Source: Thraustochytrium sp. TN22
Lineage: Eukaryota; Sar; Bigyra; Thraustochytrida; Thraustochytriidae
DNA length: 64,000 nt
Direction: 5' to 3'
Assembly: GCA_013306675.1 (NCBI GenBank)
Contig: JABLUY010000025.1
Location: 154,983 to 218,982, forward strand
Shown: piece after piece, positions 1 to 64,000 of the stretch
Position numbering within the stretch: the stretch's first letter is position 1
Layout of the letters: each line of letters starts with the position of its first letter
Notes under the pieces: model-generated
What the model saw: the letters and a program-made list of their open reading frames with translations, nothing else
What the model was told of the DNA's origin: nothing
The model's database searches: none
Made by a program: the position numbers and the translations under genes

Positions 1-676
1 GCTCTCGGAGCTGCTCGGCGAGGTCCACCTTGTGCAGGCCGAGTCCGAGGCGGAGCGCGCTCGCCAGTCGCAGCGCTCGCGCGAGCTGCGCGACGCCCTG
101 CAGCGCGCCACCCCCGCGGCGCCGGAGGAGCCCGCGCGCGCGGAGCCCGAGGAGGACAGTGAATTGGCGGCCACGCACGCCGCCCTCGCCCGCGAGCTCG
201 CGCACGTGAGCCAGGAGACCGACCGCCTCTCGCGCGAGGTCGACGCGGTGCCCACGCAGGTGGAGCTCATGCAATACGAGCGGCGCATCTTCGAGCTCTA
301 CGAGCAGCTCGCCAGCAAGCTCGAGGAGAACCGCCGCCACGTGAACACCTACAACACGCTGGAGACCATTCACGAGCTCCTGCGCAAGCAGACGTCCCTC
401 GTGCAATCCGTCAACGACGGCTTCCGGCTCTCGCTCAAGTCGCGCGCCGGCCGCGAAGCGCTCGTCGAGCAGCTACGCAACATTCTCCAGGGCCTGCTCT
501 CGCAGCGCGAGCACATGCAGACCAAGCTCGACGCGGCCGTCACCGCGCAGTCCGTGAGCGAGCGCGCCTACCAGGACCTGGTGCGCCAGCAGCGGCTGTA
601 CTACAGCGCGGTGCGCGACTTTCAGCTCGAGTGCGAGCGCCACGCGAGCCTTTCTGCGGCCGATCATGTACAATAA
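1..676 (+). CDS. CCDC93: CCDC93, C-terminal part (5' end outside window)
   Basis: The frame is open from base 2 and ends at TAA (674-676). The roughly 220 visible residues are almost all coiled coil. They contain the CCDC93 signature VPTQVELMQYERRIFELYEQ followed by the YNTLE segment and the late QRLYYSAVRDF segment, in the same order as animal CCDC93. CCDC93 pairs with CCDC22 and the COMMD proteins in the CCC/COMMANDER complex, which recycles membrane proteins from endosomes; this role is family knowledge. The start lies upstream of the window. The stop codon sits inside an AATAAA hexamer (672-677), so the reading frame appears to run directly into a possible polyadenylation signal. A run of T follows at about 740-750. 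The neighbouring tubby gene converges on it with about 155 bases between the two stops. Confidence 0.85.
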   Translation, partial: LSELLGEVHLVQAESEAERARQSQRSRELRDALQRATPAAPEEPARAEPEEDSELAATHAALARELAHVSQETDRLSREVDAVPTQVELMQYERRIFELYEQLASKLEENRRHVNTYNTLETIHELLRKQTSLVQSVNDGFRLSLKSRAGREALVEQLRNILQGLLSQREHMQTKLDAAVTAQSVSERAYQDLVRQQRLYYSAVRDFQLECERHASLSAADHVQ

Positions 677-831
677 AAGCAAGAAGATAGTTTTTCCATT
701 CTTGAGCGTGCGGTTGCTTGTTTGGTTTGCTTGTTTGAATGTTTTTTTTTTGTTTTCGTGCCCATGTCCGAGTCCCGGCCCCGGCCGGGATCCATCCCGC
801 CACGTTTTGGATGATCTTGCGCCACGCGTTG

Positions 832-2478
832 TCAAGAGTAGACGATCTTGTGCTCGACGGAGGTCATAGCAAGCTGCATCGCCTGCAGCGGGGAGAACGG
901 GTAGCGAACGTCCAGCGAGAAGTGCGAGATGCCCGTCACGGGGGAGGCCGCGGCGCTGCGGCCAAACTGCACGATGGGTCGACGCGCGTGGATCTCGCGC
1001 GTTGACCCAAAGAGGCGAGCGTCCTCGTCGTCCTCCGCCTCGTAGTCAATGAAGGTATGGTCGACAGCCTCGCAAGAAGGGTCGAGCTGGAAGTTCTTCA
1101 CGGACGGGTGCGTGACGCGGCCGCCAAAGTCCAAAATGTGCGTCTCCAGCTCCTCGTCCCACAAGGGCTTGCGGTTGTGAAAACACAGGCAGGTGTCCAG
1201 ATCAAAGTCCGCAGACGCCGTGGCAAGCCGCTTCTCGCTCGCGTGCTCGTGCGCAGGCACGACCTGGCACCCAAGGTCCATGTCGGGCGACGGCGGGATT
1301 TCGTTCTGCCACAGCCCCGCCGACTCCTCCACGTCGCGCTCGCGCCCTGTCGACGGGTCCGTGTCCGGGCCGCGCCCGTCGGCGCGCGCCTCCGCGGCGT
1401 CCGAGAGCCTCGGAATGGCCACCAGCAGCTGCCGCGGGTTGCCCACCGTGCAGTCGTACTTGATGTGAAAGCACTCCCTCTTGATCGGGATGGCGTACTG
1501 CCGCGCCTTGAGGTTCTCCGACAGGTCAAATCCGGTGTACTCCGTGCCCCACACGTTATCGCCCTCCAGCTTGCCCACCAGATGGCTCGCCTTTTGCACG
1601 ATGCGCTGGTGGTACTGGCTGCAGTCCGCCATGGTAAAGATGAAGCTTGACGACTTGTGCACAAAGCCGCGCGTGCGCTTCTCGGCGATCACCACGAGCC
1701 GATTCTTGCGCAGGTCCGTCACCTGCGGGCCGTCGCTCGCGAAGCCGGCCCCGGTCGCGTCCGGCACGTTTGTAAAGGTCGCCACGCCCTCGTACTGCAC
1801 GCGCGGGTCCGTGATGCGCAGCTCCCACACCTCGGTTGGCGACGCGAAGAGCCCCTCGCCCTGGACCTTGTAGTTGGTTAGCGAGCACTCCAGCGTGCCG
1901 AGCGCCTTGGACACGGGCGATGTCACAAAGTCCTTCACGTTGTGCACCACCTCGCGGTGCGTGCGCAGCGCCATGTCCGTCGGCTCGCTGCGGTCCTCCA
2001 TCAGCGGTCGCGGCGACGCCAGCGTCGCCTGCTCTTGCTGCAGCGTCGCCGCCAGCAGTTTGCCGTCCTGCTCGCCCTCGCCCTCCTCCTCTTGGTTGCT
2101 GCTCTTGACTCTCCCCTGCAGCTCGCGCGAAGGCGTGTGGACGCGCAGGCCGGGCCCCGCACCGGCGGCCCTGTGGCGCGAGGCCTCTGGCGTGCCCCGC
2201 GGCGTCCATGGGCTGCCGCGCTGGCCCTTGCGCGGCGTGTTTCGCGGCGACACGGGCGCTGACGTCTCCGTCTGCTGCACCTGCGCGATCTTGAGATCTC
2301 GCTGTTTCGCGCCCTCCATCTCCTTGGCCTGCCGCAGCGTGCGCCTGGGCGAGTCGCTCACGTTGCGCGCCATCGCCAGGTTCTCCTCATCCCGCCACGC
2401 CACCGCTGGGCCCAGCCGCTGCGGCTTCTTCGCGCTCTCCACGCGCGGGTCCTCCGCGCGGCCGTCGTCGCCCTGCAT
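832..2478 (-). CDS. Tubby-like protein (TULP family)
   Basis: The C-terminal half is a tubby domain, a closed beta barrel around a central helix that binds phosphoinositides and, in animals, delivers membrane cargo to cilia. The visible hallmarks are the closing strand and helix: a VQFGR motif, then a YPFSPLQAMQLAMTS segment, with the protein ending a few residues later as tubby proteins do. The preceding VKNFQLDP motif also fits. The N-terminal 150 or so residues are basic, Ser/Pro-rich and low complexity. The frame stays open upstream to 2760, but that codon is GTG; the first in-frame ATG is at 2476-2478, giving 548 residues. The tubby domain carries an acidic, low-complexity insertion (around 1290-1400) that is unusual in length. 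The gene diverges from the TMEM260-like gene. Confidence 0.85.
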   Translation of the reverse strand: MQGDDGRAEDPRVESAKKPQRLGPAVAWRDEENLAMARNVSDSPRRTLRQAKEMEGAKQRDLKIAQVQQTETSAPVSPRNTPRKGQRGSPWTPRGTPEASRHRAAGAGPGLRVHTPSRELQGRVKSSNQEEEGEGEQDGKLLAATLQQEQATLASPRPLMEDRSEPTDMALRTHREVVHNVKDFVTSPVSKALGTLECSLTNYKVQGEGLFASPTEVWELRITDPRVQYEGVATFTNVPDATGAGFASDGPQVTDLRKNRLVVIAEKRTRGFVHKSSSFIFTMADCSQYHQRIVQKASHLVGKLEGDNVWGTEYTGFDLSENLKARQYAIPIKRECFHIKYDCTVGNPRQLLVAIPRLSDAAEARADGRGPDTDPSTGRERDVEESAGLWQNEIPPSPDMDLGCQVVPAHEHASEKRLATASADFDLDTCLCFHNRKPLWDEELETHILDFGGRVTHPSVKNFQLDPSCEAVDHTFIDYEAEDDEDARLFGSTREIHARRPIVQFGRSAAASPVTGISHFSLDVRYPFSPLQAMQLAMTSVEHKIVYS

Positions 2479-3304
2479 GTCTGTCGCCGTGCCGCCCGGC
2501 GCGCTCCTGCGCTGCCAGCGCGGGGGCAGCTGCGCGAGGACGCGGCGCGGCTGCGGCGCTCCCGCCCGCGCGAGTCTGCCCGCGCCGCGCGCCGCCGCCC
2601 GCCCTCCCGCCCGCGCCGCGCCTCGGTTCTGCCGGGCCGGGCCTCGTGCAGACCGTTGGGCGCGCGGGACTCGCCTCCTGCTGGGCCAGACTGGGACGCG
2701 CGTCCCACCATGACCACCGACCTTGGGCCAGTCGAGCCTTGGCTTGCCTGCCTCTGGCACTGCAGCGGGTCTGCCGGCCAGACGGCTCGCTCGCTTCGAT
2801 GGGCCAGCTCTTGGTTAGCTAACTATGTCGCTCCGCCACGACGAACTCGAGCCCGTGCAGTAGTGGTGGCGTTCGCGACGCGCTCTTCGACGAGCACGCG
2901 CATATGAGAACGTCTCTGCTCGAGCTCTCTGGTAGCCTGACTTCTGGCTAGATTGTCCACATCATCTTGGTGTGCTCAAGCTGCTCCCTGCGACGTCCTG
3001 GCTGCGGCTGGCGATCTTGGCTGGCGCGGCCGGCAAGCGGCCGTGGTAGGTGCTGGTAGAAAAACTTCTGCTCTAAGTTGACTATCCCTGGCCAGAGCTT
3101 TCTTCTCTGTAGCTACATTGAGCCGGACTGCGCCGCCGCCGTTGCTGAAGCTTCCTCTGCGACGTCGCCCCGCGGCCTGCGGCACGGGCCCGCACCAGTT
3201 GCGCGCAAGTGGCGCACGTGAACGGTGGCTCGCGGTGGCTCGAAGCGGACCGCGACTCGCCCGGCCTTGCCAGTGCCCACCAGAACTCCAACGGCGCGGC
3301 GGCG
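2479..3304. other. Divergent intergenic region, tubby / TMEM260-like
   Basis: This 826-base gap lies between two head-to-head start codons and should hold both 5' UTRs and promoters. Its tubby-proximal half is very GC-rich and open in several frames. The part around 2820-2960 is less GC-rich. I see no convincing ORF, RNA gene or repeat. Confidence 0.4.
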
Positions 3305-5503
3305 ATGCGGGCCGCGGCGGTGGCGACGCAGGCGGCGCTGGCCGGCCTGAGCGCAGCCCACGCGTGGACCGTGCCGGCGGAGGTGGGCGGCGGCGACAGC
3401 GGCGAGCTGGCGGCATGCGCATGCAGCCTGGGCGTGGCGCACCCGCCGGGCTACCCGCTGCTCGTGGTCCTGGGCCACGCGTGGCTGCGCCTCACGGCGC
3501 CGCTGGCGGGGAGGACCACGCCTGCGATGAGGCTGCATGTGCTCAACGTGCTCATGGCGCACGCCGCGTGCCAGGTCGTGGCGCGCACGATTGGAATGGT
3601 TGTGCGGACGAGGTCCAAGGCCGACGAGTGGAGCGTGGCCGCGGCGTCCGTCGTAGGCACAGCGCTCTTCGCGCTCTCGCCAGTGGTCTGGGAGTTCTCC
3701 AGCACCTTTGAGGTCTTTGCGCTCAACAACCTGCTCTGCGCGGGCCTGCTGCACCTGACGGCGCGTGTGCTCTTGCTCTCGCCTGGCGATGCGCGCGTGT
3801 ACACCTTGCTGTGCGCCGGGGCTGCCGTCAGCGGCCTCGCGCTCGCGAATCAACACACGGCGGTGCTCTTCGAGGGCCCGCTCGTGGCCGTCGTGCTCGC
3901 AGAGCGCTGGCTGCCGCGCCTCTTGCGCCGTGAGACCCGGAAGCCCGCCGTCGCCGACGCGCTGCGCTTCACGGGGTACTTTTTCGCCGGCCTTGCGGTG
4001 TACGCACAGGCGGTGTTGAGTGGCCTGTTTGTGCGCGCGCGTGGTTCCTGGGGCGACCCGACCTCGGTCTCCGGCCTGCTCTGGCACTTTACGCGCTCCG
4101 ACTATGGCTCCTTCCAGCTCTTCCCCGGCGGCGGCGTTCTGGGCGCAAGCGCGGACGTGGGCGGCAACCTCGGCTGGTTCGAGCGCACGCAGCTCTACCT
4201 AAGCGCGCTCGTGTCTGAATGCCTGCCCGGGGCCTGGGCGCTGGCGCTGGCGGCCGCGGGCGTCTACAGCATGTCGCGGTCACCGCACCGGGCCGTGCGG
4301 GTCATCGCGGGCGCCTGGCTCTTTGCGTACGTCTTCGCGCTCAACGTCTTTCATGCGCTCTCGAACATGCCCATACTCGCGGCACAGCCGCACCTCGCGG
4401 AGATCCGCAAGCGCTTCTGGCAGCAACCACAACTCATTGTGGCGCTCTTTGCGGGCATCGGCACCGCCGAGGCCGTGCGTGTCGCGCGCTCGCGCACGTC
4501 CTGGGGTCGCGGCGCCGTGTTGACGGCAACCGGAGCGCTCGTGCTCGCTCTTGGTGCGCCTTGGGCGCTGCAGTCGGGCGCCGCGCTGCGAGAGCGCGCC
4601 CAGTCAAACGTGGTAGGCACCTACGCGCGTGCGCTTCTGACCGAGATGCCTGCGGGCAGCGTGCTCATGACGCACGGCGACATGGACTGGACTGGCGTCC
4701 AGTACCTGCAGCAATGCGCCGGGCTCCGTACGGACGTGACTGTGGTGAGCACAGAGTTCATGCGCATGCCGTGGTACGAAAGCCACCTGGACCGCTACCC
4801 AGGGCCAGCGCACGCAGGGGACCTGGCGCAAGCCCTGGTTCGTAGCAACACTTCCTTTGCGTACTCTGGCCGCCTCGACGACTGGGCCGCGCTAGCGGCC
4901 GCTAGCGATGGGTCTGGAGCGCCGCGCCTTGTGCCCGACGGCCTGGTCTACACGCATCGCCCGTCCGAGCCGCTGTGGTACTGGACGGACGAGCGCGTTG
5001 ACGCGGCGCGCAGCCTCGTGGCGAGGTTTGCGCGCCCGGGCGACACGCGCTTTCTCGGGACCTGGGAGTGGATGAGTGCGCTGCGCGTCTTCATCCGCGC
5101 CAAGAAGTACTTTGAGCTGCAGGCGGCGCGTGTGCAGACGGGTGAGCTGGTCTTTGCGAGTGCAGACGCCACCGCGCAGCACATGTTGCGCTGCGCGCGC
5201 GGTCTGCAGCGTCTGCTGGCCGACGGTCTCACGAACTGGCACGAGGTGAGCGACAAGGACGAGGTCGCGGTGAGCGACCTGAACGCCGGCATCATGCTCC
5301 TCCGCGCGGGCGAGCTGCGCAGAGATGCGCAGCTCGTGGCCGAGGCCACACACCTCTTCGCCAGCGCGCTACGCGAGGCAAACGCGGGCCGAGCCCCTCG
5401 CGTCTCGGACCACGCGGCGCGCAGGGGCGCGGCGGCCATCCTCGCCGCCCAGGACCTGCGAGCGGGCCGGGCTTACCTGGACGAGATGGCCTCCTCCACG
5501 TGA
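3305..5503 (+). CDS. TMEM260: TMEM260-type protein O-mannosyltransferase (DUF2723, GT-C fold)
   Basis: The protein matches the TMEM260/DUF2723 family: a hydrophobic N-terminus, then the luminal motif GGGDSGELAACACSLGVAHP followed by PGYPL. This acidic GDSGE loop with the AHPPGYP stretch is the family signature and probably includes the catalytic acidic residue of the GT-C fold. Multiple membrane segments follow up to about residue 430, and then a soluble C-terminal part rich in Trp and Tyr. Human TMEM260 is an ER enzyme that O-mannosylates IPT domains of plexins and receptor tyrosine kinases; here the acceptor is unknown. The frame is open from 3209, but that codon is GTG. The ATG at 3305 gives 732 residues and begins just before the first membrane segment. 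The gene converges on the NEK kinase (gap about 105 bases). Confidence 0.8.
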   Translation: MRAAAVATQAALAGLSAAHAWTVPAEVGGGDSGELAACACSLGVAHPPGYPLLVVLGHAWLRLTAPLAGRTTPAMRLHVLNVLMAHAACQVVARTIGMVVRTRSKADEWSVAAASVVGTALFALSPVVWEFSSTFEVFALNNLLCAGLLHLTARVLLLSPGDARVYTLLCAGAAVSGLALANQHTAVLFEGPLVAVVLAERWLPRLLRRETRKPAVADALRFTGYFFAGLAVYAQAVLSGLFVRARGSWGDPTSVSGLLWHFTRSDYGSFQLFPGGGVLGASADVGGNLGWFERTQLYLSALVSECLPGAWALALAAAGVYSMSRSPHRAVRVIAGAWLFAYVFALNVFHALSNMPILAAQPHLAEIRKRFWQQPQLIVALFAGIGTAEAVRVARSRTSWGRGAVLTATGALVLALGAPWALQSGAALRERAQSNVVGTYARALLTEMPAGSVLMTHGDMDWTGVQYLQQCAGLRTDVTVVSTEFMRMPWYESHLDRYPGPAHAGDLAQALVRSNTSFAYSGRLDDWAALAAASDGSGAPRLVPDGLVYTHRPSEPLWYWTDERVDAARSLVARFARPGDTRFLGTWEWMSALRVFIRAKKYFELQAARVQTGELVFASADATAQHMLRCARGLQRLLADGLTNWHEVSDKDEVAVSDLNAGIMLLRAGELRRDAQLVAEATHLFASALREANAGRAPRVSDHAARRGAAAILAAQDLRAGRAYLDEMASST

Positions 5504-5608
5504 CGCGGGCCATGCCACCCGCATGTCTCGGAAAGCATTGCAGCAAGAACTACTTGAAGACCTTTTCTCTGTCATGGAAATTTTACAGAAACGAAGAGCA
5601 GGGTTGGT

Positions 5609-7909
5609 TTACATCTCGTCTGGGGGCGTGGCCACGCTCTCGTTGACGTGAAGGAAGGAGGACGGCACGCGGCGCGCCGGTCCCAGGCCGCGTAGAGCGC
5701 TCGCCGTGTTGCCGGGCGTCACGGCCGCCTCGGGCCTTGACTTGGGCTGGACCTTGGACGAGGTCCAGGAGCGGCGGCGGTTCTCCTTGTTTTGCGTCAC
5801 GGGCGTGGTCTCGAGCAGCTTGCGCCGGAGCACGTGGTCGGGCCGCGCCTTGGCGACGTCGGCCTGGGCAGCCGCCGGCTTGCGCGGGCGCAGGCGTTTC
5901 TGGTCCGGGTCCGCCGACATGGCGTCCACGCCCGCGTACGAGAGTGTGCGGCCGGGCTTGGCGGCCAGCACGGTTCTTGGCGTAGCCATGGCCGCCGGAG
6001 ACGGCCGGGCGCTGCGCGTGGGGCGGCGGCCCGCTGTCGTCGGCGCGGCTCCGTGTGGCGTCTTCGAGCTGGAGGCGGGCATGGACGTGCGGCGCGACGC
6101 CGTGCGGCGTGCGCGCCCATCCTCGTCGCGTTGGCGGCGCTGCACCGGCGCCGGTGTCTTGTGCGCCGCGGTTGCGGCGGCGTCCGCGCCCTCGGACTGC
6201 GCCGTGAGCAGCTCGACCTGGGCCTGCAGCTCGCAGGCTCGCTCGTTGGCGGCCTGCTCCGCGGCGCGAGCCTGCGCGATGAGGTAGTCGTAGCTGGAGC
6301 GCATCTCGCGCATCTCCGTTTCGCAGGCCGAGAGCTTCTTCTCGAGGAGCGCGACCTTTGCCGCCATCTCGCGCTCGCGTTGCGTGTGCTTGGAGGCGAG
6401 CTGCTTCTCGCGCAAGTCGAGCTGTGCCTGCATGACGCGGATCCGCACCGGGCCGTAGGCGAGGATCTGCTTGGCGTCCGGCCGCCGCTGCGGGTCCTTC
6501 TCGAGCATCTTGTTGAGCAGAAAGTGCAGGTCGCTCGTGTAGGTGGCTGGGATGGGTTTGGCAGGCTCGCTGACGATCTTCTTGGCGAGAGCGAGCTGGT
6601 TCGACGCAAGGAAGGGCGGGCGCAGCGCCGCCATCTGGTACACGAGGCAGCCGAGCGCCCAAATGTCGCTGCGCTCGTCGTAGAGCGCCTCCTCGCAGAG
6701 CTCCGGGCTAAAGTAGAGCGGCGTGCCGACCGTGCTGTGCGCAAACTTGGACTGTGAGCTCAAGAGTCGCCCGAGCCCGAGATCGCCCACCTTGACCTGG
6801 TCATGTTCGTCCAAGAAGATGTTCTCCGGCTTGATGTCGCGATGCAGGATGCGGTGCTCGTGCAGGTGCTCGAGCGCTGCGCAGACTTGGATGAGGACCT
6901 GCCAGATGAAGGCCTCGTCGAAGCGCGTCTTGTTGGCGCGCCGCTCCTTGATGCGCTTCGACAGGTCCCCATGACCGCAGTACTCCATCACCATGTTGAG
7001 ACAGCCGCCCTCGATGAAGGACTCATGGTGCCGAACGATGTTTGCGTGGTCGCGGATGGCTAGCATGAACTGCGCCTCGCGAATCGTCTCGTCGCGCTCC
7101 TCCTGGGACAGGCCGTCGAGGGCCACCTGCTTGAGCACGTACAGAGGGCCGGCGCGTTCCGTGCTGCGGACCACCTTGTACACCTGCCCGTAGGTCCCGC
7201 TTCCGATCTTCTCCAGGACTTCGAGTCCTTGCACCGGCACGGACCGCTCCACGAGGACGCTGCCCGAGGCGCGCGACGGAGACCGCTCGGGCACGGGCGC
7301 CTCCTGCGCCTCCTCGTCGCACTCCACCTCGTACGAGCCCGTGTCGGAATCATGCACCTCCTCCCCGTCGTCCTCTTCGTCTTCCTCCTCCTCCTCCTCC
7401 CGCCGTTGATGCCGCTGCTGCCGCTGCAGCAAATGCTGCTGGTCTCCCTCTTTTTCCTCGGGATCGCCGGTCGAAAGAAGATCTTCGTCGCGGAGCGGGC
7501 CCGGGCTGCCCTCGTCGGTCTCAGGCGAGGCCGCGCCTAGAAAAAGGAGGTCCAAATCGTCGTCACTCTGGCGACGCACGTCGTCCTGCGGCACGTCTGC
7601 GAGAGCGCGGCGCTCGGCGCGCTCCGCAGGGTGCTGCGGCAGCGTCGGGCTGTCGACGGGCGCAGCGTTCTCCTTGCCGCTCTGCCCTAGCGTCTGGTCC
7701 GCGGAGAAGGCGCGCAGCGGCGACTCGAGCATGCCCAGGCGCGCCTGCGCGGCGTCCAGAGCCGCGTACAGCGCGTCATTCTCCTCGTCCTCGTCCTGCG
7801 TCACGAGGTGCAGCTCGTCCAGGAGCACTTCGTTGCCGCGGCTCTCACGCGAGTCGGCCGACGGCGACCGAGCGCGCCATCGCGACGCGCGCGGGGCAGA
7901 CCCGAGCAT
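5609..7909 (-). CDS. NEK-family protein kinase (NEK6/7-like catalytic domain)
   Basis: A Ser/Thr kinase domain lies in the middle of a 766-residue protein. It shows a glycine loop (GSGTYGQV), the catalytic loop HRDIKPEN, and the activation segment GDLGLGRLLSS followed by GTPLYFSPE. The DLG in place of DFG, with LGRxxSS, is what NEK6 and NEK7 have, so it is not a defect. The N-terminal 230 residues are acidic and low complexity (a long run of Glu/Asp around 7320-7400). The C-terminal part has a coiled coil after the kinase, then a basic Ser/Pro-rich tail. NEK kinases act in mitosis, centrosomes and cilia. The ORF is open to 8080, but its first codon is TTG; the first in-frame ATG is at 7907-7909. 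Confidence 0.88.
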   Translation of the reverse strand: MLGSAPRASRWRARSPSADSRESRGNEVLLDELHLVTQDEDEENDALYAALDAAQARLGMLESPLRAFSADQTLGQSGKENAAPVDSPTLPQHPAERAERRALADVPQDDVRRQSDDDLDLLFLGAASPETDEGSPGPLRDEDLLSTGDPEEKEGDQQHLLQRQQRHQRREEEEEEDEEDDGEEVHDSDTGSYEVECDEEAQEAPVPERSPSRASGSVLVERSVPVQGLEVLEKIGSGTYGQVYKVVRSTERAGPLYVLKQVALDGLSQEERDETIREAQFMLAIRDHANIVRHHESFIEGGCLNMVMEYCGHGDLSKRIKERRANKTRFDEAFIWQVLIQVCAALEHLHEHRILHRDIKPENIFLDEHDQVKVGDLGLGRLLSSQSKFAHSTVGTPLYFSPELCEEALYDERSDIWALGCLVYQMAALRPPFLASNQLALAKKIVSEPAKPIPATYTSDLHFLLNKMLEKDPQRRPDAKQILAYGPVRIRVMQAQLDLREKQLASKHTQREREMAAKVALLEKKLSACETEMREMRSSYDYLIAQARAAEQAANERACELQAQVELLTAQSEGADAAATAAHKTPAPVQRRQRDEDGRARRTASRRTSMPASSSKTPHGAAPTTAGRRPTRSARPSPAAMATPRTVLAAKPGRTLSYAGVDAMSADPDQKRLRPRKPAAAQADVAKARPDHVLRRKLLETTPVTQNKENRRRSWTSSKVQPKSRPEAAVTPGNTASALRGLGPARRVPSSFLHVNESVATPPDEM

Positions 7910-8530
7910 GAAGGGGGGGAGAAGGTTTGTCGCCGATCTTTTGTCTCCCTCCCTGTGCAGTCGAGCGCAGAGCTCGGCCACGACGGACGAGAGGGGCGAG
8001 CTCCCCGCCTTCTGCGGTCGGATGCCGGCCGCCACCGCGCTGCGCGACTGGCCGCAGCACGGCGCGGGGTGCAGGGTCAAGTGCAGCGCGGCGCAGCGCG
8101 GCAGAGTGGGCGCCGCGCGCCGCGCTCGCCTTGCCTCCTCGCGAAGCGTTTGCCTGCCCCCGCCGGGCCCACTGCAGCAGAGCGGAGACTGTCAGACTGC
8201 GCTGGGCTCGCTTCTGCTTTGGCCGTTTCACCAACTGGGGTGCCAACGACGAGGGCGGCGCCGGCGCCGTGGACGAGGACGACAAGACGAAGACGAACAG
8301 GCGAACAAAGACGAAGACGAAAAGACGAACAACGACGAGGATAGGAGACAAGTGAGGTAAGGAGACACGTAGACGCACGAGGAGACGCAAAGACGGGAAG
8401 ACGAGGACATGCAAGCACGTGTGCAGCAGAGCCTTCAGCGCCAAGATCGGCAGGAGCGACACACAACAGAGGAGCTTGGCTTCACCTTCGTGTTCCCTTT
8501 CCTCCCCGAGGCGCTCTCATTTTCTCTCCT
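7910..8530. other. Intergenic region between two minus-strand genes
   Basis: This gap of about 620 bases holds the NEK promoter and the 3' region of nothing else on the plus strand. From 8265 to 8400 the plus strand is built of irregular GACGA/AAGACGA direct repeats (purine-rich). No supported gene. Confidence 0.4.
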
Positions 8531-10675
8531 TCATCCGAACATAGTGGGCGCTGGACATGTGGATCCCCTGGGAAAATGTTTGCGGGGGGGGGGAGAAGGC
8601 CCGTGCTCGTGAAGATACGGCTCCTCGTGAGGGCGCGGCTCCTCGGAGGACCCATCCGACGAGAGAGAGAGGGACGAAAGGTACAGAGACGAGCGCAGAG
8701 GCAGACCGTAGCCCTGGAAGCCCTGGAGGGGACGCGGTCTATAGCGTAGGGAGCTGCAGTCATGACACGATGGTAGTGTGCACTGCGGCTCGTCCTGGGG
8801 CTCGTCCACAATGGACCATGGCCCCCCTTCATCATCTGTGACAGACTGCGAGGGCGAGAGGACTGCGTCTACGTCGAAGCTGGAGTCCACCTCGTCGTCT
8901 GATATGTGCGGCACTCTTGGCGCTGCAGACGTGCTCACGGTACGTGCTGCCTGGGCTACATGCACCACGGCAGTCGTGGGCACTTCGGCGTGCGGGCGCT
9001 GGCGCGCCTGAGGCTGCAGAGCGCAAGGCGCGTTGCCGCTGCTGTCCTGGTCCGGTTTTTCTGCCACGTGACGATGAGCAAGAAGCCAGGAGAAGGCTTG
9101 GTGGAGTGTCCAGAAGAACAGAAAGACAATCGGGAGCCCGCCCCAGGCAAGGACCCACGCGAGAGCATCGAGCGCCCAGTCGTGCTCAAATTGCTCACCA
9201 AATTGCTCACCGGACCGGCGTGCATGAGGCGGTGGAGAACCCGAGAGCAGTCCGCGATTGGAGGAGTTTCGAGATGGTCTTGCGGACTGGGTCGAAGGCA
9301 CGTGCTTGGCCGGGCGCTGCGCGTCGGTCGATGGGGCGCCAGGGGGGAGCCCGCGCTTGAGGCCCCGAGACGGCCTTGAAGATGAGTACGAGGACGCGGA
9401 AGGATGGCTCGAAGACGCCGCCGACCCAGCGTCGCCACCAGCACCGTCGTCATTAGGCGACGGCTTCTCCTTCTTGGGCAACTTCTCGAAGAGGCGGGCC
9501 ACGTTGCCGCCCACGCCGAGGTAGAGGACACCGGCAAACCAATTCTTGAGAACGCCAAGCCGCTCGCCGCGGGAGTCTCTGGCGGCGGTGAGCCTACCCA
9601 GAGCGCTCGTGATCGGGATGTATGCAGTTGCAAAGGGCTTTCGCGCAGCGAGAATGAGCGCCAGGGCATCGAGCTGGGCGACGACGTTCAGGTCATGGGA
9701 AGCGGGTTCTACGGGAAGTTGTGTGCCGCCGCCGCTCGCGATTGGGGCACCTGGCTCAAGAACGTCGAAGCATAGGTCCAAGAGCGTCCTCAGCGCCGCG
9801 ACCGGGTTGGTGTCTCTGGGAAACTCCCGGTCAACGGGAATGCCGAGCCGCGTCACTGCGCGGAGCGCGTCGTCCTCGCTCCGAAAAGCGCGGCAGCGCT
9901 CGAGGACATTTTCGCACCACGGCGCGCGTCTCTTGGGCCCACTGCCTCCACGCAGCTTGCTCGTGGTGACGACGAGCAGCTCGACCATTGTGTAGACCGC
10001 GCCCACACCTTGGTCTCCGGTCGTATAGGCCATGGGGCTCTGGCCTGCACGGCCAACGACCGTCTCAAAAAAGCTGGCCAGGTTCTCCATGTATGTTCGG
10101 CGGAGCCGACCAGACCTGCTGGCCGTTTGGTCGAGCTGCTGGATCATGGCCATCAGTTGCCCAGTGGACAGGCGCTCAGGCAACGGCCGCGCCAGGAACG
10201 CCTCAAGTTCTTCGGCAGCAGAGCTGGGCCGGGCGAAGATTAGCGGAGTGGGGTGCACCAGTCCGGTGGAGATCGTTTGCGCCGGTCGCGGGGAACCGCG
10301 CGGGGGCCACGTTGGCGGCATCGCCACGCGCAGTCCGCTGGCGACCCGGACGCCCCTCTCCGCGCCGCGGTGAATCTGGCCTTGCAGGTGCGGCACGGGT
10401 CTCTGGTAGACTCCGCGCGCCGCGACGGACCTCTCGTCGTCCCTGTGGTCTGCGAAGTCGAGGTCGCCGTGCGCGCGCGGCACAGGCGGCGTGCTCGGCG
10501 CCCTAGGCATCAGCGACGCCGGCGCCATCCCGTCCGTCTCCATAGGCGGCACGCGCATCTCGTGCTGCCTCGCGTCCGCGTCCGCTCCGAGCCGCCGTCC
10601 TTGGCCTCCCGAGCCGCGCGCGCCGCCGCCCGCCTGCGCCGTGGCGCCGGGCAGCCGCCCGCCGTCGCGCTGCAT
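8531..10675 (-). CDS. Uncharacterised protein with one C-terminal membrane segment
   Basis: I do not recognise this family. The ORF encodes up to 714 residues from an ATG at 10673-10675; another in-frame ATG about 40 residues in is an equally good start. The first 130 residues are Arg/Pro-rich and low complexity. A helical, well-mixed region follows (about residues 130-400) with few charges, probably a folded domain. Then come a Ser/Pro-rich linker and a long hydrophobic stretch containing WVLAWGGLPIVFLFFWTLH, about residues 520-545, which is a probable membrane anchor. The C-terminal tail has acidic Ser-rich motifs and ends next to a run of nine or more G at about 8582-8592. The helical block is loosely reminiscent of peroxin-13-type proteins, but I cannot support that assignment. 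Confidence 0.6.
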   Translation of the reverse strand: MQRDGGRLPGATAQAGGGARGSGGQGRRLGADADARQHEMRVPPMETDGMAPASLMPRAPSTPPVPRAHGDLDFADHRDDERSVAARGVYQRPVPHLQGQIHRGAERGVRVASGLRVAMPPTWPPRGSPRPAQTISTGLVHPTPLIFARPSSAAEELEAFLARPLPERLSTGQLMAMIQQLDQTASRSGRLRRTYMENLASFFETVVGRAGQSPMAYTTGDQGVGAVYTMVELLVVTTSKLRGGSGPKRRAPWCENVLERCRAFRSEDDALRAVTRLGIPVDREFPRDTNPVAALRTLLDLCFDVLEPGAPIASGGGTQLPVEPASHDLNVVAQLDALALILAARKPFATAYIPITSALGRLTAARDSRGERLGVLKNWFAGVLYLGVGGNVARLFEKLPKKEKPSPNDDGAGGDAGSAASSSHPSASSYSSSRPSRGLKRGLPPGAPSTDAQRPAKHVPSTQSARPSRNSSNRGLLSGSPPPHARRSGEQFGEQFEHDWALDALAWVLAWGGLPIVFLFFWTLHQAFSWLLAHRHVAEKPDQDSSGNAPCALQPQARQRPHAEVPTTAVVHVAQAARTVSTSAAPRVPHISDDEVDSSFDVDAVLSPSQSVTDDEGGPWSIVDEPQDEPQCTLPSCHDCSSLRYRPRPLQGFQGYGLPLRSSLYLSSLSLSSDGSSEEPRPHEEPYLHEHGPSPPPRKHFPRGSTCPAPTMFG

Positions 10676-10969
10676 GCCCGATGCCCGCCAATCTTCGCGG
10701 TTCTCCCTGCGGCCACCGTCCAGCCGCCGGCCCGCGCGGGGCTGCCCGCGCCGCGCGCCGCTGCGGAGCCGCCGCCGCCGCGCCGCCGAGCCCGCGCCGC
10801 GCCGCGCCGAGGTCGCGTTCTGCCGCGCGAGGGCGGCGAGCCCGCGCTCCCGGAGAACGGCGCTCAGGCGTCTCCCGAGACGCGCGGCGCGGCGCTCTCC
10901 GCGGGCGCGCCCAGGCGTGCTCGCGGCCAGCGCGCCGTGGCGGCGGGCGGGGGGGGCCGCCGCAGGACC

Positions 10970-11546
10970 GGCGCAACGACCGCGGCAGCTCGCGCGCCGC
11001 GGAGCTGGCCTGCACGTGCCGACGCCTCGTCATCGGCGTCCGCCGCGAGGACGTGCTCAGCGACATGCAAGTGCCCGGCGTGCAGCGCCTGCGCACCATG
11101 CTGCAGGCAAGGACGGCAGGCCTGGAGCATCGCCTTTGAGATGGTGCGCGAGACCTGCGCGGCGCCTGTCGTCGAGGTCTGGAGTGCGCGCCGCCGCCCA
11201 GGACCACACCGTCTTCTGCGCCGGCGTGCTCGAGCCTCTTCGACCACATCACCCACTCGGGCAGGACGCCCCTCGCGGACCACGCCGCGCTCATCCGTCG
11301 CTTCTTCGAAGACGACCGATAAAGCTTAGCTCAAGCAAGACCCCCGTGGGTCGCGTGATCTCCGCCGAGCTCACCTGGAGCCCGTCGGAGTCGAACCTCT
11401 CCAAGTGCGAGGCTCGCAACGGCGGCGCAGGCCACCTCGAGTACACCTACCTCATCTGCGCCAGCGCGCTCGACGAGAAAGTCTTTCGCAGGCTCGCCAG
11501 CGAGAGCGACCTCACCGCCGCCGCCGTCGACGACGGCACCGACTAG
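10970..11546 (+). pseudogene. Frame-broken coding relic, family unknown
   Basis: No single frame is protein-like throughout, but protein-like stretches run head to tail in changing frames. Frame 1 holds GVRREDVLSDMQVPGVQRLR and stops at 11137-11139. Frame 2 then reads FEMVRETCAAPVVEVW, frame 3 reads AQDHTVFCAGVLE, frame 1 reads LFDHITHSGRTPLADHAAL, and frame 3 reads AELTWSPSESNLSKCEARNG and ends at TAG 11544-11546. At three of the junctions removing one base would rejoin the frames (for example the T run near 11138 and the C pair near 11238). At the fourth, near 11325, one base seems missing. This looks like a decaying gene, or a locally poor stretch of assembly. It lies directly upstream of the TPR gene, which has similar breaks. 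The upstream limit is uncertain, and I do not recognise the protein. Confidence 0.45.
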
Positions 11547-11859
11547 GCGTACGGCGACCTTCGCTTCGGGAAACCACGCTCGGTCTCGCGGCGCTCTTCT
11601 CATGATTGGGCTCAAGGCAAGGCTTCCTCCGCTGTTTTAGGCCTGTTCGGCGCGTGCCACGCGCCGGTCACCGGTGATTGGTGAATCAGATAGTAGACAA
11701 GGCGACAGGACCAGCGCCGTGTGCAGTGCCAGTGCGGTGCAGTGCGTGGAGCGCTGCCGCAGTAGTAGGAGAGCGGCCTCCTCCCCTGCTCGCTCCCTCG
11801 CATCCAAAGCATGAAGCTGCAGCGCCCCCCTCCCGCCCGACCGGCTCAGCGCGCGCGCC
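11547..11859. other. Spacer upstream of the TPR gene
   Basis: These 313 bases carry no supported ORF. They contain less GC-rich DNA around 11620-11720 and may hold the TPR gene's promoter. Confidence 0.3.
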
Positions 11860-14120
11860 ATGTCGGACGTCGCCGTCAGCGTGCGCCGCAGCCTGCGCCA
11901 CAGCCTGCGCCACAGCCTCGAGAGGCGGCGCACCGCGCGCTACCTCGCGCAGGAGCGCAAGATCATCGACTACCGCAGCGTCAGCATGCGCTTGCTCGAG
12001 CGCATGCTCGAGCGCGTGCTGGACGAGTCGCTCGCGCCGGGAGTCCAGCTCTTCGTCGCGGCGCGCGACATCAACGAGCACGTCAAGGAAGGCGCCACGA
12101 TCGCGCTCCTCTCACGCGCCGAGAACAGCACCACCATCCTTGGACGACAGAGTCCGCTTCACGGAGGGCGACGACGCCCGCCCCAAGCCGCGCGAGGAGT
12201 GGTTCACCGAGGACATCGCCGAGCACGTGGTGCTGCCCGCCACGATGCCCCTCCGCACGAACCAGTTCTACATCGACACCATCGCCGAAACGAGCGACAT
12301 CGGCGAGCCCTTCCAGGGCCAGCCAGGCCCGCCGCTGCAGCTTCGCAGACCTCGTCGGCGCGCTCCGGGCCAGGTTCGAAGACGTGCCCCAGCAAGAGCA
12401 GTTCGTCTGGCTCGATCTCTTCTGCGCCAACCAGCCGCTCCTCACCAAGCCAGACCAGGATCTTCCCGCGGAGGTCATCGACGCGCGCAACCGCTTCCTG
12501 ACGCATGGCCTCCACTTTGCCATCGCGCAGTTCACCCGCGGCACCCTCGTCTTCTTCGACCGCTGGGACGAGCCCGCGCCGCTGAAGCGCGCCTGGTGCG
12601 TCTGGGAGTTCTACGGGGCGCTTCGCGCCGGCGTGCCACTCGACGTCGTCCACGCGCCTGGCCAGGAATGGGCTTTCTTCGACCAGTTGCTCGAGGACTA
12701 TGGTCAAATCGCGGTCCTCATGGCCGACAAGATGGACGCGCGCAAAGCTCAGTGCTGGAAGCCCGAGGACAAGGCCATGATCGACGAGGCGGTGGCCAGC
12801 CACCTCGCTGGCGGCTACACGGACGTCAACATGGCCATCCAGGGCCGCCAGCGCGCCTGGCTCCTCGAGATGGGGCTGGACATAGTCAATGAGCTGAGGC
12901 GAGACGGCGGCGACACGGAGCCGGCCGATCTTGCAAGAGCGCTCTGCCAGCTCGCCAACTTGCACTATGCGCAGGGCCGCTACGCCGAGGCGCTCCCGCT
13001 CTACGAGGAGGCGCTCGAGATCACCAAGGAAGCCCTCGGGGACCGGCACGCCTCAGTGGCCAGAACGCTCCACGAAATCGCCAATTTGCACGCTGAGCAG
13101 GGCCGCTACGCCGAGGCGCTCCCGCTCTACGAGGAGGCGCTCGAGATCTACAAGGAAGCCCTCGGGGACCGGCACGCCTACGTGGCCGCCACGCTCCACG
13201 CGATCGCCATGTTGCACTATGAGCAGGGCCGCTACGCCGAGGCGCTCCCGCTCTACGAGGAGGCGCTCGAGATCTACAAGGAAGCCCTCGGGGACCGGCA
13301 CGCCTACGTGGCCGCCACGCTCCACGCGATCGCCATGTTGCACTATGAGCAGGGCCGCTACGCCGAGGCGCTCCCGCTCTACGAGGAGGCGCTCGAGATC
13401 TGGAAGGAAGCCCTCGGGGACCGGCACGCCGACGTGGCCGCCACGCTCCACCAGATCGCCGTCTTGCACGCTGAGCAGGGCCGCTACGCCGAGGCGCTCC
13501 CGCTCTACGAGGAGGCGCTCGAGATCTACAAGGAAGCCCTTGGGGACCGGCACGCTTATGTGGCCACCACGCTCCACCAAATCGCCAACTTGCACGCTGA
13601 CCAGGGCCGCTACGCCGAGGCGCTCCCGCTCTGGGAGGAGGCGCTCGAGATCACGAAGGAAGCCCTCGGGGACCGGCACGCCGACGTGGCCACCACGCTC
13701 TGCAGTATCGCCAACGTGCTTTACGTGCAGGGCCGCTACGCCGAGGCGCTCCCGCTCTACGAGGAGGGGCTCGAGATCAGGAAGGAAGCCCTCGGGGACC
13801 GGCACGCCTCAGTGGCCACCACGCTCCACAACATCGCCAAGTTGCACGCTGCACAGGGCCGCTACGCCGAGGCGCTCCCGCTCTACGAGGAGGCGCTCGA
13901 GATCAGGAAGGAAGCCCTCGGGGACCGGCACGCCGATGTGGCCACCACGCTCCACCAAATCGCCAACTTGCACTTACAGCAGGGCCGCTACGCCGAGGCG
14001 CTCCCGCTCTACGAGGAGGCGTTCGAGATCTACAAGGAAGCCCTTGGACCAGAGCATCCGGACACGCGAACCGCGCAAGAAAATCTGGCGGCTTGCCGCG
14101 AAGAACTCGAGGCCGCCTAG
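11860..14120 (+). CDS. TPR (kinesin-light-chain-type) protein with TIR-like N-terminal domain; N-terminal part frameshifted
   Basis: The C-terminal 380 residues are at least nine TPR units of 42 residues with the core QGRYAEALPLYEEALEI, close to kinesin-light-chain TPRs, which bind protein partners. The preceding domain (about 12340-12890) has the motifs FVWLDLFCANQ, LVFFDRWDEPAPLKRAWCVWEF and a later DMG/DVN region. These resemble the cytosolic TIR-like N-terminal domains of TPR/STAND proteins in stramenopiles and haptophytes. The protein-like start MSDVAVSVRRS (11860) is in frame 1. The protein-like reading moves to frame 2 near 12138 (CTTGG where CTGG would rejoin) and to frame 3 near 12335. 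Frame 3 by itself is open from an ATG at 11811, so an automatic caller would choose that start, but its first 170 residues are Arg/Pro/His-rich shadow. The gene is either recently broken or carries two single-base assembly errors. Confidence 0.7.
12972..14105 (+). repeat. Nine near-identical 126-bp TPR-coding units
   Basis: The string CAGGGCCGCTACGCCGAGG recurs every 126 bases at 12972, 13098, 13224, 13350, 13476, 13602, 13728, 13854 and 13980. Units two to four are nearly identical even at silent sites, which points to recent expansion or gene conversion. The repeat keeps other frames and the opposite strand open, producing long false ORFs. Confidence 0.95.
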
Positions 14121-14555
14121 AGCCTTCGGAAGCCATGAAATGAGCATTGTTTGCCTTGTGATCAGTGCGGCTTGCGAGGTCCTCGTCACTCGTGAACGCA
14201 TTGCAGTTGACGCTCTTACATTCCAATCGATCTGATGCCTCAGCTCCGGCAAGTGCGCGGCCGCGCCTGCTCAGGACGCACGCCGACCGATGGAGACGGG
14301 CTCTGATACTTTGTTTGCCGTGACCCGGCCCAGTAGAAATCATGTTACTGCACAAGAACGAGAAGAGCACGAAGATTGCTTGCATTGCTGCCCCCATGAC
14401 GTCGCATGACAGTGGTGGCTGGCTCGCTAGCTCGTCGTGCCCGCTCTGCCGGGGCGGGCTGTGCAGGAACTTGTTGCTGCGCTTCGCGCCTCCTGCCGAG
14501 AGAGAAAACATCACAAGACAACCAAAACCGCCAGCGGAGCGGCGCCGAAGCCGCC
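14121..14555. other. Intergenic region before the SF2 helicase
   Basis: This stretch of about 435 bases, less GC-rich than the surrounding genes, holds the 3' end of the TPR gene and the helicase promoter. An in-frame ATG at 14406 extends the helicase ORF, but the encoded residues are not conserved-looking. No separate gene seen. Confidence 0.35.
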
Positions 14556-14897
14556 ATGGACGACCTAGCGGCGCTGCGGGAGGCGCTCGAGGCGCAGGAG
14601 GAGGGCGCTGCCGCCGCGCCCGCGCCCGCGCCCGCCCCTGCGCCCGCGCTCCTCGACGCTGACGCTGGCGGCGCGGGCAATGGGCGACACGAGTCCGTGG
14701 CCGGCCGCGACCACGACTCCGCCGAGGTCTCGTCGCTCGACAGCGACGAGGATGAGGGCGAGGACAGCGGGCAGCAGCGCATGCGACTACCTGCCTCTCA
14801 AGCCGCGCCTGGTCCGGCGGCGCGAACGCGAGTGCTCGCGGCGTCTGGCGGCGGTGGCAACGACGACTCCGCAGAAGTCTCCTCGCTGTCAAGTGAG

Positions 14898-14928
<31 letters not shown>

Positions 14929-16574
14929 GGCGGCGCACGAAAGCGCCGGTGGCCGAGACGAAGCCCTCCGGCGACGTCGAGTCCGTCGAAGTCTCCTCGC
15001 TCTCCAGTGCTGAGGACGATATGCGACTGCCGGCCACCCAGGCTGCGCCCACGCCCGCGGCGCGAAAGGCTGCGCCCGCTGCCGGGGCACGAGCAGGTCG
15101 CGAGAGCGAGGCAGGCCTGGATGCGGCCCCTTCAACGTCGTTTGGGGTGCTTCACGAAGTCTCTGCCAATACGAGTTCGGCGGCCACGACAAAAAAGGCC
15201 AAGACGAAGACCTCGGTTGCCACGGACGGGCTGGACGACGAGAGTGAAATCAAGGTCAAGTTGCGCAGCTATCAGCAGCGGCTGCTGGACAAGGTGGAGC
15301 GAGGGGTGAGGACAGGTCGGCACACGCTCGTGTACCTGCCGACGGGCGGCGGCAAGACGGTGCTGGCGGCGCACCTGGTGCGGCGCTTCGTGCGCGGACG
15401 CGAGGCCGGCAGCTCGCATGCGCTCTTTGTGGTGAATCGCAACGCGCTCGTGGACCAGACGGCGCGCACGATGGAGGCGTGCGGCCTGGCGCGGACGGAT
15501 TACGGCTTCGTCAAGGCCGGGAAGGCGCCGACAGCGGGCGCGGCGCTGCAGATCGCGTCCATCCAGACGCTCTTCAGCCGCAAGCAGATGCGCGAGACGC
15601 ACAGCTCGCTGGCGTCTGTTCGACTCGTGGTCGTGGATGAGGCGCACTGTATGCTAGCTGCGCAATACCTGCAGCTGCTAGAGCGCTTCGGGCAGGCTGT
15701 GGTTGTGGGCCTGACGGCCACGCCCTTTCGCATGCGCGAGGAGGAGTCCTTGGAGGAGGTCTTCCCGCGACTCGCGCAGGGGCCCTCGGTGAGCCAGATG
15801 ATTCGGCGAGGCAGTCTCGTGCCGCCGGTGTTTTTGGCGCCCTCCACGGCGCCCGGCCGCAAGCTCACGAGCCGCGTCGCGCTGCTCGATAAGACGCTCG
15901 ACGCGGCCGTCAAGCGCTGGCAGGACTACTGCCCCGGCGCCTCCACCATTGCCTTTTGCGCCTCCGTCAAGCAGTCGCAGGAGCTGGCCGCCAAATTTCT
16001 CGATGCTGGCGTGTCGGCGCAGCACCTCGACGGGACGACCACGGAAACGCGCCGCCGTGCCATCTTTGAGCTGGCTGCGGCGCGTGAGGTCCTCGTGCTC
16101 TGCTCCGTGGGCGTGCTCTCCGAGGGCTTCGACCTGCCCTGCGTCGAGGCCGTCCTTTTGCTGCGCCCCACCGACTCGCGAGGCCTTTACGTGCAGCAGG
16201 TGGGCCGTGGCTTGCGGCCCTCGCCAGGGAAGGCGCGCTGCCTAGTGCTCGACGAAGTCGGCAACGTCTACCGGCACGGTCCGGTGGACGGGCCGCTCGG
16301 TTTCAAGTGGGAGGACCTGCCCTGCGCGCTGCTCGGGGACGGTGAAGCGGCCAAGCGCCGCGCCGAGGCGCGCATGCAGCGCCTCGTGCGGGACTGCATC
16401 TCCGCCTCTTGTCCAGCCGTCGTCCATGCCCAGGACCCGGAACCGCGCTGCCTGCTTTGCCGTGAGCGACGAGCGGCCGCCAGGGCCAAGAAGGCCTCCG
16501 TCGCTGCGGACGATCTCGCCGACCTCCTCGCCTCGGGGCTGCGCGTTGCGGAGGATGAGACGGCCCGTTCGTAG
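14556..16574 (+). CDS. SF2 DEAD/DEAH-type helicase (RadD/YejH-like)
   Basis: A 672-residue protein with an acidic N-terminal 200 residues (Ser/Asp/Glu repeats of SAEVSSL type) followed by a two-lobe helicase core. Visible motifs are Walker A PTGGGKT at about residue 262, DEAH at 361-364, the TATPF motif shortly after, and the C-lobe QQVGRGLRPS arginine-finger motif. The motif set and short core resemble the bacterial RadD/YejH and SSL2-like SF2 group rather than spliceosomal DEAH proteins. Conserved Cys pairs near the C-terminus (CISASC and CLLC) could form a zinc site. It probably acts on nucleic acids; nucleus or organelle cannot be decided. The ATG at 14556 (context GCCGCCATGG) is preferred over 14406. 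It converges on the methyltransferase with about 100 bases between stops. Confidence 0.82.
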
Positions 16575-16676
16575 TCGTAGAGTCGTAGATCGAGAGAGCA
16601 AGACAGCGAGGGAGCGAGAGACACAGAAAAGGGGAAGGAATAGCAATTTAGTGTACACTACGAGTACTCGGGTTGA

Positions 16677-18593
16677 TCATGGAGTACCACGCGCCACAAG
16701 GCGGGACCACGCTTGCCGAATGCTCTTTCGCGGCGGCAGGACGTTTGGGTCCACGCGCGCAGCAAGGTTGTGAACAGCTTGCCACTGCCCTCGCGTTGCA
16801 TGCCAGTGCGCCATGGCCACCAGCTGCTGCGCGTTCTCGCGTTCGCTCAGCGGAAAACGCATCGCAAAGGCCTGTGCAATGCGCGCATCGAGCGCTGTCC
16901 GGTCGTCTCGCGGCAGATGCCACATGAGCGCCCAGACCAGCTCGAAGTCGTCGTGCGTGACGTCCAGGAGCGCATACAAACCGTCCGACCCGAGCTTCGC
17001 GGCTAGAGCGCGCCGCTCAGCCGCGTCCATGCCCGTGATCCAGCCCTGCAGACGATCAAAGTCCGTGACTGTGAAGCCCTGCGCCAAGACGGCTTTGACG
17101 GCATCCAATGCAGCCGCGGCCTGCTGCCCGGCGTTGAGGACGTACGCGCTCAGGCCCAGGCCCTGCGTCGGGTCCTCCTGGTGCCACGCTGCAACCGAGC
17201 CCACGCGCGCGTCGCAAGCCCAGAGCGCCCCAAGCGTGTACGGGTCTACGGCGCACGAGATACAGCCGCCCTGTCCGTGGCGATCCAGACCCGGGACACC
17301 CGCATGCCACGCCATGACGTCCTGCACGGAGTCCTGCATCTTGTCGGCCACGAGTGCAAGGCGTGGCTGCGCGGACCCGTGGCACAGGCGCGCGAGCGCG
17401 TCTCCCGCCGCCGCGTTGATGAGCACGGGCTGGCCCGTCGGCGCGTCTACCGCGGCGAGCACCGCGCGCGCACGAGCGTCGTCGTCGCGCACTACTTCGA
17501 AGTCAAGCTCCACGCTCGCATGGTTTGGGACAACGGGTGCCGCCTCGCCCGCTGTCACGCGCCGTGGCCAGCTTGTGCAGACGCCGCGCTCGAGGCGGCT
17601 GCCGATGCGGAAGACCTCAGCTGGGAGTGAGTCCAGCACGTAGTTGCAAATGGCCACCACGGGCGATTCGCGCAGATCTACCGTGCGCCCCTTGCCCTCG
17701 CCCAGCAGGCGAAAGGCGCTGTAGTCCACGCTCTCGTCAAGCAGGTCCAGCTGCGCAAAGGCCAAGCGCCCTTCTTCAACAAGGTCGGCCAGGTCCGCGC
17801 GCGCGCGCACCTGTTGCATGGCGCCCTGGTGGAAGTCCGTCATGACTACACAGACGCGCAGCGCCGCATCCACTTCGCGCAGCGCCCGCGCGAGCCTGAA
17901 CGCGAATGTGCCGTGACCCGACCCGAGGTCCAGCACGTAGAGCCGCGTCGTGCCAAGGGACCACGTCTCGCTTAGTCCCGCAACGACCCGCGCGTACTGG
18001 TGCGCCAAAAAGCAGCTCGACGTAATCCCGCACGGCACGTCGTTGGACTCCCACGGGCGCAGGCCCTGCGCCGCGTAGTACTGGGCGCTCATGCGCCATA
18101 AACAGCTCTCGGCCAAGGGCACGCGCTGCTCGAGCGGCCCAAAGTTGAGCCTGTCCTTGTCCTTGCCCTCGCACTCGCCCTCGCACTCGCGCTCGCGCTG
18201 CCGCCTGCGCCTGCGTTGGCGCCCGCTCTGGTCCTGCCTCGGCTCGTGCTTGTCGAGGCGCCTGCGCTTGCCGTCGTCCGCTGCGAGGTCCGCCACGCCC
18301 AGCGCTTCGAGCTCCTGCAGCAGAAAGGCGCGCTCTCGGGGCGTGCTGCACGCCAGCGTGAGCGCCAGCTTGGGCGCCAGCGGCGCCAGCACGCGGCGCG
18401 GGCTTACGTGGTGGTGGTGGCGCTGCTGCTCATCATGCCCGTGCTCGCGGCATGGTCGTCGTTCGTCGCGGTCGAGCCGCAGCAGCAGCAGCGCGAGCCC
18501 CAGCGGGAGTCTGCGCGGCGACCCAAAGGTGGCGAGCGCAGCCTCCTCGAGCGCCGCCAGCAGTCGGCCCTTGCCGCACGCTTCGACCGCCAT
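16677..18593 (-). CDS. Class I SAM-dependent methyltransferase, extended C-terminus
   Basis: The central domain has the class I SAM-binding loop VLDLGSGHGTF, preceded by a Tyr/His-rich segment and followed by the acidic strand MTDFHQG and an ICNYVLDSLP motif IV-like segment. Together these define a Rossmann methyltransferase of unknown substrate. About 200 further C-terminal residues are helical and may be a substrate or partner domain; they include DFDRLQGWI and a pattern resembling degenerate helical repeats. A very basic linker (RRRRR region) lies around residues 100-150. The ORF is open to 18686, but the ATG at 18591-18593 (MAVEACGKGR) is the more likely start, giving 638 residues. The CTAGCTAG palindrome near 18717 lies upstream. 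Confidence 0.7.
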   Translation of the reverse strand: MAVEACGKGRLLAALEEAALATFGSPRRLPLGLALLLLRLDRDERRPCREHGHDEQQRHHHHVSPRRVLAPLAPKLALTLACSTPRERAFLLQELEALGVADLAADDGKRRRLDKHEPRQDQSGRQRRRRRQRERECEGECEGKDKDRLNFGPLEQRVPLAESCLWRMSAQYYAAQGLRPWESNDVPCGITSSCFLAHQYARVVAGLSETWSLGTTRLYVLDLGSGHGTFAFRLARALREVDAALRVCVVMTDFHQGAMQQVRARADLADLVEEGRLAFAQLDLLDESVDYSAFRLLGEGKGRTVDLRESPVVAICNYVLDSLPAEVFRIGSRLERGVCTSWPRRVTAGEAAPVVPNHASVELDFEVVRDDDARARAVLAAVDAPTGQPVLINAAAGDALARLCHGSAQPRLALVADKMQDSVQDVMAWHAGVPGLDRHGQGGCISCAVDPYTLGALWACDARVGSVAAWHQEDPTQGLGLSAYVLNAGQQAAAALDAVKAVLAQGFTVTDFDRLQGWITGMDAAERRALAAKLGSDGLYALLDVTHDDFELVWALMWHLPRDDRTALDARIAQAFAMRFPLSERENAQQLVAMAHWHATRGQWQAVHNLAARVDPNVLPPRKSIRQAWSRLVARGTP

Positions 18594-18859
18594 GGAGTTT
18601 TGCTTGCAAAGCTGGCGCCACGAGCACGGCACCGAGTGCGAGGCCGGGGACAAAAAGGGCCTGCTGCCGGAATGCCTCTGTAGCAAGCTTTGCTCTTGCT
18701 GTGTGTTTGGTGCAAGCTAGCTAGACAGCGTGAGTTTCCGCACTCAATGTCAGCTCACTGTCAGCCGCGGCCAGCTTCCTGATGAAGAGGTTCATCGCCA
18801 GTGACAGGGACAAGGCCATGAACAGCTCTCAGTGAGAAAAGTTCTACCTGTAAGTTCAA

Positions 18860-20722
18860 TCAAATGTGCAGGGCCGGGTTGGCAAAGGGCGCGCACGCGA
18901 GAATGACAGCGTGCGAGTAGTACGAGGTGCGGTCGATCTGGCCCATGGTGAGCGTGCCGACGGTGCCGCCCTTTTGCTTTTGGTTGGTGGTCCCGTGCAC
19001 AATGTCGTCGGCGCGGCCAAGCTCGATGCCCTTGCGCACGAGCGAGGCGAGCGCTGGCGGGATGTTAAAGGTCGCGGTGCGCGTGCAGTTGACGTCGCCG
19101 GCCGGGCTGATGACGGCGATCCATGCGAAACACTCCATGACGCCGTCCTTGGTGTTGTCGTGCAGGCCACCCTCGATGCCCACCGCGAAGGCGCCCGGGT
19201 GCTTGTCGCGACAGTGCTCGGCGCGGTTGAGTGCGCCGCGGCGCGTCTCGGCGTCGCCCATGGGCTGGTCGCTGACGCCAGAGGGGGCATCCACGCCGAC
19301 AAATTCGAAGCGCTTCTCGAGGCCCTCAAAGGCGCAGAGGAAGCCAGCCTTGGCGGCGTTCAGCTTGACCGGGTTGCGGCTGCCCACCACGACGCGGTCG
19401 GCGCGGGGCCGGCCCGGCTCGCCAAGCGCGCGCCGCAGCTCCAGCACGTGCGAGAAGTAGTTCGTGTAAAAGGCCTCCTCGGAGATCTTGGGCACGAGCA
19501 GCGGCTTGAACTTGGTGAGCGTGTTGTCGAGCGTCTCGGCGCGCACCGCGGCGGCGCGGTCCACCGGGTCCGTGAGGCTGAACGCAAAGCCCTGCGGCGT
19601 GTCCGGGTGCCTCGCGCGGAAGACCGCCAAGTCTACCTTGCCGTTGGGCCGCGTCAGCTGCAGCAGGCGCGTGCGGACCTGGTCCTTCCGCGTCAGCACG
19701 GCGCGCCGCCACTCCTTGGACGCCGGCAGCGCCTTGGCTGCGGTGAAGTCAAACACGCGCAGGTCCTCGGGCAGGGCGAACTTGAGCGGCGCCTCCTCCT
19801 CGCTGGCGCGGGTCGGCGCGCGGCCCTCCATACGGAACTTGTACTCGAGCAATTTGGAAAAGGCGAAGCAAAAGTCCTGCCGGAAGCGGGCCGCGTCCGT
19901 GGCGTACAGCTCAATCCACGCGCGCTCCCGCGGCAAGCCCTGCTGCTCGCGCGACACCTGGTCGACGAAGAAGGCGTTGTCAAAGGGCTCCTGGCACTCC
20001 TGCAGGCAGCGCAGCACAACGCGCTCCTGCGTGGAGAAACAGCGCAGGTCCACAAAGGGCAGCTCCTCGGCGCGACCGGGCCGCCAGGCGGCGCGCGGGC
20101 CGCCCAGCTCCTCGACGGCCAGCATGCCGGCCAGCGTGTCCACGTCGGCGCTCGACAGCCCATGCGCCGCGAAGCGCGCGTGCACGGGGTCCAGCAGCGC
20201 GCGAGCCTGCTGCGCGCGCTTCTTGGCGCGCGTCCGCGCCTCCGCCGCCTCCGTGCTGCTCTCCTCGCCCTCCAGCTGCCCGTGCCAGAGCCACATGGCC
20301 TGCGCCACCTGCGGCGCGCACCGCTCCACGCGCAGCAGCGCGCGCAGCGAGATGGCCAGCTCCGCCAGCACCTTTTCGTTCTCCACAAACGCCTCGCTCA
20401 GCAGCGCCAGCACGTGCGAGAAGTAGTTGTAGAAGAACTCCTGCTCGCTGCGCGCTTGCTTCTTGCCCTCCTGTACGCGCGGGTCCAGCACGCTGGCCGC
20501 GGCCGCCGCCGACGCGTCCTGCCCGTTCGCCATGTCGAACGAGAACATCAAGCTCTGGCTCGCCTCATGCGCGCGCGCGAACACCGCCTCGCCGTGATGC
20601 GACAGGTCCCTGAGCAGCTCCACCAGCTTGCTCTTGTCCGCGAGCCCGTCCACCTTGGCGCGCAGCTGCTGCGCCTCCGCTGCGCGGAAGCCAAACACCG
20701 CGCGCACCGCCTCCTCCTCCAT
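18860..20722 (-). CDS. Fusion: two BSD-like repeats plus YjjX/DUF84 inosine/xanthosine triphosphatase
   Basis: A 620-residue protein from a clear ATG (20720-20722). Two copies of a BSD-like end motif are visible: EQEFFYNYFSHVLALL at about residues 92-107 and SEEAFYTNYFSHVLEL at about 420-435; both have the F-x-x-N-Y-F pattern of BSD domains. The last 170 residues are a complete YjjX/DUF84 domain: VVVGSRNPVKLNAAK (nucleotide-binding), GVSDQPMGDAETRRGA, FAVGIEGGL, then GGTVGTLTMGQIDR and the terminal HAVILACAPFANP. YjjX enzymes hydrolyse non-canonical ITP/XTP. BSD domains occur in transcription-factor and synapse-associated proteins, so fusion with a house-cleaning NTPase is unusual. It shares a 410-base divergent promoter with the RF2-like gene. 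Confidence 0.8.
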   Translation of the reverse strand: MEEEAVRAVFGFRAAEAQQLRAKVDGLADKSKLVELLRDLSHHGEAVFARAHEASQSLMFSFDMANGQDASAAAAASVLDPRVQEGKKQARSEQEFFYNYFSHVLALLSEAFVENEKVLAELAISLRALLRVERCAPQVAQAMWLWHGQLEGEESSTEAAEARTRAKKRAQQARALLDPVHARFAAHGLSSADVDTLAGMLAVEELGGPRAAWRPGRAEELPFVDLRCFSTQERVVLRCLQECQEPFDNAFFVDQVSREQQGLPRERAWIELYATDAARFRQDFCFAFSKLLEYKFRMEGRAPTRASEEEAPLKFALPEDLRVFDFTAAKALPASKEWRRAVLTRKDQVRTRLLQLTRPNGKVDLAVFRARHPDTPQGFAFSLTDPVDRAAAVRAETLDNTLTKFKPLLVPKISEEAFYTNYFSHVLELRRALGEPGRPRADRVVVGSRNPVKLNAAKAGFLCAFEGLEKRFEFVGVDAPSGVSDQPMGDAETRRGALNRAEHCRDKHPGAFAVGIEGGLHDNTKDGVMECFAWIAVISPAGDVNCTRTATFNIPPALASLVRKGIELGRADDIVHGTTNQKQKGGTVGTLTMGQIDRTSYYSHAVILACAPFANPALHI

Positions 20723-21132
20723 CCTCTTCGCCCCGCCCCGCGTCGCCCCGCCCCGCCCCGCCCCGCCCCGCCTCGCCTCGCCTCGCCTCGCTCGTACGGC
20801 TCGCCGTCCTCGGCGTCGTTACCCGCCGCGGGCGCGCCGCGCCAGCCGCGCCGGAGGCCGCAGGGGCACGCGCGCTCGCGGGCTGCGCGTGCGCTCGCGC
20901 CGGCCTGCCGCCGCCGCCGCCGCCGCGCCGCCCAGGTCGCCGCCCGCGCCGCCCGCCGCGCCGCAGCGGCCGCGCGAGGCGTTTCTGCTCTGCCGTGCCG
21001 GGCATGGGGGCGGCCATGGCGCCGGCGCCCGCCGCCGCCGCCGCCGCGCGGCAGAGCGCGAACGGGGCCGCTGCGCGCGGCGGGGCGCAGCGCGGCGGCG
21101 GCGGCGGCGGCGGCGGCAGCGCGCGCGGCAGG
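20723..21132. promoter_or_regulatory. Divergent promoter region, BSD-YjjX / RF2-like, with pentanucleotide repeats
   Basis: The region lies between two head-to-head starts. It contains CCCCG repeated about six times followed by CCTCG repeated about four times (20736-20795), then GCC/GCG-rich DNA that probably encodes 5' UTR. GTG- and ATG-initiated extensions of the RF2 frame (21004) exist but are low complexity. Confidence 0.45.
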
Positions 21133-22518
21133 ATGGCCTGCGCGGCGCTGCGGCGCGGCGGCGGCGCGCGCAGGGCGCTCGCCGCGGCCGCGAGCCCGAG
21201 GTGGACGGCCACGAGCGCGACGCCGTGGAGCGCGCGGGCGACGGCGGCCAGGCCCGGCGCGGAGGGGCTGCGCAGGCCGCGCGTGCAGAGGCAGGGCTGG
21301 GCCGCGGCAGGCAGGGTGCGGTGGCTGAGCGACGAGACGCCCGCGGCGCGCAGCAGCAGCCTGAGCAGCGTGCAGGAGCTGCACAGGGAGGTGACGGGCA
21401 TGGTGCAGTCGGTGCAGGCCAAGGTGGAGCGGCGCGGCGTGCGCGAGCGCCTGGCGGAGCTGACCAAGGAGCTGGCGCGAGAGGACTTGTGGGACAACCC
21501 GGACCGCGCCGGCCGCCTGAGCCGCGAGCACGCGGCGCTCGCGGACACGGTCAGCAAGCTCGACGGCTTCTCCACCTCCATCGAGAACGCGCTCGAGATG
21601 GCCGCGCTCGCGGACGAGGAGGGCGAGACGCAGGTCGTGGGCGACTGCCTCGAAGACCTGGAGGAGATTCACAAGCAGCTGCAGCGCTTCCACCTCAGCA
21701 TGCTCTTGGACCACCCGGCCGACAAGCTCGGCTGCATGTTCGAGCTTGCCGCCGGCGCCGGCGGCACCGAGTCCTGCGACTGGACCGAGATGCTCCTGGA
21801 AATGTACCGCCGCTGGGCGGAGCAGTCCGGCTACTCGGCCACGGTCGTGGAGACCTCGCCCGGCACCGAGGCCGGCTTGCGCTCCGCCACTTTGCACGTG
21901 CGCGGGCTCAACGCGTATGGCTGGGCCAAGGCCGAGACCGGCGTGCACCGCATGGTGCGCATCTCCGAGTACGACACCAACGGCCGCCGCCAGACCTGCT
22001 TTGCGCAGGTCAGCGTGCTGCCGCTCATGGAGGAGGACGACGAGGAGAACGCCAAGATGATCGAGATCGACCCGGCCGACCTCAAGATCGACACCTACCG
22101 CGCCTCTGGCGCCGGCGGCCAGCACGTCAACACCACCGAGTCCGCCGTGCGCATCACGCACTTGCCCACTGGCGTCATTGCGCAGTCCCAGGCGGAGCGA
22201 TCTCAGCACCGCAACAAGGCCACCGCCATGTCCACGCTGCGCTCGCGCCTGCTCGAGCGCCGCCTGCAGGCCGAGCGCGACGCGCGACGCGCGCAGCGCA
22301 GCTCTCTTGGCGACAACGCCTGGGGCAACCAGATCCGCTCCTACGTGCTGCACCCGTACAAGCTCGTCAAGGACCATCGCACCAACCACGAGACGCCCCA
22401 GGCGCTCGCCGTGCTCCGCGGCGAGCCGGACTTTCTCACCCCCTTTATGGAGGCCTACCTCGCGCAGACGGCCACCGACGACGACGTCGCCGCGCCCGTC
22501 GGGTCAGCCGAGCCCTGA
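21133..22518 (+). CDS. Organellar class I peptide chain release factor, RF2-like, with altered anticodon tripeptide
   Basis: The full RF2 architecture is present: an N-terminal helical domain, then domain 2 and the GGQ loop (SGAGGQHVNTTESAVRITH; GGQ at residues 328-330) that triggers peptidyl-tRNA hydrolysis, and the RF2-type end GNQIRSYVLHPYKLVKDHRT. The first 80 residues are Arg/Ala-rich with few acids and end in RVRWLSDE, a typical mitochondrial presequence; hence mitochondrial. The stop-codon-reading tripeptide of RF2, SPF, is replaced: the aligned segment reads VRISEYDTNGRRQT, so S278-E279-Y280. All other positions are well conserved, so this is not a decayed gene. The ATG at 21133 gives 461 residues; the same context (GGATGG) recurs at neighbouring starts. 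The gene diverges from BSD-YjjX and precedes the kinesin on the same strand. Confidence 0.85.
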   Translation: MACAALRRGGGARRALAAAASPRWTATSATPWSARATAARPGAEGLRRPRVQRQGWAAAGRVRWLSDETPAARSSSLSSVQELHREVTGMVQSVQAKVERRGVRERLAELTKELAREDLWDNPDRAGRLSREHAALADTVSKLDGFSTSIENALEMAALADEEGETQVVGDCLEDLEEIHKQLQRFHLSMLLDHPADKLGCMFELAAGAGGTESCDWTEMLLEMYRRWAEQSGYSATVVETSPGTEAGLRSATLHVRGLNAYGWAKAETGVHRMVRISEYDTNGRRQTCFAQVSVLPLMEEDDEENAKMIEIDPADLKIDTYRASGAGGQHVNTTESAVRITHLPTGVIAQSQAERSQHRNKATAMSTLRSRLLERRLQAERDARRAQRSSLGDNAWGNQIRSYVLHPYKLVKDHRTNHETPQALAVLRGEPDFLTPFMEAYLAQTATDDDVAAPVGSAEP

Positions 22519-23041
22519 CCATGATTGACAGTGAGACCCGCCCTGCATGCATGCATGCCTGGCGCTCCCGCTCTGCTCTGCCGATGGTGCAGCGCTGTGG
22601 CCGCCTGGGTTCGCTTCGTAGCGCACGAGGCCTCTAGCTAGCTAGTAGTCATCTCCTGATGTGAGTGCGACCCCTCCGACAGTCACGGACAGCCTTGCAT
22701 TGCGCTCTCGGAATCGCGCGCCTCGCAGGTCTTGCAGTCGGTATCCGCGTGATCCCAGCCACACGAGCGCCCAGGGCCTTCTCGGACTTGGTTTCCGTCC
22801 CCGCGTCCAGCTCGTTGTCGGAGCTCTCGCGCGCTCGACCGCCCGGGTTCCCGCTCCTCCGATGGCAGCCCCGCCGCCGACCCGCCGTGGTAGTACCTGC
22901 AGTACAGCGAGCCCGGCATGACGCGGCGCACGCCGAGGCGCCATACTGGCGGCGGCAGACGTGCAACGCCCGGGCCCAGCCCGCGGCGGTCGCGCGGGGC
23001 GCGGCGGCGGCAGCGGCGGCGGCGGCGGCGGCGGCGGCAGG
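22519..23041. other. Intergenic region between RF2-like gene and kinesin
   Basis: These 523 bases include repeated GCATGC near 22545, a TAGCTAGCTAG block near 22636 and a GC-rich 5' UTR of the kinesin. No gene supported. Confidence 0.35.
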
Positions 23042-26000
23042 ATGGCGGCCGCGGAGGAGGGCTCCGCGGAGTACTGGCGGCAGACGGCCGCGCAGCGGCA
23101 GGCGGAGCTGGACGAGTTCATGGAGTCGAGCAAGGAGCTGGAGGAGGCGCTCGAGAGCGAGCTCGCCGCCAGCGAAGAACGCGTGACCAGCCTGCAGCGG
23201 GAGGTGGAGCGGCGGAGCGAGGAGCTGGAGCAGGCGCGCGCCAAGAGCGCGGAGGCAGGACCGCGAATGCTGGCGCTGGAGGAGAAGGCGCGCAAGATGG
23301 AGGCCGACCTGGCCGCCGCGCAGACGCGGGCGCGCACGCTCGAGACCGACAACGACGAGCTCGAGCGCAAGCTGCGCGCTGCCGAGGCCTCTGCTGAGGA
23401 CATCAAGCACCAACTCGAGCACCAGATGGAGCAGAACGTCTTCTTGCAGGAGGAGCTCGACCAGGCTGCAGACGCTCAGCAGCGGCTTCGCGCCGAGCTC
23501 CAGGAGGCACAATCGGAGGCCGCCGCCAGCGCCGCCCGCCAGGACGCCGGCCAGGACCAGGCGGCTCGCGATGCCGAGGCTGGCCTCGCCGCCGCGCGTC
23601 AGCAGGTCGCGGACCTCGAGGCGCAGCTTCGCTCCGTGCGCGAAGATCTTGACCTGGAGCGCGCTTCTGCCGCAGCGGCCCGCGACGGCCATGCGCAACA
23701 GGCACAGCAGGCGCAGCAGGCGCAGCAGTCGCAGAGTGAGGGAGTCGAGGGCGTGCGCAAGCAGCTCGCAGAGATGGAGGCCAAGGCGCAGCAGAACACC
23801 GAGCTGCTCGCCAAAGCACAGCAGGAGGCCGATGCACTGCGCAAGCAGCTCGCAGAGGTGGAAGCCAAGCTACAGGAGCAGGCGCGGCAAGGCGGCGACC
23901 GCCTCGCCGAGGCCCAAAAAGAGGCCGAGGCCCTGCGCAAGCAGCTTGCCGAGGCGAGCGCCGAGCTGCAGGAGCAGGCGCGGCAAGGCGGCGGCCGCCT
24001 CGACGAAGCGCAGAAAGAGGCCGAGGCCCTGCGCAAGCAGCTTGCCGAGGCGAACGCCGAGATGCAGGAGCAGGCGCGGCAAGGCGGTGACCGCCTCGAC
24101 GAAGCGCAGAAAGAGGCCGAGGCCCTGCGCAAGCAGCTTGCCGAGGCGAACGCCAAGCTGCAACAGGCCAGACAGGACTCGGAAGCTGCTCAGGGCTCCC
24201 AGGGTGAGGTGATCGCCGAGGCCCGCGAGGAGGCGGAGAGCCTGCGCACTTTGCTCGCCGAAGCCAACTCCAGGCTGCAGAAAGCGCAGCAAGACTCGGA
24301 GACCCTGCAAGCGTCCCAAGGCGAAGTGCTTGCCAAGGCGCAGGAGGAAGTCGAGAGTCTGCGCGCGCAGTTGAACGAGGCGAGTGCCAAGCTGCAGCAG
24401 GCCCGGCAGGATTCGGAGGCCTCACAAAGCTCGCAGGGCGAGGTCCTTGCCAAGGCGCAGCAGGAGGCGGAGAGCTTGCGTGAGCAGCTGGCCGTGGCCG
24501 ACGGCAAGCTGCAGCAGGGCCAGCAGGACTCGGAAGCCGCCCAGAGCGTGCTCGCCAAGGCGCAGGAGGAGGCCAGGGAGCTCCAGACCCGGCTCGCCGA
24601 GACCGAAGCGGAGCTGCGACAGGCGGAGGAGAGGTCTGGGGCCATGGAGAAGCAAATGGTGGACTCCGCCGGGGCCCAGGGCGAGCTGCTGAGCAGCGCT
24701 CAAGAGGAGGCCAAGGCGCTCCGCGAGGAGTTGGCGGCCACGCGGGCCAAGGCGCAGCAGGGTGCCGAGGAGCTGGCGGCCGCGCAGGCCAAGCTAGAGC
24801 AGGCGGAGCAGACCGCCGCGGCGCTGCAGAGGCAGGTTGCGGACGCGGCCGGGGCTCAGGGCGAGCTGCTAAGCAGTGCCCAGGCGGAGGCGAAGCGTCT
24901 GCGCGAGGAGCTGGCGGCCGCGCAGGTCGCAGCGCAGCAGGGCGCAGAGCAGCTGGCCGTCGCGCAAGCCGAGGCCCACGAGGGCACCGAGAAGCTTGCG
25001 GCCGCTCAGGCGGAGGCGCGAGAGAGTGCGGAGAAGCTGGTGGCGGCGCAGGCCAGGGTGGAGGAAGCCTCGCAGGAGGCGCAAAAGGGTGTCGAGGAGC
25101 TGGCGGCGACCCGGGCGCAGCTGCAGTCGTCGCAGCAGGAGGCCGAGACGCGACTGCAGCAGGCGCAGGAGGAGGCAGAGAGCCTGCGGCGGCAGCTGGC
25201 CGAGGCCGGCGGCGCGCACAACGAGGAGCTGGTCAAGGCCCGCGAGGCGGTGGAGGCTCTGCGCAAGGAGCTTGAGGAGGCGTCAGAGGCGCAGCGCGAG
25301 GCCGCGGCGGCGCAGGAGGAGGCCCGCATGGCGCACGCGTTGGTGGAGGAGCTCAAGCGCGACCTGCAGCACCTGGGCGCGGTGCAGGAGGAGCTGCTGA
25401 CGGCGAACGACGCGACGGCGGCGGCCGAGCGGGCCCGCGCCGCGGCGGAGGCGGAGCTGGAGGCGCTGCGCGCGGAGCGCGGCGCGGCCGGCGCCGCGGA
25501 CCGCGAGATGCAGGCGGAGCTGGAGCAGGCCCTGCAGGAGGTGGCGCGGCTGCGGACGGAGTCGGCGAACCTGGAGGTGGAGCTGGTGGAGACGCGCGCC
25601 GCGGCGGACTCGAGCAAGGCGGAGGAGAAGGTCTTCGCCGCGGCGCTGGAAGAGGAGCGGCAGCTGGCCGCGACGCAGGTGGAGGAGGCGCGGGCGGGGC
25701 TGGAGGCGGCGCGCGAGGCTCTGGCGCAGGAGCAGCGCACCGTTGCGAGCCTGCGACAGCAGCTGGGCGAGGCCGGCGAGCAGCTCGAGCACGAGCGCGC
25801 GTCGCAGCGCGCGCTGCAGTCGACGTCGGCGCTGCCAGCGGACGTGGAGAGCCTGCGCGCGGCGTACGCGGCGCAGCTGCGCACGAACTCGTCGCTGCTG
25901 ACGCGCATGCAAAAGATGCGGGGCAACATCCTGGTGTGCTGCCGCATTCGGCCGGCTCTGGAGCACGAAGGCGCGGGCGCGCGCGCCGCGCCTGCGGTGG

Positions 26001-27790
26001 CGGCGCTGAGCTCAGAGGAGGTGACCTTCCAGAACGAGAAGACCAACACGGTGCGGCCGTTCGCCTTTGACCGCGTGTTCTCGCCGGCGACGACGCAGGC
26101 GCAGCTCAACAACGAGATCTCGGCGTTGGGCATGGCCGAGTCCGTGGTGGGCGGCACGAACGCATGCATCATGGCGTACGGCCAGACGGGCAGCGGCAAG
26201 ACGTTCACCATGGACGGGCCGGAGGACAACCCGGGCGTGAACGCGCGCGCGATCCGGCGCGTCTTCGAGCTGACGCGCATGCTGGAGGGCTCGGGCCAGT
26301 CCTCCTACAAGGTGCGGCTGGCGATGATGGAGATTTACAACGAGGAGGTCCGCGACCTGCTGGCGTCAGGTGTGCCCGAGGCGCAGCTTCGACGAGCGGC
26401 GTCGTCGCGGCCCGCCGCGACCTCGTCGGCCTCAGCGAACGGCGGCGGGGCGCCGCCTTCGCCGGGCGGCGGGGACCTGGACGACTCCGCCTCCGTGGTG
26501 TCGACGGCCACCTCGGCGACGCTGGCGTCTCGCGTGGGCGGCAGCTCGCGCGTCGGCGGTGCTTCCGGCGTGCGGCGCACGAGGGCGCTGGGGCTGCCCG
26601 AGGTGCACTGGGTAACGTGCACGAGCCCGGAGCGCGTGGACGAGGTGCTGAGCGTGGGCCGTGCGAACCGGTCGACGGCCGCCACGGACCTGAACGAGCA
26701 CAGCTCGCGGTCGCACCTCATTATAATCCTGGAGGTGACGGCGCAGTCGGCGGACGAGGTGCAGATGAGCGCGACGGGTCGCCTGTACCTGGTGGACCTG
26801 GCCGGGTCGGAGCGCGTGTCCAAGTCCAAGGTGGAGGGCTCGCGGCTGGACGAGACCAAGCACATTAATCGCTCGCTGGCGGCGCTGGGCGACGTCATGG
26901 AGGCGCTCGACAGCAAGGAGCGCAACCGGCACGTGCCGTACCGCAACTCGAAGCTGACGCACCTGCTGCAGCCCGTGCTGGGCGGCAGCGCGCGCACCAT
27001 GCTCATCCTCACGGTGCCGCCGACGCCCAGCAGCGCGCAGGAGACGCTCTTCTCGATGCAGTTCGCGGCGCGCGCGCGGAACATCGAGCTGGGCCCGGCC
27101 AAGCGTCGCGTCCAGGTCAAGGGCGCGCTGGCCGAGCTGCAGGCGCTCAAGGCGCAGGCCGGCGAGCTCAAGGCCGCCAAGCAGCGCGCAGAGGCGAAGA
27201 TGGCCGACCTTAAGCGCAAGCTGCACCTCACCGAGCAGGCCATGTCGGCCATCAAGTCGGAGGGTACCAAGAAGGAGGACGCCCTGCGCAAGCGCACCGA
27301 CCGCGAGGCGCAGCAGGTCGTCAAGGAGGTCGCCGACCTGCGCACCAAGCTCGCCTCCACGCGCAAGTCCCTCAAGGAGGCCAAGGCGGAGCTCGAAGCC
27401 GAGCGCCGCCGCGTCAAGGCTGAGCACCGCTCCATGTCTCAGGCTAACGTCGCCGCCGAGCGCCGCGTGCAGGAGATGCAGGTCATGCTTGACAAGCAGC
27501 GCGCCGAGCTCCTGCGCTTGCGCTCCACCGTCGCCGAGCGCGAAAATGCATCCTCGGAGCACAATCGCTCCACGCGGCGCCACGCCGAGAACGGCCACGC
27601 TCGGGCGCCGCCGGCACCGCCTGCCCCTGCCGCTGCCGCTGCCCCTGCCGCTGCGGCGCCGCCTCCTGCAGCGGCAAGCGCGGCTGCGACGGGACGCAGC
27701 CGCTCGAGCACGAGCAGTACCACTAGCGTGTCGACCACCGCTACCGGGAGGTTTAGGTCGATGATTCCGAAACCTTCCTCCTCGCGATAA
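23042..27790 (+). CDS. Chimeric kinesin-14: NudE-like N-terminus, long coiled coil, motor, C-terminal coiled coil
   Basis: A 1582-residue protein. Residues 1-150 resemble the N-terminal coiled coil of NudE/NDEL1: AEYWRQTAAQRQAELDEFME, then ALEEKARKMEADLAAAQ, then a block ending HQMEQNVFLQEELDQ, where NDE1 has a closely similar series that binds LIS1 and dynein intermediate chain. A coiled coil of some 800 residues follows, with three perfect-phase 32-residue repeats. The motor begins at about residue 959 with MRGNILVCCRIRP, the kinesin-14 neck signature, and shows GQTGSGKT, NEHSSRSH and DLAGSERV. A 70-residue Ser/Ala/Gly insertion interrupts the motor after EIYNEEVRDLL. Another coiled coil and a Ser/Thr-rich basic tail follow. 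Kinesin-14s are minus-end directed and act in spindles and cargo transport. The ATG at 23042 (CAGGATGGC) is preferred to upstream GTG. Confidence 0.9.
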   Translation: MAAAEEGSAEYWRQTAAQRQAELDEFMESSKELEEALESELAASEERVTSLQREVERRSEELEQARAKSAEAGPRMLALEEKARKMEADLAAAQTRARTLETDNDELERKLRAAEASAEDIKHQLEHQMEQNVFLQEELDQAADAQQRLRAELQEAQSEAAASAARQDAGQDQAARDAEAGLAAARQQVADLEAQLRSVREDLDLERASAAAARDGHAQQAQQAQQAQQSQSEGVEGVRKQLAEMEAKAQQNTELLAKAQQEADALRKQLAEVEAKLQEQARQGGDRLAEAQKEAEALRKQLAEASAELQEQARQGGGRLDEAQKEAEALRKQLAEANAEMQEQARQGGDRLDEAQKEAEALRKQLAEANAKLQQARQDSEAAQGSQGEVIAEAREEAESLRTLLAEANSRLQKAQQDSETLQASQGEVLAKAQEEVESLRAQLNEASAKLQQARQDSEASQSSQGEVLAKAQQEAESLREQLAVADGKLQQGQQDSEAAQSVLAKAQEEARELQTRLAETEAELRQAEERSGAMEKQMVDSAGAQGELLSSAQEEAKALREELAATRAKAQQGAEELAAAQAKLEQAEQTAAALQRQVADAAGAQGELLSSAQAEAKRLREELAAAQVAAQQGAEQLAVAQAEAHEGTEKLAAAQAEARESAEKLVAAQARVEEASQEAQKGVEELAATRAQLQSSQQEAETRLQQAQEEAESLRRQLAEAGGAHNEELVKAREAVEALRKELEEASEAQREAAAAQEEARMAHALVEELKRDLQHLGAVQEELLTANDATAAAERARAAAEAELEALRAERGAAGAADREMQAELEQALQEVARLRTESANLEVELVETRAAADSSKAEEKVFAAALEEERQLAATQVEEARAGLEAAREALAQEQRTVASLRQQLGEAGEQLEHERASQRALQSTSALPADVESLRAAYAAQLRTNSSLLTRMQKMRGNILVCCRIRPALEHEGAGARAAPAVAALSSEEVTFQNEKTNTVRPFAFDRVFSPATTQAQLNNEISALGMAESVVGGTNACIMAYGQTGSGKTFTMDGPEDNPGVNARAIRRVFELTRMLEGSGQSSYKVRLAMMEIYNEEVRDLLASGVPEAQLRRAASSRPAATSSASANGGGAPPSPGGGDLDDSASVVSTATSATLASRVGGSSRVGGASGVRRTRALGLPEVHWVTCTSPERVDEVLSVGRANRSTAATDLNEHSSRSHLIIILEVTAQSADEVQMSATGRLYLVDLAGSERVSKSKVEGSRLDETKHINRSLAALGDVMEALDSKERNRHVPYRNSKLTHLLQPVLGGSARTMLILTVPPTPSSAQETLFSMQFAARARNIELGPAKRRVQVKGALAELQALKAQAGELKAAKQRAEAKMADLKRKLHLTEQAMSAIKSEGTKKEDALRKRTDREAQQVVKEVADLRTKLASTRKSLKEAKAELEAERRRVKAEHRSMSQANVAAERRVQEMQVMLDKQRAELLRLRSTVAERENASSEHNRSTRRHAENGHARAPPAPPAPAAAAAPAAAAPPPAAASAAATGRSRSSTSSTTSVSTTATGRFRSMIPKPSSSR
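23882..24170 (+). repeat. Three 96-bp repeats in kinesin coiled coil
   Basis: The string GCGCGGCAAGGCGG recurs at 23882, 23978 and about 24074, each encoding QARQGG within a 32-residue heptad-compatible unit (KQLAE...EAEALR). Silent sites are mostly shared, suggesting recent in-frame duplication that lengthens the stalk. Confidence 0.85.
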
Positions 27791-28208
27791 AACCTAAAAA
27801 TCACATCGGTTGTGTCTGGTGTCTGGTCTGGGTGTGGGCATTGTGCGATGTACAACAAAGAAGATGTCGAGGATAATGAAGGATGACAAGGATGGATGCA
27901 ACCACGGCAATCACAAAGCTCAGAGTCCACCCGTGCTGTTCAACTGGGACACAGCGCTCCAGACCAAATCAGGCTTTTCTTCAGGCCAACGCCAACGATT
28001 AGAGATTTAGAAACTGGCAAGATCGCGCGTCTCAGGATGGCTTTCGCCGACCGCCCAGGCTGCGCGACTCGCGCTTTTTGCGGCTGCGCGACTCGCGCTT
28101 TTTGCGACGGCCGCGTGCTTCCTGGGCAAAAGAGCAAAGGCGCAATGCAAGTTCGCACCCCAAAGGGTTTGATTTGAAAGAGCGTCCGCGGGAAATCTAG
28201 AGCTCTGT
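27791..28208. other. Convergent intergenic region, kinesin / Nudix
   Basis: These 418 bases, less GC-rich than the genes, hold the two 3' ends. A perfect 24-bp tandem duplication (GGCTGCGCGACTCGCGCTTT plus TTGC) occupies 28058-28105. No gene seen. Confidence 0.5.
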
Positions 28209-29138
28209 CTACAGCTTAGACTTGGCGCCATACACAGTCATACTTCCAGGCGCAAGGCCAAAGGGCAGGTGCTGACCAGCAAGGCCGCGCGTCTCGCCTT
28301 TGGCGACAGCCGCAGCGGCGCGGAACATGTTGCCAAAGACCGTGTCCTCGCGCTCGTAGTAGCGCGAGTTAAGAAAGGTGTCAAGCGGCACCCACTGGCA
28401 GAGCGCGATCTCCTCCTCCTGCGGCACGATGGGCTGCGACTCGTCCACGGCCTCGAGCACGCAAATGCAGTAGAGGTCGGTGCAGCCCTCCGTGGCCGGA
28501 CCGGCCTTGTGGTGCACCTCCTGGATGGCGACGAGCTCCTTGAAGCGCGTCTCCAGGCCGGTCTCCTCACGCACCTCGCGCACGACGGCGTCGCGCAGGT
28601 CCTCGTGCGGGTCGACGCGGCCGCCCGGCAGCTTCCAGAAATCGCGCAGGCGCGCGCTGGGGCCGGACTTCTCGCGGATGCACAGCACCTCGCCCTTGGA
28701 GTTGAGCACGAAGCCGGCCGCGCCCACCATGTGGCCCGGCCCGGCCGGCAGGCGGTCCTCCTGCGTCTCGCCGGCCAGCCAGGCCGACAGCATGACGAAG
28801 GTCGGCTCCGCGCGGTGGAACTTGAAGCCCGCGCGCACCGCGACGGGCACCAGCTCGCTGGCGCCGATGCCCACGCGCAGCCATACGCTCTTGCGCCCGT
28901 CCGCGCGCCAGACCTGCAGCGACTGCCACAGGTCGCGCTCGAAGTCGCGCGGGTCCACGGGCGCCGCCGCCGCCTCGCCGCCCGCCGCCGCGCCGCTCAG
29001 CGTGCACGGGTCCGTCACCTCCACGCCGTTGTACGAGTTCACCTTGTGCTGCAGCGCAGCCTTGCGCTTGGACCGCGCCATCCTCGCCTCGTCCGGTGGA
29101 TCGAGCTCTGCCGCGCCGAGTCCGTCATGGTCCGTCAT
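28209..29138 (-). CDS. Nudix hydrolase, NUDT6-like
   Basis: The Nudix box reads GGRVDPHEDLRDAVVREV followed by REETGL, matching G-x5-E-x7-R-E-x2-E-E-x-G, so the metal-binding catalytic helix is intact. The N-terminal half has the segment VPVAVRAGFKFHRAEP and a hydrophobic turn MVGAAGFVLNSKGEVL, as in human NUDT6 and plant NUDX2/8-type proteins, which hydrolyse nucleoside diphosphate derivatives; the substrate here is unknown. The frame is open to 29285, but that codon is GTG. In-frame ATGs are at 29136-29138 (310 residues) and 29079-29081 (291 residues; better GGATGG context). It faces the Kelch gene across a long divergent gap. Confidence 0.85.
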   Translation of the reverse strand: MTDHDGLGAAELDPPDEARMARSKRKAALQHKVNSYNGVEVTDPCTLSGAAAGGEAAAAPVDPRDFERDLWQSLQVWRADGRKSVWLRVGIGASELVPVAVRAGFKFHRAEPTFVMLSAWLAGETQEDRLPAGPGHMVGAAGFVLNSKGEVLCIREKSGPSARLRDFWKLPGGRVDPHEDLRDAVVREVREETGLETRFKELVAIQEVHHKAGPATEGCTDLYCICVLEAVDESQPIVPQEEEIALCQWVPLDTFLNSRYYEREDTVFGNMFRAAAAVAKGETRGLAGQHLPFGLAPGSMTVYGAKSKL

Positions 29139-30964
29139 TGCGCTCTTCAAGTTCAAGGCCGCGGCCTTCGTAATTCCGTCAGTCGCGGGTGACGTGTGCG
29201 CCTTCACGTGGGGACATCTCCAGGACACTGCATGCAGCGTTGGAGGACTCGGCCGCGGCTCCGGCCTCCCCGACTCGGACTCCACCGGTCCGGCAGGTTT
29301 GCAGTGAGTCTGAAAGTCTGAGCAATAATGTTACTGGAAGGCGCGCCTTCATTGCATGACGATCAGGCGGCAGGTGCAGTAGGGGACGCTCGCCGACACT
29401 TGATCCGCACTTGGTGCATACTAGTTCTGCCTCGCGAGGCTCGAGAAAATGACTGACGAAGCCTTGTGCCTTGCGCTCGATGAGCCGTGCGCGACCCTTT
29501 ACGATGAACAACCGCGTGGGCTGGCCGCTGGCGGGCTAGCGAACCCGCTGCAAATGCCGCTTGCGCCAGGCATCCTGGGCTGCTCACATGATCTAACAAA
29601 CAAACAAAAAGTCAGTCAAGTCAACCTTGACATCGACAACTCCACGCCAACTTCAAGTTGAACTCGGCGGCGTGTGCCACGCTGCCTCTGTGGCCGCACA
29701 CATTTGCTGTGCACACCTCCACCTAACTGTAAGTTCTTCGCGTCACTTGGTGGCTTGGTCCGAGTTGGTCGCCGGAGCGCCGACGCCGCAGTGGCTCATG
29801 ATTTCATCATCGATTCGATGTACCAGTGCCAAAGCAACCAGCAAGTAGCAGCAACCCCCGTTCTTCCTGCCCTGCCGCCGCCGTGCCGCGAACCGCTGGA
29901 GTTCAGACCGACAATCTGCCGCGCGCATCGGAAGGTCCTGCGCCGACCAGCAAACATTGCGCCTCCGCCTTGTTGGCCCCCGCGGCTAACATCACGACCA
30001 ATCACCCAAGCAACACCAACACCCATCCACGGTTCCGTTGCGAAAGCACTCAGTCGCGTGGGAGAGGAGGAGCTCGCAGCGAGTCTCGAGCGAGAACAGC
30101 CGCCCAAGGTGCGCTTGCGCTTTGTCTGCGCTTCGAACTTGTGATTGTCCCGCGCGCTCCCACGCACGTCCAGCCCCACCGATGTGCGCAACCCCAACCC
30201 CTTTTTTGCGTTGCGCCCACGATTGTTTAAGGCGGCTTGGCGCCGCGCCCCGTTCCCCCGGGGGGCGCCCTCTGTGACGCAGCATGGAGCCGCGCGCACC
30301 GCCTTACCGCGGCGCCTTCTTCCACTCGTCAAGTCCCGAGACCGCGCAGTGCGACCGCGCCAGCGGCTCGGCGGAGGCACGGAAACAGCCGCCGCCGCCA
30401 GCTGATCTCCGCGCGAGCGGGCTGCGCCGCGCGCGCGCGCCGCGGGCCTGGCCTGCCGCGCCTGCGGCTGCCTGCGCGGCGGGCCCGCCCTGGGCGCGAA
30501 GAGGCTCTGCCCGCAGCTCGCGGCGCCGCGCCGCCGAGGTTTTCGTACGCCGGACCTGGCGTTTTGAACAGCCACGGGCGGGGCAGGGGCGCCAGACCAA
30601 ACCCGCTCGGCCGCACGCGCGCGCGGCGACCTGCCTCGCGCGGGCGAGCGAGCGAGCGAGCGAGCGAGCGGGCGAGCGGGCGAGCGCACGCGAGCGAGCC
30701 GCCCCGGGGGCGCGCTGCAGCGCGCGCGCCGCCGCGGCCGCCGCAGTCGCGCGCTCTCGGCAGCGAGCCGGGCGCGGCGCCCGCGCGCACGCTCGCCCCC
30801 GCCCCCGGGCACGCCAGGCCGCCGCGCCTGCGCGCGCGCGCGCGTGCGCCGCCGCCCCGCGCGGGCCCTCGCGCGCGTCCGCTGCCCCCCCGCCCCGCGC
30901 GGGCGCGCGCGGCGCTTCGGCGCGCGCGGCGCGGCGCGGGGGGGCTGGACGGCCGACGCGGAGG
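29139..30964. other. Long divergent intergenic region, Nudix / Kelch protein
   Basis: This 1.8 kb region has a moderately GC part (29290-30240) and a very GC-rich part (30245-30960) next to the Kelch start. Short ORFs occur in several frames on both strands but none looks like protein. A GAGC tetranucleotide run lies at about 30642-30685. The Kelch frame is open back to an ATG at 30284, but those 227 residues are almost only Arg, Ala, Pro and Gly. Confidence 0.4.
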
Positions 30965-32848
30965 ATGAGCAGCAGCTGCTCGGCGCGCGCGCGGCGGCCG
31001 CTGCGGCGCGCGCGCGGGCGACGGCGGCGCGCGCGCGCGGGCGCGCGCGCGGCGGCGCTGGCGGCGGCGCTGGCGGTGCTGGCGGCGCTGGCAGCGCCGG
31101 CGCGCGGCGACGCCGGCTACGGGTACGAGCTGGTGGACAGCCGCGAGCTGCGCGGGCTCGAGAAGCGCATCGGCGCCGGCCTGGTGTATTGCGAGAATCT
31201 CAAGGCGCTGGCGCTCTTTGGGGGGTTTTACGGGCCGAACGAAGAGCGCAGCTTCGAGGCGAACATTTCGCTCGTGGACCTGGGCGCCATGGAGAACCTG
31301 GGCGACGTCGCGAGCAACCTGGACCCGAGCCAGGAACCGCCGCCACGAGCGGGGCATGTTCTGATGAAGCTCGAGGACCTGAACGAGATGGACCCGAACG
31401 CGTGCTGGGTGCTGCTGACCGGCGGCAACGGCATCGTGCGCTCGTCGAAGCGGCAGCTGCGCGATCAGGGCGCCAGCGTGGCGGATCCGCACCGCCGCGA
31501 GCTGCTTTACACTCGCCATGGCTCCTCGCGCGACAGCGGCCTGGTGCACGAAGAGGTCTTGGGAGACCTCTGGCTCGCGCGCCTCACTCGCGGCAGCAGC
31601 AGTGGCAGCGCCTCAGTGCAGTGGATCGAGGTCAATACCAAGGATATAAGTAGTGGCACGCGCCCGATGGAGCGTGTCGGCCATGCTGGTGTCGTGCGGT
31701 CTGTGACCGAGCCCGGAAGCCTGTACCAGCGCAAGCGACTGCGCGAGCTTCTCTTTCCCAACCTCCCGCTCGGCCGGGCCCCGCCGCCCGAAGCAGGCAT
31801 GCGCAGTGTCGAGCTCTCCCTCTTCGGCGGCGCACGCTACGACGAGACCGGCGTGCCCGTTGAGGCGTTGGACGACCTTGTCACCATCACGTTCGAGCTC
31901 CTCTTCACGTCCTTCGGCAAAGCTGACTCGGTCTATGCGACGGACCTGGTCTCCACGGACACCCTGGATCCGCCGAGCGGAAGTCAGGTGCCGGGGGCGC
32001 GATTCGCCATGGCCGCCTCGCCGCTTTACGAAGATACCGGCAGGGTCAGCGGCATGGTTGTGATGGGCGGGCGCAGCGCGGCGGACTTCACGGACAAGGC
32101 CGGATACCGCATCTTTTCCGACCTCTGGACTGTCGACTTTGCCTCCGGCATGTGGACGCTTGTGGAGCAGCGGCCAGCGCTGCGCCAGGCCATGGCCTGC
32201 AGCGCTCCGCTCTATGGCGGCTTCGTCACTGTCGGCGGCATATCTGAAGAGCGCTTTGGTAACGCGCCTGCCGACCTCTTCCGGTTCGGGCGCCGGGGCG
32301 CCACCTATGTTGAGGTCGCGCCGACGCAGGCCAAGAGGTGTGGCGGACCCGGCTCCAGCTCACATGTCTGCGGCTATGATCTCACGGGCGCCTCCGACTT
32401 TCGGATCCCTGGTTGGGCCTTTGCGTGCGCGGCCATCGCCCAGGACACGATCGTGATTCTCGGCGGCATGGGCGGCCCCGATCCGAGCAAGCAGGAGACT
32501 GTGTGGACCTTCCGCCTCGACCCTGCGCGCCTTGTTCCGAACGGAGACAATGACAGCAGCATGCGATGGAATCTCACCTCTGGATACGAACTCATCGGTC
32601 CCAGCGAGGCTTATGTCGGCGCTGGCCCGGCGGTCTGCATTGCGCTCGCACTCTTTGGGGTCGTAGCTGGCGTCTATGCGCTTTGGCGCCGTCGGCGCCG
32701 GACTCGCGGCGCGGGCTCGATGCAGCGCGCCAGCGGCCCTACCTCTCCGCCCGCTGCGGGCTCGGCTGGGCACGAGCCAAGCTTTCGCTTCCCGTCAGCA
32801 TCGCCCATCCCGTTCGCCACGCGCCACGAGGTCACACAAGAGCCTTAG
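30965..32848 (+). CDS. Kelch-type beta-propeller, predicted single-pass membrane protein
   Basis: A 627-residue protein. It starts with an Arg-rich n-region and a Leu/Ala hydrophobic core ending APARGDAG, a probable signal peptide. The body has propeller-blade features typical of Kelch repeats: paired glycines after hydrophobic strands with downstream Tyr/Trp (ALALFGGFYG, WVLLTGGNG, LSLFGGARYDE, GMVVMGGRSA, GGFVTVGGISEE, IVILGGMGG). Near the C-terminus AVCIALALFGVVAGVYALW (about residues 553-573) is a membrane segment followed by RRRRR and a short Ser/Pro tail in the cytosol. Function is unknown; an adhesion or receptor role is inference. The ATG at 30965 (GAGGATGAG) is chosen because the upstream in-frame sequence is low complexity. 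It converges on RPC8. Confidence 0.75.
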   Translation: MSSSCSARARRPLRRARGRRRRARAGARAAALAAALAVLAALAAPARGDAGYGYELVDSRELRGLEKRIGAGLVYCENLKALALFGGFYGPNEERSFEANISLVDLGAMENLGDVASNLDPSQEPPPRAGHVLMKLEDLNEMDPNACWVLLTGGNGIVRSSKRQLRDQGASVADPHRRELLYTRHGSSRDSGLVHEEVLGDLWLARLTRGSSSGSASVQWIEVNTKDISSGTRPMERVGHAGVVRSVTEPGSLYQRKRLRELLFPNLPLGRAPPPEAGMRSVELSLFGGARYDETGVPVEALDDLVTITFELLFTSFGKADSVYATDLVSTDTLDPPSGSQVPGARFAMAASPLYEDTGRVSGMVVMGGRSAADFTDKAGYRIFSDLWTVDFASGMWTLVEQRPALRQAMACSAPLYGGFVTVGGISEERFGNAPADLFRFGRRGATYVEVAPTQAKRCGGPGSSSHVCGYDLTGASDFRIPGWAFACAAIAQDTIVILGGMGGPDPSKQETVWTFRLDPARLVPNGDNDSSMRWNLTSGYELIGPSEAYVGAGPAVCIALALFGVVAGVYALWRRRRRTRGAGSMQRASGPTSPPAAGSAGHEPSFRFPSASPIPFATRHEVTQEP

Positions 32849-32862
32849 CCACCCCAGTGTCT

Positions 32863-32950
32863 GTGGACGGCCTCTTTGTCTGAATGCGGACGTTGATGTG
32901 GACGCCGTGGACGGCCGCTTTGTCTGAATGCGGACGTTGATGTGGACGCC
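32863..32950. repeat. 44-bp tandem duplication in 3' UTR of Kelch gene
   Basis: Two copies of a 44-bp unit starting GTGGACGGCC (32863-32906 and 32907-32950) differ at one base (T/G). A shortened echo (CTGTCTGAACG) follows twice around 32951-32985. Confidence 0.85.
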
Positions 32951-33280
32951 CTGTCTGAACGACGCCCCCCTGTCTGAACGTGAATGTACTCTCCTTCTCC
33001 CCCCCCCTCTCGCCCCTTCTTTTGTTCGGGGGGAAGAACCAGTAAAACTTGCCAGGAACGGATCGACGAGAACAATACAAATCAACGGAATGTCAACGGA
33101 ATCTTTGCACAATACACGTTTCGGTCATTTATGAATGAATGCAGTTCCCCTATCATCATCAATCGCAGAGCGGCAGAGAGAGGCGCGGCGAGGTCGTAAA
33201 GAGGCCAAAAGAGCCCTCGAGCGAAGACTCATCCACCCCTGGCCGCACGCGCGCAGTCGCCTGCCTGTCAAGGGAGGAAA

Positions 33281-34230
33281 CTACGCTGCCTCCTCATCGC
33301 CTTCTTCCGCCAGCGCCTCGTCACTGCTCCACCACGCGCACGCGCCGGTGCCCTCGACGCTCGCGCTCGCAGAAATGACCATGGGACCTTTCGAGGTGGA
33401 GGCCGGCAGAAAGGTGCTCTCCTCTAGCGCAGACATGATGGAGGATGACCGCTGCCGGCCCGGCTGCGACGCCTGGGGCAGCTGCGTGGACGCCAGGTCC
33501 GAGCTGGGCTGCCCGCCCGTCAGAGACACGCTCTGAAGACGCTCGCGGCTCGACAACAAGCGCTCGCTGGACTCATCCACATGCGTCGGCCGGAAGCGCA
33601 CAGCCTCCACCTTGACGCGAATACGGCTGCCCGCCATCAGGTAGAAGCCGGCGCCCTCGCCGGCGCCCTCGCCGGACGCGCCGCCTTCTTCGGTTTGGCC
33701 GCCCTCCTCGCCCTCCTCGTCACTAAACTTCCACTCCCAGATGCGCTCCTGCGGGATCCAGACCGACGGGACAGGCTACGCCGCGCTCAACAGCAGAAAG
33801 CAAACCGTACGTTAGTCACACCATTTGTGGCGGCCATTCGACACCGTCTCCTTGCGGGTTTGCTTCGTTTTGCTCGCTCGAAACGTACCAGGTGCTGCGG
33901 CTCCACGAAGACGTCATTGAACCAGCCCAGATTCACCTTGAGGAAGCTCTGCGTGCAGAGCTCCACGACGCCCTCCAGGACCTCGCCCTTGTGCGGGCGA
34001 AAGACCACCATGAGGAAAACCACGTCCGTGTGGCAGCCGCCATCACCGGGAAAGATGTACGGGTCGCCGATCGACACGAACTCCTTCACACACACGCACA
34101 GCCCCACGTTTGGCACCACCTTGTTGGCATACTTGGCGTCCACGAGCTTGGTCAGCACCGCCAGCTTCTCGCGCCCGAACTGCGACGGGTCCACGCGCAG
34201 CGTGTCGCGCAGCTCGTGCGCCACGAACAT
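33281..34230 (-). CDS. POLR3H: RNA polymerase III subunit RPC8/RPC25 (POLR3H), two exons
   Basis: Exon 1 (34230-33889, 114 codons) encodes the Rpb7-like N-terminal domain: MFVAHELRDTLRV, ANKVVPNVGLCVCVKEF, GDPYIFPGDGGCHTDVVF and LGWFNDVFVEPQHL, collinear with human POLR3H. The ORF then turns nonsense. A 140-base intron runs from GTACGT (33888) to CCCGCAG (33749). Exon 2 (33748-33281) reads ERIWEWKFSDEEGEE and then IRVKVEAVRFRP, matching the S1/OB-fold part where human has QVWVWEYE and IRFRVVDESF. The phase is 0 and both exons stay in frame, giving about 269 residues. The C-terminal 85 residues are an extra Ser-rich tail. RPC8 forms the stalk of Pol III with RPC9 and helps initiation at tRNA and 5S genes. 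Confidence 0.88.
33749..33888 (-). other. Spliceosomal intron of RPC8 gene (140 bases)
   Basis: On the minus strand the intron opens with GTACGT and closes with CCCGCAG. Removing it joins two conserved halves of RPC8 in frame. Confidence 0.8.
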
Positions 34231-35226
34231 GCTGGGCTACACGAAGGGGCGCGGACGGCGCAGGCGCGCGTCTCCACGTCGCCGTCGGCGCTGTCGGCGC
34301 CCCCGCCGCTGCTGCCGCTGCTGCAGCGAGACTGCGCGCCCGCTGCACGGACGGCCACGAGCTGAGCGGCCACCCCGGCCGCCCTGCCCTGCCCTGCCCT
34401 GCCCTGCCCTGCCCTCGCCGCGCGCCGCGAGCGGCGGCCTGGCACTCGGCCGCGCGCTTCCCTGCCCGCGCCCGCGCCGCCGCGCCGCCGCCGCGCAGCG
34501 CCGCGCCGCGCCGCGCAGCGCAGCGAATGATGTTTGACTTGGCGCCCGAGCCTCTCATCATCATCAGAGCGGCGACCACCGGCGCCACGGTACTGCTCCC
34601 TGGGACCAACCGTGACGAGCCTCCCTGTGGCCTCGTCGAGCAAGCGAGTTGCGATCATGGCGATGCCAAGGTGGTGGTACCCGCGTACTGCAGTGTAATG
34701 CAGTGCTGCTCTGCTCTGCTCTGCTCTGCTGAGTCAGCTCTGCTGAGTCTGCGGGACTGTCCAGCTTTCTCGAGCTCTTCGTCCGCGGTGCTTGAGCTCG
34801 GCTCTGCTCTGCTCTTATGCTCTGCTCGAGTCCTCTTCGCACGGCTTGCTGCGCAGGTTCTCCGCCTCGAGCTTTTCTCGCGCCATCGCCAGCTAAACTC
34901 AAGGGCGAAGGCGAACCATCGGCAGGCTTGCCTCTTGCGTCAGCGGTGCAGTTCGAGCCGAGCTGCAGCGCCGGAGCTTCTCCGGCTGGCGCGACTCGGA
35001 CCTACACGCTCTGCAAACCACAGCCCGCACGCCGTGCCGCCCGGGCCCGGCGAGCCCAGCCTGCGCCTGAGCCAGAGCCGCGCCGCGCGCGCCGCCTGGT
35101 CCGCCACCGCGGCGGGGCGGATTAAGATTTGCCCGCCTGGGGCGGGGCGAGCGGGGAAGAGGCGCGCGGCCAGGCCAGATCGCGGCGGCGCCAGCAGAAC
35201 CCTTTCCCTTTGCGCGCGCGGGCAGC
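34231..35226. other. Divergent intergenic region, RPC8 / hotdog gene, with microsatellites
   Basis: This region of about 1 kb has two pentanucleotide arrays: CCCTG repeated about seven times (34383-34420) and CTCTG repeated about five times (34708-34735). The middle part resembles neither gene. No supported ORF. Confidence 0.45.
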
Positions 35227-36291
35227 ATGGCGGCGCTGGAGGCGCGGCTGGCGGCGTGGGCCGCGGGCGACGCCGCGCGGCGCGAGGTGGCCGTGGGCGC
35301 GCGGCCGGCGAACTCGTACCTGTGGGCGACGCCGCGCGTGCAGGTGGCGCGGCGCTGGGTGCTCGACGAGCGAAGAGGGCGCCTGCTGGGCGCGGTGGTC
35401 TTCCCGCTGACGGCGCAGGGCGGGCCGAGCGCAGCGCACGGCGGCGCGTGCGCGACGGTGTGCGACGCGGCGGCGCAGCTCGTGCGAGAGGCAATGGGCG
35501 AGCCGCCGCAGACGCGCCGAGGGATGCAGGCCAGGTACAAGCGGCTGACGCCGACCTCGCATGAGCTGCTCGTGGTGGCCTCGCGCGACGCGGCCCGCAT
35601 CGTGGCGGCGCCGACGAGCGACCAGGGCTTTGACGACCTTGACGACGCGCGCGTTTTCATGGAGGCGAGCTTCACGCTCGAGCGAGCCTCAGTCGACCTC
35701 GACCTCGGGCCACTTCCCAGCGTCAAGCCAGCGCTGCCGCCCGTGTGGCCTGCCCACGACATCGTGGAGGCCGCCAAGACGCACGCCACGCGCGAGGGTG
35801 ACTTTGAAGAGATTGACATGATCCCGCGCAGGGGCGAGCACGACAAGTTCGAGTTTGAGAGCTTCGAGCCGACGCTTGGCCCAAAGGTGCTCGTGCGCTG
35901 CTGGCGCAGCAAAGACAACGCGCGCTCCCGCGCGCTCCTGCTCTTCGGCGAGCACTGTGGGCCGGATTCCTTCAGCAGCGTGGAGCGCATCAACGCCAGC
36001 GCCGTGTACACGGCGCTGGACCAGCTCGCCGGCCGCGCCGCGCGCAACTGCGTCAACGACGCGCGGGTGGTCACGGCGGACATGCAGATCGAGGTACTCC
36101 GGGTGGACGCCGCCACGCTGCCGGCGCTCTGTGTCGCGGAAACGGTGGCCAAAGCGACGCTACGCCCCAACAAGAAGCAGCACGTCGTCCTGGTGGACTT
36201 GCAGCTCTTCTCGTGGCCCGAGCGGGTGGAGCTCATCCGCGGCCGCGCACGGTTCGTAGAGACGAGCTGGGACCACTCGCCAAAGATGTGA
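35227..36291 (+). CDS. Probable double-hotdog thioesterase-like protein
   Basis: A 354-residue protein from ATG 35227 (GCAGCATGG). The first half contains HGGACATVCDAAAQLVREAM, which resembles the H-G-G-x3-x3-D helix of PaaI/THEM4-type hotdog thioesterases. A second block (about residues 215-340) contains GPDSFSSVERINASAVYTAL and ends with strands like those of a second hotdog domain. Such proteins hydrolyse acyl-CoA thioesters, but the specific catalytic residues cannot be placed with certainty. No signal or membrane segment is evident. It ends only 49 bases from the stop of the convergent ABC1 kinase gene, so the two 3' UTRs must overlap. Confidence 0.5.
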   Translation: MAALEARLAAWAAGDAARREVAVGARPANSYLWATPRVQVARRWVLDERRGRLLGAVVFPLTAQGGPSAAHGGACATVCDAAAQLVREAMGEPPQTRRGMQARYKRLTPTSHELLVVASRDAARIVAAPTSDQGFDDLDDARVFMEASFTLERASVDLDLGPLPSVKPALPPVWPAHDIVEAAKTHATREGDFEEIDMIPRRGEHDKFEFESFEPTLGPKVLVRCWRSKDNARSRALLLFGEHCGPDSFSSVERINASAVYTALDQLAGRAARNCVNDARVVTADMQIEVLRVDAATLPALCVAETVAKATLRPNKKQHVVLVDLQLFSWPERVELIRGRARFVETSWDHSPKM

Positions 36292-36340
36292 CCATGTGCC
36301 AAAGAGTCATTCTCTTCAACTTGGTTTTTCTCCCTTCGAA

Positions 36341-38014
36341 TTAGACCTGCTCGGCCTCTGCAAGCGCGCGCTCCGCAAGCGGGCGCCAGAGCTGGGCCAT
36401 GTTGACCTCGAGACCAAAGGCGTTGCTAATGCCGCGCAAAAGGACAGACACGCGGCCCGGCATGATGAGGTCGCCGTCAATAGACACGACCGGGTCCTCG
36501 GCCTCGGCCCAGTCCATGAACTCAGCGAGATTCAGACCACCAAGCACCTCGGCGTCGCAGGTGTCGTGCCAAAACTTGGTGAGGCGGAACTGCACGTCCG
36601 CGTTGCCGTACTTGGAGACCTGGCCCAGGCCGCGCAAGTGCTGCAGAAGCTTCTCTTTCTTGCGATCGTTGAGAAGGATGATGATCTTGGCGTAGTCCAG
36701 ACGCTTCTCCCGTGTGAGACGCTTGCACTGCCCGAGGTCGATAAGGCCCAGGCGACCGTCCTCGAGCAGGAGAATGTTGCCCGGGTGCGGGTCGCAGTTG
36801 AAGACACCATCGATGAGGATTTCGTGACCGTGCACGCGCGCGACCAGCTTAAGAGCCTGCGCCAGATTGATGAGGCGGATCGGGCGCTCGTACTCGAGCT
36901 GGCCCAGCGCTAGGCCCAGCGTCCAGTTGTACACCAGGCGGCCCGCGTTGGCGAGACGCCGGTGAACGTCCAAGGCGCGCTGGTAGTGGCGGGTGGCGCG
37001 TGCCTCGTCGTCGATCTGGTGCAGCTCGCCGCGCTCGATCCGCGCACGCTGCTCTGCCTCGAGGTCCTCCACGGAGCGGCCCTGGTGCTCCGCCACCTCG
37101 CGCATCGTGCGGCGCAGGCCCTTGATGAGCGGCTCGCCGCGCAAAAAGTCCATCACCAGCACCTCGCGCGAGCTGAGCTCCAGGTAGGGCCGCGGGATGA
37201 CGACCTCGTCGCCGAAGACAGGGCTGATGTTGCGGTGCACGTCCTGGAGGTTCTTGGCCTCGCCCAGGTAGTCGAACTCGGTTTCGAACTGCGCTTCAAT
37301 CTCCTCCAGGGCCGGCACGTGCTGCGGCAGCGCAAAGGCGCAAAAGTCCTTCACCGTCTTGATGTCCGCGCGGAACTGGTGCTCCGCCTTGGGGCTCTGC
37401 ACCTTGACGGCCACCTCCTGACCCGTGGCGCGCAGCCGCGCGCGGTGCACCTGGCCAATGGACGCGCTGCCCACCGGCACGGAGTCGAACTCCGAGAAGA
37501 CCTCCTCCAGCGGCCGCCCCAGGCTCTCGCTCACCATGCGCTCCGCCTCGCCCGGCGCAAGCGTCACCGGCGCCTTGTCCTGCATATCGATGCACCACGA
37601 CATGTACTGCTCCGGGAAAAAGTCCGACGGGGCGATGGACATGATTTGGCTCAGCTTCAGCATGAAGCCCTTGAGCTCCACCACCGCGTCGCGTACCTGG
37701 GGCGCGAACTCGTCGTGCAGCTCGTTGAACGCGCGGCTCTGCTCGGCCTCGGGCCAGTCGCGGACGCACCACTGCGTCCACTTGTACGCCGCAAACTTGG
37801 GCAGCACCACGCGCCAGAACGTCAGCGCGCGCGCCGTGCCCTCATCCGTCTGCGCGCGGTACGCCACGGCGCCCGCGCCCGCCACGCCCAGGCCCAGGCC
37901 CGCGCGTGCCACGAGGCCCGCCCAGCTGCGCTTTTTGGTGTGCGCGGCCGCCGCCGACGACAGCGTCCGCCGCGCCGCGGGCGCCGCGCCTCGCGCCGCG
38001 CGCTGCGCGAGCAT
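36341..38014 (-). CDS. ABC1/ADCK (UbiB-family) atypical kinase, mitochondrial
   Basis: A 557-residue protein of the ABC1/COQ8/ADCK family. The N-terminus MLAQRAARGAAPAARRTLSS is a mitochondrial presequence, followed by a hydrophobic helix (AGLGLGVAGAGAVAY). The family KxGQ-type motif reads KLSQIMS, followed by SIGQVHRA (the A-rich-loop equivalent), the lysine VAVKVQSP, and the catalytic end CDPHPGNILL with LIDLGQ for DFG. It looks most like the ADCK1/ADCK5 side of the family. Members support coenzyme Q and lipid homeostasis in mitochondria and plastids. The frame is open upstream to 38407, but the ATG at 38012-38014 starts the presequence. It is divergent from PSMB3. Confidence 0.88.
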   Translation of the reverse strand: MLAQRAARGAAPAARRTLSSAAAAHTKKRSWAGLVARAGLGLGVAGAGAVAYRAQTDEGTARALTFWRVVLPKFAAYKWTQWCVRDWPEAEQSRAFNELHDEFAPQVRDAVVELKGFMLKLSQIMSIAPSDFFPEQYMSWCIDMQDKAPVTLAPGEAERMVSESLGRPLEEVFSEFDSVPVGSASIGQVHRARLRATGQEVAVKVQSPKAEHQFRADIKTVKDFCAFALPQHVPALEEIEAQFETEFDYLGEAKNLQDVHRNISPVFGDEVVIPRPYLELSSREVLVMDFLRGEPLIKGLRRTMREVAEHQGRSVEDLEAEQRARIERGELHQIDDEARATRHYQRALDVHRRLANAGRLVYNWTLGLALGQLEYERPIRLINLAQALKLVARVHGHEILIDGVFNCDPHPGNILLLEDGRLGLIDLGQCKRLTREKRLDYAKIIILLNDRKKEKLLQHLRGLGQVSKYGNADVQFRLTKFWHDTCDAEVLGGLNLAEFMDWAEAEDPVVSIDGDLIMPGRVSVLLRGISNAFGLEVNMAQLWRPLAERALAEAEQV

Positions 38015-38874
38015 CCTCCCCCCCTCCGCAGAGCCCCGCCGCCGCTCGGCCTGCGTCGCGTCGCGTCGCCTCGCGTCGCGTGCGTTGCGGCTTTGCAGCG
38101 CGAGCCGCGAGCGAGACTCGCTCTTGCAGGTCACCACGCACGTGCAAGGCTTGCAAGCCGCGTCCAAGAAGGACCAACCACCACGAACCTGCTCACTGCA
38201 GCGTCCGAGGAGAACCTGGAGAGCGGCAGCAGCCAGTCGAGTCCGAGCCACAGCTCGGCAAGCTGGGAGCCGCGGGCCGCAGCGGCCCGTGGTGATGTCT
38301 CGCGTGCAGCAAGCGAGAATGCGATGGGTACCCGGAGGGGAGACGAGCGAGGCAAGGCAAGGCAAGGCAAGGCAAACATCCACTGCACCTTGAAGAGACA
38401 GAGACAAGAGCCCGTCTCAGCCACCAGCAGCCGCCAGCAGGCAGCCAGGTTCTCCTGCATTCTCCGCATCGACGAAGACACGATCAAGATCCAGCTCCAG
38501 GCCATGCAAGTGCCAGAACCTGCCGCGGGCACCGCCTTCGCGCTCGCCGGCCTTTCTCCCGCGCTCCTCTCCGCGGCCTCGCAGCTCGTCTGCCCTCCAG
38601 CTCGCCGCAGCTGAGCTAGTAGCTCCTGAGCTCGCCGGGCGCGCTCAGCCTGAGCCGGTCCCCGCGTTGCGCCGCGTTGCGCGGCTTGCGCCGCGTTGCG
38701 TCCGCGTTGCCCCGCGTTCCCCGTTCCCGCGTTCCCGCGCACACGGGGTCCGCAGCGGCGAACCCGAGCGAAGGCGGCTTCTTTCTTTCTTTCTTTGCCT
38801 CTCTCTGCTTCTTCGTCCTGTTGGCCGTCAACGGCGGCGCGGCGCGGGCAGACTGCATTGCGCGCGGCACCTGC

Positions 38875-38908
<34 letters not shown>

Positions 38909-38970
38909 AGGGGCTCGCGCGCGGCGTCTCTAGCTCTGCTCTGGCCGCGGCGCCTCGGGCGAAGGCCACC
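38015..38970. other. Divergent intergenic region, ABC1 kinase / PSMB3
   Basis: This region of about 950 bases contains an AGGCA pentanucleotide array (about 38349-38375), repeats of CGTTGC around 38665-38715, a TTTC run near 38783 and a GGC run near 38877-38905. No supported ORF; it must contain the PSMB3 5' UTR. Confidence 0.4.
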
Positions 38971-39823
38971 ATGTACGTGGGGATGGAGGGGCGGAGGGGG
39001 CGAGGGGATAGATACCCAGCCGCACGTACGCCCTGCGGGCGGCGCTCGCGCGCGCGCAGGGCGGCGAGCGAAGGAAGCGAGCGAGAGGGCAGGCCAGGCC
39101 GTGCGCATAATCGTGCGGGCGTAGCTGTGCTGGTCGTGCGCCGCGGGAGAGAGAGAGAGAGAGGGTGAACTGACGAGGCTTCTGGTTGCGCGACGCAGGT
39201 CCATCATGGACTACAACGGCGGCATTGTGGTGGCGTGCGCCGGCAAGGAGTGCGTGGTGGTCGCTTGCGATCAGCGCCTGGGCCAGCAGGCGCTGACCGT
39301 GGCGACGAACGATAGCCGCGTGTGGAAGATGAACGACCGGATCCTGTTCGCCTCGTCCGGCCTGGCGACGGACGTCATGTCGCTTCACCACCAGATGCAG
39401 CTCAAGGTGAACTCGTACGAGATGCGCGAGCACCGTCTGATGAAGCCGTCGGTGTTTAACGCCATGCTCAGCTCGTACCTGTACGGCCACCGGTTCGGCC
39501 CAAGGTTCGTGGGCCCCGTGGTGGCCGGCCTGCAGGCCAAGAAGGATGGCAGCGGCTTTGAGCCCTTCATCAGCGGCCTGGACTTGCTTGGCGCCCCGGT
39601 CTTTGCGCCCTACGCCGTGTCGGGTACCGCGGAGTCGAGCCTGCTGGGTCTCGTGGAGAGCTACCACAAGGAGGACCTCGAGCCCGATGAGCTTATGGAG
39701 GTCGTCGCTCAGATTATGCTCGCTGGCTCGCAGCGCGACTGCCTCAGCGGAGCGGACATTGAGATCCGCTGCCTGACTCCCACGGAGCACATCGTCCGCG
39801 TCGTCAAGAACCGCCACGACTGA
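38971..39823 (+). CDS. PSMB3: Proteasome subunit beta type-3 (PSMB3), intron within the start codon
   Basis: The body ORF begins at ATG 39206 (MDYNGGIVVACAGKECVVVA) and is collinear with human beta-3 (MSIMSYNGG...), including LATDV, YEMREHR, RFGPRFVGPV and SGTAESSLLGL. It lacks an N-terminal catalytic Thr, as beta-3 does, so it is a structural subunit of the 20S core. Just upstream the DNA reads CGCAG|G TCC ATC ATG, giving S-I-M-D-Y-N. 226 bases further up, GCCACCAT|GTACGT gives a strong Kozak context. Splicing 38973-39198 joins AT to G, restoring ATG TCC ATC ATG, exactly the conserved MSIM start. The start codon is thus probably split by the intron. The protein would be 208 residues. It converges on a coiled-coil gene. 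Confidence 0.88.
38973..39198 (+). other. Predicted PSMB3 intron splitting the initiator codon
   Basis: The intron begins GTACGT, the same 5' splice hexamer as the RPC8 intron, and ends CGACGCAG. It lies after the first two bases of the inferred ATG. Confidence 0.65.
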
Positions 39824-39976
39824 GACGGAAACACTACTGTAGGCCACACCCGAAAAACAACCAAAAAAAGCAAACTGCAAAGTACCTTTGTCGTTCTGTC
39901 CTCGCCTGCGCCTGCGCGCTAGCGCAGTTCGCCCAAGAACACTTTCCTTTCAGACGCCCTCTCCTTTTCCTAAAAC

Positions 39977-40960
39977 TTAGAGAGACAGGCCGGAGATGGA
40001 CAGGCCGGCAACGTCTTCGTCGCGGCGCGACGTCGTCGGCTGCGACAGCGCCTTGCCGCGAAGCGGCCGCGTGTTCCGCCCAAGCGGCTGCTGGCTTTGC
40101 TTCTGGCTCTGCTTCTGCGCGCCCGACGACGCCCTTGATGCTTGCGACGCCGGCCGCGCGCGCGCCGGCCGGCTCGCCTTGTCCTTGGCGAGGAGGGGCG
40201 CGATGTCCTCACGCATCGCCACCGACAGAGAGACGTCCTCGATGTCGTCCTCCAGAGCCGACACCATGGCGCACACGACCTCATGGTGCGCATCCCAGGC
40301 GCGGCCGCCGTGCTGTTCGTTGCGCTCGATCCAAGCCTGCAAAAGCCCGCGTACGGCCTCCTGCTCATTCTTGAGCGCGGCGCGCTCCGTCTCCAGGCGG
40401 CAAATGTATGACTCGCTCTTGACGCGGTCGAGGTGGTGCGTGCACCGCTCAAACCGGGTGAGAAGCCGGTGCAGGCGTCCCAGGTGTTGCCTGAGAGCGG
40501 CCTCCTGCGCGTCCGCGTCGTTCGCGGGAACTGCCTGCCCCGCCTCGGATTCGGAGGCGCCCGCCATGAGCGACTGCGTGGCGCGAATCTGCTTCATGCG
40601 TACCAGGAGCTGCTTGCGCCGCGCCGGCACTGACTTGCAGAATTCGGGCACCGCCACGATGAGCGGCTTCTCCAGGACGCGGTCGTCCATGGAAACGCAT
40701 GCCATGACGACCCTTCGCACGTCCGCGACAGCGTCGCCGGCCGCATCGACGCGCTCCAAAATGTACACGCGCAGCGCGTCGCGCTCCTCCTCGGCCTTGC
40801 CGAGCCTCCGCTTGACGCGATCCGTGTCTTCGGGGCCCGCCAGGAGCTGCGCGCGCGCCTTGGCCACGCGCTGGCACCGGCCCAGCAGCTCCGGCAGCAG
40901 CTCACGCAGCTCGCTCAGCAGCGCACGCGCCGTCTCCACTTCGCGCAGCTCCGCCTCCAT
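39977..40960 (-). CDS. Uncharacterised coiled-coil protein
   Basis: A 327-residue protein from ATG 40958-40960 (MEAELREVETARALL); the frame is open further to 41068, but from a TTG. The sequence is mostly helical: a coiled coil at residues 1-90, a globular-looking patch (ADVRRVVMACVSMDDRVLEK), a second coiled coil (about 160-240), then a Lys/Gln/Ser-rich tail that includes SQKQSQKQSQQ. I do not recognise the family. The upstream gene on the other strand starts about 220-270 bases away, so the two share a short divergent promoter. Confidence 0.65.
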   Translation of the reverse strand: MEAELREVETARALLSELRELLPELLGRCQRVAKARAQLLAGPEDTDRVKRRLGKAEEERDALRVYILERVDAAGDAVADVRRVVMACVSMDDRVLEKPLIVAVPEFCKSVPARRKQLLVRMKQIRATQSLMAGASESEAGQAVPANDADAQEAALRQHLGRLHRLLTRFERCTHHLDRVKSESYICRLETERAALKNEQEAVRGLLQAWIERNEQHGGRAWDAHHEVVCAMVSALEDDIEDVSLSVAMREDIAPLLAKDKASRPARARPASQASRASSGAQKQSQKQSQQPLGRNTRPLRGKALSQPTTSRRDEDVAGLSISGLSL

Positions 40961-41229
40961 GGCTGCGACCTCGCGCTCCAGCGATGCTACTCTGTGCGCA
41001 GCACTCGGTGGCTCCGCACTTTTTGCGAACCTGCGCTGCGGATCAGAAGTGCGCGCGCACACTCCCAACGGTCTCCGTTCTCCACTACGGCTTCGCAGTC
41101 AAGTTCACGGTCAAGCCGCGCGTGGCGCGCCAATCAAGTCTGCGGATGCAACATCGCGTGCAGTCGGCGCGAGGCGCCATGCGAGCAGCCAGAGCGGATT
41201 CACGCAGAGCGAGCCCGCGCGAGGCAGGC

Positions 41230-44145
41230 ATGGAGAAGGCGTCTGCGGCGAGTCGCGCGTGGCTCGAGCAGCTCGTGCGCGACGTGCGCGCCCCCGGCGC
41301 GGGCTTCGTCGAAGAGGACCTGCGCGCCGCCTTCGATGAGACTCTGCGCAAGGCTCGAGAAGGACCAAAAGAATGCGTGCGCATGGCGGAGCGCTTCCTG
41401 CGCGTGGTCGCGGGCTGGCGCGGCAGGCTCACGAACGAGGACGTGGGCCTTGTGCGCGGCGCGGCCGTCTTGCTGCACGAGGTCTACGGCGAAGGCCTGC
41501 GCTCCTTTGCGGGCGCATCGGCCTGCTTTGCACGCTCCTCACTCGAGCTCGAGGCCGTGGCCGACGCCCTGCACCGCAAGCTCAATGTGCTGGCGGACCT
41601 GGATGGCGGGCCGGACCGCACGCTGGCGCGCTGGACGGAGCGCGGCGGCGGCCGCGGCGCGCGCCAGGGGCTCATCGTGCGCGCGCACGGCTTTCGTAGG
41701 CTCGCCAAGCAGTTGCTGCGTGGCCGCGCAGACGGCCTCTCGGATGCAGAGCTCGAGCACGTTGTCATGCGCTACCTGGACGTGCGCGGCGCGGGCGGGA
41801 TCGACCGTGATGTCCTTGCTCGTTTTCTCGGCGATCGTGTCCCCGTCGTTTGCGAGCACGCCGCCTGGCTCACGGGCGCCTGCATGCGCGAGGAGCCTGC
41901 CGCCGTCGTGGACGTGCGCTTTCTGCCGGCCAAGCCGGCGGACAAGCTCGTGCAGAACCTCGTCGAGGCTGGCTTCGAGCGCGCCATGGGCCAAGACCTC
42001 GGCATCTGGGTGCGCCGAGCCGCGCGGCGCGATTACGCCGACGTGCATGCCTTCCGGCGCGCGCGGGTCACGGATATTTTTTGCGTGTGGGGCGCCCGCG
42101 TTCCGGAGCGCGATGTCGAGCTTGTCCGTCATGGCTACCTCCAGGTGCACGAAGACGGCGCCGGGTCGCAGGGCTCGCGCCTTGTGCAGTCCCTCCTCCT
42201 TGCGACGCCAAGGCGCATGGCAGCATCACGAGCAACATCTGCGGCAGCCGGTGCGCCGACGGGCCGGCCCGCGGCCGTCTGGGTGCGCCGCAACCAGGAG
42301 GAGGACTTCGCGGTCTGCAACGTGTTCGCGGGTCGCGCCAACGCCATGGTGCCGTGCCGCGACCTGCGGTTTGCCACTGCGGGCGTGCCGGAGGACGGGG
42401 CCGTGACGCTCTTCGTGCGCAGATTGCGCTGCGACGGCCGAAGCGCGCGGAAGTCGCTCGAGGTGGAGTTTGAGAAAATTGCGCACCGCCTCGACGCCGA
42501 CGAGCGCGGCATCAAGGAGGAGCGCGAGAAGCGAGCGCGCGCGCTGCGCGTGGAAGAGGTGCGCAAGGAGGTCGTGGCGCAGCTGCAGGCGCGCGTCGCG
42601 GCAGTTCTGACGAGTGCGGAGGACTGCGTGCGCCTGCAGCTTCCGGACACCGACCTCATGCTGGAGCTTGCGAGGGCCGCGCTCGACAAGGATGCGCGCC
42701 GGCGCTCCGTGACGCCAGGGTTTGTGACGCGCCGGGACGTCCGCGAGCTCCTGCGCAAGGCAGGTGCTCACCCGCCGTCGACCCAGGGCATGCGCGAGCT
42801 CCTGGACGCGCTCACGGAGCGAGGCGCGGTGCGCATGCGGGCCGTGCGGGACCTGATCGCCTTCAACCCGGCCCATGCGCAACGCGTGCTCGTCGAGGTC
42901 TGCCGCGTGCATGGGCCCAAAGTCTTGGCCGCCTTGGATGCGCTCGCGCAGCATCGTCGGGCGCCGCGGCATGCGACCGCCCGCAAGCTTCAGCCGCTGC
43001 TGGCGTTGACGGCCTTCGAATTCCAGGAGTGGGAGCTGGACCATGTGCTGCGCGCCTTCACGGATGGGCCGCTCGAGGCGGCAGGTGGCGCAAAGATTGA
43101 CATGGACTCGCTCCGCGCCGCGGTCGTCGCGGTGCTCGGGGCGCTGGCGGTGCCCCCGGGCCCGGAGCAGGGCCAGTCGCTGGAGGACTTTGTCGTGGAC
43201 CATTTCGCGGAGGGCGACGGGCTGGCGACGGAGGCCTTTGAGAGGCTCACGGGCAGGCGTAACGAGGCGGGCGCACCGGCCTCGGTTTCGGTGGCGAGAT
43301 TCGCGTCCATCATGCGCAAGAGGACACAGGCGAGCGACGAGCAGATTACCAGGTTTTTGCTCGAGCATGGCCTGCAGGAGCGCGCCTTTGTGAGCGCCGG
43401 CGTGCTTGCAGCCGTGGCGCGTCGCCTCGTGGCGCGCCGTGAGAATCCCGCCAGGTCTGACAGCGAGCACGAGCACTTCGATGACCGCGAGAACGACGAA
43501 GACGATGCCAGCGAAAGTTGTGCAAGCGAGGACGTCAACGTCAACTCGAACTCAGGAACGAGCTGGAGCTCGCCGGCTGCGGACTGGCTTGAGCTGCGTC
43601 GCGCGGTGTGCGCCAAGGACGCCTTCTCGCTGCGCGCTGCTCTCAAGGCGGCGCCACTGATCGCCCAGGATGACTTGGTGGCCGCGCTTTCTCATGCCGG
43701 CGCGCGCTTGAGCCAAGAAAGTGTGCAGACGCTTGTGCAGCACGCCAAGCGGCAGGATGGGGCCCTCGATGCCGTCAAGCTACTCAAGGCTCTTTTCCCC
43801 TCACGCGACGCGGCCCCTGAGCCCGGATACCGCGCTCGTGCGCTCTTGGACGAGTTGCGCAGCGTCTTGCAGCGCAGCTTGGCCAAGGGCGTTTGCCCGA
43901 AGCGCCTCATGCATGATGTGCTTCTGTACGATGTATCAGGCGACGTGGAAGACTTCTCCGCCGTGCATCTCGCGCTCCTTGTGAAGCGTCTCGTTGCGCA
44001 TTCTGGTCTCAAGGCCGACGAGCGTGAGCAGGACGGCCTCGCATTGGCTTGCGCGCTATCGTCCAAACCCTCTGTCGTGCCTTCTGGCGAAGCGCTCCTC
44101 TCTTCGCTCTGGGCTTTTGTGCAGGCCTCAAGACCGAGATCGTGA
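41230..44145 (+). CDS. Large uncharacterised protein with MABP-like and EF-hand-like segments
   Basis: The protein has 971 residues from ATG 41230; in-frame ATGs at 40984 and 41179 are alternatives. One segment (about residues 270-420) alternates VTDIFCVWG, a GYLQVHED turn, SLLLATPRR and VWVRRNQEEDFAVCNVF, the strand-turn pattern of MABP/MVB12-type beta-prism domains. Several helical stretches (for example GLSDAELEHVVMRYLDVRGAG) have the spacing of EF-hands but have lost most calcium-binding acids. An acidic low-complexity linker lies around 43440-43560. No overall homologue is recognised. The last 50 codons lie inside a 332-bp tandem duplication, and the stop codon falls within a 36-bp repeat motif. 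Confidence 0.6.
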   Translation: MEKASAASRAWLEQLVRDVRAPGAGFVEEDLRAAFDETLRKAREGPKECVRMAERFLRVVAGWRGRLTNEDVGLVRGAAVLLHEVYGEGLRSFAGASACFARSSLELEAVADALHRKLNVLADLDGGPDRTLARWTERGGGRGARQGLIVRAHGFRRLAKQLLRGRADGLSDAELEHVVMRYLDVRGAGGIDRDVLARFLGDRVPVVCEHAAWLTGACMREEPAAVVDVRFLPAKPADKLVQNLVEAGFERAMGQDLGIWVRRAARRDYADVHAFRRARVTDIFCVWGARVPERDVELVRHGYLQVHEDGAGSQGSRLVQSLLLATPRRMAASRATSAAAGAPTGRPAAVWVRRNQEEDFAVCNVFAGRANAMVPCRDLRFATAGVPEDGAVTLFVRRLRCDGRSARKSLEVEFEKIAHRLDADERGIKEEREKRARALRVEEVRKEVVAQLQARVAAVLTSAEDCVRLQLPDTDLMLELARAALDKDARRRSVTPGFVTRRDVRELLRKAGAHPPSTQGMRELLDALTERGAVRMRAVRDLIAFNPAHAQRVLVEVCRVHGPKVLAALDALAQHRRAPRHATARKLQPLLALTAFEFQEWELDHVLRAFTDGPLEAAGGAKIDMDSLRAAVVAVLGALAVPPGPEQGQSLEDFVVDHFAEGDGLATEAFERLTGRRNEAGAPASVSVARFASIMRKRTQASDEQITRFLLEHGLQERAFVSAGVLAAVARRLVARRENPARSDSEHEHFDDRENDEDDASESCASEDVNVNSNSGTSWSSPAADWLELRRAVCAKDAFSLRAALKAAPLIAQDDLVAALSHAGARLSQESVQTLVQHAKRQDGALDAVKLLKALFPSRDAAPEPGYRARALLDELRSVLQRSLAKGVCPKRLMHDVLLYDVSGDVEDFSAVHLALLVKRLVAHSGLKADEREQDGLALACALSSKPSVVPSGEALLSSLWAFVQASRPRS

Positions 44146-44654
44146 GCAGGACAGTCTCGCATTGGCGTGCGCGCTAACGACGAATCCCTGGCGCACTAAG
44201 CTGCTAACAGGCGTGAGCAGGACAGCCTCGCGTTGGCTTGCGTGCTAACGTCGCTGCTGACAAGCCTAATCTGTACTATTCTTCATGTAACTGCGGGTCG
44301 ACATGACTTGAAGGCTTGCTCCTCGTTGCGCCATCTGGTCTCAAGGCCGACGAGCGTGAGCAGGACGGCCTCGCATTGGCTTGCGCGCTATCGTCCAAAC
44401 CCTCTGTCGTGCCTTCTGGCGAAGCGCTCCTCTCTTCGCTCTGGGCTTTTGTGCAGGCCTCAAGACCGAGATCGTGAGCAGGACAGTCTCGCATTGGCGT
44501 GCGCGCTGACGACGAATCCCTGGCGCACTAAGCTGCTAACAGGCGTGAGCAGGACAGCCTCGCGTTGGCTTGCGTGCTAACGTCGCTGCTGACAAGCCTA
44601 ATCTGTACTATTCTTCATGTAACTGCGGGCCGACATGACTCAAGGCTTGAAGGC
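43991..44654. repeat. 332-bp tandem duplication covering the 3' end of the upstream gene
   Basis: Copy 1 (about 43991-44322) holds the last 50 codons and the 3' flank. Copy 2 (about 44323-44654) repeats them with only a few substitutions (for example CTAACGAC to CTGACGAC). Copy 2 carries a C-terminal coding fragment with no start. Each copy contains three versions of a 36-bp motif beginning CGTGAGCAGGAC, at 44023, 44141 and 44212, then +332. Confidence 0.92.
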
Positions 44655-45022
44655 TTGCACCACGTACAAGCTCGCGGCGCTCAACTCTTGTTGATGGCGG
44701 CACGAGGCGCTCTGGAATGCGGTACAGTCAAGTACCATACTGACTCAGACTGCACCACCAAAAGGACAACGCGCGAGAGGACAGCGACGCCCGCCAGCAT
44801 TGTTCTCCTTGCAGCGCAGCCTAGCTAGCAGCCTGGCAGGCTGGTCCTCCGCCCCGTCCGCCATGGAGGCCCGCCCGGTGGTCCGAGTCCTGCGCTGCTG
44901 ACGGAATGAGCGCGGTGCGCTTCGCGCCTGCCTGCGCGCCTGCAGAGCGCCTTCGAGTTTGGAGGCAGGCGGCGACTCGGCTGTGCTGGGCGCGGGAGCG
45001 GCGGCCGCGGCGAGCAGCTAGC
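44655..45022. other. Upstream region of CoaE-Nudix gene
   Basis: A mixed-composition stretch with a CTAGCTAG palindrome at about 44821. The downstream frame is open from ATG 44906, so 44906-45022 may encode a leader. Confidence 0.35.
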
Positions 45023-46225
45023 ATGGGCGCGTCCCCTTCGTCCGTTCGCGCGCCGGCGTCGAAGGAGAACGCCTCGCCGCGCACGCCGAGCAACGCGGTG
45101 GTGGTGGGCGTGACGGGCGGCATCGCGAGCGGCAAGTCCACCGTGTGCGAGCTGTTCGCGGAGCACGGCGCGACGGTCCTGAACGCGGACCACTTCGGGC
45201 ACGACGCGTACAAGCCCGGGACCAAGTGCCTGGAGCAGCTGGTGGAGCACTTCGGCGAGCGCATCGTGAACAGCGAGGACGGGACCGTGGACCGGAAGGT
45301 GCTGGGCAGCATCGTGTTTGCAGACAAGGCGGAGCTGGAGGCGCTGAATGGGATCGTGTGGCCCGCCATCAAGGAGCTGCTGCGCGAGCGCGTGGCGGCG
45401 CTGTGCGCGGAGGCCAGCGAGGGCGAGGCGCTCTTGATCGTGATCGAGGCGGCCGTGATGATCGAGGCGAAGTGGATGGACCTCGTGGACGAAGTGTGGG
45501 TGGTGACGGCGGAGCGCGAGGTGGCCAAGGAGCGGCTCATGAAGCGCAATCAGCTGAGCGAGGAGGACGCGTTGGTGCGCATCAACGCGCAGATCTCGAA
45601 TGAGCAGCGGCGCGAGGTGGCGCATGTGGAGATCAGCAACGACGGCGACAACGAGAAGCTGCGCGCGCGCGTGGAGGAGGACCTGCGCGCGCTGCACGCG
45701 CGGTACTCACGGCTGTCGGCCTTTGAGGAGGTGGACGTGGTGGACCGTGAGGACCAGGTCGTGACGTCGGCCAAGCGTGCTGTGGTGCGCGCCTTCAACC
45801 TGATCTCACGGTGCTCGTACGTGGTGATTCAGAACGCGCCGACGGGCAAGATTTACGTGCAGCGGCGGTCGATGCTCAAGGACTCTGGGCCCGGGCTCTT
45901 GGACCCGGCGCCGGGCGGCGTGCTTGGTGCGGGCGAGTCGTACCTGACGAACGCGCACCGCGAGATGGCTGAGGAGATGGGTCTCCATGACCTGGCACTG
46001 GAGCACGTTACGGCCATGTGGTATGAGGATGGCGCTGAGCGCACGTGGGGCACGATCTTCACCGCGACAGTTGACGTTCCGGTGGAGAGGCTCAAGCTGC
46101 AGGAGGCTGAAGTGCAGTCGGTGGAGCTCATGTCGCCGGAGGAGATTCTGCAGGCAGACCCTGCTGTCTTTTTGCCAGGTAGTCTGCAGGCCTTTAAAGT
46201 GTGGCGTGAGAAGCAGAGTAAGTAA
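44906..46225 (+). CDS. Fusion: dephospho-CoA kinase (CoaE) plus Nudix hydrolase
   Basis: A 439-residue two-domain protein. The first domain is a complete dephospho-CoA kinase: P-loop VVGVTGGIASGKST, then LNADHFGHDAY (the D-x-x-x-H/A-y motif), ALNGIVWPAI, and the R-x-x-x-R lid area (KERLMKRNQLSEEDA). It phosphorylates dephospho-CoA, the last step of CoA synthesis. The second domain, from about residue 280, has a full Nudix box (GGVLGAGESYLTNAHREM then AEEMGL) in a YfcD/IPP-isomerase-like setting (AFNLISRCSYVVI). The Nudix substrate is not evident; control of CoA or acyl-CoA is a tempting idea only. The first 39 residues are basic and acid-poor, a possible mitochondrial presequence; ATG 45023 is the alternative start. 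Confidence 0.88.
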   Translation: MSAVRFAPACAPAERLRVWRQAATRLCWARERRPRRAASMGASPSSVRAPASKENASPRTPSNAVVVGVTGGIASGKSTVCELFAEHGATVLNADHFGHDAYKPGTKCLEQLVEHFGERIVNSEDGTVDRKVLGSIVFADKAELEALNGIVWPAIKELLRERVAALCAEASEGEALLIVIEAAVMIEAKWMDLVDEVWVVTAEREVAKERLMKRNQLSEEDALVRINAQISNEQRREVAHVEISNDGDNEKLRARVEEDLRALHARYSRLSAFEEVDVVDREDQVVTSAKRAVVRAFNLISRCSYVVIQNAPTGKIYVQRRSMLKDSGPGLLDPAPGGVLGAGESYLTNAHREMAEEMGLHDLALEHVTAMWYEDGAERTWGTIFTATVDVPVERLKLQEAEVQSVELMSPEEILQADPAVFLPGSLQAFKVWREKQSK

Positions 46226-46491
46226 AACTGATTTGTGGTGAGCAAGGTTCTTGTCAGAATGTGGTTGGTACCATGAAGGCAAAGGAAAGCGTTACTTTTG
46301 TCACGAGAAAACATCTGGATTTTTTCAAACGCGCGCCGCCAAGCCATGACAAGGTCCGACGAACAGACGGACCTCGTCAGCTGGGGCGACGCCATTAGAC
46401 AGGCAAGTAGGTGGATCCTGAGTCATGTCAGGGCAGGAGTGAAAGGCAGGTAGAAGACACATGCAGAGGGAAGTGGAAGTGGGCGGCACAC

Positions 46492-46924
46492 TCAACGCTG
46501 CTGCTGTTGTTGCTGCTGCTGCGGCTGGGGATGATGCTTGGAGTCGGGTATGGGTCTGTCCGGGATGGACTCGGAGGCGACTGATCTAGCTTGGCGCTTG
46601 GGTTGGGGCTGCTGAGCTTCGGGTGAGGGCGGGGCCGCTGGCGGGTCTTCTTGAGGATCAGGCCTCGGCTGGGGGCCGACAACCGAAGAGATGGGCGTCA
46701 GGACGCGGGGGCGTTTGGTCTCATCAAAGGAGGACCGAGACAGGCCTCCCTCAGCGCCAGTGTGCAAGTCTGGCGCGGGGCGCCTGCTGCCGCCCACCAG
46801 GTCCATCATGATGCTCATGCCGGACCGAGGGGAGGCTGTGGCCTGGTATGGATGGTGTTGGAGCTGAGAATGTTGTTGCTGCGGCGGGTGCGGAGGCTGA
46901 AGCTGCGACTGAGGGTGCACGAAG

Positions 46925-46979
<55 letters not shown>

Positions 46980-47010
46980 GCTGCTGCTGTTGCTGATATC
47001 CCAATCCCAT
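46492..47010 (-). CDS. Glutamine-rich low-complexity protein (23-Gln tract)
   Basis: The ORF starts MGLGY and immediately runs into 23 consecutive Gln (46927-46995, mostly CAA codons), then Pro/Gln/His-rich sequence, a Ser/Pro stretch and a terminal Gln8-Arg. There is no recognisable domain. The codons upstream in frame reach a stop within six codons, so either this ATG is the start or it is an internal exon whose 3' splice site lies in the less GC-rich DNA upstream. It may be a transcription-regulator fragment. The tract is a CAA/TTG microsatellite likely to vary in length. Confidence 0.4.
46926..46995. repeat. TTG/CAA trinucleotide microsatellite
   Basis: Twenty-three consecutive in-frame TTG or CTG triplets (plus strand) encode polyQ on the minus strand. 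Confidence 0.95.
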
Positions 47011-47205
47011 CGCCCTAGACGGAGTTTAATCAGGATAGCCATATTATCCCTAGTAAATCGGCTCTCCTGCTTGCGCTCGACTGACCTGTTGCTATCATGA
47101 TTCTAATCATTTTTGGAACTTTCAACTACTGGGTTTGTATGGAAGCGTAAAGTGTTGGTCACTTCCGACTGGCCTGTGCGGATGCTGAGGCCAACTTGGG
47201 CTGCA

Positions 47206-48882
47206 TCAAGGGCACGATGGACTCGTGCTGAGGCTGCTGCGAGAGGATCTTGAACTATGGCTTGATGGGGTGTCGGTGTAGCTGGCTTGGGCTACGTGGT
47301 CGTTCCTGCTCTGCGCTGTAGGGGTACCGGACGAGGCACTGGCGCTGCTCGAATCGACATGATCGAGGCAAATGGGCGAAGGTGTTCCGTTGACGTTTGT
47401 CTTGCGCTTCTTGAAGCCTTCGTGAGGCTCGACGCGCACGCGCGTGTGCCACTTGGAAAAGCAGGTTGTGCGTTCATTCTTTCTCATGAACACGTGCAGA
47501 GGCACACCGCAGATGGTGCAACGACGGTGCGTTTGCTTGCCGCAGATGACGCAGAGCCGCTTGGCGGGAATCCTCTTGTTGTTGGCGTTGAAGGATGCCT
47601 TTCCCGCTGCCTCTGAGTCATGTTGCAGTGCGGCATCGAGGCGGATGTCGCGGGCTTGGCCGTGGTTGAAGAACTTCTGCAACTCGGGGGTTCGCTTGCG
47701 CTTACCGGCGGTCACGAGGTCCCTCGCCGCTTCCCTGGTGAGCCCAGTGGGCTTGGGCATGCTTGGCTGCATGTTGAACTCCACCTGCGCCGTATCGAGC
47801 TGCCTGCTCCTGTAGACGTGACGGACCATGTCGACAGTGAGGCGGAACGAGACAGTGCTGAGCGCTTCAGAGCGGTTCACCTTGTCGCGGAGGGCCTTTA
47901 GCCCGTCGCTGTCTTCGAGGTTGCTCTTCCTCGCAGCCTGTAAGTAGCGGTAGACCACGATGGCGTTGACAACGAGCTGCTTGTACGTGCGCAACGCGAT
48001 GTTCTGGTCGCAGCTCAGATTCATGCACTGCGTGTTGGTGATCTGCTCCACGTACTGTGTGCTTCCGTCGACGCCGCCCTTTGCGACGTTGTATAGCTCC
48101 TGCGGTAAGCACTTGATGACATGCACGGGCCGCATGGGCCCCTTCAGAGCGACAAGCTTGCGCATGGCGCGCCACAGCCGGAAGTGCGAGCTCAGCACCG
48201 CCCCCTCCTCCTCGCCGAAGATGGCAGGTGGCTTGGGCGGCGCACCCGCTGTCGATGCTCTGGTGCGCCCATGTCGTGAGCTTGTCCGCCCACGGTTTCA
48301 GAGCGCGCTCCATGGCGAGCCGGGCGTCCGGAGGCACTTCAACGAGGCAGGCGTACAAACACGAACTCGTGCTGGCAGCAACGTAGAGCACGTGATCGAT
48401 TTGGAGGACCACAGCTTGGTGCAAGACTTGCGCGCGGTGCTCGGCAGGTATGGCCTTCCACCAAGTCTCGTCCCCCACGTGTTCATCTGGGTGCTCACGA
48501 TACGTGCGTCTACCGCGCCTCCAGGCGCGACGCGCGTCTTGATCTCGACGCTGCATAGTACTGACGATGCGTCGCACTCCGCGCCTGGAAGCCGGACGCG
48601 AGCGACTCCATCCGGCGAGACTGCGAGCCCCGGAACGGTCTTGTGCTGAATGAGGCAGACCTCGAACATGCACTCGCACCAAGCGTCGGTTCGTCGACCA
48701 ACGCAAGTATGTCTTCGAAGTCTTGCTGCGCAGCGGCCTCAGCACGAGCATCCTCGTCGCCAAGCTCCTCTCCTTCTTCGTCTTCGTCCCCTGTGTCCCG
48801 CTTGTCCAGGGGCACGAACTCGCTGTCGCTGTCGCTGTCGCTGTCGTCCTCCACGCGGTGGTTAGGCCTCGCCGATGCCATG
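47206..48882 (-). mobile_element. Frame-broken element: YqaJ-type nuclease joined to PiggyBac-like C-terminal domain
   Basis: Protein-like reading passes through four blocks on the minus strand. (1) 48882 to about 48680: MASARPNHRVEDDSDSDSDS and an acidic leader. (2) About 48680-48460: CMFEVCLIQHKTVPGLAVSP then DG and, after a loop, SVEIKTRV, the SPDG...E-x-K core of a YqaJ/lambda-exonuclease-like PD-(D/E)XK nuclease. (3) About 48460-48230, after a G5 homopolymer: DETWWKAIPAEHRAQVLHQA and LQIDHVLYVAAS, the downstream YqaJ helices. (4) About 48230-47206: PVHVIKCLPQELYNVAKGGV then D, an NAIVVYRYL helix and a Cys-rich knuckle (RLCVICGKQTHRRCTICGVP), as at the end of PiggyBac DDE transposases. 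Adjacent blocks need one-base changes to join. The earlier two PiggyBac aspartate motifs were not seen. Probably a decayed mobile element. Confidence 0.55.
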
Positions 48883-49246
48883 ATGTCGCAGTGCGGGCCC
48901 GACTCCACGTCCAAGCGCTGCGGCAGGGGCGTGCGAGCTGAGAGCAGGCACAAGGCACCCGCCAGGGCCGCCTGCAGCCGCGCGCCGCAGCGCCTGCGGC
49001 TCCAGCGCGCTCCGCGACGAAGTCGCGCGCGAGCTCCCCCCAAAGCCGCTCTGGGCGAACTGCCGAGCTCATCTCATCCTAACCACCACGCCTTCGGCCA
49101 AAATGAATAGGGGGCAGGAGCCTTGGGTCGCTTCGAGTGGGCCTCTTCAAGCTCGGCCCCATCGCTGCGTTTTTGATCGAATGCGGAACTAACTTCGCCA
49201 GACTCTAGGCCACTTTTTTGGAGCAAATCGGGAGTAAAGTACCCTC
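48883..49246. other. Flank between the broken element and the Zn2Cys6 gene
   Basis: The distal part is low in GC. A TTAA tetranucleotide lies at 49247-49250, overlapping the stop codon of the Zn2Cys6 ORF; another is at 47026-47029 on the far side of the element. No gene seen. Confidence 0.35.
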
Positions 49247-51475
49247 TTAATACGCTTTAGTGCCCCCTGTGCCGGGCGTCACCGAGGGACCCCCGCGTGG
49301 TAGGCGGATACGAGTAAGCATAGAGGTGTGATTGGGATATTGTTGGTGGTGGTGTTGATGGTCGTAGCGCGGCGCGAGGGACTGCAGCTCGTATTGGGAG
49401 TGAAAGATGCAGCCTTCACGCACGCCAAAGCTGGGGCTCTCTGGGAGCGGCAGCGCGCGCAGCGTGCACTGCGCAACACTGCCGTCGTCGGTCATGGCAA
49501 CGTGCATGTCGACGAGTGCGGAGATGGTGTGTGCGGTGCCTCCGAGGTACATGCTGAGAACCTTGCGCGCGACGAGATTGTCCTCGGTCTGCGTAAGCGC
49601 AATCTCAGCGAGCTCGTGGAAGAGCGCGGCGCCTTCGCGCTCCGGAAAGGGTAGCGCGATCGCGTCGAGCAGGCCCATGCTGGCGAGGACCTCATTGTTG
49701 GGGAAAAGACGGTTCCAAAGCGGGTTGCAGCGCGCCGTGAGGATGCCCTCGGCCACTGAGAGCTCGGCAAAGGCGGAGCCTTCGACGGCCCACTTCTCGC
49801 GGAAACCAAAATGGCGCGAAAGCATCTCGGCGCGCGCCGCGGCTTCGGAGGCGTCCGGGTCCTTGGCGGCGCGCTGGAGCGCCTCGGTCTGCTCCTGGTA
49901 GAGATCAACGAGGCTGAGCTGGAGCACGCCGGCAGCGCGGTCCGCAAAGTCACGGAGCTGGTCGAGCGGCTTGGCGCGGTAGAGGAAGAGGCAGAGACGC
50001 ACGAAGCGCGTGACGGCGGCCGGGTTGATGGCGTTCTTGTGGAAGAGATCCACGAAGGCTTCGGCCAGTGCTTCAATGGGAACACAGTGCATTTGGCGGC
50101 CCTCGCCGGCCAGGCTGGCGGCGTCGCCGTGGGCCTGGCCAACGACTCCGGGCAGCCAAGGTGCCGTCATGGACGCGTGGAGAGGCGAGGCCGGCCCGCC
50201 GGCGGTGGCGCCCAGAGAGGCTGAAGTGCTCATGGGCGAGGGCGCCGAACCTAGCGACCCGAGCGACGCGGTGCTTGGCATGCGGTAGGGCGGGGCGTTG
50301 ACGCTGCTCCTGCTCTTGCCACCGCTGGAGGCGCCGGCGGCGGCGGCGGCGGCGGAAGTCGAGGAGGACCCAGTGGCTGCACCTGGGCCGGAGGTGTTGG
50401 CCGTGTGACCGTGGCGCTTCTGCTGTTGCTGTTGATGTTGCTGCTCCGCAGGCGAATGAAGTTCAGGTGGGTGCGCGACGGAACTGTCCACAAGGGGCAG
50501 GCGCAAGCCTGCCGCGCTCGAGGGCGAGCCGATGGACGCGATGTTGAGGCCGGCGAGCGGCGAGGTGGTGCTGGCGGGGCTGCTGGCACTGCCGTGCGGC
50601 GAGGGGGCTTGCAGGAACGAATGCTGTTTGTTCTGCAGCGACTGGAACCACTCCATGTCCTGCATGTTGAGGATGGACCGCTGTAGGTTCGCCAGCGGCG
50701 TACCGGCGGGCGCCAGAGTCATGGCTGCGGCCGTGGGCGACTGGCGCTCGGTGGAGGAAGTGGACGACATGGACGACGACGCAGGCGAAGCCGGGTTCTT
50801 GGTCGCCACGGGCGACGAGGACGCCAGCGCCGCGGCCTTGGCCTTGGTGGTGGACCTGGCGGCCTTGGGCTTGGCCCTGGACGCGGGTGCCGCGCTTGGG
50901 GTGCTGCTGGAGCTGGAGCTGCTGGAGCTGCTGCTGCTGCTGGAGCTGCTGCTACTGAAGGTGCCACCGGCGGCCGCTCCGGCTGTTTTGGGCACTGCTG
51001 AAGCTGCTGCCGATGCCACTGCTGCGGCTGCTTTGGACGCGCCCGAGGGTGGGCGGCCGCGGGTGCGCAGCTGCGGCTCGCACGGAATACCGAGCCTGCG
51101 ACACCTGGCGCAGGGCAGCAGGCGATCGCACTTTACGCGCGACTTGCGGCACGCCAGGCACGCGCTCGGCACGGGCTTGAATTGGACAGCCGGCTTGTCT
51201 CCTCGCCGCTCCTCGCCCTCTTCTCCGTCATGCTCGCCTCCCTCCTGCTCCTGCTCGTCCTGTTGCTGGCGCCGGGTCGAGCTTCGCAGGCCGCCGATGG
51301 CGGCGGCCGCCTCTGCTTCCTCCGCCGTGCGTTCCTCGCCTGGCGGTGGCGCGGGCGGCGGCCTGCCGCCCTGTTCGACCGCCTCCTCCGGGTCCGCGTC
51401 CGCCGCGGCCTCGTCCTGCTCCTGCTCGCGGCTCTGCGCGCCGGCCGCGGCGGGCGAGCCCGCGGCCTTCTTCAT
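49247..51475 (-). CDS. Zn2Cys6 (fungal-type) transcription factor with PAS-like region
   Basis: The zinc cluster CLACRKSRVKCDRLLPCARC followed by RRLGIPC fits C-x2-C-x6-C-x5-C-x2-C-x6-C exactly (Cys 106, 109, 116, 122, 125, 132), with basic residues between the second and third Cys as in Gal4-type DNA-binding domains. A basic linker, a Ser run and a long Ser/Ala/Pro/Gln region follow. The C-terminal 250 residues look folded: a helical block (FVRLCLFLYRAKPLDQLRDF) and a PAS-like end (GILTARCNPLWNRLFPNNEV), as in the ERT1/AcuK group of gluconeogenic regulators. It is expected to act in the nucleus; targets are unknown. The ORF opens at a GTG (51664); the first ATG is 51473-51475 (MKKAAGSPAA), 742 residues. 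Confidence 0.85.
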   Translation of the reverse strand: MKKAAGSPAAAGAQSREQEQDEAAADADPEEAVEQGGRPPPAPPPGEERTAEEAEAAAAIGGLRSSTRRQQQDEQEQEGGEHDGEEGEERRGDKPAVQFKPVPSACLACRKSRVKCDRLLPCARCRRLGIPCEPQLRTRGRPPSGASKAAAAVASAAASAVPKTAGAAAGGTFSSSSSSSSSSSSSSSSSSTPSAAPASRAKPKAARSTTKAKAAALASSSPVATKNPASPASSSMSSTSSTERQSPTAAAMTLAPAGTPLANLQRSILNMQDMEWFQSLQNKQHSFLQAPSPHGSASSPASTTSPLAGLNIASIGSPSSAAGLRLPLVDSSVAHPPELHSPAEQQHQQQQQKRHGHTANTSGPGAATGSSSTSAAAAAAGASSGGKSRSSVNAPPYRMPSTASLGSLGSAPSPMSTSASLGATAGGPASPLHASMTAPWLPGVVGQAHGDAASLAGEGRQMHCVPIEALAEAFVDLFHKNAINPAAVTRFVRLCLFLYRAKPLDQLRDFADRAAGVLQLSLVDLYQEQTEALQRAAKDPDASEAAARAEMLSRHFGFREKWAVEGSAFAELSVAEGILTARCNPLWNRLFPNNEVLASMGLLDAIALPFPEREGAALFHELAEIALTQTEDNLVARKVLSMYLGGTAHTISALVDMHVAMTDDGSVAQCTLRALPLPESPSFGVREGCIFHSQYELQSLAPRYDHQHHHQQYPNHTSMLTRIRLPRGGPSVTPGTGGTKAY

Positions 51476-53791
51476 GCCTCCTGCGGCTGGCCGCCTGGCC
51501 GCCTGGCCGGCTGGCCAGCTGCCGCGGGCCTCCTCCTCGCGCGCCTCCCCCTCCCCCTCCTCCTCCTCGCCTCGTGCGCGCCGCGCCGCTGTCGCGCCGC
51601 TCGCCGCGCGCTCCCTCCCTTCCAGCGAGCCCGGGCGCTCGTCCTTTTCCGCGCTTCCCGCCACGCGCGGGGCCGAGCCGAGCCGAGCCTCACTCGGCTC
51701 GCCTCACTCGGCTCGCAGGCGCCCTGCGCTGCGCCGCGCGGCTGCTCGCGGGCGAGGCGCGGCGCGGCGCGGCGCGGCGCTGCCGCCGTCCTCCTCGCGC
51801 GCGTCGCGTCCTCCTCGCCCGTCACGCGGCGCTGCGCCGCGCTGCGCTGCGCCGCGCGGCGCTGCTCGGCTGGGCTCGCACGAGCGCGTTGGCGCCGCCG
51901 TCGCGCTCCGCCTCCGCCGAGGGATGGATGAATGCAGGCAGCGCGCGGGCAGGCAGGCAGGCAGCAGGCGAGCGCAGGCCAGCGCAGGCCGGCAGGCGGG
52001 CAGGCGGGCAGGCACGCCCCGGCGCCGCGCCGCCGCCCGCGCGCCGCCCGCGCGCCGCCGCGCGCCGCCCGCGCGATGCGCGCTGCGCGCTGTCGAGATG
52101 GATGGAATGTAGGATGGGGCCGCCACTCAACAATCACGTGACGCGCGGCGGATTTCGAACGAGTCGCCGTCCGCCGCCGCGCCGCGCGCGGCCGCGCGCC
52201 GCGCGGCCGCCGCCGCTGCCGCTGCCGCCGCTCGCCGCCGCTCGCCGCCAATGCCGCCAGTGCCGCCGCCGCGCCCGGCGCCGCGCCGCGCGCCGCCGCG
52301 CCGCGCCGCGCCGCGCGCCGCCGGCCTGGGCGGGCCGCCTTGTTGCCTGCTTGCTTGCTTGCCGCCGGTTGCCTGCTGCGCCGCGTTGCGAGCGGGCCCG
52401 CGCGGCGCTCCCCGCGCGCCCCGGGTTCCCCCCCCTGCGCGCGCGCGTTCCCCGCCCGCGCGCGTTCCGCTACTTGCGGCGCGCGCGCGGGGCCTTGCGC
52501 GCGCGCATAGCGCGCTTGCGCGCGCCGCCGCAACCGCGGCCGCCGCCAGAGGGGACGGGAACGCGCGGTCCTGGGCCTCGCTCGTGATGATGGTGCCCCG
52601 CGCGCGCGGCAGGCAGGCGCGGCGCGGCGCGGCGCGACGGCGCGCCGCGCCGCGCGCCGCGGCGAGAGGCCGGCGGCCGGCGGCCGCGGCGGCGCCGCGC
52701 GAGGGCGCCGCCGCCGCGGAGGAGCTCCGCGGCGGAAGGGGCTGGAGGAGGACGCGCAAGTGCGGCGATTGGCAGGCGGGCCGCCATCTTGGCCCCGCCA
52801 GTCAGCGGAGCTTCTCGGAGCGCGGGCGCGCACCTCACGACCACAGTCCTGGCGCCACGATGCGGGGCCGCGACGCCGGCCGCGCGCGGCGCGGCGGGCG
52901 CGGCGGGCGCGGCGGGCGCGGCGGAGGCGGGCGCGCGGCGGGCGCCGGCGGGCCCCGCGGACCTCGCCGCCGCCGGCAGCAGCCGCAGGGCGGGCGCGCT
53001 GCGCGGGCAGGGCGCCGTGGGCGGGCGGGCCGGAGTGGCCCCGGGTTGAGCCTCAGGCCGGCACGCGCCAGGGGCGGCCCCGCACGGTGGGGCCACAGTG
53101 AGCGCGGCGGCACCCGTGGCTGCGCTGCTTGGAGATGTGCGGCGTGGGGGGCAAGCGGAGCGGCCGCCCGCAGGCGTGGCGCTTGCGGGGGCTTGTCCTT
53201 TGCTTTCGACGGATTGGCCTTCTCTCGCGCGCCTCGCGACAGTGCTGGCGGCAGTGGCTGGTGTTGTTCGTGCGGCATGGCAGGGCATGCGGCTTGTTTG
53301 TGCGGTATGCTTCGGCAGCTTCGCACCGCGGGCTTTGTGGGGCCGCCTCGCCGCCAGCTTCGGCACGAGGTGCTTGCTTGCTGCGTGACGGCTCGACGAC
53401 ACTCTGATCACCGTGACATGAGCTTTGCCTTCGATGCCGTGCTCACGCGGCGCGCCACGCGCAGCGGGCCACTGAACCCACGCACAGTCAGCATCCTCTT
53501 CTTTCAAGTCAAGCACTGGCAGGCGGCCGTCATACGCGTGGCGGCCGTCGCGCGTTGGCTGAGCGCCCGTCGCGCTTCGCGCCGCGCCTTGACGCCTGCC
53601 TCACTTCACCTGCGCTTGTCATCGCCCGTCATCGCTCGCGAACGCACGTGGACGCGCAAGCTTGCACAAGCACTCACATCGACCAGTCAACATCACACAC
53701 AAGTCACACACACGAGAACTTGGCTTGTTTATCAATCAAGATCGAGGGTTGATGGTACCCTACCACGGTCGCCCACCTCGCATACACTCGC
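51476..53791. other. Extremely GC-rich intergenic region
   Basis: This region of about 2.3 kb lies upstream of the Zn2Cys6 gene and downstream of the CaaX gene. Much of 51660-53050 is CG/GC alternation and AGGC runs, open in nearly all frames on both strands. The longest (52251-53903, +) includes an RGG-like patch from an ATG at 52860 but otherwise reads as Arg/Ala/Pro noise. The part after 53400 is ordinary composition with several ACACA stretches. I see no supported gene. Confidence 0.45.
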
Positions 53792-55744
53792 TCACTGCAG
53801 GATGCAGCCGCCGCCGTTGGAGTCCTCGTCCTCGCCCTCGTCCTCGCTGTCAGCAGCAAAGCCGGAGGCGTCGGCGACCTTATCCATGAACGAACGAGAG
53901 TGATGCTCCTCCTCATGATGCGCATGCTGGTGCTGGTGCTGGTGCAGGACGACCTGGTGCTGCCCGTGTTGACCATGCTTCGACACCGGCACCATGCGGA
54001 GCTCGGGCTCCTCGGAAGCGTCCTTGGTCTCCTCCACGATGATGACGTCCGCGGACGAGGTGGCCGCCTGCCTGACAGGGCCGCCAGCTGCAGCAGCAGG
54101 ATGAGCGGCGGCAGCAGCAGCAGTAGCAGCAGTAGCAGCTGCAGGAGCAGGAGCAGCTCTCTTGGGGCTCGGCGGGCGCGGCGCGAATACGTTGGTGCGC
54201 AGGAGAATGTCGTGCACGGCAGCGCGAATGGACGCAACGCCCTCGTCGCTCGCCGGCAGCGCGGCGTCCAGCTCCGTGAGGCAGCGCTGCAGGCGCACGA
54301 TGACGGAGGCCGGCAACACGGCCTGCTTGGCCGAGGCGGCGCCAGCCTTGACGAACTCGCCGAGGTTGCCGCCGCCCGAAGCCTCCGCGCCATCGGCAGC
54401 CGCCTCGGTGGCCGCCTCGGCGAGGCCCTCGAGCCAGAGCGCGCGCTGGTCCGCGGCGATCTTGGCGAGGTTCTCGGCGGACCGGCCCTGGATGCCCTCA
54501 AACTCCGCGAGCCGGCGCTTGATCTCCTTGAGCTCGCTGGGCGCCTCGTCCGCCCACAAACGCATGTGCTCGGCGAGCTCCTCACGCTTGGCCTCGATGC
54601 GGCGCGCGGCCGAGGCGTTGCGCTCCTGCTGGAAGGCGATGAAGCCCGCCAGGCTCTTGGCCAGCAGCGGGATCTGCTTGAGCACGGCCTGCGCGCTGGA
54701 GCGCGCCACCATGCTGCGGTGCGCCGCGGCCGCCTCGTCCGAGGCGTTCACCTCGGGGGCCAGCGCCGCCAGCGCGCGCTTGGCCACGCGCAGCGCCTCT
54801 TCGTGCAGCAGCACGCTGCGGCGCGAGTGCGTGTGCGCCGCCTCGGCGCGCGTCAGCGCGAGCCGCAGCCGCCGCCGCTCCGCCAACAGCGGCGCCATGG
54901 CCGGGTCCGGGTCCAGGACGGCATCCAGGCAGAGTGTGATGACGTTGCGGCTCGTGATGGTCTGGTGCCGGTTCACGCGCTGGATCGCCTCCGTCACGTG
55001 GAGGTCCTGCCGCGCCAGCGCGCCGCGCGCCTCCGTCACCTGCCGCTCGCGGTCCTTCTCCTGCGCGCGCGCCACCACCACGGTCTTCTCCGCCTCGTTG
55101 ATGAGCCGCCGCATCTCCTCGTCGCACGCCTGCACCAAGGCGCGCGTATCCTGCGCAGCCCGGTGCGCGTTGGCCAGCGCGCGGATGCTCTCGCGGCAGA
55201 TCTGCGAGTGCAGCGCGATCGCGCGCATCGGCGTCAGCGAGCTATCCTGCAGCTCTGTCTCCGCCTCCGCCGTGCTCGCGTGCTCCGGCACCTTCTCCCG
55301 TTCCTTGAGCCGGTCCACGGCCTCCGTCATGGTGCCCACGGCGGTCGCCGCCACCTGCGCCACCTTGCGCTTCTCCGCCGCCGGCAGCTCACTCGCCGCC
55401 AGTCGGTCGCGCAGCGCTGTCAGGGGCCTCCGGAGCTTGTCCTGGCCCACCTCGCTGCGCACGCGCAGCATCGAGAAGAACTCCTTCGCATCCCACGGCG
55501 CCGTCGGCACGGCCGCCGCCGTGCCCAGCCCCAGCCCGGCCAGCAGCGCGTCCGCGGCCTGCGCGCGCCCGTCGTACGAGACCACGCGCCGCCGCTTCTC
55601 CGCCATTTGCTGCCCCTGCGCCTGCGCCTGCGCCTGCGCGTCGCTCCCCGCCTTGGTCGGTTCCGCCTTGCGCATCGGCGACGCCGCGGGCGACCCGCTC
55701 GGCCTGAACGCCATCAGAATATCGCTCGTCAGACTGCGCTTCAT
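53792..55744 (-). CDS. Coiled-coil protein with C-terminal CaaX prenylation box
   Basis: A 650-residue protein from ATG 55742-55744. After a basic patch (MAEKRRRVVSYDGR, possible nuclear signal) it is largely helical and coiled coil (about residues 85-430), followed by a Pro/Ala linker, a His/Gln-rich stretch (HQHQHQHAHHEEEHH) and an acidic tail. It ends GGGCILQ: C-I-L-Q is a canonical CaaX box, with Gln last favouring farnesylation, so the protein is predicted to be membrane-tethered. The domain family is not recognised; lamin-like organisation (coiled coil, nuclear signal, CaaX) is worth noting but no lamin-tail fold is visible. It is divergent from a second coiled-coil gene. Confidence 0.7.
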   Translation of the reverse strand: MKRSLTSDILMAFRPSGSPAASPMRKAEPTKAGSDAQAQAQAQGQQMAEKRRRVVSYDGRAQAADALLAGLGLGTAAAVPTAPWDAKEFFSMLRVRSEVGQDKLRRPLTALRDRLAASELPAAEKRKVAQVAATAVGTMTEAVDRLKEREKVPEHASTAEAETELQDSSLTPMRAIALHSQICRESIRALANAHRAAQDTRALVQACDEEMRRLINEAEKTVVVARAQEKDRERQVTEARGALARQDLHVTEAIQRVNRHQTITSRNVITLCLDAVLDPDPAMAPLLAERRRLRLALTRAEAAHTHSRRSVLLHEEALRVAKRALAALAPEVNASDEAAAAHRSMVARSSAQAVLKQIPLLAKSLAGFIAFQQERNASAARRIEAKREELAEHMRLWADEAPSELKEIKRRLAEFEGIQGRSAENLAKIAADQRALWLEGLAEAATEAAADGAEASGGGNLGEFVKAGAASAKQAVLPASVIVRLQRCLTELDAALPASDEGVASIRAAVHDILLRTNVFAPRPPSPKRAAPAPAAATAATAAAAAAHPAAAAGGPVRQAATSSADVIIVEETKDASEEPELRMVPVSKHGQHGQHQVVLHQHQHQHAHHEEEHHSRSFMDKVADASGFAADSEDEGEDEDSNGGGCILQ

Positions 55745-56426
55745 CCTCTCCGCGCTGGTTGCTCTCGCCCTCCTGCTTCAGCTCCTGCAGCTCCTGCAGC
55801 TCCTGCAGCTCGGGCCCGAGCGCCGCCGCGCCGCGCCGCGCCGCGCCACGCGGGCGCCCGGGCGGATGGATCTCCTCTCCTCTGCCCCGCGTGCCCGGCC
55901 GCGCTCGCCCGCTCGCGCCCAGGCCCGCCGCCGCGCGCCGCGCCCGCCGCCGCCGCCGCCCGCTCCTCCGCCTCGCCGCGCGCGCGGCGAACGATCGGCT
56001 TTGCCGCGCCCGACGCTCGGCCTCTCCTGCGCGAGGCCGCGGTTACCGCCCTCCGAGTCCGGGCGCCGAGTAGCGCCGAGTACAAGACCCCGCGGCACCC
56101 TTCAAAAACTGGTGATCATACTCTATCTCCTGCCCGCCGGCGCGCCACCGGCAGGCGGCCGCCTCCGGCCGAGCGCCGGGCGCGGCGGCAGCGCGGCGCA
56201 GCGCAGCGCAGTCGCAGAGCTCGCTAGCCTGCGCTCGAGGGTGCCTTCCTTTCCGCGGCCAGCCTGGGTTTACCTTGAAAGTTTAGAGTTGGGCACGGTC
56301 TCGCGTGGCCACTCGGGTTCCCTGAAAGGAATGGTCGCCGCTGCTCTGGGGCGGGGTGGGGCCCGGCACGGAGGAGGAGATCGCGCATCACGATGCCGTG
56401 ACGCGGGCGGCGGACTGCGGCGGCGA

Positions 56427-56457
<31 letters not shown>

Positions 56458-56717
56458 AGCACCCACTCACTGCCAAGGTCCCCGGGCGCCCGTCGATCCG
56501 AGTCCCTAACTTGTTAGGCCTTGCTCTGCTCTCGCGCAGGAGGCGAGCGTAACGGCCAGCTTCAGGTTGTGCTGTCGTCTACGGTGCTGCCAGGGACCGG
56601 CGACTCGGATGACTCGGACGAGTGATACGATACTCTCGAATACTCTCGAAGCGAAGAAGTCTTGCTCGCTTGCGGCCAGACGCGGCCTGTGTGCAAAGCG
56701 CGGCGCGGCGCGCGACA
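55745..56717. other. Divergent intergenic region with AGGC microsatellite
   Basis: About 970 bases. A CTGCAG-type run (GCTCCTGCA repeated, 55780-55812) adjoins the CaaX start. Two units of CTCTCGAATA lie at about 56631-56648. An AGGC array occupies about 56428-56460. No gene supported. Confidence 0.4.
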
Positions 56718-57671
56718 ATGGCCTCGGCCGCCGAGGAGGAGGCGCTCGCTGCCGCCGAGGAACTGCTGGAGCGCCTCGAGGAGAGCGAGCGCAAGCGCCG
56801 CGCGGCGCAGGACGACCTGCTCGCGCTGCGCGCCAGGAATCAGGAGCTCGAGCAGGACTTGAGCGACATGTCCGAGTCACTACATCTCGCCGTGGAGCGT
56901 ATCGCCGCCGAGGAGGCGGCGCGCGCGCAGGCCGAGCAAGACTGCGGCCGAGCCCAGCAAGCCCTTCGGGCAGAGGCGACGCGCGCGCAGCGCGCCGAGG
57001 ACAAGCTCAAGCTCGCGCGTCGCAAACTTGCGTCCGTACTGCAAGAGCGCAAGGCCGCTCTGCGCGAGATCGAAACGCTGCAAGTTGCCCTCGAGCAAGG
57101 CGACGCACGGGCCGATGAGCGTGCACATGAAACACTTGAGCGCCTCCTCGAGTCCCAGCACGTTTACTTTGACGACCTCGAGGACACGCCCTCTCCTGCT
57201 TATGAGGAGGCCAAGGTGGAGCGCGACGATGACAAGCTTGAAAAAATGCAACAGCAGCACCAGCACCAGCAACAGCTCGACATCCCGACGGACCATGGCA
57301 CATCATGCGCAAAAGAGAACGCGGCAACCGCCGAAAACGAAAACGTCGAGGAGGCGCCACCGCTTCCAGCCAAGCCTGCAGCGCTGCTCCACGACTCGCG
57401 ACCTGGCGTGGACGCTGACGACGTTGTCATTGACCCGGTCGAGGTGCTCTGCGGCGACCTCTGGGCGACCAAGAGTGCCCAGTCGCACGGCTCCACAAGT
57501 TCTACGTCACGCCGTCGACACTACAGAGCCGCGCCCAAGGACGGTCTCTCTGCGGTGCCTCCCCAGGCGCCACCAGGCACAGCCCAGCCCTGGACGCCAC
57601 CAGCAGCTGCAGCCAAACGCCCCAGCAGGCCAAATCGCTGGCTCCAGCAGCTCGACTGGGACGACCTTTGA
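56718..57671 (+). CDS. Uncharacterised coiled-coil protein
   Basis: A 317-residue protein from ATG 56718 (GACAATGGCC). Residues 1-150 form a continuous coiled coil (LERLEESERKRRAAQDDLLA and RAEDKLKLARRKLASVLQER). The rest is polar, with a His/Gln patch (MQQQHQHQHQQQ-like), a Pro-rich end and a terminal motif RWLQQLDWDDL that could be a short partner-binding peptide. No family recognised. The frame is open 32 codons further up to ATG 56622. Confidence 0.6.
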   Translation: MASAAEEEALAAAEELLERLEESERKRRAAQDDLLALRARNQELEQDLSDMSESLHLAVERIAAEEAARAQAEQDCGRAQQALRAEATRAQRAEDKLKLARRKLASVLQERKAALREIETLQVALEQGDARADERAHETLERLLESQHVYFDDLEDTPSPAYEEAKVERDDDKLEKMQQQHQHQQQLDIPTDHGTSCAKENAATAENENVEEAPPLPAKPAALLHDSRPGVDADDVVIDPVEVLCGDLWATKSAQSHGSTSSTSRRRHYRAAPKDGLSAVPPQAPPGTAQPWTPPAAAAKRPSRPNRWLQQLDWDDL

Positions 57672-58482
57672 CTTTTGACAAGCAAATCACAATGTAACCT
57701 TGAGCTTCAATGTGCGCTTGTCGTCGCGAATGCGAGCTTGTCACGAGTCGCTCCCTCGGCTAGTGGCAGACAGAGAGATGGGAGTCCCACGCGCAGCATT
57801 CTCCGAGTCAAGGCGCACCAAGAGCGAGTCCAAACGCACGAATGCGAGCTTACCAATGCGCCGGAGCCGCGACTTGTCGCTCGGACAGCACCGAGAGCGA
57901 GAGCGAGAGCGAGAGCAAGAAGGCGGTCCCCACGGAGGAAGCGAAGCGCTCCAGAGCATCGATGAGGCCGAGGCTGGCCAGGCCTCCATTGACGTCTCCT
58001 CGCTCCAGACGGCCATGTCTGACAGCACCACGGTCACCGCAGCCATCACCTCCTCCACGACGGCCACCATCACGGTCAACGAGGTTGAGGCCGACGTGTG
58101 CGAAGGCCGCACTTGCTCGAACCAGGGCTCATGCGTCGGAGCAGAAGAGGAAGACGCAGCGAGAGATCCAGCTGCAAGACTCGGATGCATGCAGCATCAA
58201 TCCAAAGCGGCCTATTTGAAAATAGCCCGGAAAAGCCGATGTGCGGCTTCGAATCGCGCGCGGCACCGCCACCTCACCGCCGCAGAGTGCTACTACGATC
58301 GCGGGAGCGCGGGCGAGCGGGCGGGCGGGCGACGGCGGCGGCAGCGGCGGCGGCGCGGCGGCGCGGCCTGCTCGTGCCGTGCGCGCGGCGGCGGCGGTCG
58401 CAGTTGCAGCGCTGAGCGGGAGGGAGCCTGGCTGCGGGCCGCCGCGGCTTCTCAGGGCGAAAAGGACAGGCAGACAGGCACC
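57672..58482. other. Upstream region of PheRS-beta gene
   Basis: About 810 bases. The PheRS frame stays open back to 57700, but the 261 extra residues are Arg/Ser-rich and unlike the enzyme. A GAGCGA/GAGAGC array lies around 57889-57920, and a GGC/GCG-rich 5' UTR precedes the start. No separate gene supported. Confidence 0.4.
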
Positions 58483-60360
58483 ATGCCGGTGGTGAGCGTG
58501 AAGCGCGACCTGCTCTTCAAGGAGCTGGAGAAGGAGTACACGGAGGAGGAGTTTGACCAGCTGTGCTTCGACTACGGCATCGAGCTGGACGACGTGGAGG
58601 ACGACGAGGACGGCGAGGTGGTGTACAAGATCGACATCCCGGCGAACCGGTACGATCTGCTCTGCCTGGAGGGCCTGGGCCGCGCGCTGCGCGTGTTTCT
58701 GGGCCTCGAGGCGGCGCCGACGTTCAAGACGGTGGCGCCCGCGGACCCTGCCAAGACGCGCATCACGGTGCGCAAGGAGACGGCGCAGGTGCGGCCGTTT
58801 GTGGTGTGCGCGACGCTGCGCGGGCTGAGCCTGACGCAGGAGACGTACCAGAGCTGCCTGGACCTGCAGGACCAGCTGCACCGCAACCTGTGCCGGCGAC
58901 GCACGCTGGTGGCCATTGGCACGCATGACCTGGACTCGCTGGAGGGCCCGTTCACGTACGAGGCGCTGGCGCCGGAGGATATCCGCTTCGTGCACCTCTT
59001 CGAGGAGTCCAAGGAACTGAACGCGCGGGAGATTCTGGATGACTTTCGCGTGAACCCGGAGCGCAAGCACCTCAAGCCGTACACGGACATCATCTACGAC
59101 TCGCCCGTGTACCCGGTGCTGTACGACAAGAACCGCACGGTGCTGTCGCTGCCGCCCATCATCAACGGGTCGGTCTCGAAGATTTCCAAGGACACCAAGA
59201 ACATGTTCATTGAGTGCACTGCGACGGATCTGACCAAGGCCAAGATCGTGCTCAACACGATCGTGGCCATGTTTGCTCGCTACTGCGCCGACCCGGAGTG
59301 CGTGGAGACCGTGGATGTGGTGTACGAGGAGCCCGTGCTGCCGGGCGGCAGCACCGAGACGATCTCGTCCATGACGTGCCCGGACCTGTCGACGCGGTCC
59401 GCGGACGCGGACGTGGCGCGCGTGCAGAGCACCATCGGCGCGGAGGTGCCGGCGCAGGAGATGCGCAAGCTGGTGGAGCGCCTGCAGCTGGGCCCGGCCA
59501 CGCTGAACGCGGACGAGACCGTCCTCTCGGTGACCGTGCCCGTGACGCGCAGCGACATTCTGCATGAGGTGGACATTGCCGAGGACATCGCCATTGCGTA
59601 CGGCTATAACAACATCGAGAAGACCGTGCCGGTGTCGCACCGGCCTGGCTGCGAGCTGCCGGTGAACCTGCTGGCCGACCTGCTGCGCTACGAGATTAGC
59701 CGGCAGGGCTACATGGAGTGCATGACGCTGGGCCTCTGCTCGCTGGAGGAGAACTTCTCCATGCTGAACCGCGAGGACCCGGGCGACCTGGCCGTGACGC
59801 TGGCCAACCCGAAGACCATCGAGTTCCAGTGCGTGCGCACCTCGCTGCTGCCGGGCATCATCAAGACGCTGGCGGAGAACATGTCGCTCAAGATCTCCGA
59901 GGGCATTCGCCTCTTTGAGGTCTCGGACGTTGTGCTGCGTGACCCGCGCGACGCCGACCAACGCGACATTGGCTGCCGCAACGAGCGCCATTTGGCTGCC
60001 ATGCACGCTGGCCTGGTCTCCAGCTTCGAGACCATCCACGGTCTCGTGGACCGCATCATGCAGGTCCTGGCCGTCGTCCCGGCCGCCGAGTACTCCAAGG
60101 AGGCACACGAGTCGCCGCTTGTGCAGATGCTCATCAGCGACGGCGCTAGCATTGGCGAGTACAAGCTCGCGGCCCGCGACAGCGACCGTACCTTCTTCCC
60201 CGGCCGCGGTGCCACCATCCTCTGGAAGTCCAACGGTTCCTCCGAGTGGGCCGAGATTGGCTCCTTTGGTGTGCTGCATGCTGAAGTGCTGCAGAACTTT
60301 GCCGTGCCCTTTCCGTGCACTGCCCTCGAGATGAACATCGAGCCCTTTGTGCGCGAGTAA
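58483..60360 (+). CDS. FARSB: Phenylalanyl-tRNA synthetase beta subunit, cytosolic
   Basis: A 625-residue protein collinear with human FARSB from MPVVSVKRDLLFKELEKEYT to the end NIEPFVRE. Visible landmarks are IDIPANRYDLLCLEGLGRAL (N-terminal part), VAIGTHDLD and FTYEALAP (B3/B4 editing-type domain), LSLPPIINGSVSKIS, the B5 repeat region VTVPVTRSDILHEVDIAEDI with AIAYGYNNI, and the catalytic-like core NPKTIEFQCVRTSLLPGI. It pairs with the alpha subunit to charge tRNA-Phe in the cytosol. The human loop after ELDE is shorter here. ATG 58483 (GGCACCATGCC) is a good start and matches the family length. Confidence 0.95.
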   Translation: MPVVSVKRDLLFKELEKEYTEEEFDQLCFDYGIELDDVEDDEDGEVVYKIDIPANRYDLLCLEGLGRALRVFLGLEAAPTFKTVAPADPAKTRITVRKETAQVRPFVVCATLRGLSLTQETYQSCLDLQDQLHRNLCRRRTLVAIGTHDLDSLEGPFTYEALAPEDIRFVHLFEESKELNAREILDDFRVNPERKHLKPYTDIIYDSPVYPVLYDKNRTVLSLPPIINGSVSKISKDTKNMFIECTATDLTKAKIVLNTIVAMFARYCADPECVETVDVVYEEPVLPGGSTETISSMTCPDLSTRSADADVARVQSTIGAEVPAQEMRKLVERLQLGPATLNADETVLSVTVPVTRSDILHEVDIAEDIAIAYGYNNIEKTVPVSHRPGCELPVNLLADLLRYEISRQGYMECMTLGLCSLEENFSMLNREDPGDLAVTLANPKTIEFQCVRTSLLPGIIKTLAENMSLKISEGIRLFEVSDVVLRDPRDADQRDIGCRNERHLAAMHAGLVSSFETIHGLVDRIMQVLAVVPAAEYSKEAHESPLVQMLISDGASIGEYKLAARDSDRTFFPGRGATILWKSNGSSEWAEIGSFGVLHAEVLQNFAVPFPCTALEMNIEPFVRE

Positions 60361-62994
60361 GTAGTACCAACAACCAACACACAGAAAACCACACACACAT
60401 ACTTGATGACGACAACGACGCTCGGCTCGGACGGCGGCGGCGGCGAGAAAAGACACGCCCGTACATGATGACAACAACATGATGACAACAACAACGCTTG
60501 GCCGGCGAAAGAGAGATACGAGCTTTCACAGTGACTCAACACGCGTCGTGCAGGGCAGTGCCGTGCAGAGCAGGGCAGAGCAGGGCAGTGATGCCGAGGG
60601 CGGAGCGCCCCAAGGTGCGCCAGATGACGATGCAAACGGCCAAGCACGCGCAAATGGTGGTGCTCCAGTGCGCCGCGCAGCAAACACCACGCCTCGGGCA
60701 GCAACAGCCTGCAGCACAAGAAGCTGCCGCTCGCCGTCTCGCCGCGCGTGTCGCCGCGAACAAGCGCGACGGTCGAGGAGAACGGCAGCAGCAGCCAGCA
60801 GCAGGAATAGCAAGGTGCTGCAGCGGGAGGAGACTTCACGGCCCACGGCCAAGCAGACCGCCTGTGCAGATTGATGTTTCGCCAAGGCGCCGACGGAAGC
60901 ACGAACCACCGCAGCCACAGCCGCGAGCCCGATTCCAGCGGCCGTCGCTGTCGAGACAACTGGCGAAGAGCAGCGCAGAGGTCAGCGAGATCACACAGCA
61001 GCTCACCAAGACCTCTCGCCTAGAGTTGCCGTGCGCCGGCGCAGCGAGCGCGACGCTGCTCTTCCAGCCGCCTGCGCGCAGAGCCCTCTGGTTGGCAAGC
61101 TCGCCAGCAAGATCCCGTCAATCGTGCAATTCGCGGCGAGTACCAACCAGTTCCACCATCCCTTACCAGGCGGCGCAGTGTACTACCGCGAATGGAAGAG
61201 GCGGCGCTGGACTTGGACCACTGGATGCTGCGCTTCCGCATCCCGCGCGCCTGCGCGGCGTCCTGCATCGCTGCATCGGAGATAATTTGCGAGACTTCGG
61301 TTGCACTCGCTCTTGCTCGCGATGTAACGTGAGCTCCCAAGCACGAGCAATGCGCGCTCAGCAAGTATGAGCAATGTGCGTTTCGCGGACGGGCAAGACG
61401 CGCGTTCGTGCGCGTGGCGCGCCTTGGGGCGTTGAAGGTTTTTTGCCGGACTGCTTCCCACTCGTCGCGCAGGTCGATCGGGCATCGCCCACCAATCAGT
61501 TCTTGCAGGCCGCCTGAAAGTGCTCAAGTCCGGACTGGCCTCGCAGCCTTTCGATGATTCTCTACTCCAACGAAGAGCATGCAGGCTCCTGCTGTGTCCG
61601 TCGCAGCGCACGCGCAAGCCCAGCGCCCTGATTTCGCTCGGGCCGCCACGCGCGCGGCGGACCGTGACGCGGCTGAGCCGGCCGACAGCTCCCTCCGTGC
61701 GTGCACCCCAGCACTTGCCAAATGTGCACAACCCGCTGTCGTGCGCGTGTCACGCGATCAAGACTCTCAAGGACCTCTCAAGTAAGGCTCCAAGCCCGCG
61801 CTTTCCTTTTTCGGGTCGAATATGAGAAGCGCTCAAGAGCTGACCTTGCGGCTGGCGGAAGGTGTAGGCGCAGCGTACGAAGGGCTGATTTGCAGGCTCC
61901 GACCAGCACCGCGGCTGGTCTGGGCAGCACACGGCCAGTAGGCTCGTCAGCGGCACGCAGTCAAGCGACGCGAGCGTGTCCCCTATTGCCTGAAGGTCGC
62001 CAAAGCCTACGGGACCTCGACGTGACGGCTTGCACAAGCAACAGCTGCGCGGACTTGCACTTCGCGGCCTAGGGGCCAGGCTGGGCCAGCCCGTCCCGTA
62101 CCACGCAGCCGTGCACTCACGCGCATACATCGGAGGTTACAATGCTGGCTGGCTGCTGCGATCAAAGGCTAGCGCGCTGTCACTGTGCGACATCGGAGGA
62201 CAGGGCCTGGCTGACAGTGCGCGAGCGAAAATCCTTGCTGGAGACCCCCGACGCCCGTGTGTTCGCACTGGCCATGATTTGCCCGGTTCGTAGCGGTCCC
62301 TCGGTTTCATTAATTGGCTGGCTAGCTACTAGCTAGCTGGCTGGCACCGGATTCGTGCTTCGGACCTTTCGGCGTGTGCATGGGTGACAGACGGCTTACG
62401 TCTCCTACCGAGCTGACTCACTGAGGGTTTTTAAAAATGTTGGGACCCTCTCGTCAGTTTGAGGCAGCGCGCGCCCCTGGAGCCCGTCTGTTCTGGGCGC
62501 CGCGCACCGCACACGGCGCTTCTGCGTCAATAGAGGCTTCCAGCCACTTGCGCCCACTGCCTGCAGGCCTGGCTGGCAGTGCGCGAGCGAAAATCCTTGC
62601 TGGAGTGCATCTAGCTACCAGCCACCCCAGCGTCACGCTTGGCCATGATGGGAGACGCAGATGTACGCCGCAGCACGCCGGCTCGTGGCGATCCCTCAGT
62701 CTCATAGCTGTGCTTCGGACCTTTCGGCGTGTGCATGGGTGAGAGACGGATTACGCCAACCGAGCTGTGGGCCAGATTGGCACGGGGCTTGCCTCAGACA
62801 GACGGAGTCCGTCCCTTCTGGACACCGCGCACCGCACACGGCGCTTCTGCGTCAATAGTGGGACCCTGCAGGCTGCGCTTGCCAAGCGCTCCGCGCCGGC
62901 AAACGCGCAACTTCATTAAGCGCTGCGTCGTTGGCAGGCTCGAGCACGTGAGGGGAATCCTGGTCTGCGCGTCGAGGCTCGTGCTTGCGCCATC
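60361..62994. other. 2.6-kb region without a supported gene
   Basis: The region starts with the PheRS 3' end: CA-rich DNA and two tandem ACATGATGACAACAAC units near 60463-60495. It goes on with mixed-composition DNA in which short ORFs occur on both strands without protein-like character. A long plus-strand ORF (60498-61370) and its antisense partners look like chance frames. 62.2-62.9 kb holds diverged direct repeats described separately. Less GC-rich than the coding regions. Confidence 0.5.
62203..62900. repeat. Diverged direct repeat, two copies about 325-362 bp apart
   Basis: Three blocks recur in the same order: GCGAGCGAAAATCCTTGCTG at 62221 and 62583; GTGCTTCGGACCTTTCGGCG at 62355 and 62710; CGCGCACCGCACACGGCGCT at 62501 and 62826. 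Spacing shrinks from 362 to 355 to 325, so the copies have diverged by indels. Sequence between blocks is only partly conserved. Confidence 0.85.
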
Positions 62995-64000
62995 ATGCGC
63001 ATGAGCATCATGGTGGTGTGCCTTCTCCTCATCGCAATCCTAGCAAGCCCATTCGTTGAGGCTTCGTGCCACTGCGAACTCAGCATTGACATACTTAATT
63101 GTTTCAATTGCGACACATTCCCCGAATATCTCCCCGAATATAGCGAGGTTTTCACGCTTCAGATTCAAAAAGGAACCTCCATAGGCTTAACTTCTGTGCC
63201 AGCGTCCATCTCAGCGTGGACGAGCCTGGCGTTTCTCGACATCGTGCTCCACCAGATCTCTTCCCTGCCAGACGAGATTTCCGCTTTGACCAACCTTCAG
63301 CACATGTGAGTTTCGGGCTTCTGACGTTTGTCCGAGAAGGATTCCGGAGCGCGAGTCCGGAGCGCAAACGTAGTAGGCGGACAGCTTCAAGCATCTGGCG
63401 ATGTCCCACGGGCGAAATGTGAACTAACGCCGCTACAGAAACGCAAATCAAAACTCGCTCACTGCGCTGCCAGAGTTGCCAACCATGCTGACTTTTCTGT
63501 ACGTTGCAACATAGACTTTGTCAAAGAAACCTCCAAACTGACCGGTGATGATCTCTGCAGCGACGTGTCAAGAAATCAGCTCACAACACTTACGAGTGGC
63601 TCCCAACCGAGGTTAGGTTACCTTGGACTAGCAAGCAACCAGCTCACTGCACTTCCGAGTGATCTTGGCAGCAACCTACCGAGCTTATATCAGCTTGACC
63701 TGAGCTACAATGATCTGCTCACATCGTTGCCGATGTCTCTCACGCAGCTCACAAATCTCGAACTGCTTGATACCATCGGGCTCGATCTACAGGGCCCTCA
63801 ACCCAACATGGCTTTCGTCAGGTATCAATCGCCGAATCGCGACTGGGCCAGCTATACGAAATACCCCACCGTTTCACCGACGAACGAGCCTACTGCGGAG
63901 CCAACGGAATACCCTACCCGAGAGCCGACTGCAGACCCAACGGCTGAGCCCACGGCCGAGCCCACGGCCGAGCCCACGGCCGAGCCCACGGCCGAGCCCA
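62995..64000 (+). CDS. Secreted or surface LRR protein with PT-rich repeats, three exons visible, truncated by window end
   Basis: Exon 1 (62995-63305) encodes a signal peptide (MRMSIMVVCLLLIAILASPF), a short Cys-containing cap (CHCELSIDILNCFNC) and the first leucine-rich repeats. Exon 2 is 63439-63498 and exon 3 begins at 63561. Intron 1 is GTGAGT...CTACAG; intron 2 is GTACGT...CTGCAG. Both interrupt a codon after its second base, and splicing yields unbroken LRR spacing (LQHINANQNSLTALP, FLDVSRNQLTTL, YLGLASNQLTALP). After about six repeats comes a Tyr/Trp patch, then YPTVSPTNEPTAEP and repeated PTAEPT units to the window end. Such Pro-Thr stalks are common on stramenopile surface proteins. 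Base composition is clearly less GC-rich than its neighbours. Confidence 0.8.
63306..63438 (+). other. Intron 1 of LRR gene (133 bases)
   Basis: GTGAGT to CTACAG; splitting the Ile codon (AT|A) of the LRR motif. Confidence 0.75.
63499..63560 (+). other. Intron 2 of LRR gene (62 bases)
   Basis: GTACGT to CTGCAG; splitting the Leu codon (CT|C) at the equivalent position of the next LRR. Confidence 0.75.
63890..64000 (+). repeat. Pro-Thr repeat coding array
   Basis: Twelve-base units encoding P-T-A-E (CCCACGGCCGAG) become perfect from about 63947 and run off the end; earlier units are diverged (TVSP, NEPT, EYPT). Confidence 0.9.

What the first reader, a model, noticed from the sequence alone, without database searches (positions are those of the whole stretch)
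21133..22518. Mitochondrial RF2-like release factor whose SPF stop-codon tripeptide reads SEY
Seen: an otherwise well-conserved RF2 with intact GGQ loop and mitochondrial-type leader has S-E-Y (bases 21964-21972) where bacterial and organellar RF2 have S-P-F, the residues that read UGA/UAA. Known: the thraustochytrid mitochondrial code (NCBI table 23) uses UUA as a stop, which no normal release factor reads. I recall a divergent RF2 paralogue being discussed for Labyrinthulea but cannot verify it here. Inference: this may be the factor that reads UUA, with Glu and Tyr changing second- and third-base recognition.
Basis: partly seen in the sequence, partly recalled or inferred. Interest (0 to 1): 0.85.

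Follow-up and report, generated by a model that had tools for sequence, protein, structure and literature searches.

The report
Mitochondrial release factor for UUA stops
A marine protist's mitochondria use the leucine codon UUA as a stop sign, and this gene makes the release factor that most likely reads it; the idea is already published, but a group of bacteria that has lost its UUA-reading tRNA turns out to carry the same kind of changes.

Summary
In detail: 21133-22518 encodes an RF2 with intact GGQ and S-E-Y at 21964-21972. The genome shows one RF2, one RF1 with an ordinary decoding loop and one ArfB/ICT1-like protein. Its mitochondrial contigs support UUA as a stop: 15 of 28 Pfam-matched genes end in TTA, full-length domains sit in TTA-free frames, and the leucine tRNAs are CAA and UAG. 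This RF2 is the best candidate reader of UUA, besides UGA and UAA. That idea is in print for Labyrinthulea, but assigned to the second Ser (Ser204), not to SPF. All 11 RF2s of this clade change both the SPF proline and Ser204; 172 of 172 other listed RF2s read keep both. Tyr and Gln occur in ordinary bacteria and the proline's replacement varies (E, L, V, A), so "Glu and Tyr read UUA" is weak. New here: a bacterial clade (Solirubrobacteraceae) has SK[Y/F] plus Ser204->Ala, no detected tRNA-Leu(UAA), and, in the one genome sampled deeply, UUA used neither as sense nor as stop. This may be a UUA reassignment halted midway. No release activity was tested.

The parts
21133..22518 (+). nuclear gene for mitochondrial RF2 (mtRF2a), 461 aa as read from this ATG; true start not settled
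   Evidence: open frame continues upstream
21442..22011 (+). PCRF domain (residues 104-293)
   Evidence: Pfam PF03462, E 4.9e-49
21799..21801 (+). Glu223 where the 221 comparison RF2s have Arg; the genome's RF1 has Ser at the matching place
21964..21972 (+). S-E-Y in place of S-P-F (E. coli RF2 residues 205-207 by alignment)
21991..21993 (+). Gln287 in place of the His that intercalates between codon bases 2 and 3 (His202, T. thermophilus)
21997..21999 (+). Cys289 in place of Ser204 (T. thermophilus numbering), the residue already proposed for UUA reading
22054..22380 (+). RF-1 (peptidyl hydrolase) domain (residues 308-416)
   Evidence: Pfam PF00472, E 4.7e-40
22114..22122 (+). GGQ catalytic motif (residues 328-330), intact

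Best explanation
The gene encodes the mitochondrial RF2 of a thraustochytrid-like protist whose mitochondria use UUA as their commonest stop. Most likely this RF2 reads UUA besides UGA and UAA through a widened reading of the second base. The SPF serine and the threonine of the H-T-S triplet are kept; the rigid SPF proline and the Ser204 hydroxyl are lost, which loosens the pocket so that U is accepted at position 2 as well as A and G, while A stays required at position 3. The factor would then read U(A/G/U)A and spare UUG (Leu), UGG (Trp) and UCA (Ser), all used as sense here. Shown: sequence, one RF2 found, ordinary RF1 loop, UUA as a mitochondrial stop, no mitochondrial gene for a tRNA reading UUA, and the tie between the two substitutions and this clade. 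Inferred: import into mitochondria, binding to UUA, and the part of each residue.
For: One RF2, one RF1 and one ArfB-like gene in six-frame search of 37.9 Mb; RF1 loop ordinary. 28 Pfam-matched mitochondrial genes end in TTA 15, TAA 11, TGA 1, TAG 1. Domains of cox1, cox3, nad1, nad3, nad4L, nad5, cob fit almost whole in TTA-free frames; the nad3 and nad4L models end at the residue before TTA. TTA occurs 258 and 114 times in the other two frames of 19 genes. Leu tRNAs CAA and UAG only, Trp CCA. The 11 clade members form one clade with the loop left out (100/99) and 11 of 11 lack Pro and Ser204; 172 of 172 other RF2s read have both. In a scan of all columns only Arg223, Pro279 and Ser289 were constant in 221 comparison RF2s and lost in 11 of 11, and Arg223 is lost in RF1 as well. 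PMC12574857 reports Ser204 changes in UUA-stop peDinoflagellate plastids too.
Against: No release assay. The mitochondrial contigs also lack Arg and Thr tRNA genes, so tRNAs are probably imported and a UUA-reading Leu tRNA could be too. In 12 of 13 TTA-ending genes on C318 a standard stop follows within 15 codons, so reading UUA as Leu would lengthen most proteins little. Bacteria with Ser204->Ala and SPF (G171, G194, G181, G180, G101) keep tRNA-Leu(UAA), so that change alone does not abolish UUA as Leu. Four of eight bacteria with a non-Pro residue keep HTS, so loss of Pro alone has other causes. UGA and UAG as stops rest on one gene each.
Confidence: 0.78

Rival explanations
1. UUA is unassigned: no tRNA reads it, the ribosome stalls there, and the ArfB/ICT1-like rescue protein releases the peptide. 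The RF2 changes only reflect that UUA no longer has to be rejected.
For: An ArfB-like gene exists (C2, NCBIfam ArfB 116 bits over the cut-off of 100). In the bacterial clade similar RF2 changes occur where UUA is not used as a stop.
Against: UUA is the commonest stop (15 of 28), which fits poorly with slow rescue; ArfB-type proteins act on ribosomes with an empty mRNA channel (recalled); ArfB-like proteins also exist where UUA is sense.
Confidence: 0.12
2. The substitutions tune RF2 to a divergent mitoribosome or are drift; UUA is read by RF1 or an unfound factor.
For: Arg223 is lost in both RF1 and RF2 of this genome, so part of the change is not codon-specific.
Against: RF1 keeps its PAT and HTS motifs; Pro and Ser204 lie in the stop-codon loop, and a bacterial clade without detected tRNA-Leu(UAA) changed the same two.
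Confidence: 0.07
3. The terminal UUA is changed at RNA level (editing or processing creates a standard stop).
For: None found; no RNA data were available.
Against: TTA is absent from full-length domain frames and no tRNA gene reads it, which processing at gene ends does not predict.
Confidence: 0.03

Closest known systems
Labyrinthulean mtRF2a with changed Ser204 (Zihala, Salamonova, Elias 2020; seen only through passages of PMC12574857)
   Same: Same clade, same gene, Ser204 changed (Cys here), UUA as mitochondrial stop, proposed UUA reader.
   Different: The passages name only Ser204; the invariant loss of the SPF proline is not mentioned in the text of PMC12574857 ('SPF' 0 occurrences). Whether the 2020 paper shows it is unknown to me.
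peDinoflagellate plastid pRF2 (PMC12574857, passages)
   Same: RF2 type, Ser204 to Cys or Ala, UUA used as a stop.
   Different: Plastid factor, further substitutions and a two-residue deletion, UCA also a stop; here UCA is an internal codon 107 times.
mtRF1a of Marsupiomonadales and Pseudoscourfieldia (PMC12574857, passages)
   Same: Organellar release factor with altered codon-binding region where UUA has become a stop.
   Different: RF1 type and UUG is a stop as well; here RF1 is ordinary and UUG is Leu.
RF2 of a Solirubrobacteraceae/Patulibacter clade
   Same: SPF proline lost (SKY/SKF), Ser204->Ala, Gln at 202; no tRNA-Leu(UAA) detected.
   Different: Bacterial; UUA not used as a stop in the sequence examined.

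Membership tests
Class-I release factor RF2 (prfB) | prfB profile over curated cut-off | tested here: met
   418 bits, cut-off 370
Class-I release factor RF2 (prfB) | GGQ catalytic motif | tested here: met
   residues 328-330
Class-I release factor RF2 (prfB) | SP(F/Y) codon-recognition motif | tested here: not met
   SEY; 172 of 172 other RF2s read have SPF or SPY. Membership by profile and tree stands; the motif marks a variant.
Labyrinthulean mtRF2a (UUA-reading proposal) | Ser204 replaced by Ala, Gly or Cys | tested here: met
   Cys289; His202 of T. thermophilus is the His of H-T-S, so Ser204 is its Ser
Labyrinthulean mtRF2a (UUA-reading proposal) | groups with labyrinthulean RF2 | tested here: met
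Labyrinthulean mtRF2a (UUA-reading proposal) | mitochondrial targeting | not tested
   no targeting predictor at hand
Labyrinthulean mtRF2a (UUA-reading proposal) | peptide release at UUA | not testable with these tools
   needs an assay
Mitochondrial genetic code, NCBI table 23 | TTA is a stop and not a sense codon | tested here: met
   15 of 28 genes end in TTA; full-length domains in TTA-free frames; no tRNA-Leu(UAA) gene
Mitochondrial genetic code, NCBI table 23 | TGA and TAG remain stops | tested here: inconclusive
   one gene each (cox1 TGA, rpl14 TAG); frames were cut at TGA and TAG, so their absence inside is by construction; tRNA-Trp is CCA

The most novel reading that the evidence does not exclude
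Losing the SPF proline together with the Ser204 hydroxyl is a recurrent, convergent way for RF2 to stop rejecting UUA, and it is under way in bacteria. In one Solirubrobacteraceae clade RF2 first became Ser204->Ala, then tRNA-Leu(UAA) was lost and UUA vanished from genes, and then the proline changed to Lys: UUA is there an unassigned codon that RF2 can already terminate, a natural halfway state of the sense-to-stop change that labyrinthulean mitochondria completed. I know of no bacterial sense-to-stop change (recalled), and the 250,000-genome Codetta screen says it cannot detect new stop codons (PMC8629427, passage).
Probability: 0.4. Interest if true: 0.85.

Novelty: new member of a known kind. 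Interest (0 to 1): 0.62.

Why it matters
How a sense codon becomes a stop is hard to explain, because a release factor must learn it while a tRNA may still read it. Here factor, code and missing tRNA gene are seen in one genome, and comparison narrows the candidates to two residues that can be tested by point changes in laboratory E. coli RF2. The bacterial clade would offer a living intermediate and a warning that present code screens, which do not look for new stops, can miss such changes.

Tried and rejected
Rejected: (a) an extra RF2 paralogue for UUA: one RF2 found. (b) Tyr280 and Gln287 as determinants: SPY in 17 and QTS in 4 of 172 other RF2s, and Gln in 57 of 59 RF2s read in the bacterial family, 43 of them with SPF and Ser204. 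(c) Glu279 as a specific base reader: E, L, V, A in the clade and K in bacteria. (d) Arg223 loss as a UUA determinant: RF1 of the same genome has lost it too. (e) UUA as a working stop in the bacterial clade: in 587 kb of G001 0 of 447 TTA triplets end a coding stretch against 36 of 447 TAA (with a stricter threshold 0 against 21); in 90 kb from G007, G003 and G008, partly overlapping loci, 0 of 43 against 2 of 43 (9 of 20 fetched G007 contigs, all under 2 kb, left out). (f) Ser204->Ala alone as proof of UUA reading: 5 of 15 such bacteria keep tRNA-Leu(UAA).

Led nowhere: a profile search with the 11 gave no further labyrinthulean-type RF2 among its 120 listed hits. G025 (260 kb) holds too few TTA (29 in all frames) to say anything. 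Paper searches listed no held paper on labyrinthulean RF2 other than PMC12574857, and none on RF2 and UUA in Solirubrobacter. The 2020 primary paper is not held.

Full report
What is there. The frame 21133-22518 encodes a 461-residue RF2 (NCBIfam prfB 418 bits, cut-off 370; Pfam PCRF and RF-1). S-E-Y stands at 21964-21972 and GGQ at 22114-22122. The alignment to E. coli RF2 (1gqe) puts S-E-Y on residues 205-207. The loop reads RISEYDTNGRRQTCF where oomycetes read, for example, RISPFDSAGRRHTSF. Four positions differ, not two: Pro->Glu, Phe->Tyr, His->Gln, and the Ser after His-Thr ->Cys. PMC5681627 (passage) calls the intercalating His 202 in T. thermophilus numbering, which makes that Ser number 204.

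The genome. The assembly has 37.9 Mb in 453 contigs. A six-frame search found three places with an RF-1 domain: this RF2, an RF1 (C375) and an ArfB-like protein (C2). The RF1 loop is ordinary, RVPATESSGRVHTS.

The mitochondrial code. Contigs C318 (22.4 kb) and C363 (14.2 kb, with both rRNAs) are mitochondrial. I counted 28 frames with a Pfam match: 19 of 26 examined on C318 and 9 of 9 on C363 (S3 and L6 fall below Pfam's cut-off). They end in TTA 15, TAA 11, TGA 1 (cox1), TAG 1 (rpl14). Frames were cut at TTA, so the absence of internal TTA in 6579 codons is by construction. The evidence is that nearly whole domains (COX1 1-436/436, NADHdh 2-297/298, COX3 1-257/258) fit in TTA-free frames, while TTA occurs 258 and 114 times in the other two frames of 19 genes. 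If TTA:TTG followed the A:G ratio of the Gln, Lys and Glu codons, 243 TTG with no TTA would have a probability of 1.8e-123. The NAD3 and NAD4L models end at the last residue before TTA. Leucine tRNAs are CAA and UAG, tryptophan CCA, among 21 tRNA genes. Arg and Thr tRNAs are missing too, so import is likely and the missing Leu tRNA gene is support, not proof. In 12 of 13 TTA-ending genes on C318 a standard stop follows within 15 codons, in nad5 after 68.

Relatives. A profile search added none among its 120. With the reading loop left out (except in P0033, where the script did not find it) the 11 form one clade (100/99) apart from nine oomycete-type RF2s. SPF becomes SEY in 7 and SEH, SLH, SVY, SAY in one each; HTS becomes QTC in 8, HTC in 2, HTA in 1. 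Of 172 other RF2s read, 172 keep Pro and Ser204; 17 have SPY and 4 have QTS. Tyr and Gln are therefore ordinary variants; PMC4530459 itself writes the motif SP(F/Y) (passage). A scan of all columns found three that are constant in 221 comparison RF2s and lost in 11 of 11: Arg223, Pro279 and Ser289 (rows with a changed Ser204 had been taken out of the comparison). Arg223 is also lost in this genome's RF1 (Ser; Arg in E. coli RF1), so it more likely answers to the mitoribosome than to UUA.

What is published. PMC12574857 (passages) reports that labyrinthulean mtRF2a has Ser204 changed to Ala, Gly or Cys and that Zihala et al. 2020 (not held) proposed this as the cause of UUA reading; peDinoflagellate plastid RF2 has Ser204 changed to Cys or Ala, with UUA as a stop.

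A bacterial parallel. A scan of the 84,980-species collection for RF2 with a residue other than Pro at this place (residues with codons beginning with C are not covered) gave 8 loci. Four have Thr, Ala, Ser and Ser there and keep HTS. The other four, titled Solirubrobacteraceae (3) and Patulibacter (1), read SKY or SKF with QTA. Each of these genomes has one RF2 over the family cut-off. In the family RF2 was read in 59 of 61 genomes searched: 43 SPF/QTS, 2 SPF/HTS, 10 SPF/QTA, 3 SKY/QTA, 1 SKF/QTA. Covariance searches with anticodons read by ARAGORN found tRNA-Leu(UAA) in 43 of 45 genomes with Ser204, but in 4 of 14 with Ala204 (Fisher 9e-7, not corrected for kinship). In seven of the ten without it (G025, G170, G089, G188, G106, G001, G007) the four other leucine tRNAs (CAG, GAG, UAG, CAA) were found; G164, G008 and G003, and the two Ser204 genomes without it (G153, G160), also lack others, so their assemblies are incomplete. 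G025 and G089 lie on contigs of 4.4 and 5.5 Mb. Twelve genomes of the class outside the family all have tRNA-Leu(UAA), G101 with Ala204 included. A tree of 65 RF2s needs three changes between Ser204 and Ala204, with 13 of the 15 Ala204 rows in one clade (97/97). The four SK genomes sit inside it, and none of them shows tRNA-Leu(UAA). That order (Ala204, then tRNA loss, then Pro->Lys) is my inference; the base of the clade is unresolved.

Is UUA a stop there? In 587 kb of G001, TTA and TAA each occur 447 times over all frames. TAA ends a coding stretch 36 times and TTA never; TTA is never internal, where 3 to 9 cases would be expected from the rates of CTA, GTA or TTG. The method is noisy: TAA, TAG and TGA score as internal 2, 4 and 1 times. 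UUA is thus close to unused, neither sense nor stop. In G171, which keeps the tRNA, 1 of 112 TTA is internal and 1 end-like. Losing this tRNA is not far-fetched: in Streptomyces coelicolor the UUA tRNA is reported as unnecessary for growth (abstract of PMC2000904 in a listing). PMC8629427 (passage) describes a comparable unassigned codon (CGG) in other bacteria as a possible intermediate.

How it most likely works. SPF is described as serving the first and second stop-codon positions (passage of PMC6881298) and His202 as lying between bases two and three (PMC5681627). Losing a rigid proline in the loop and the hydroxyl next to the threonine would loosen base 2 and leave base 3 strict. That fits stops with A, G or U at position 2 and A at position 3, with UUG and UCA kept as sense. 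The varied replacements (E, L, V, A; K in bacteria) argue for relaxation rather than for a new specific contact. This is inference; no structure was modelled.

Verdict. New points are the loss of the proline in every clade member seen, the demotion of Tyr and Gln, and a bacterial clade with the same pair of changes and no detected tRNA-Leu(UAA).

Noticed in passing
L011, L013, L017, L018; RF2 genes in L022-L025: Bacterial RF2 with SKY or SKF and QTA, in genomes without a detected tRNA-Leu(UAA) and, where sampled, with UUA practically unused.
   Followed up: yes
L012, L014, L015, L016: Four other bacteria (Peptococcaceae, Deltaproteobacteria, Ruminococcus, Clostridia by record title) have STF, SAF, SSF and SSF but an ordinary HTS; their codes were not examined.
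   Followed up: no
L056 (genome G101): RF2 with SPF and HTA (Ser204->Ala) outside the family, with tRNA-Leu(UAA) retained.
   Followed up: partly
window 21799-21801; L002 (RF1): An Arg of domain 2, present in E. coli RF1 and RF2, is lost in both RF1 (Ser) and RF2 (Glu) of this genome; perhaps a change in the mitoribosome.
   Followed up: partly
C318 about 791-1938 (L005) and C363 about 12382-14188 (L009-L010): Near-identical unidentified frames lie at one end of both mitochondrial contigs, as if a repeat had split the assembly.
   Followed up: no
L271 (genome G153): ARAGORN reads a leucine tRNA with anticodon AAG in a bacterial genome.
   Followed up: no
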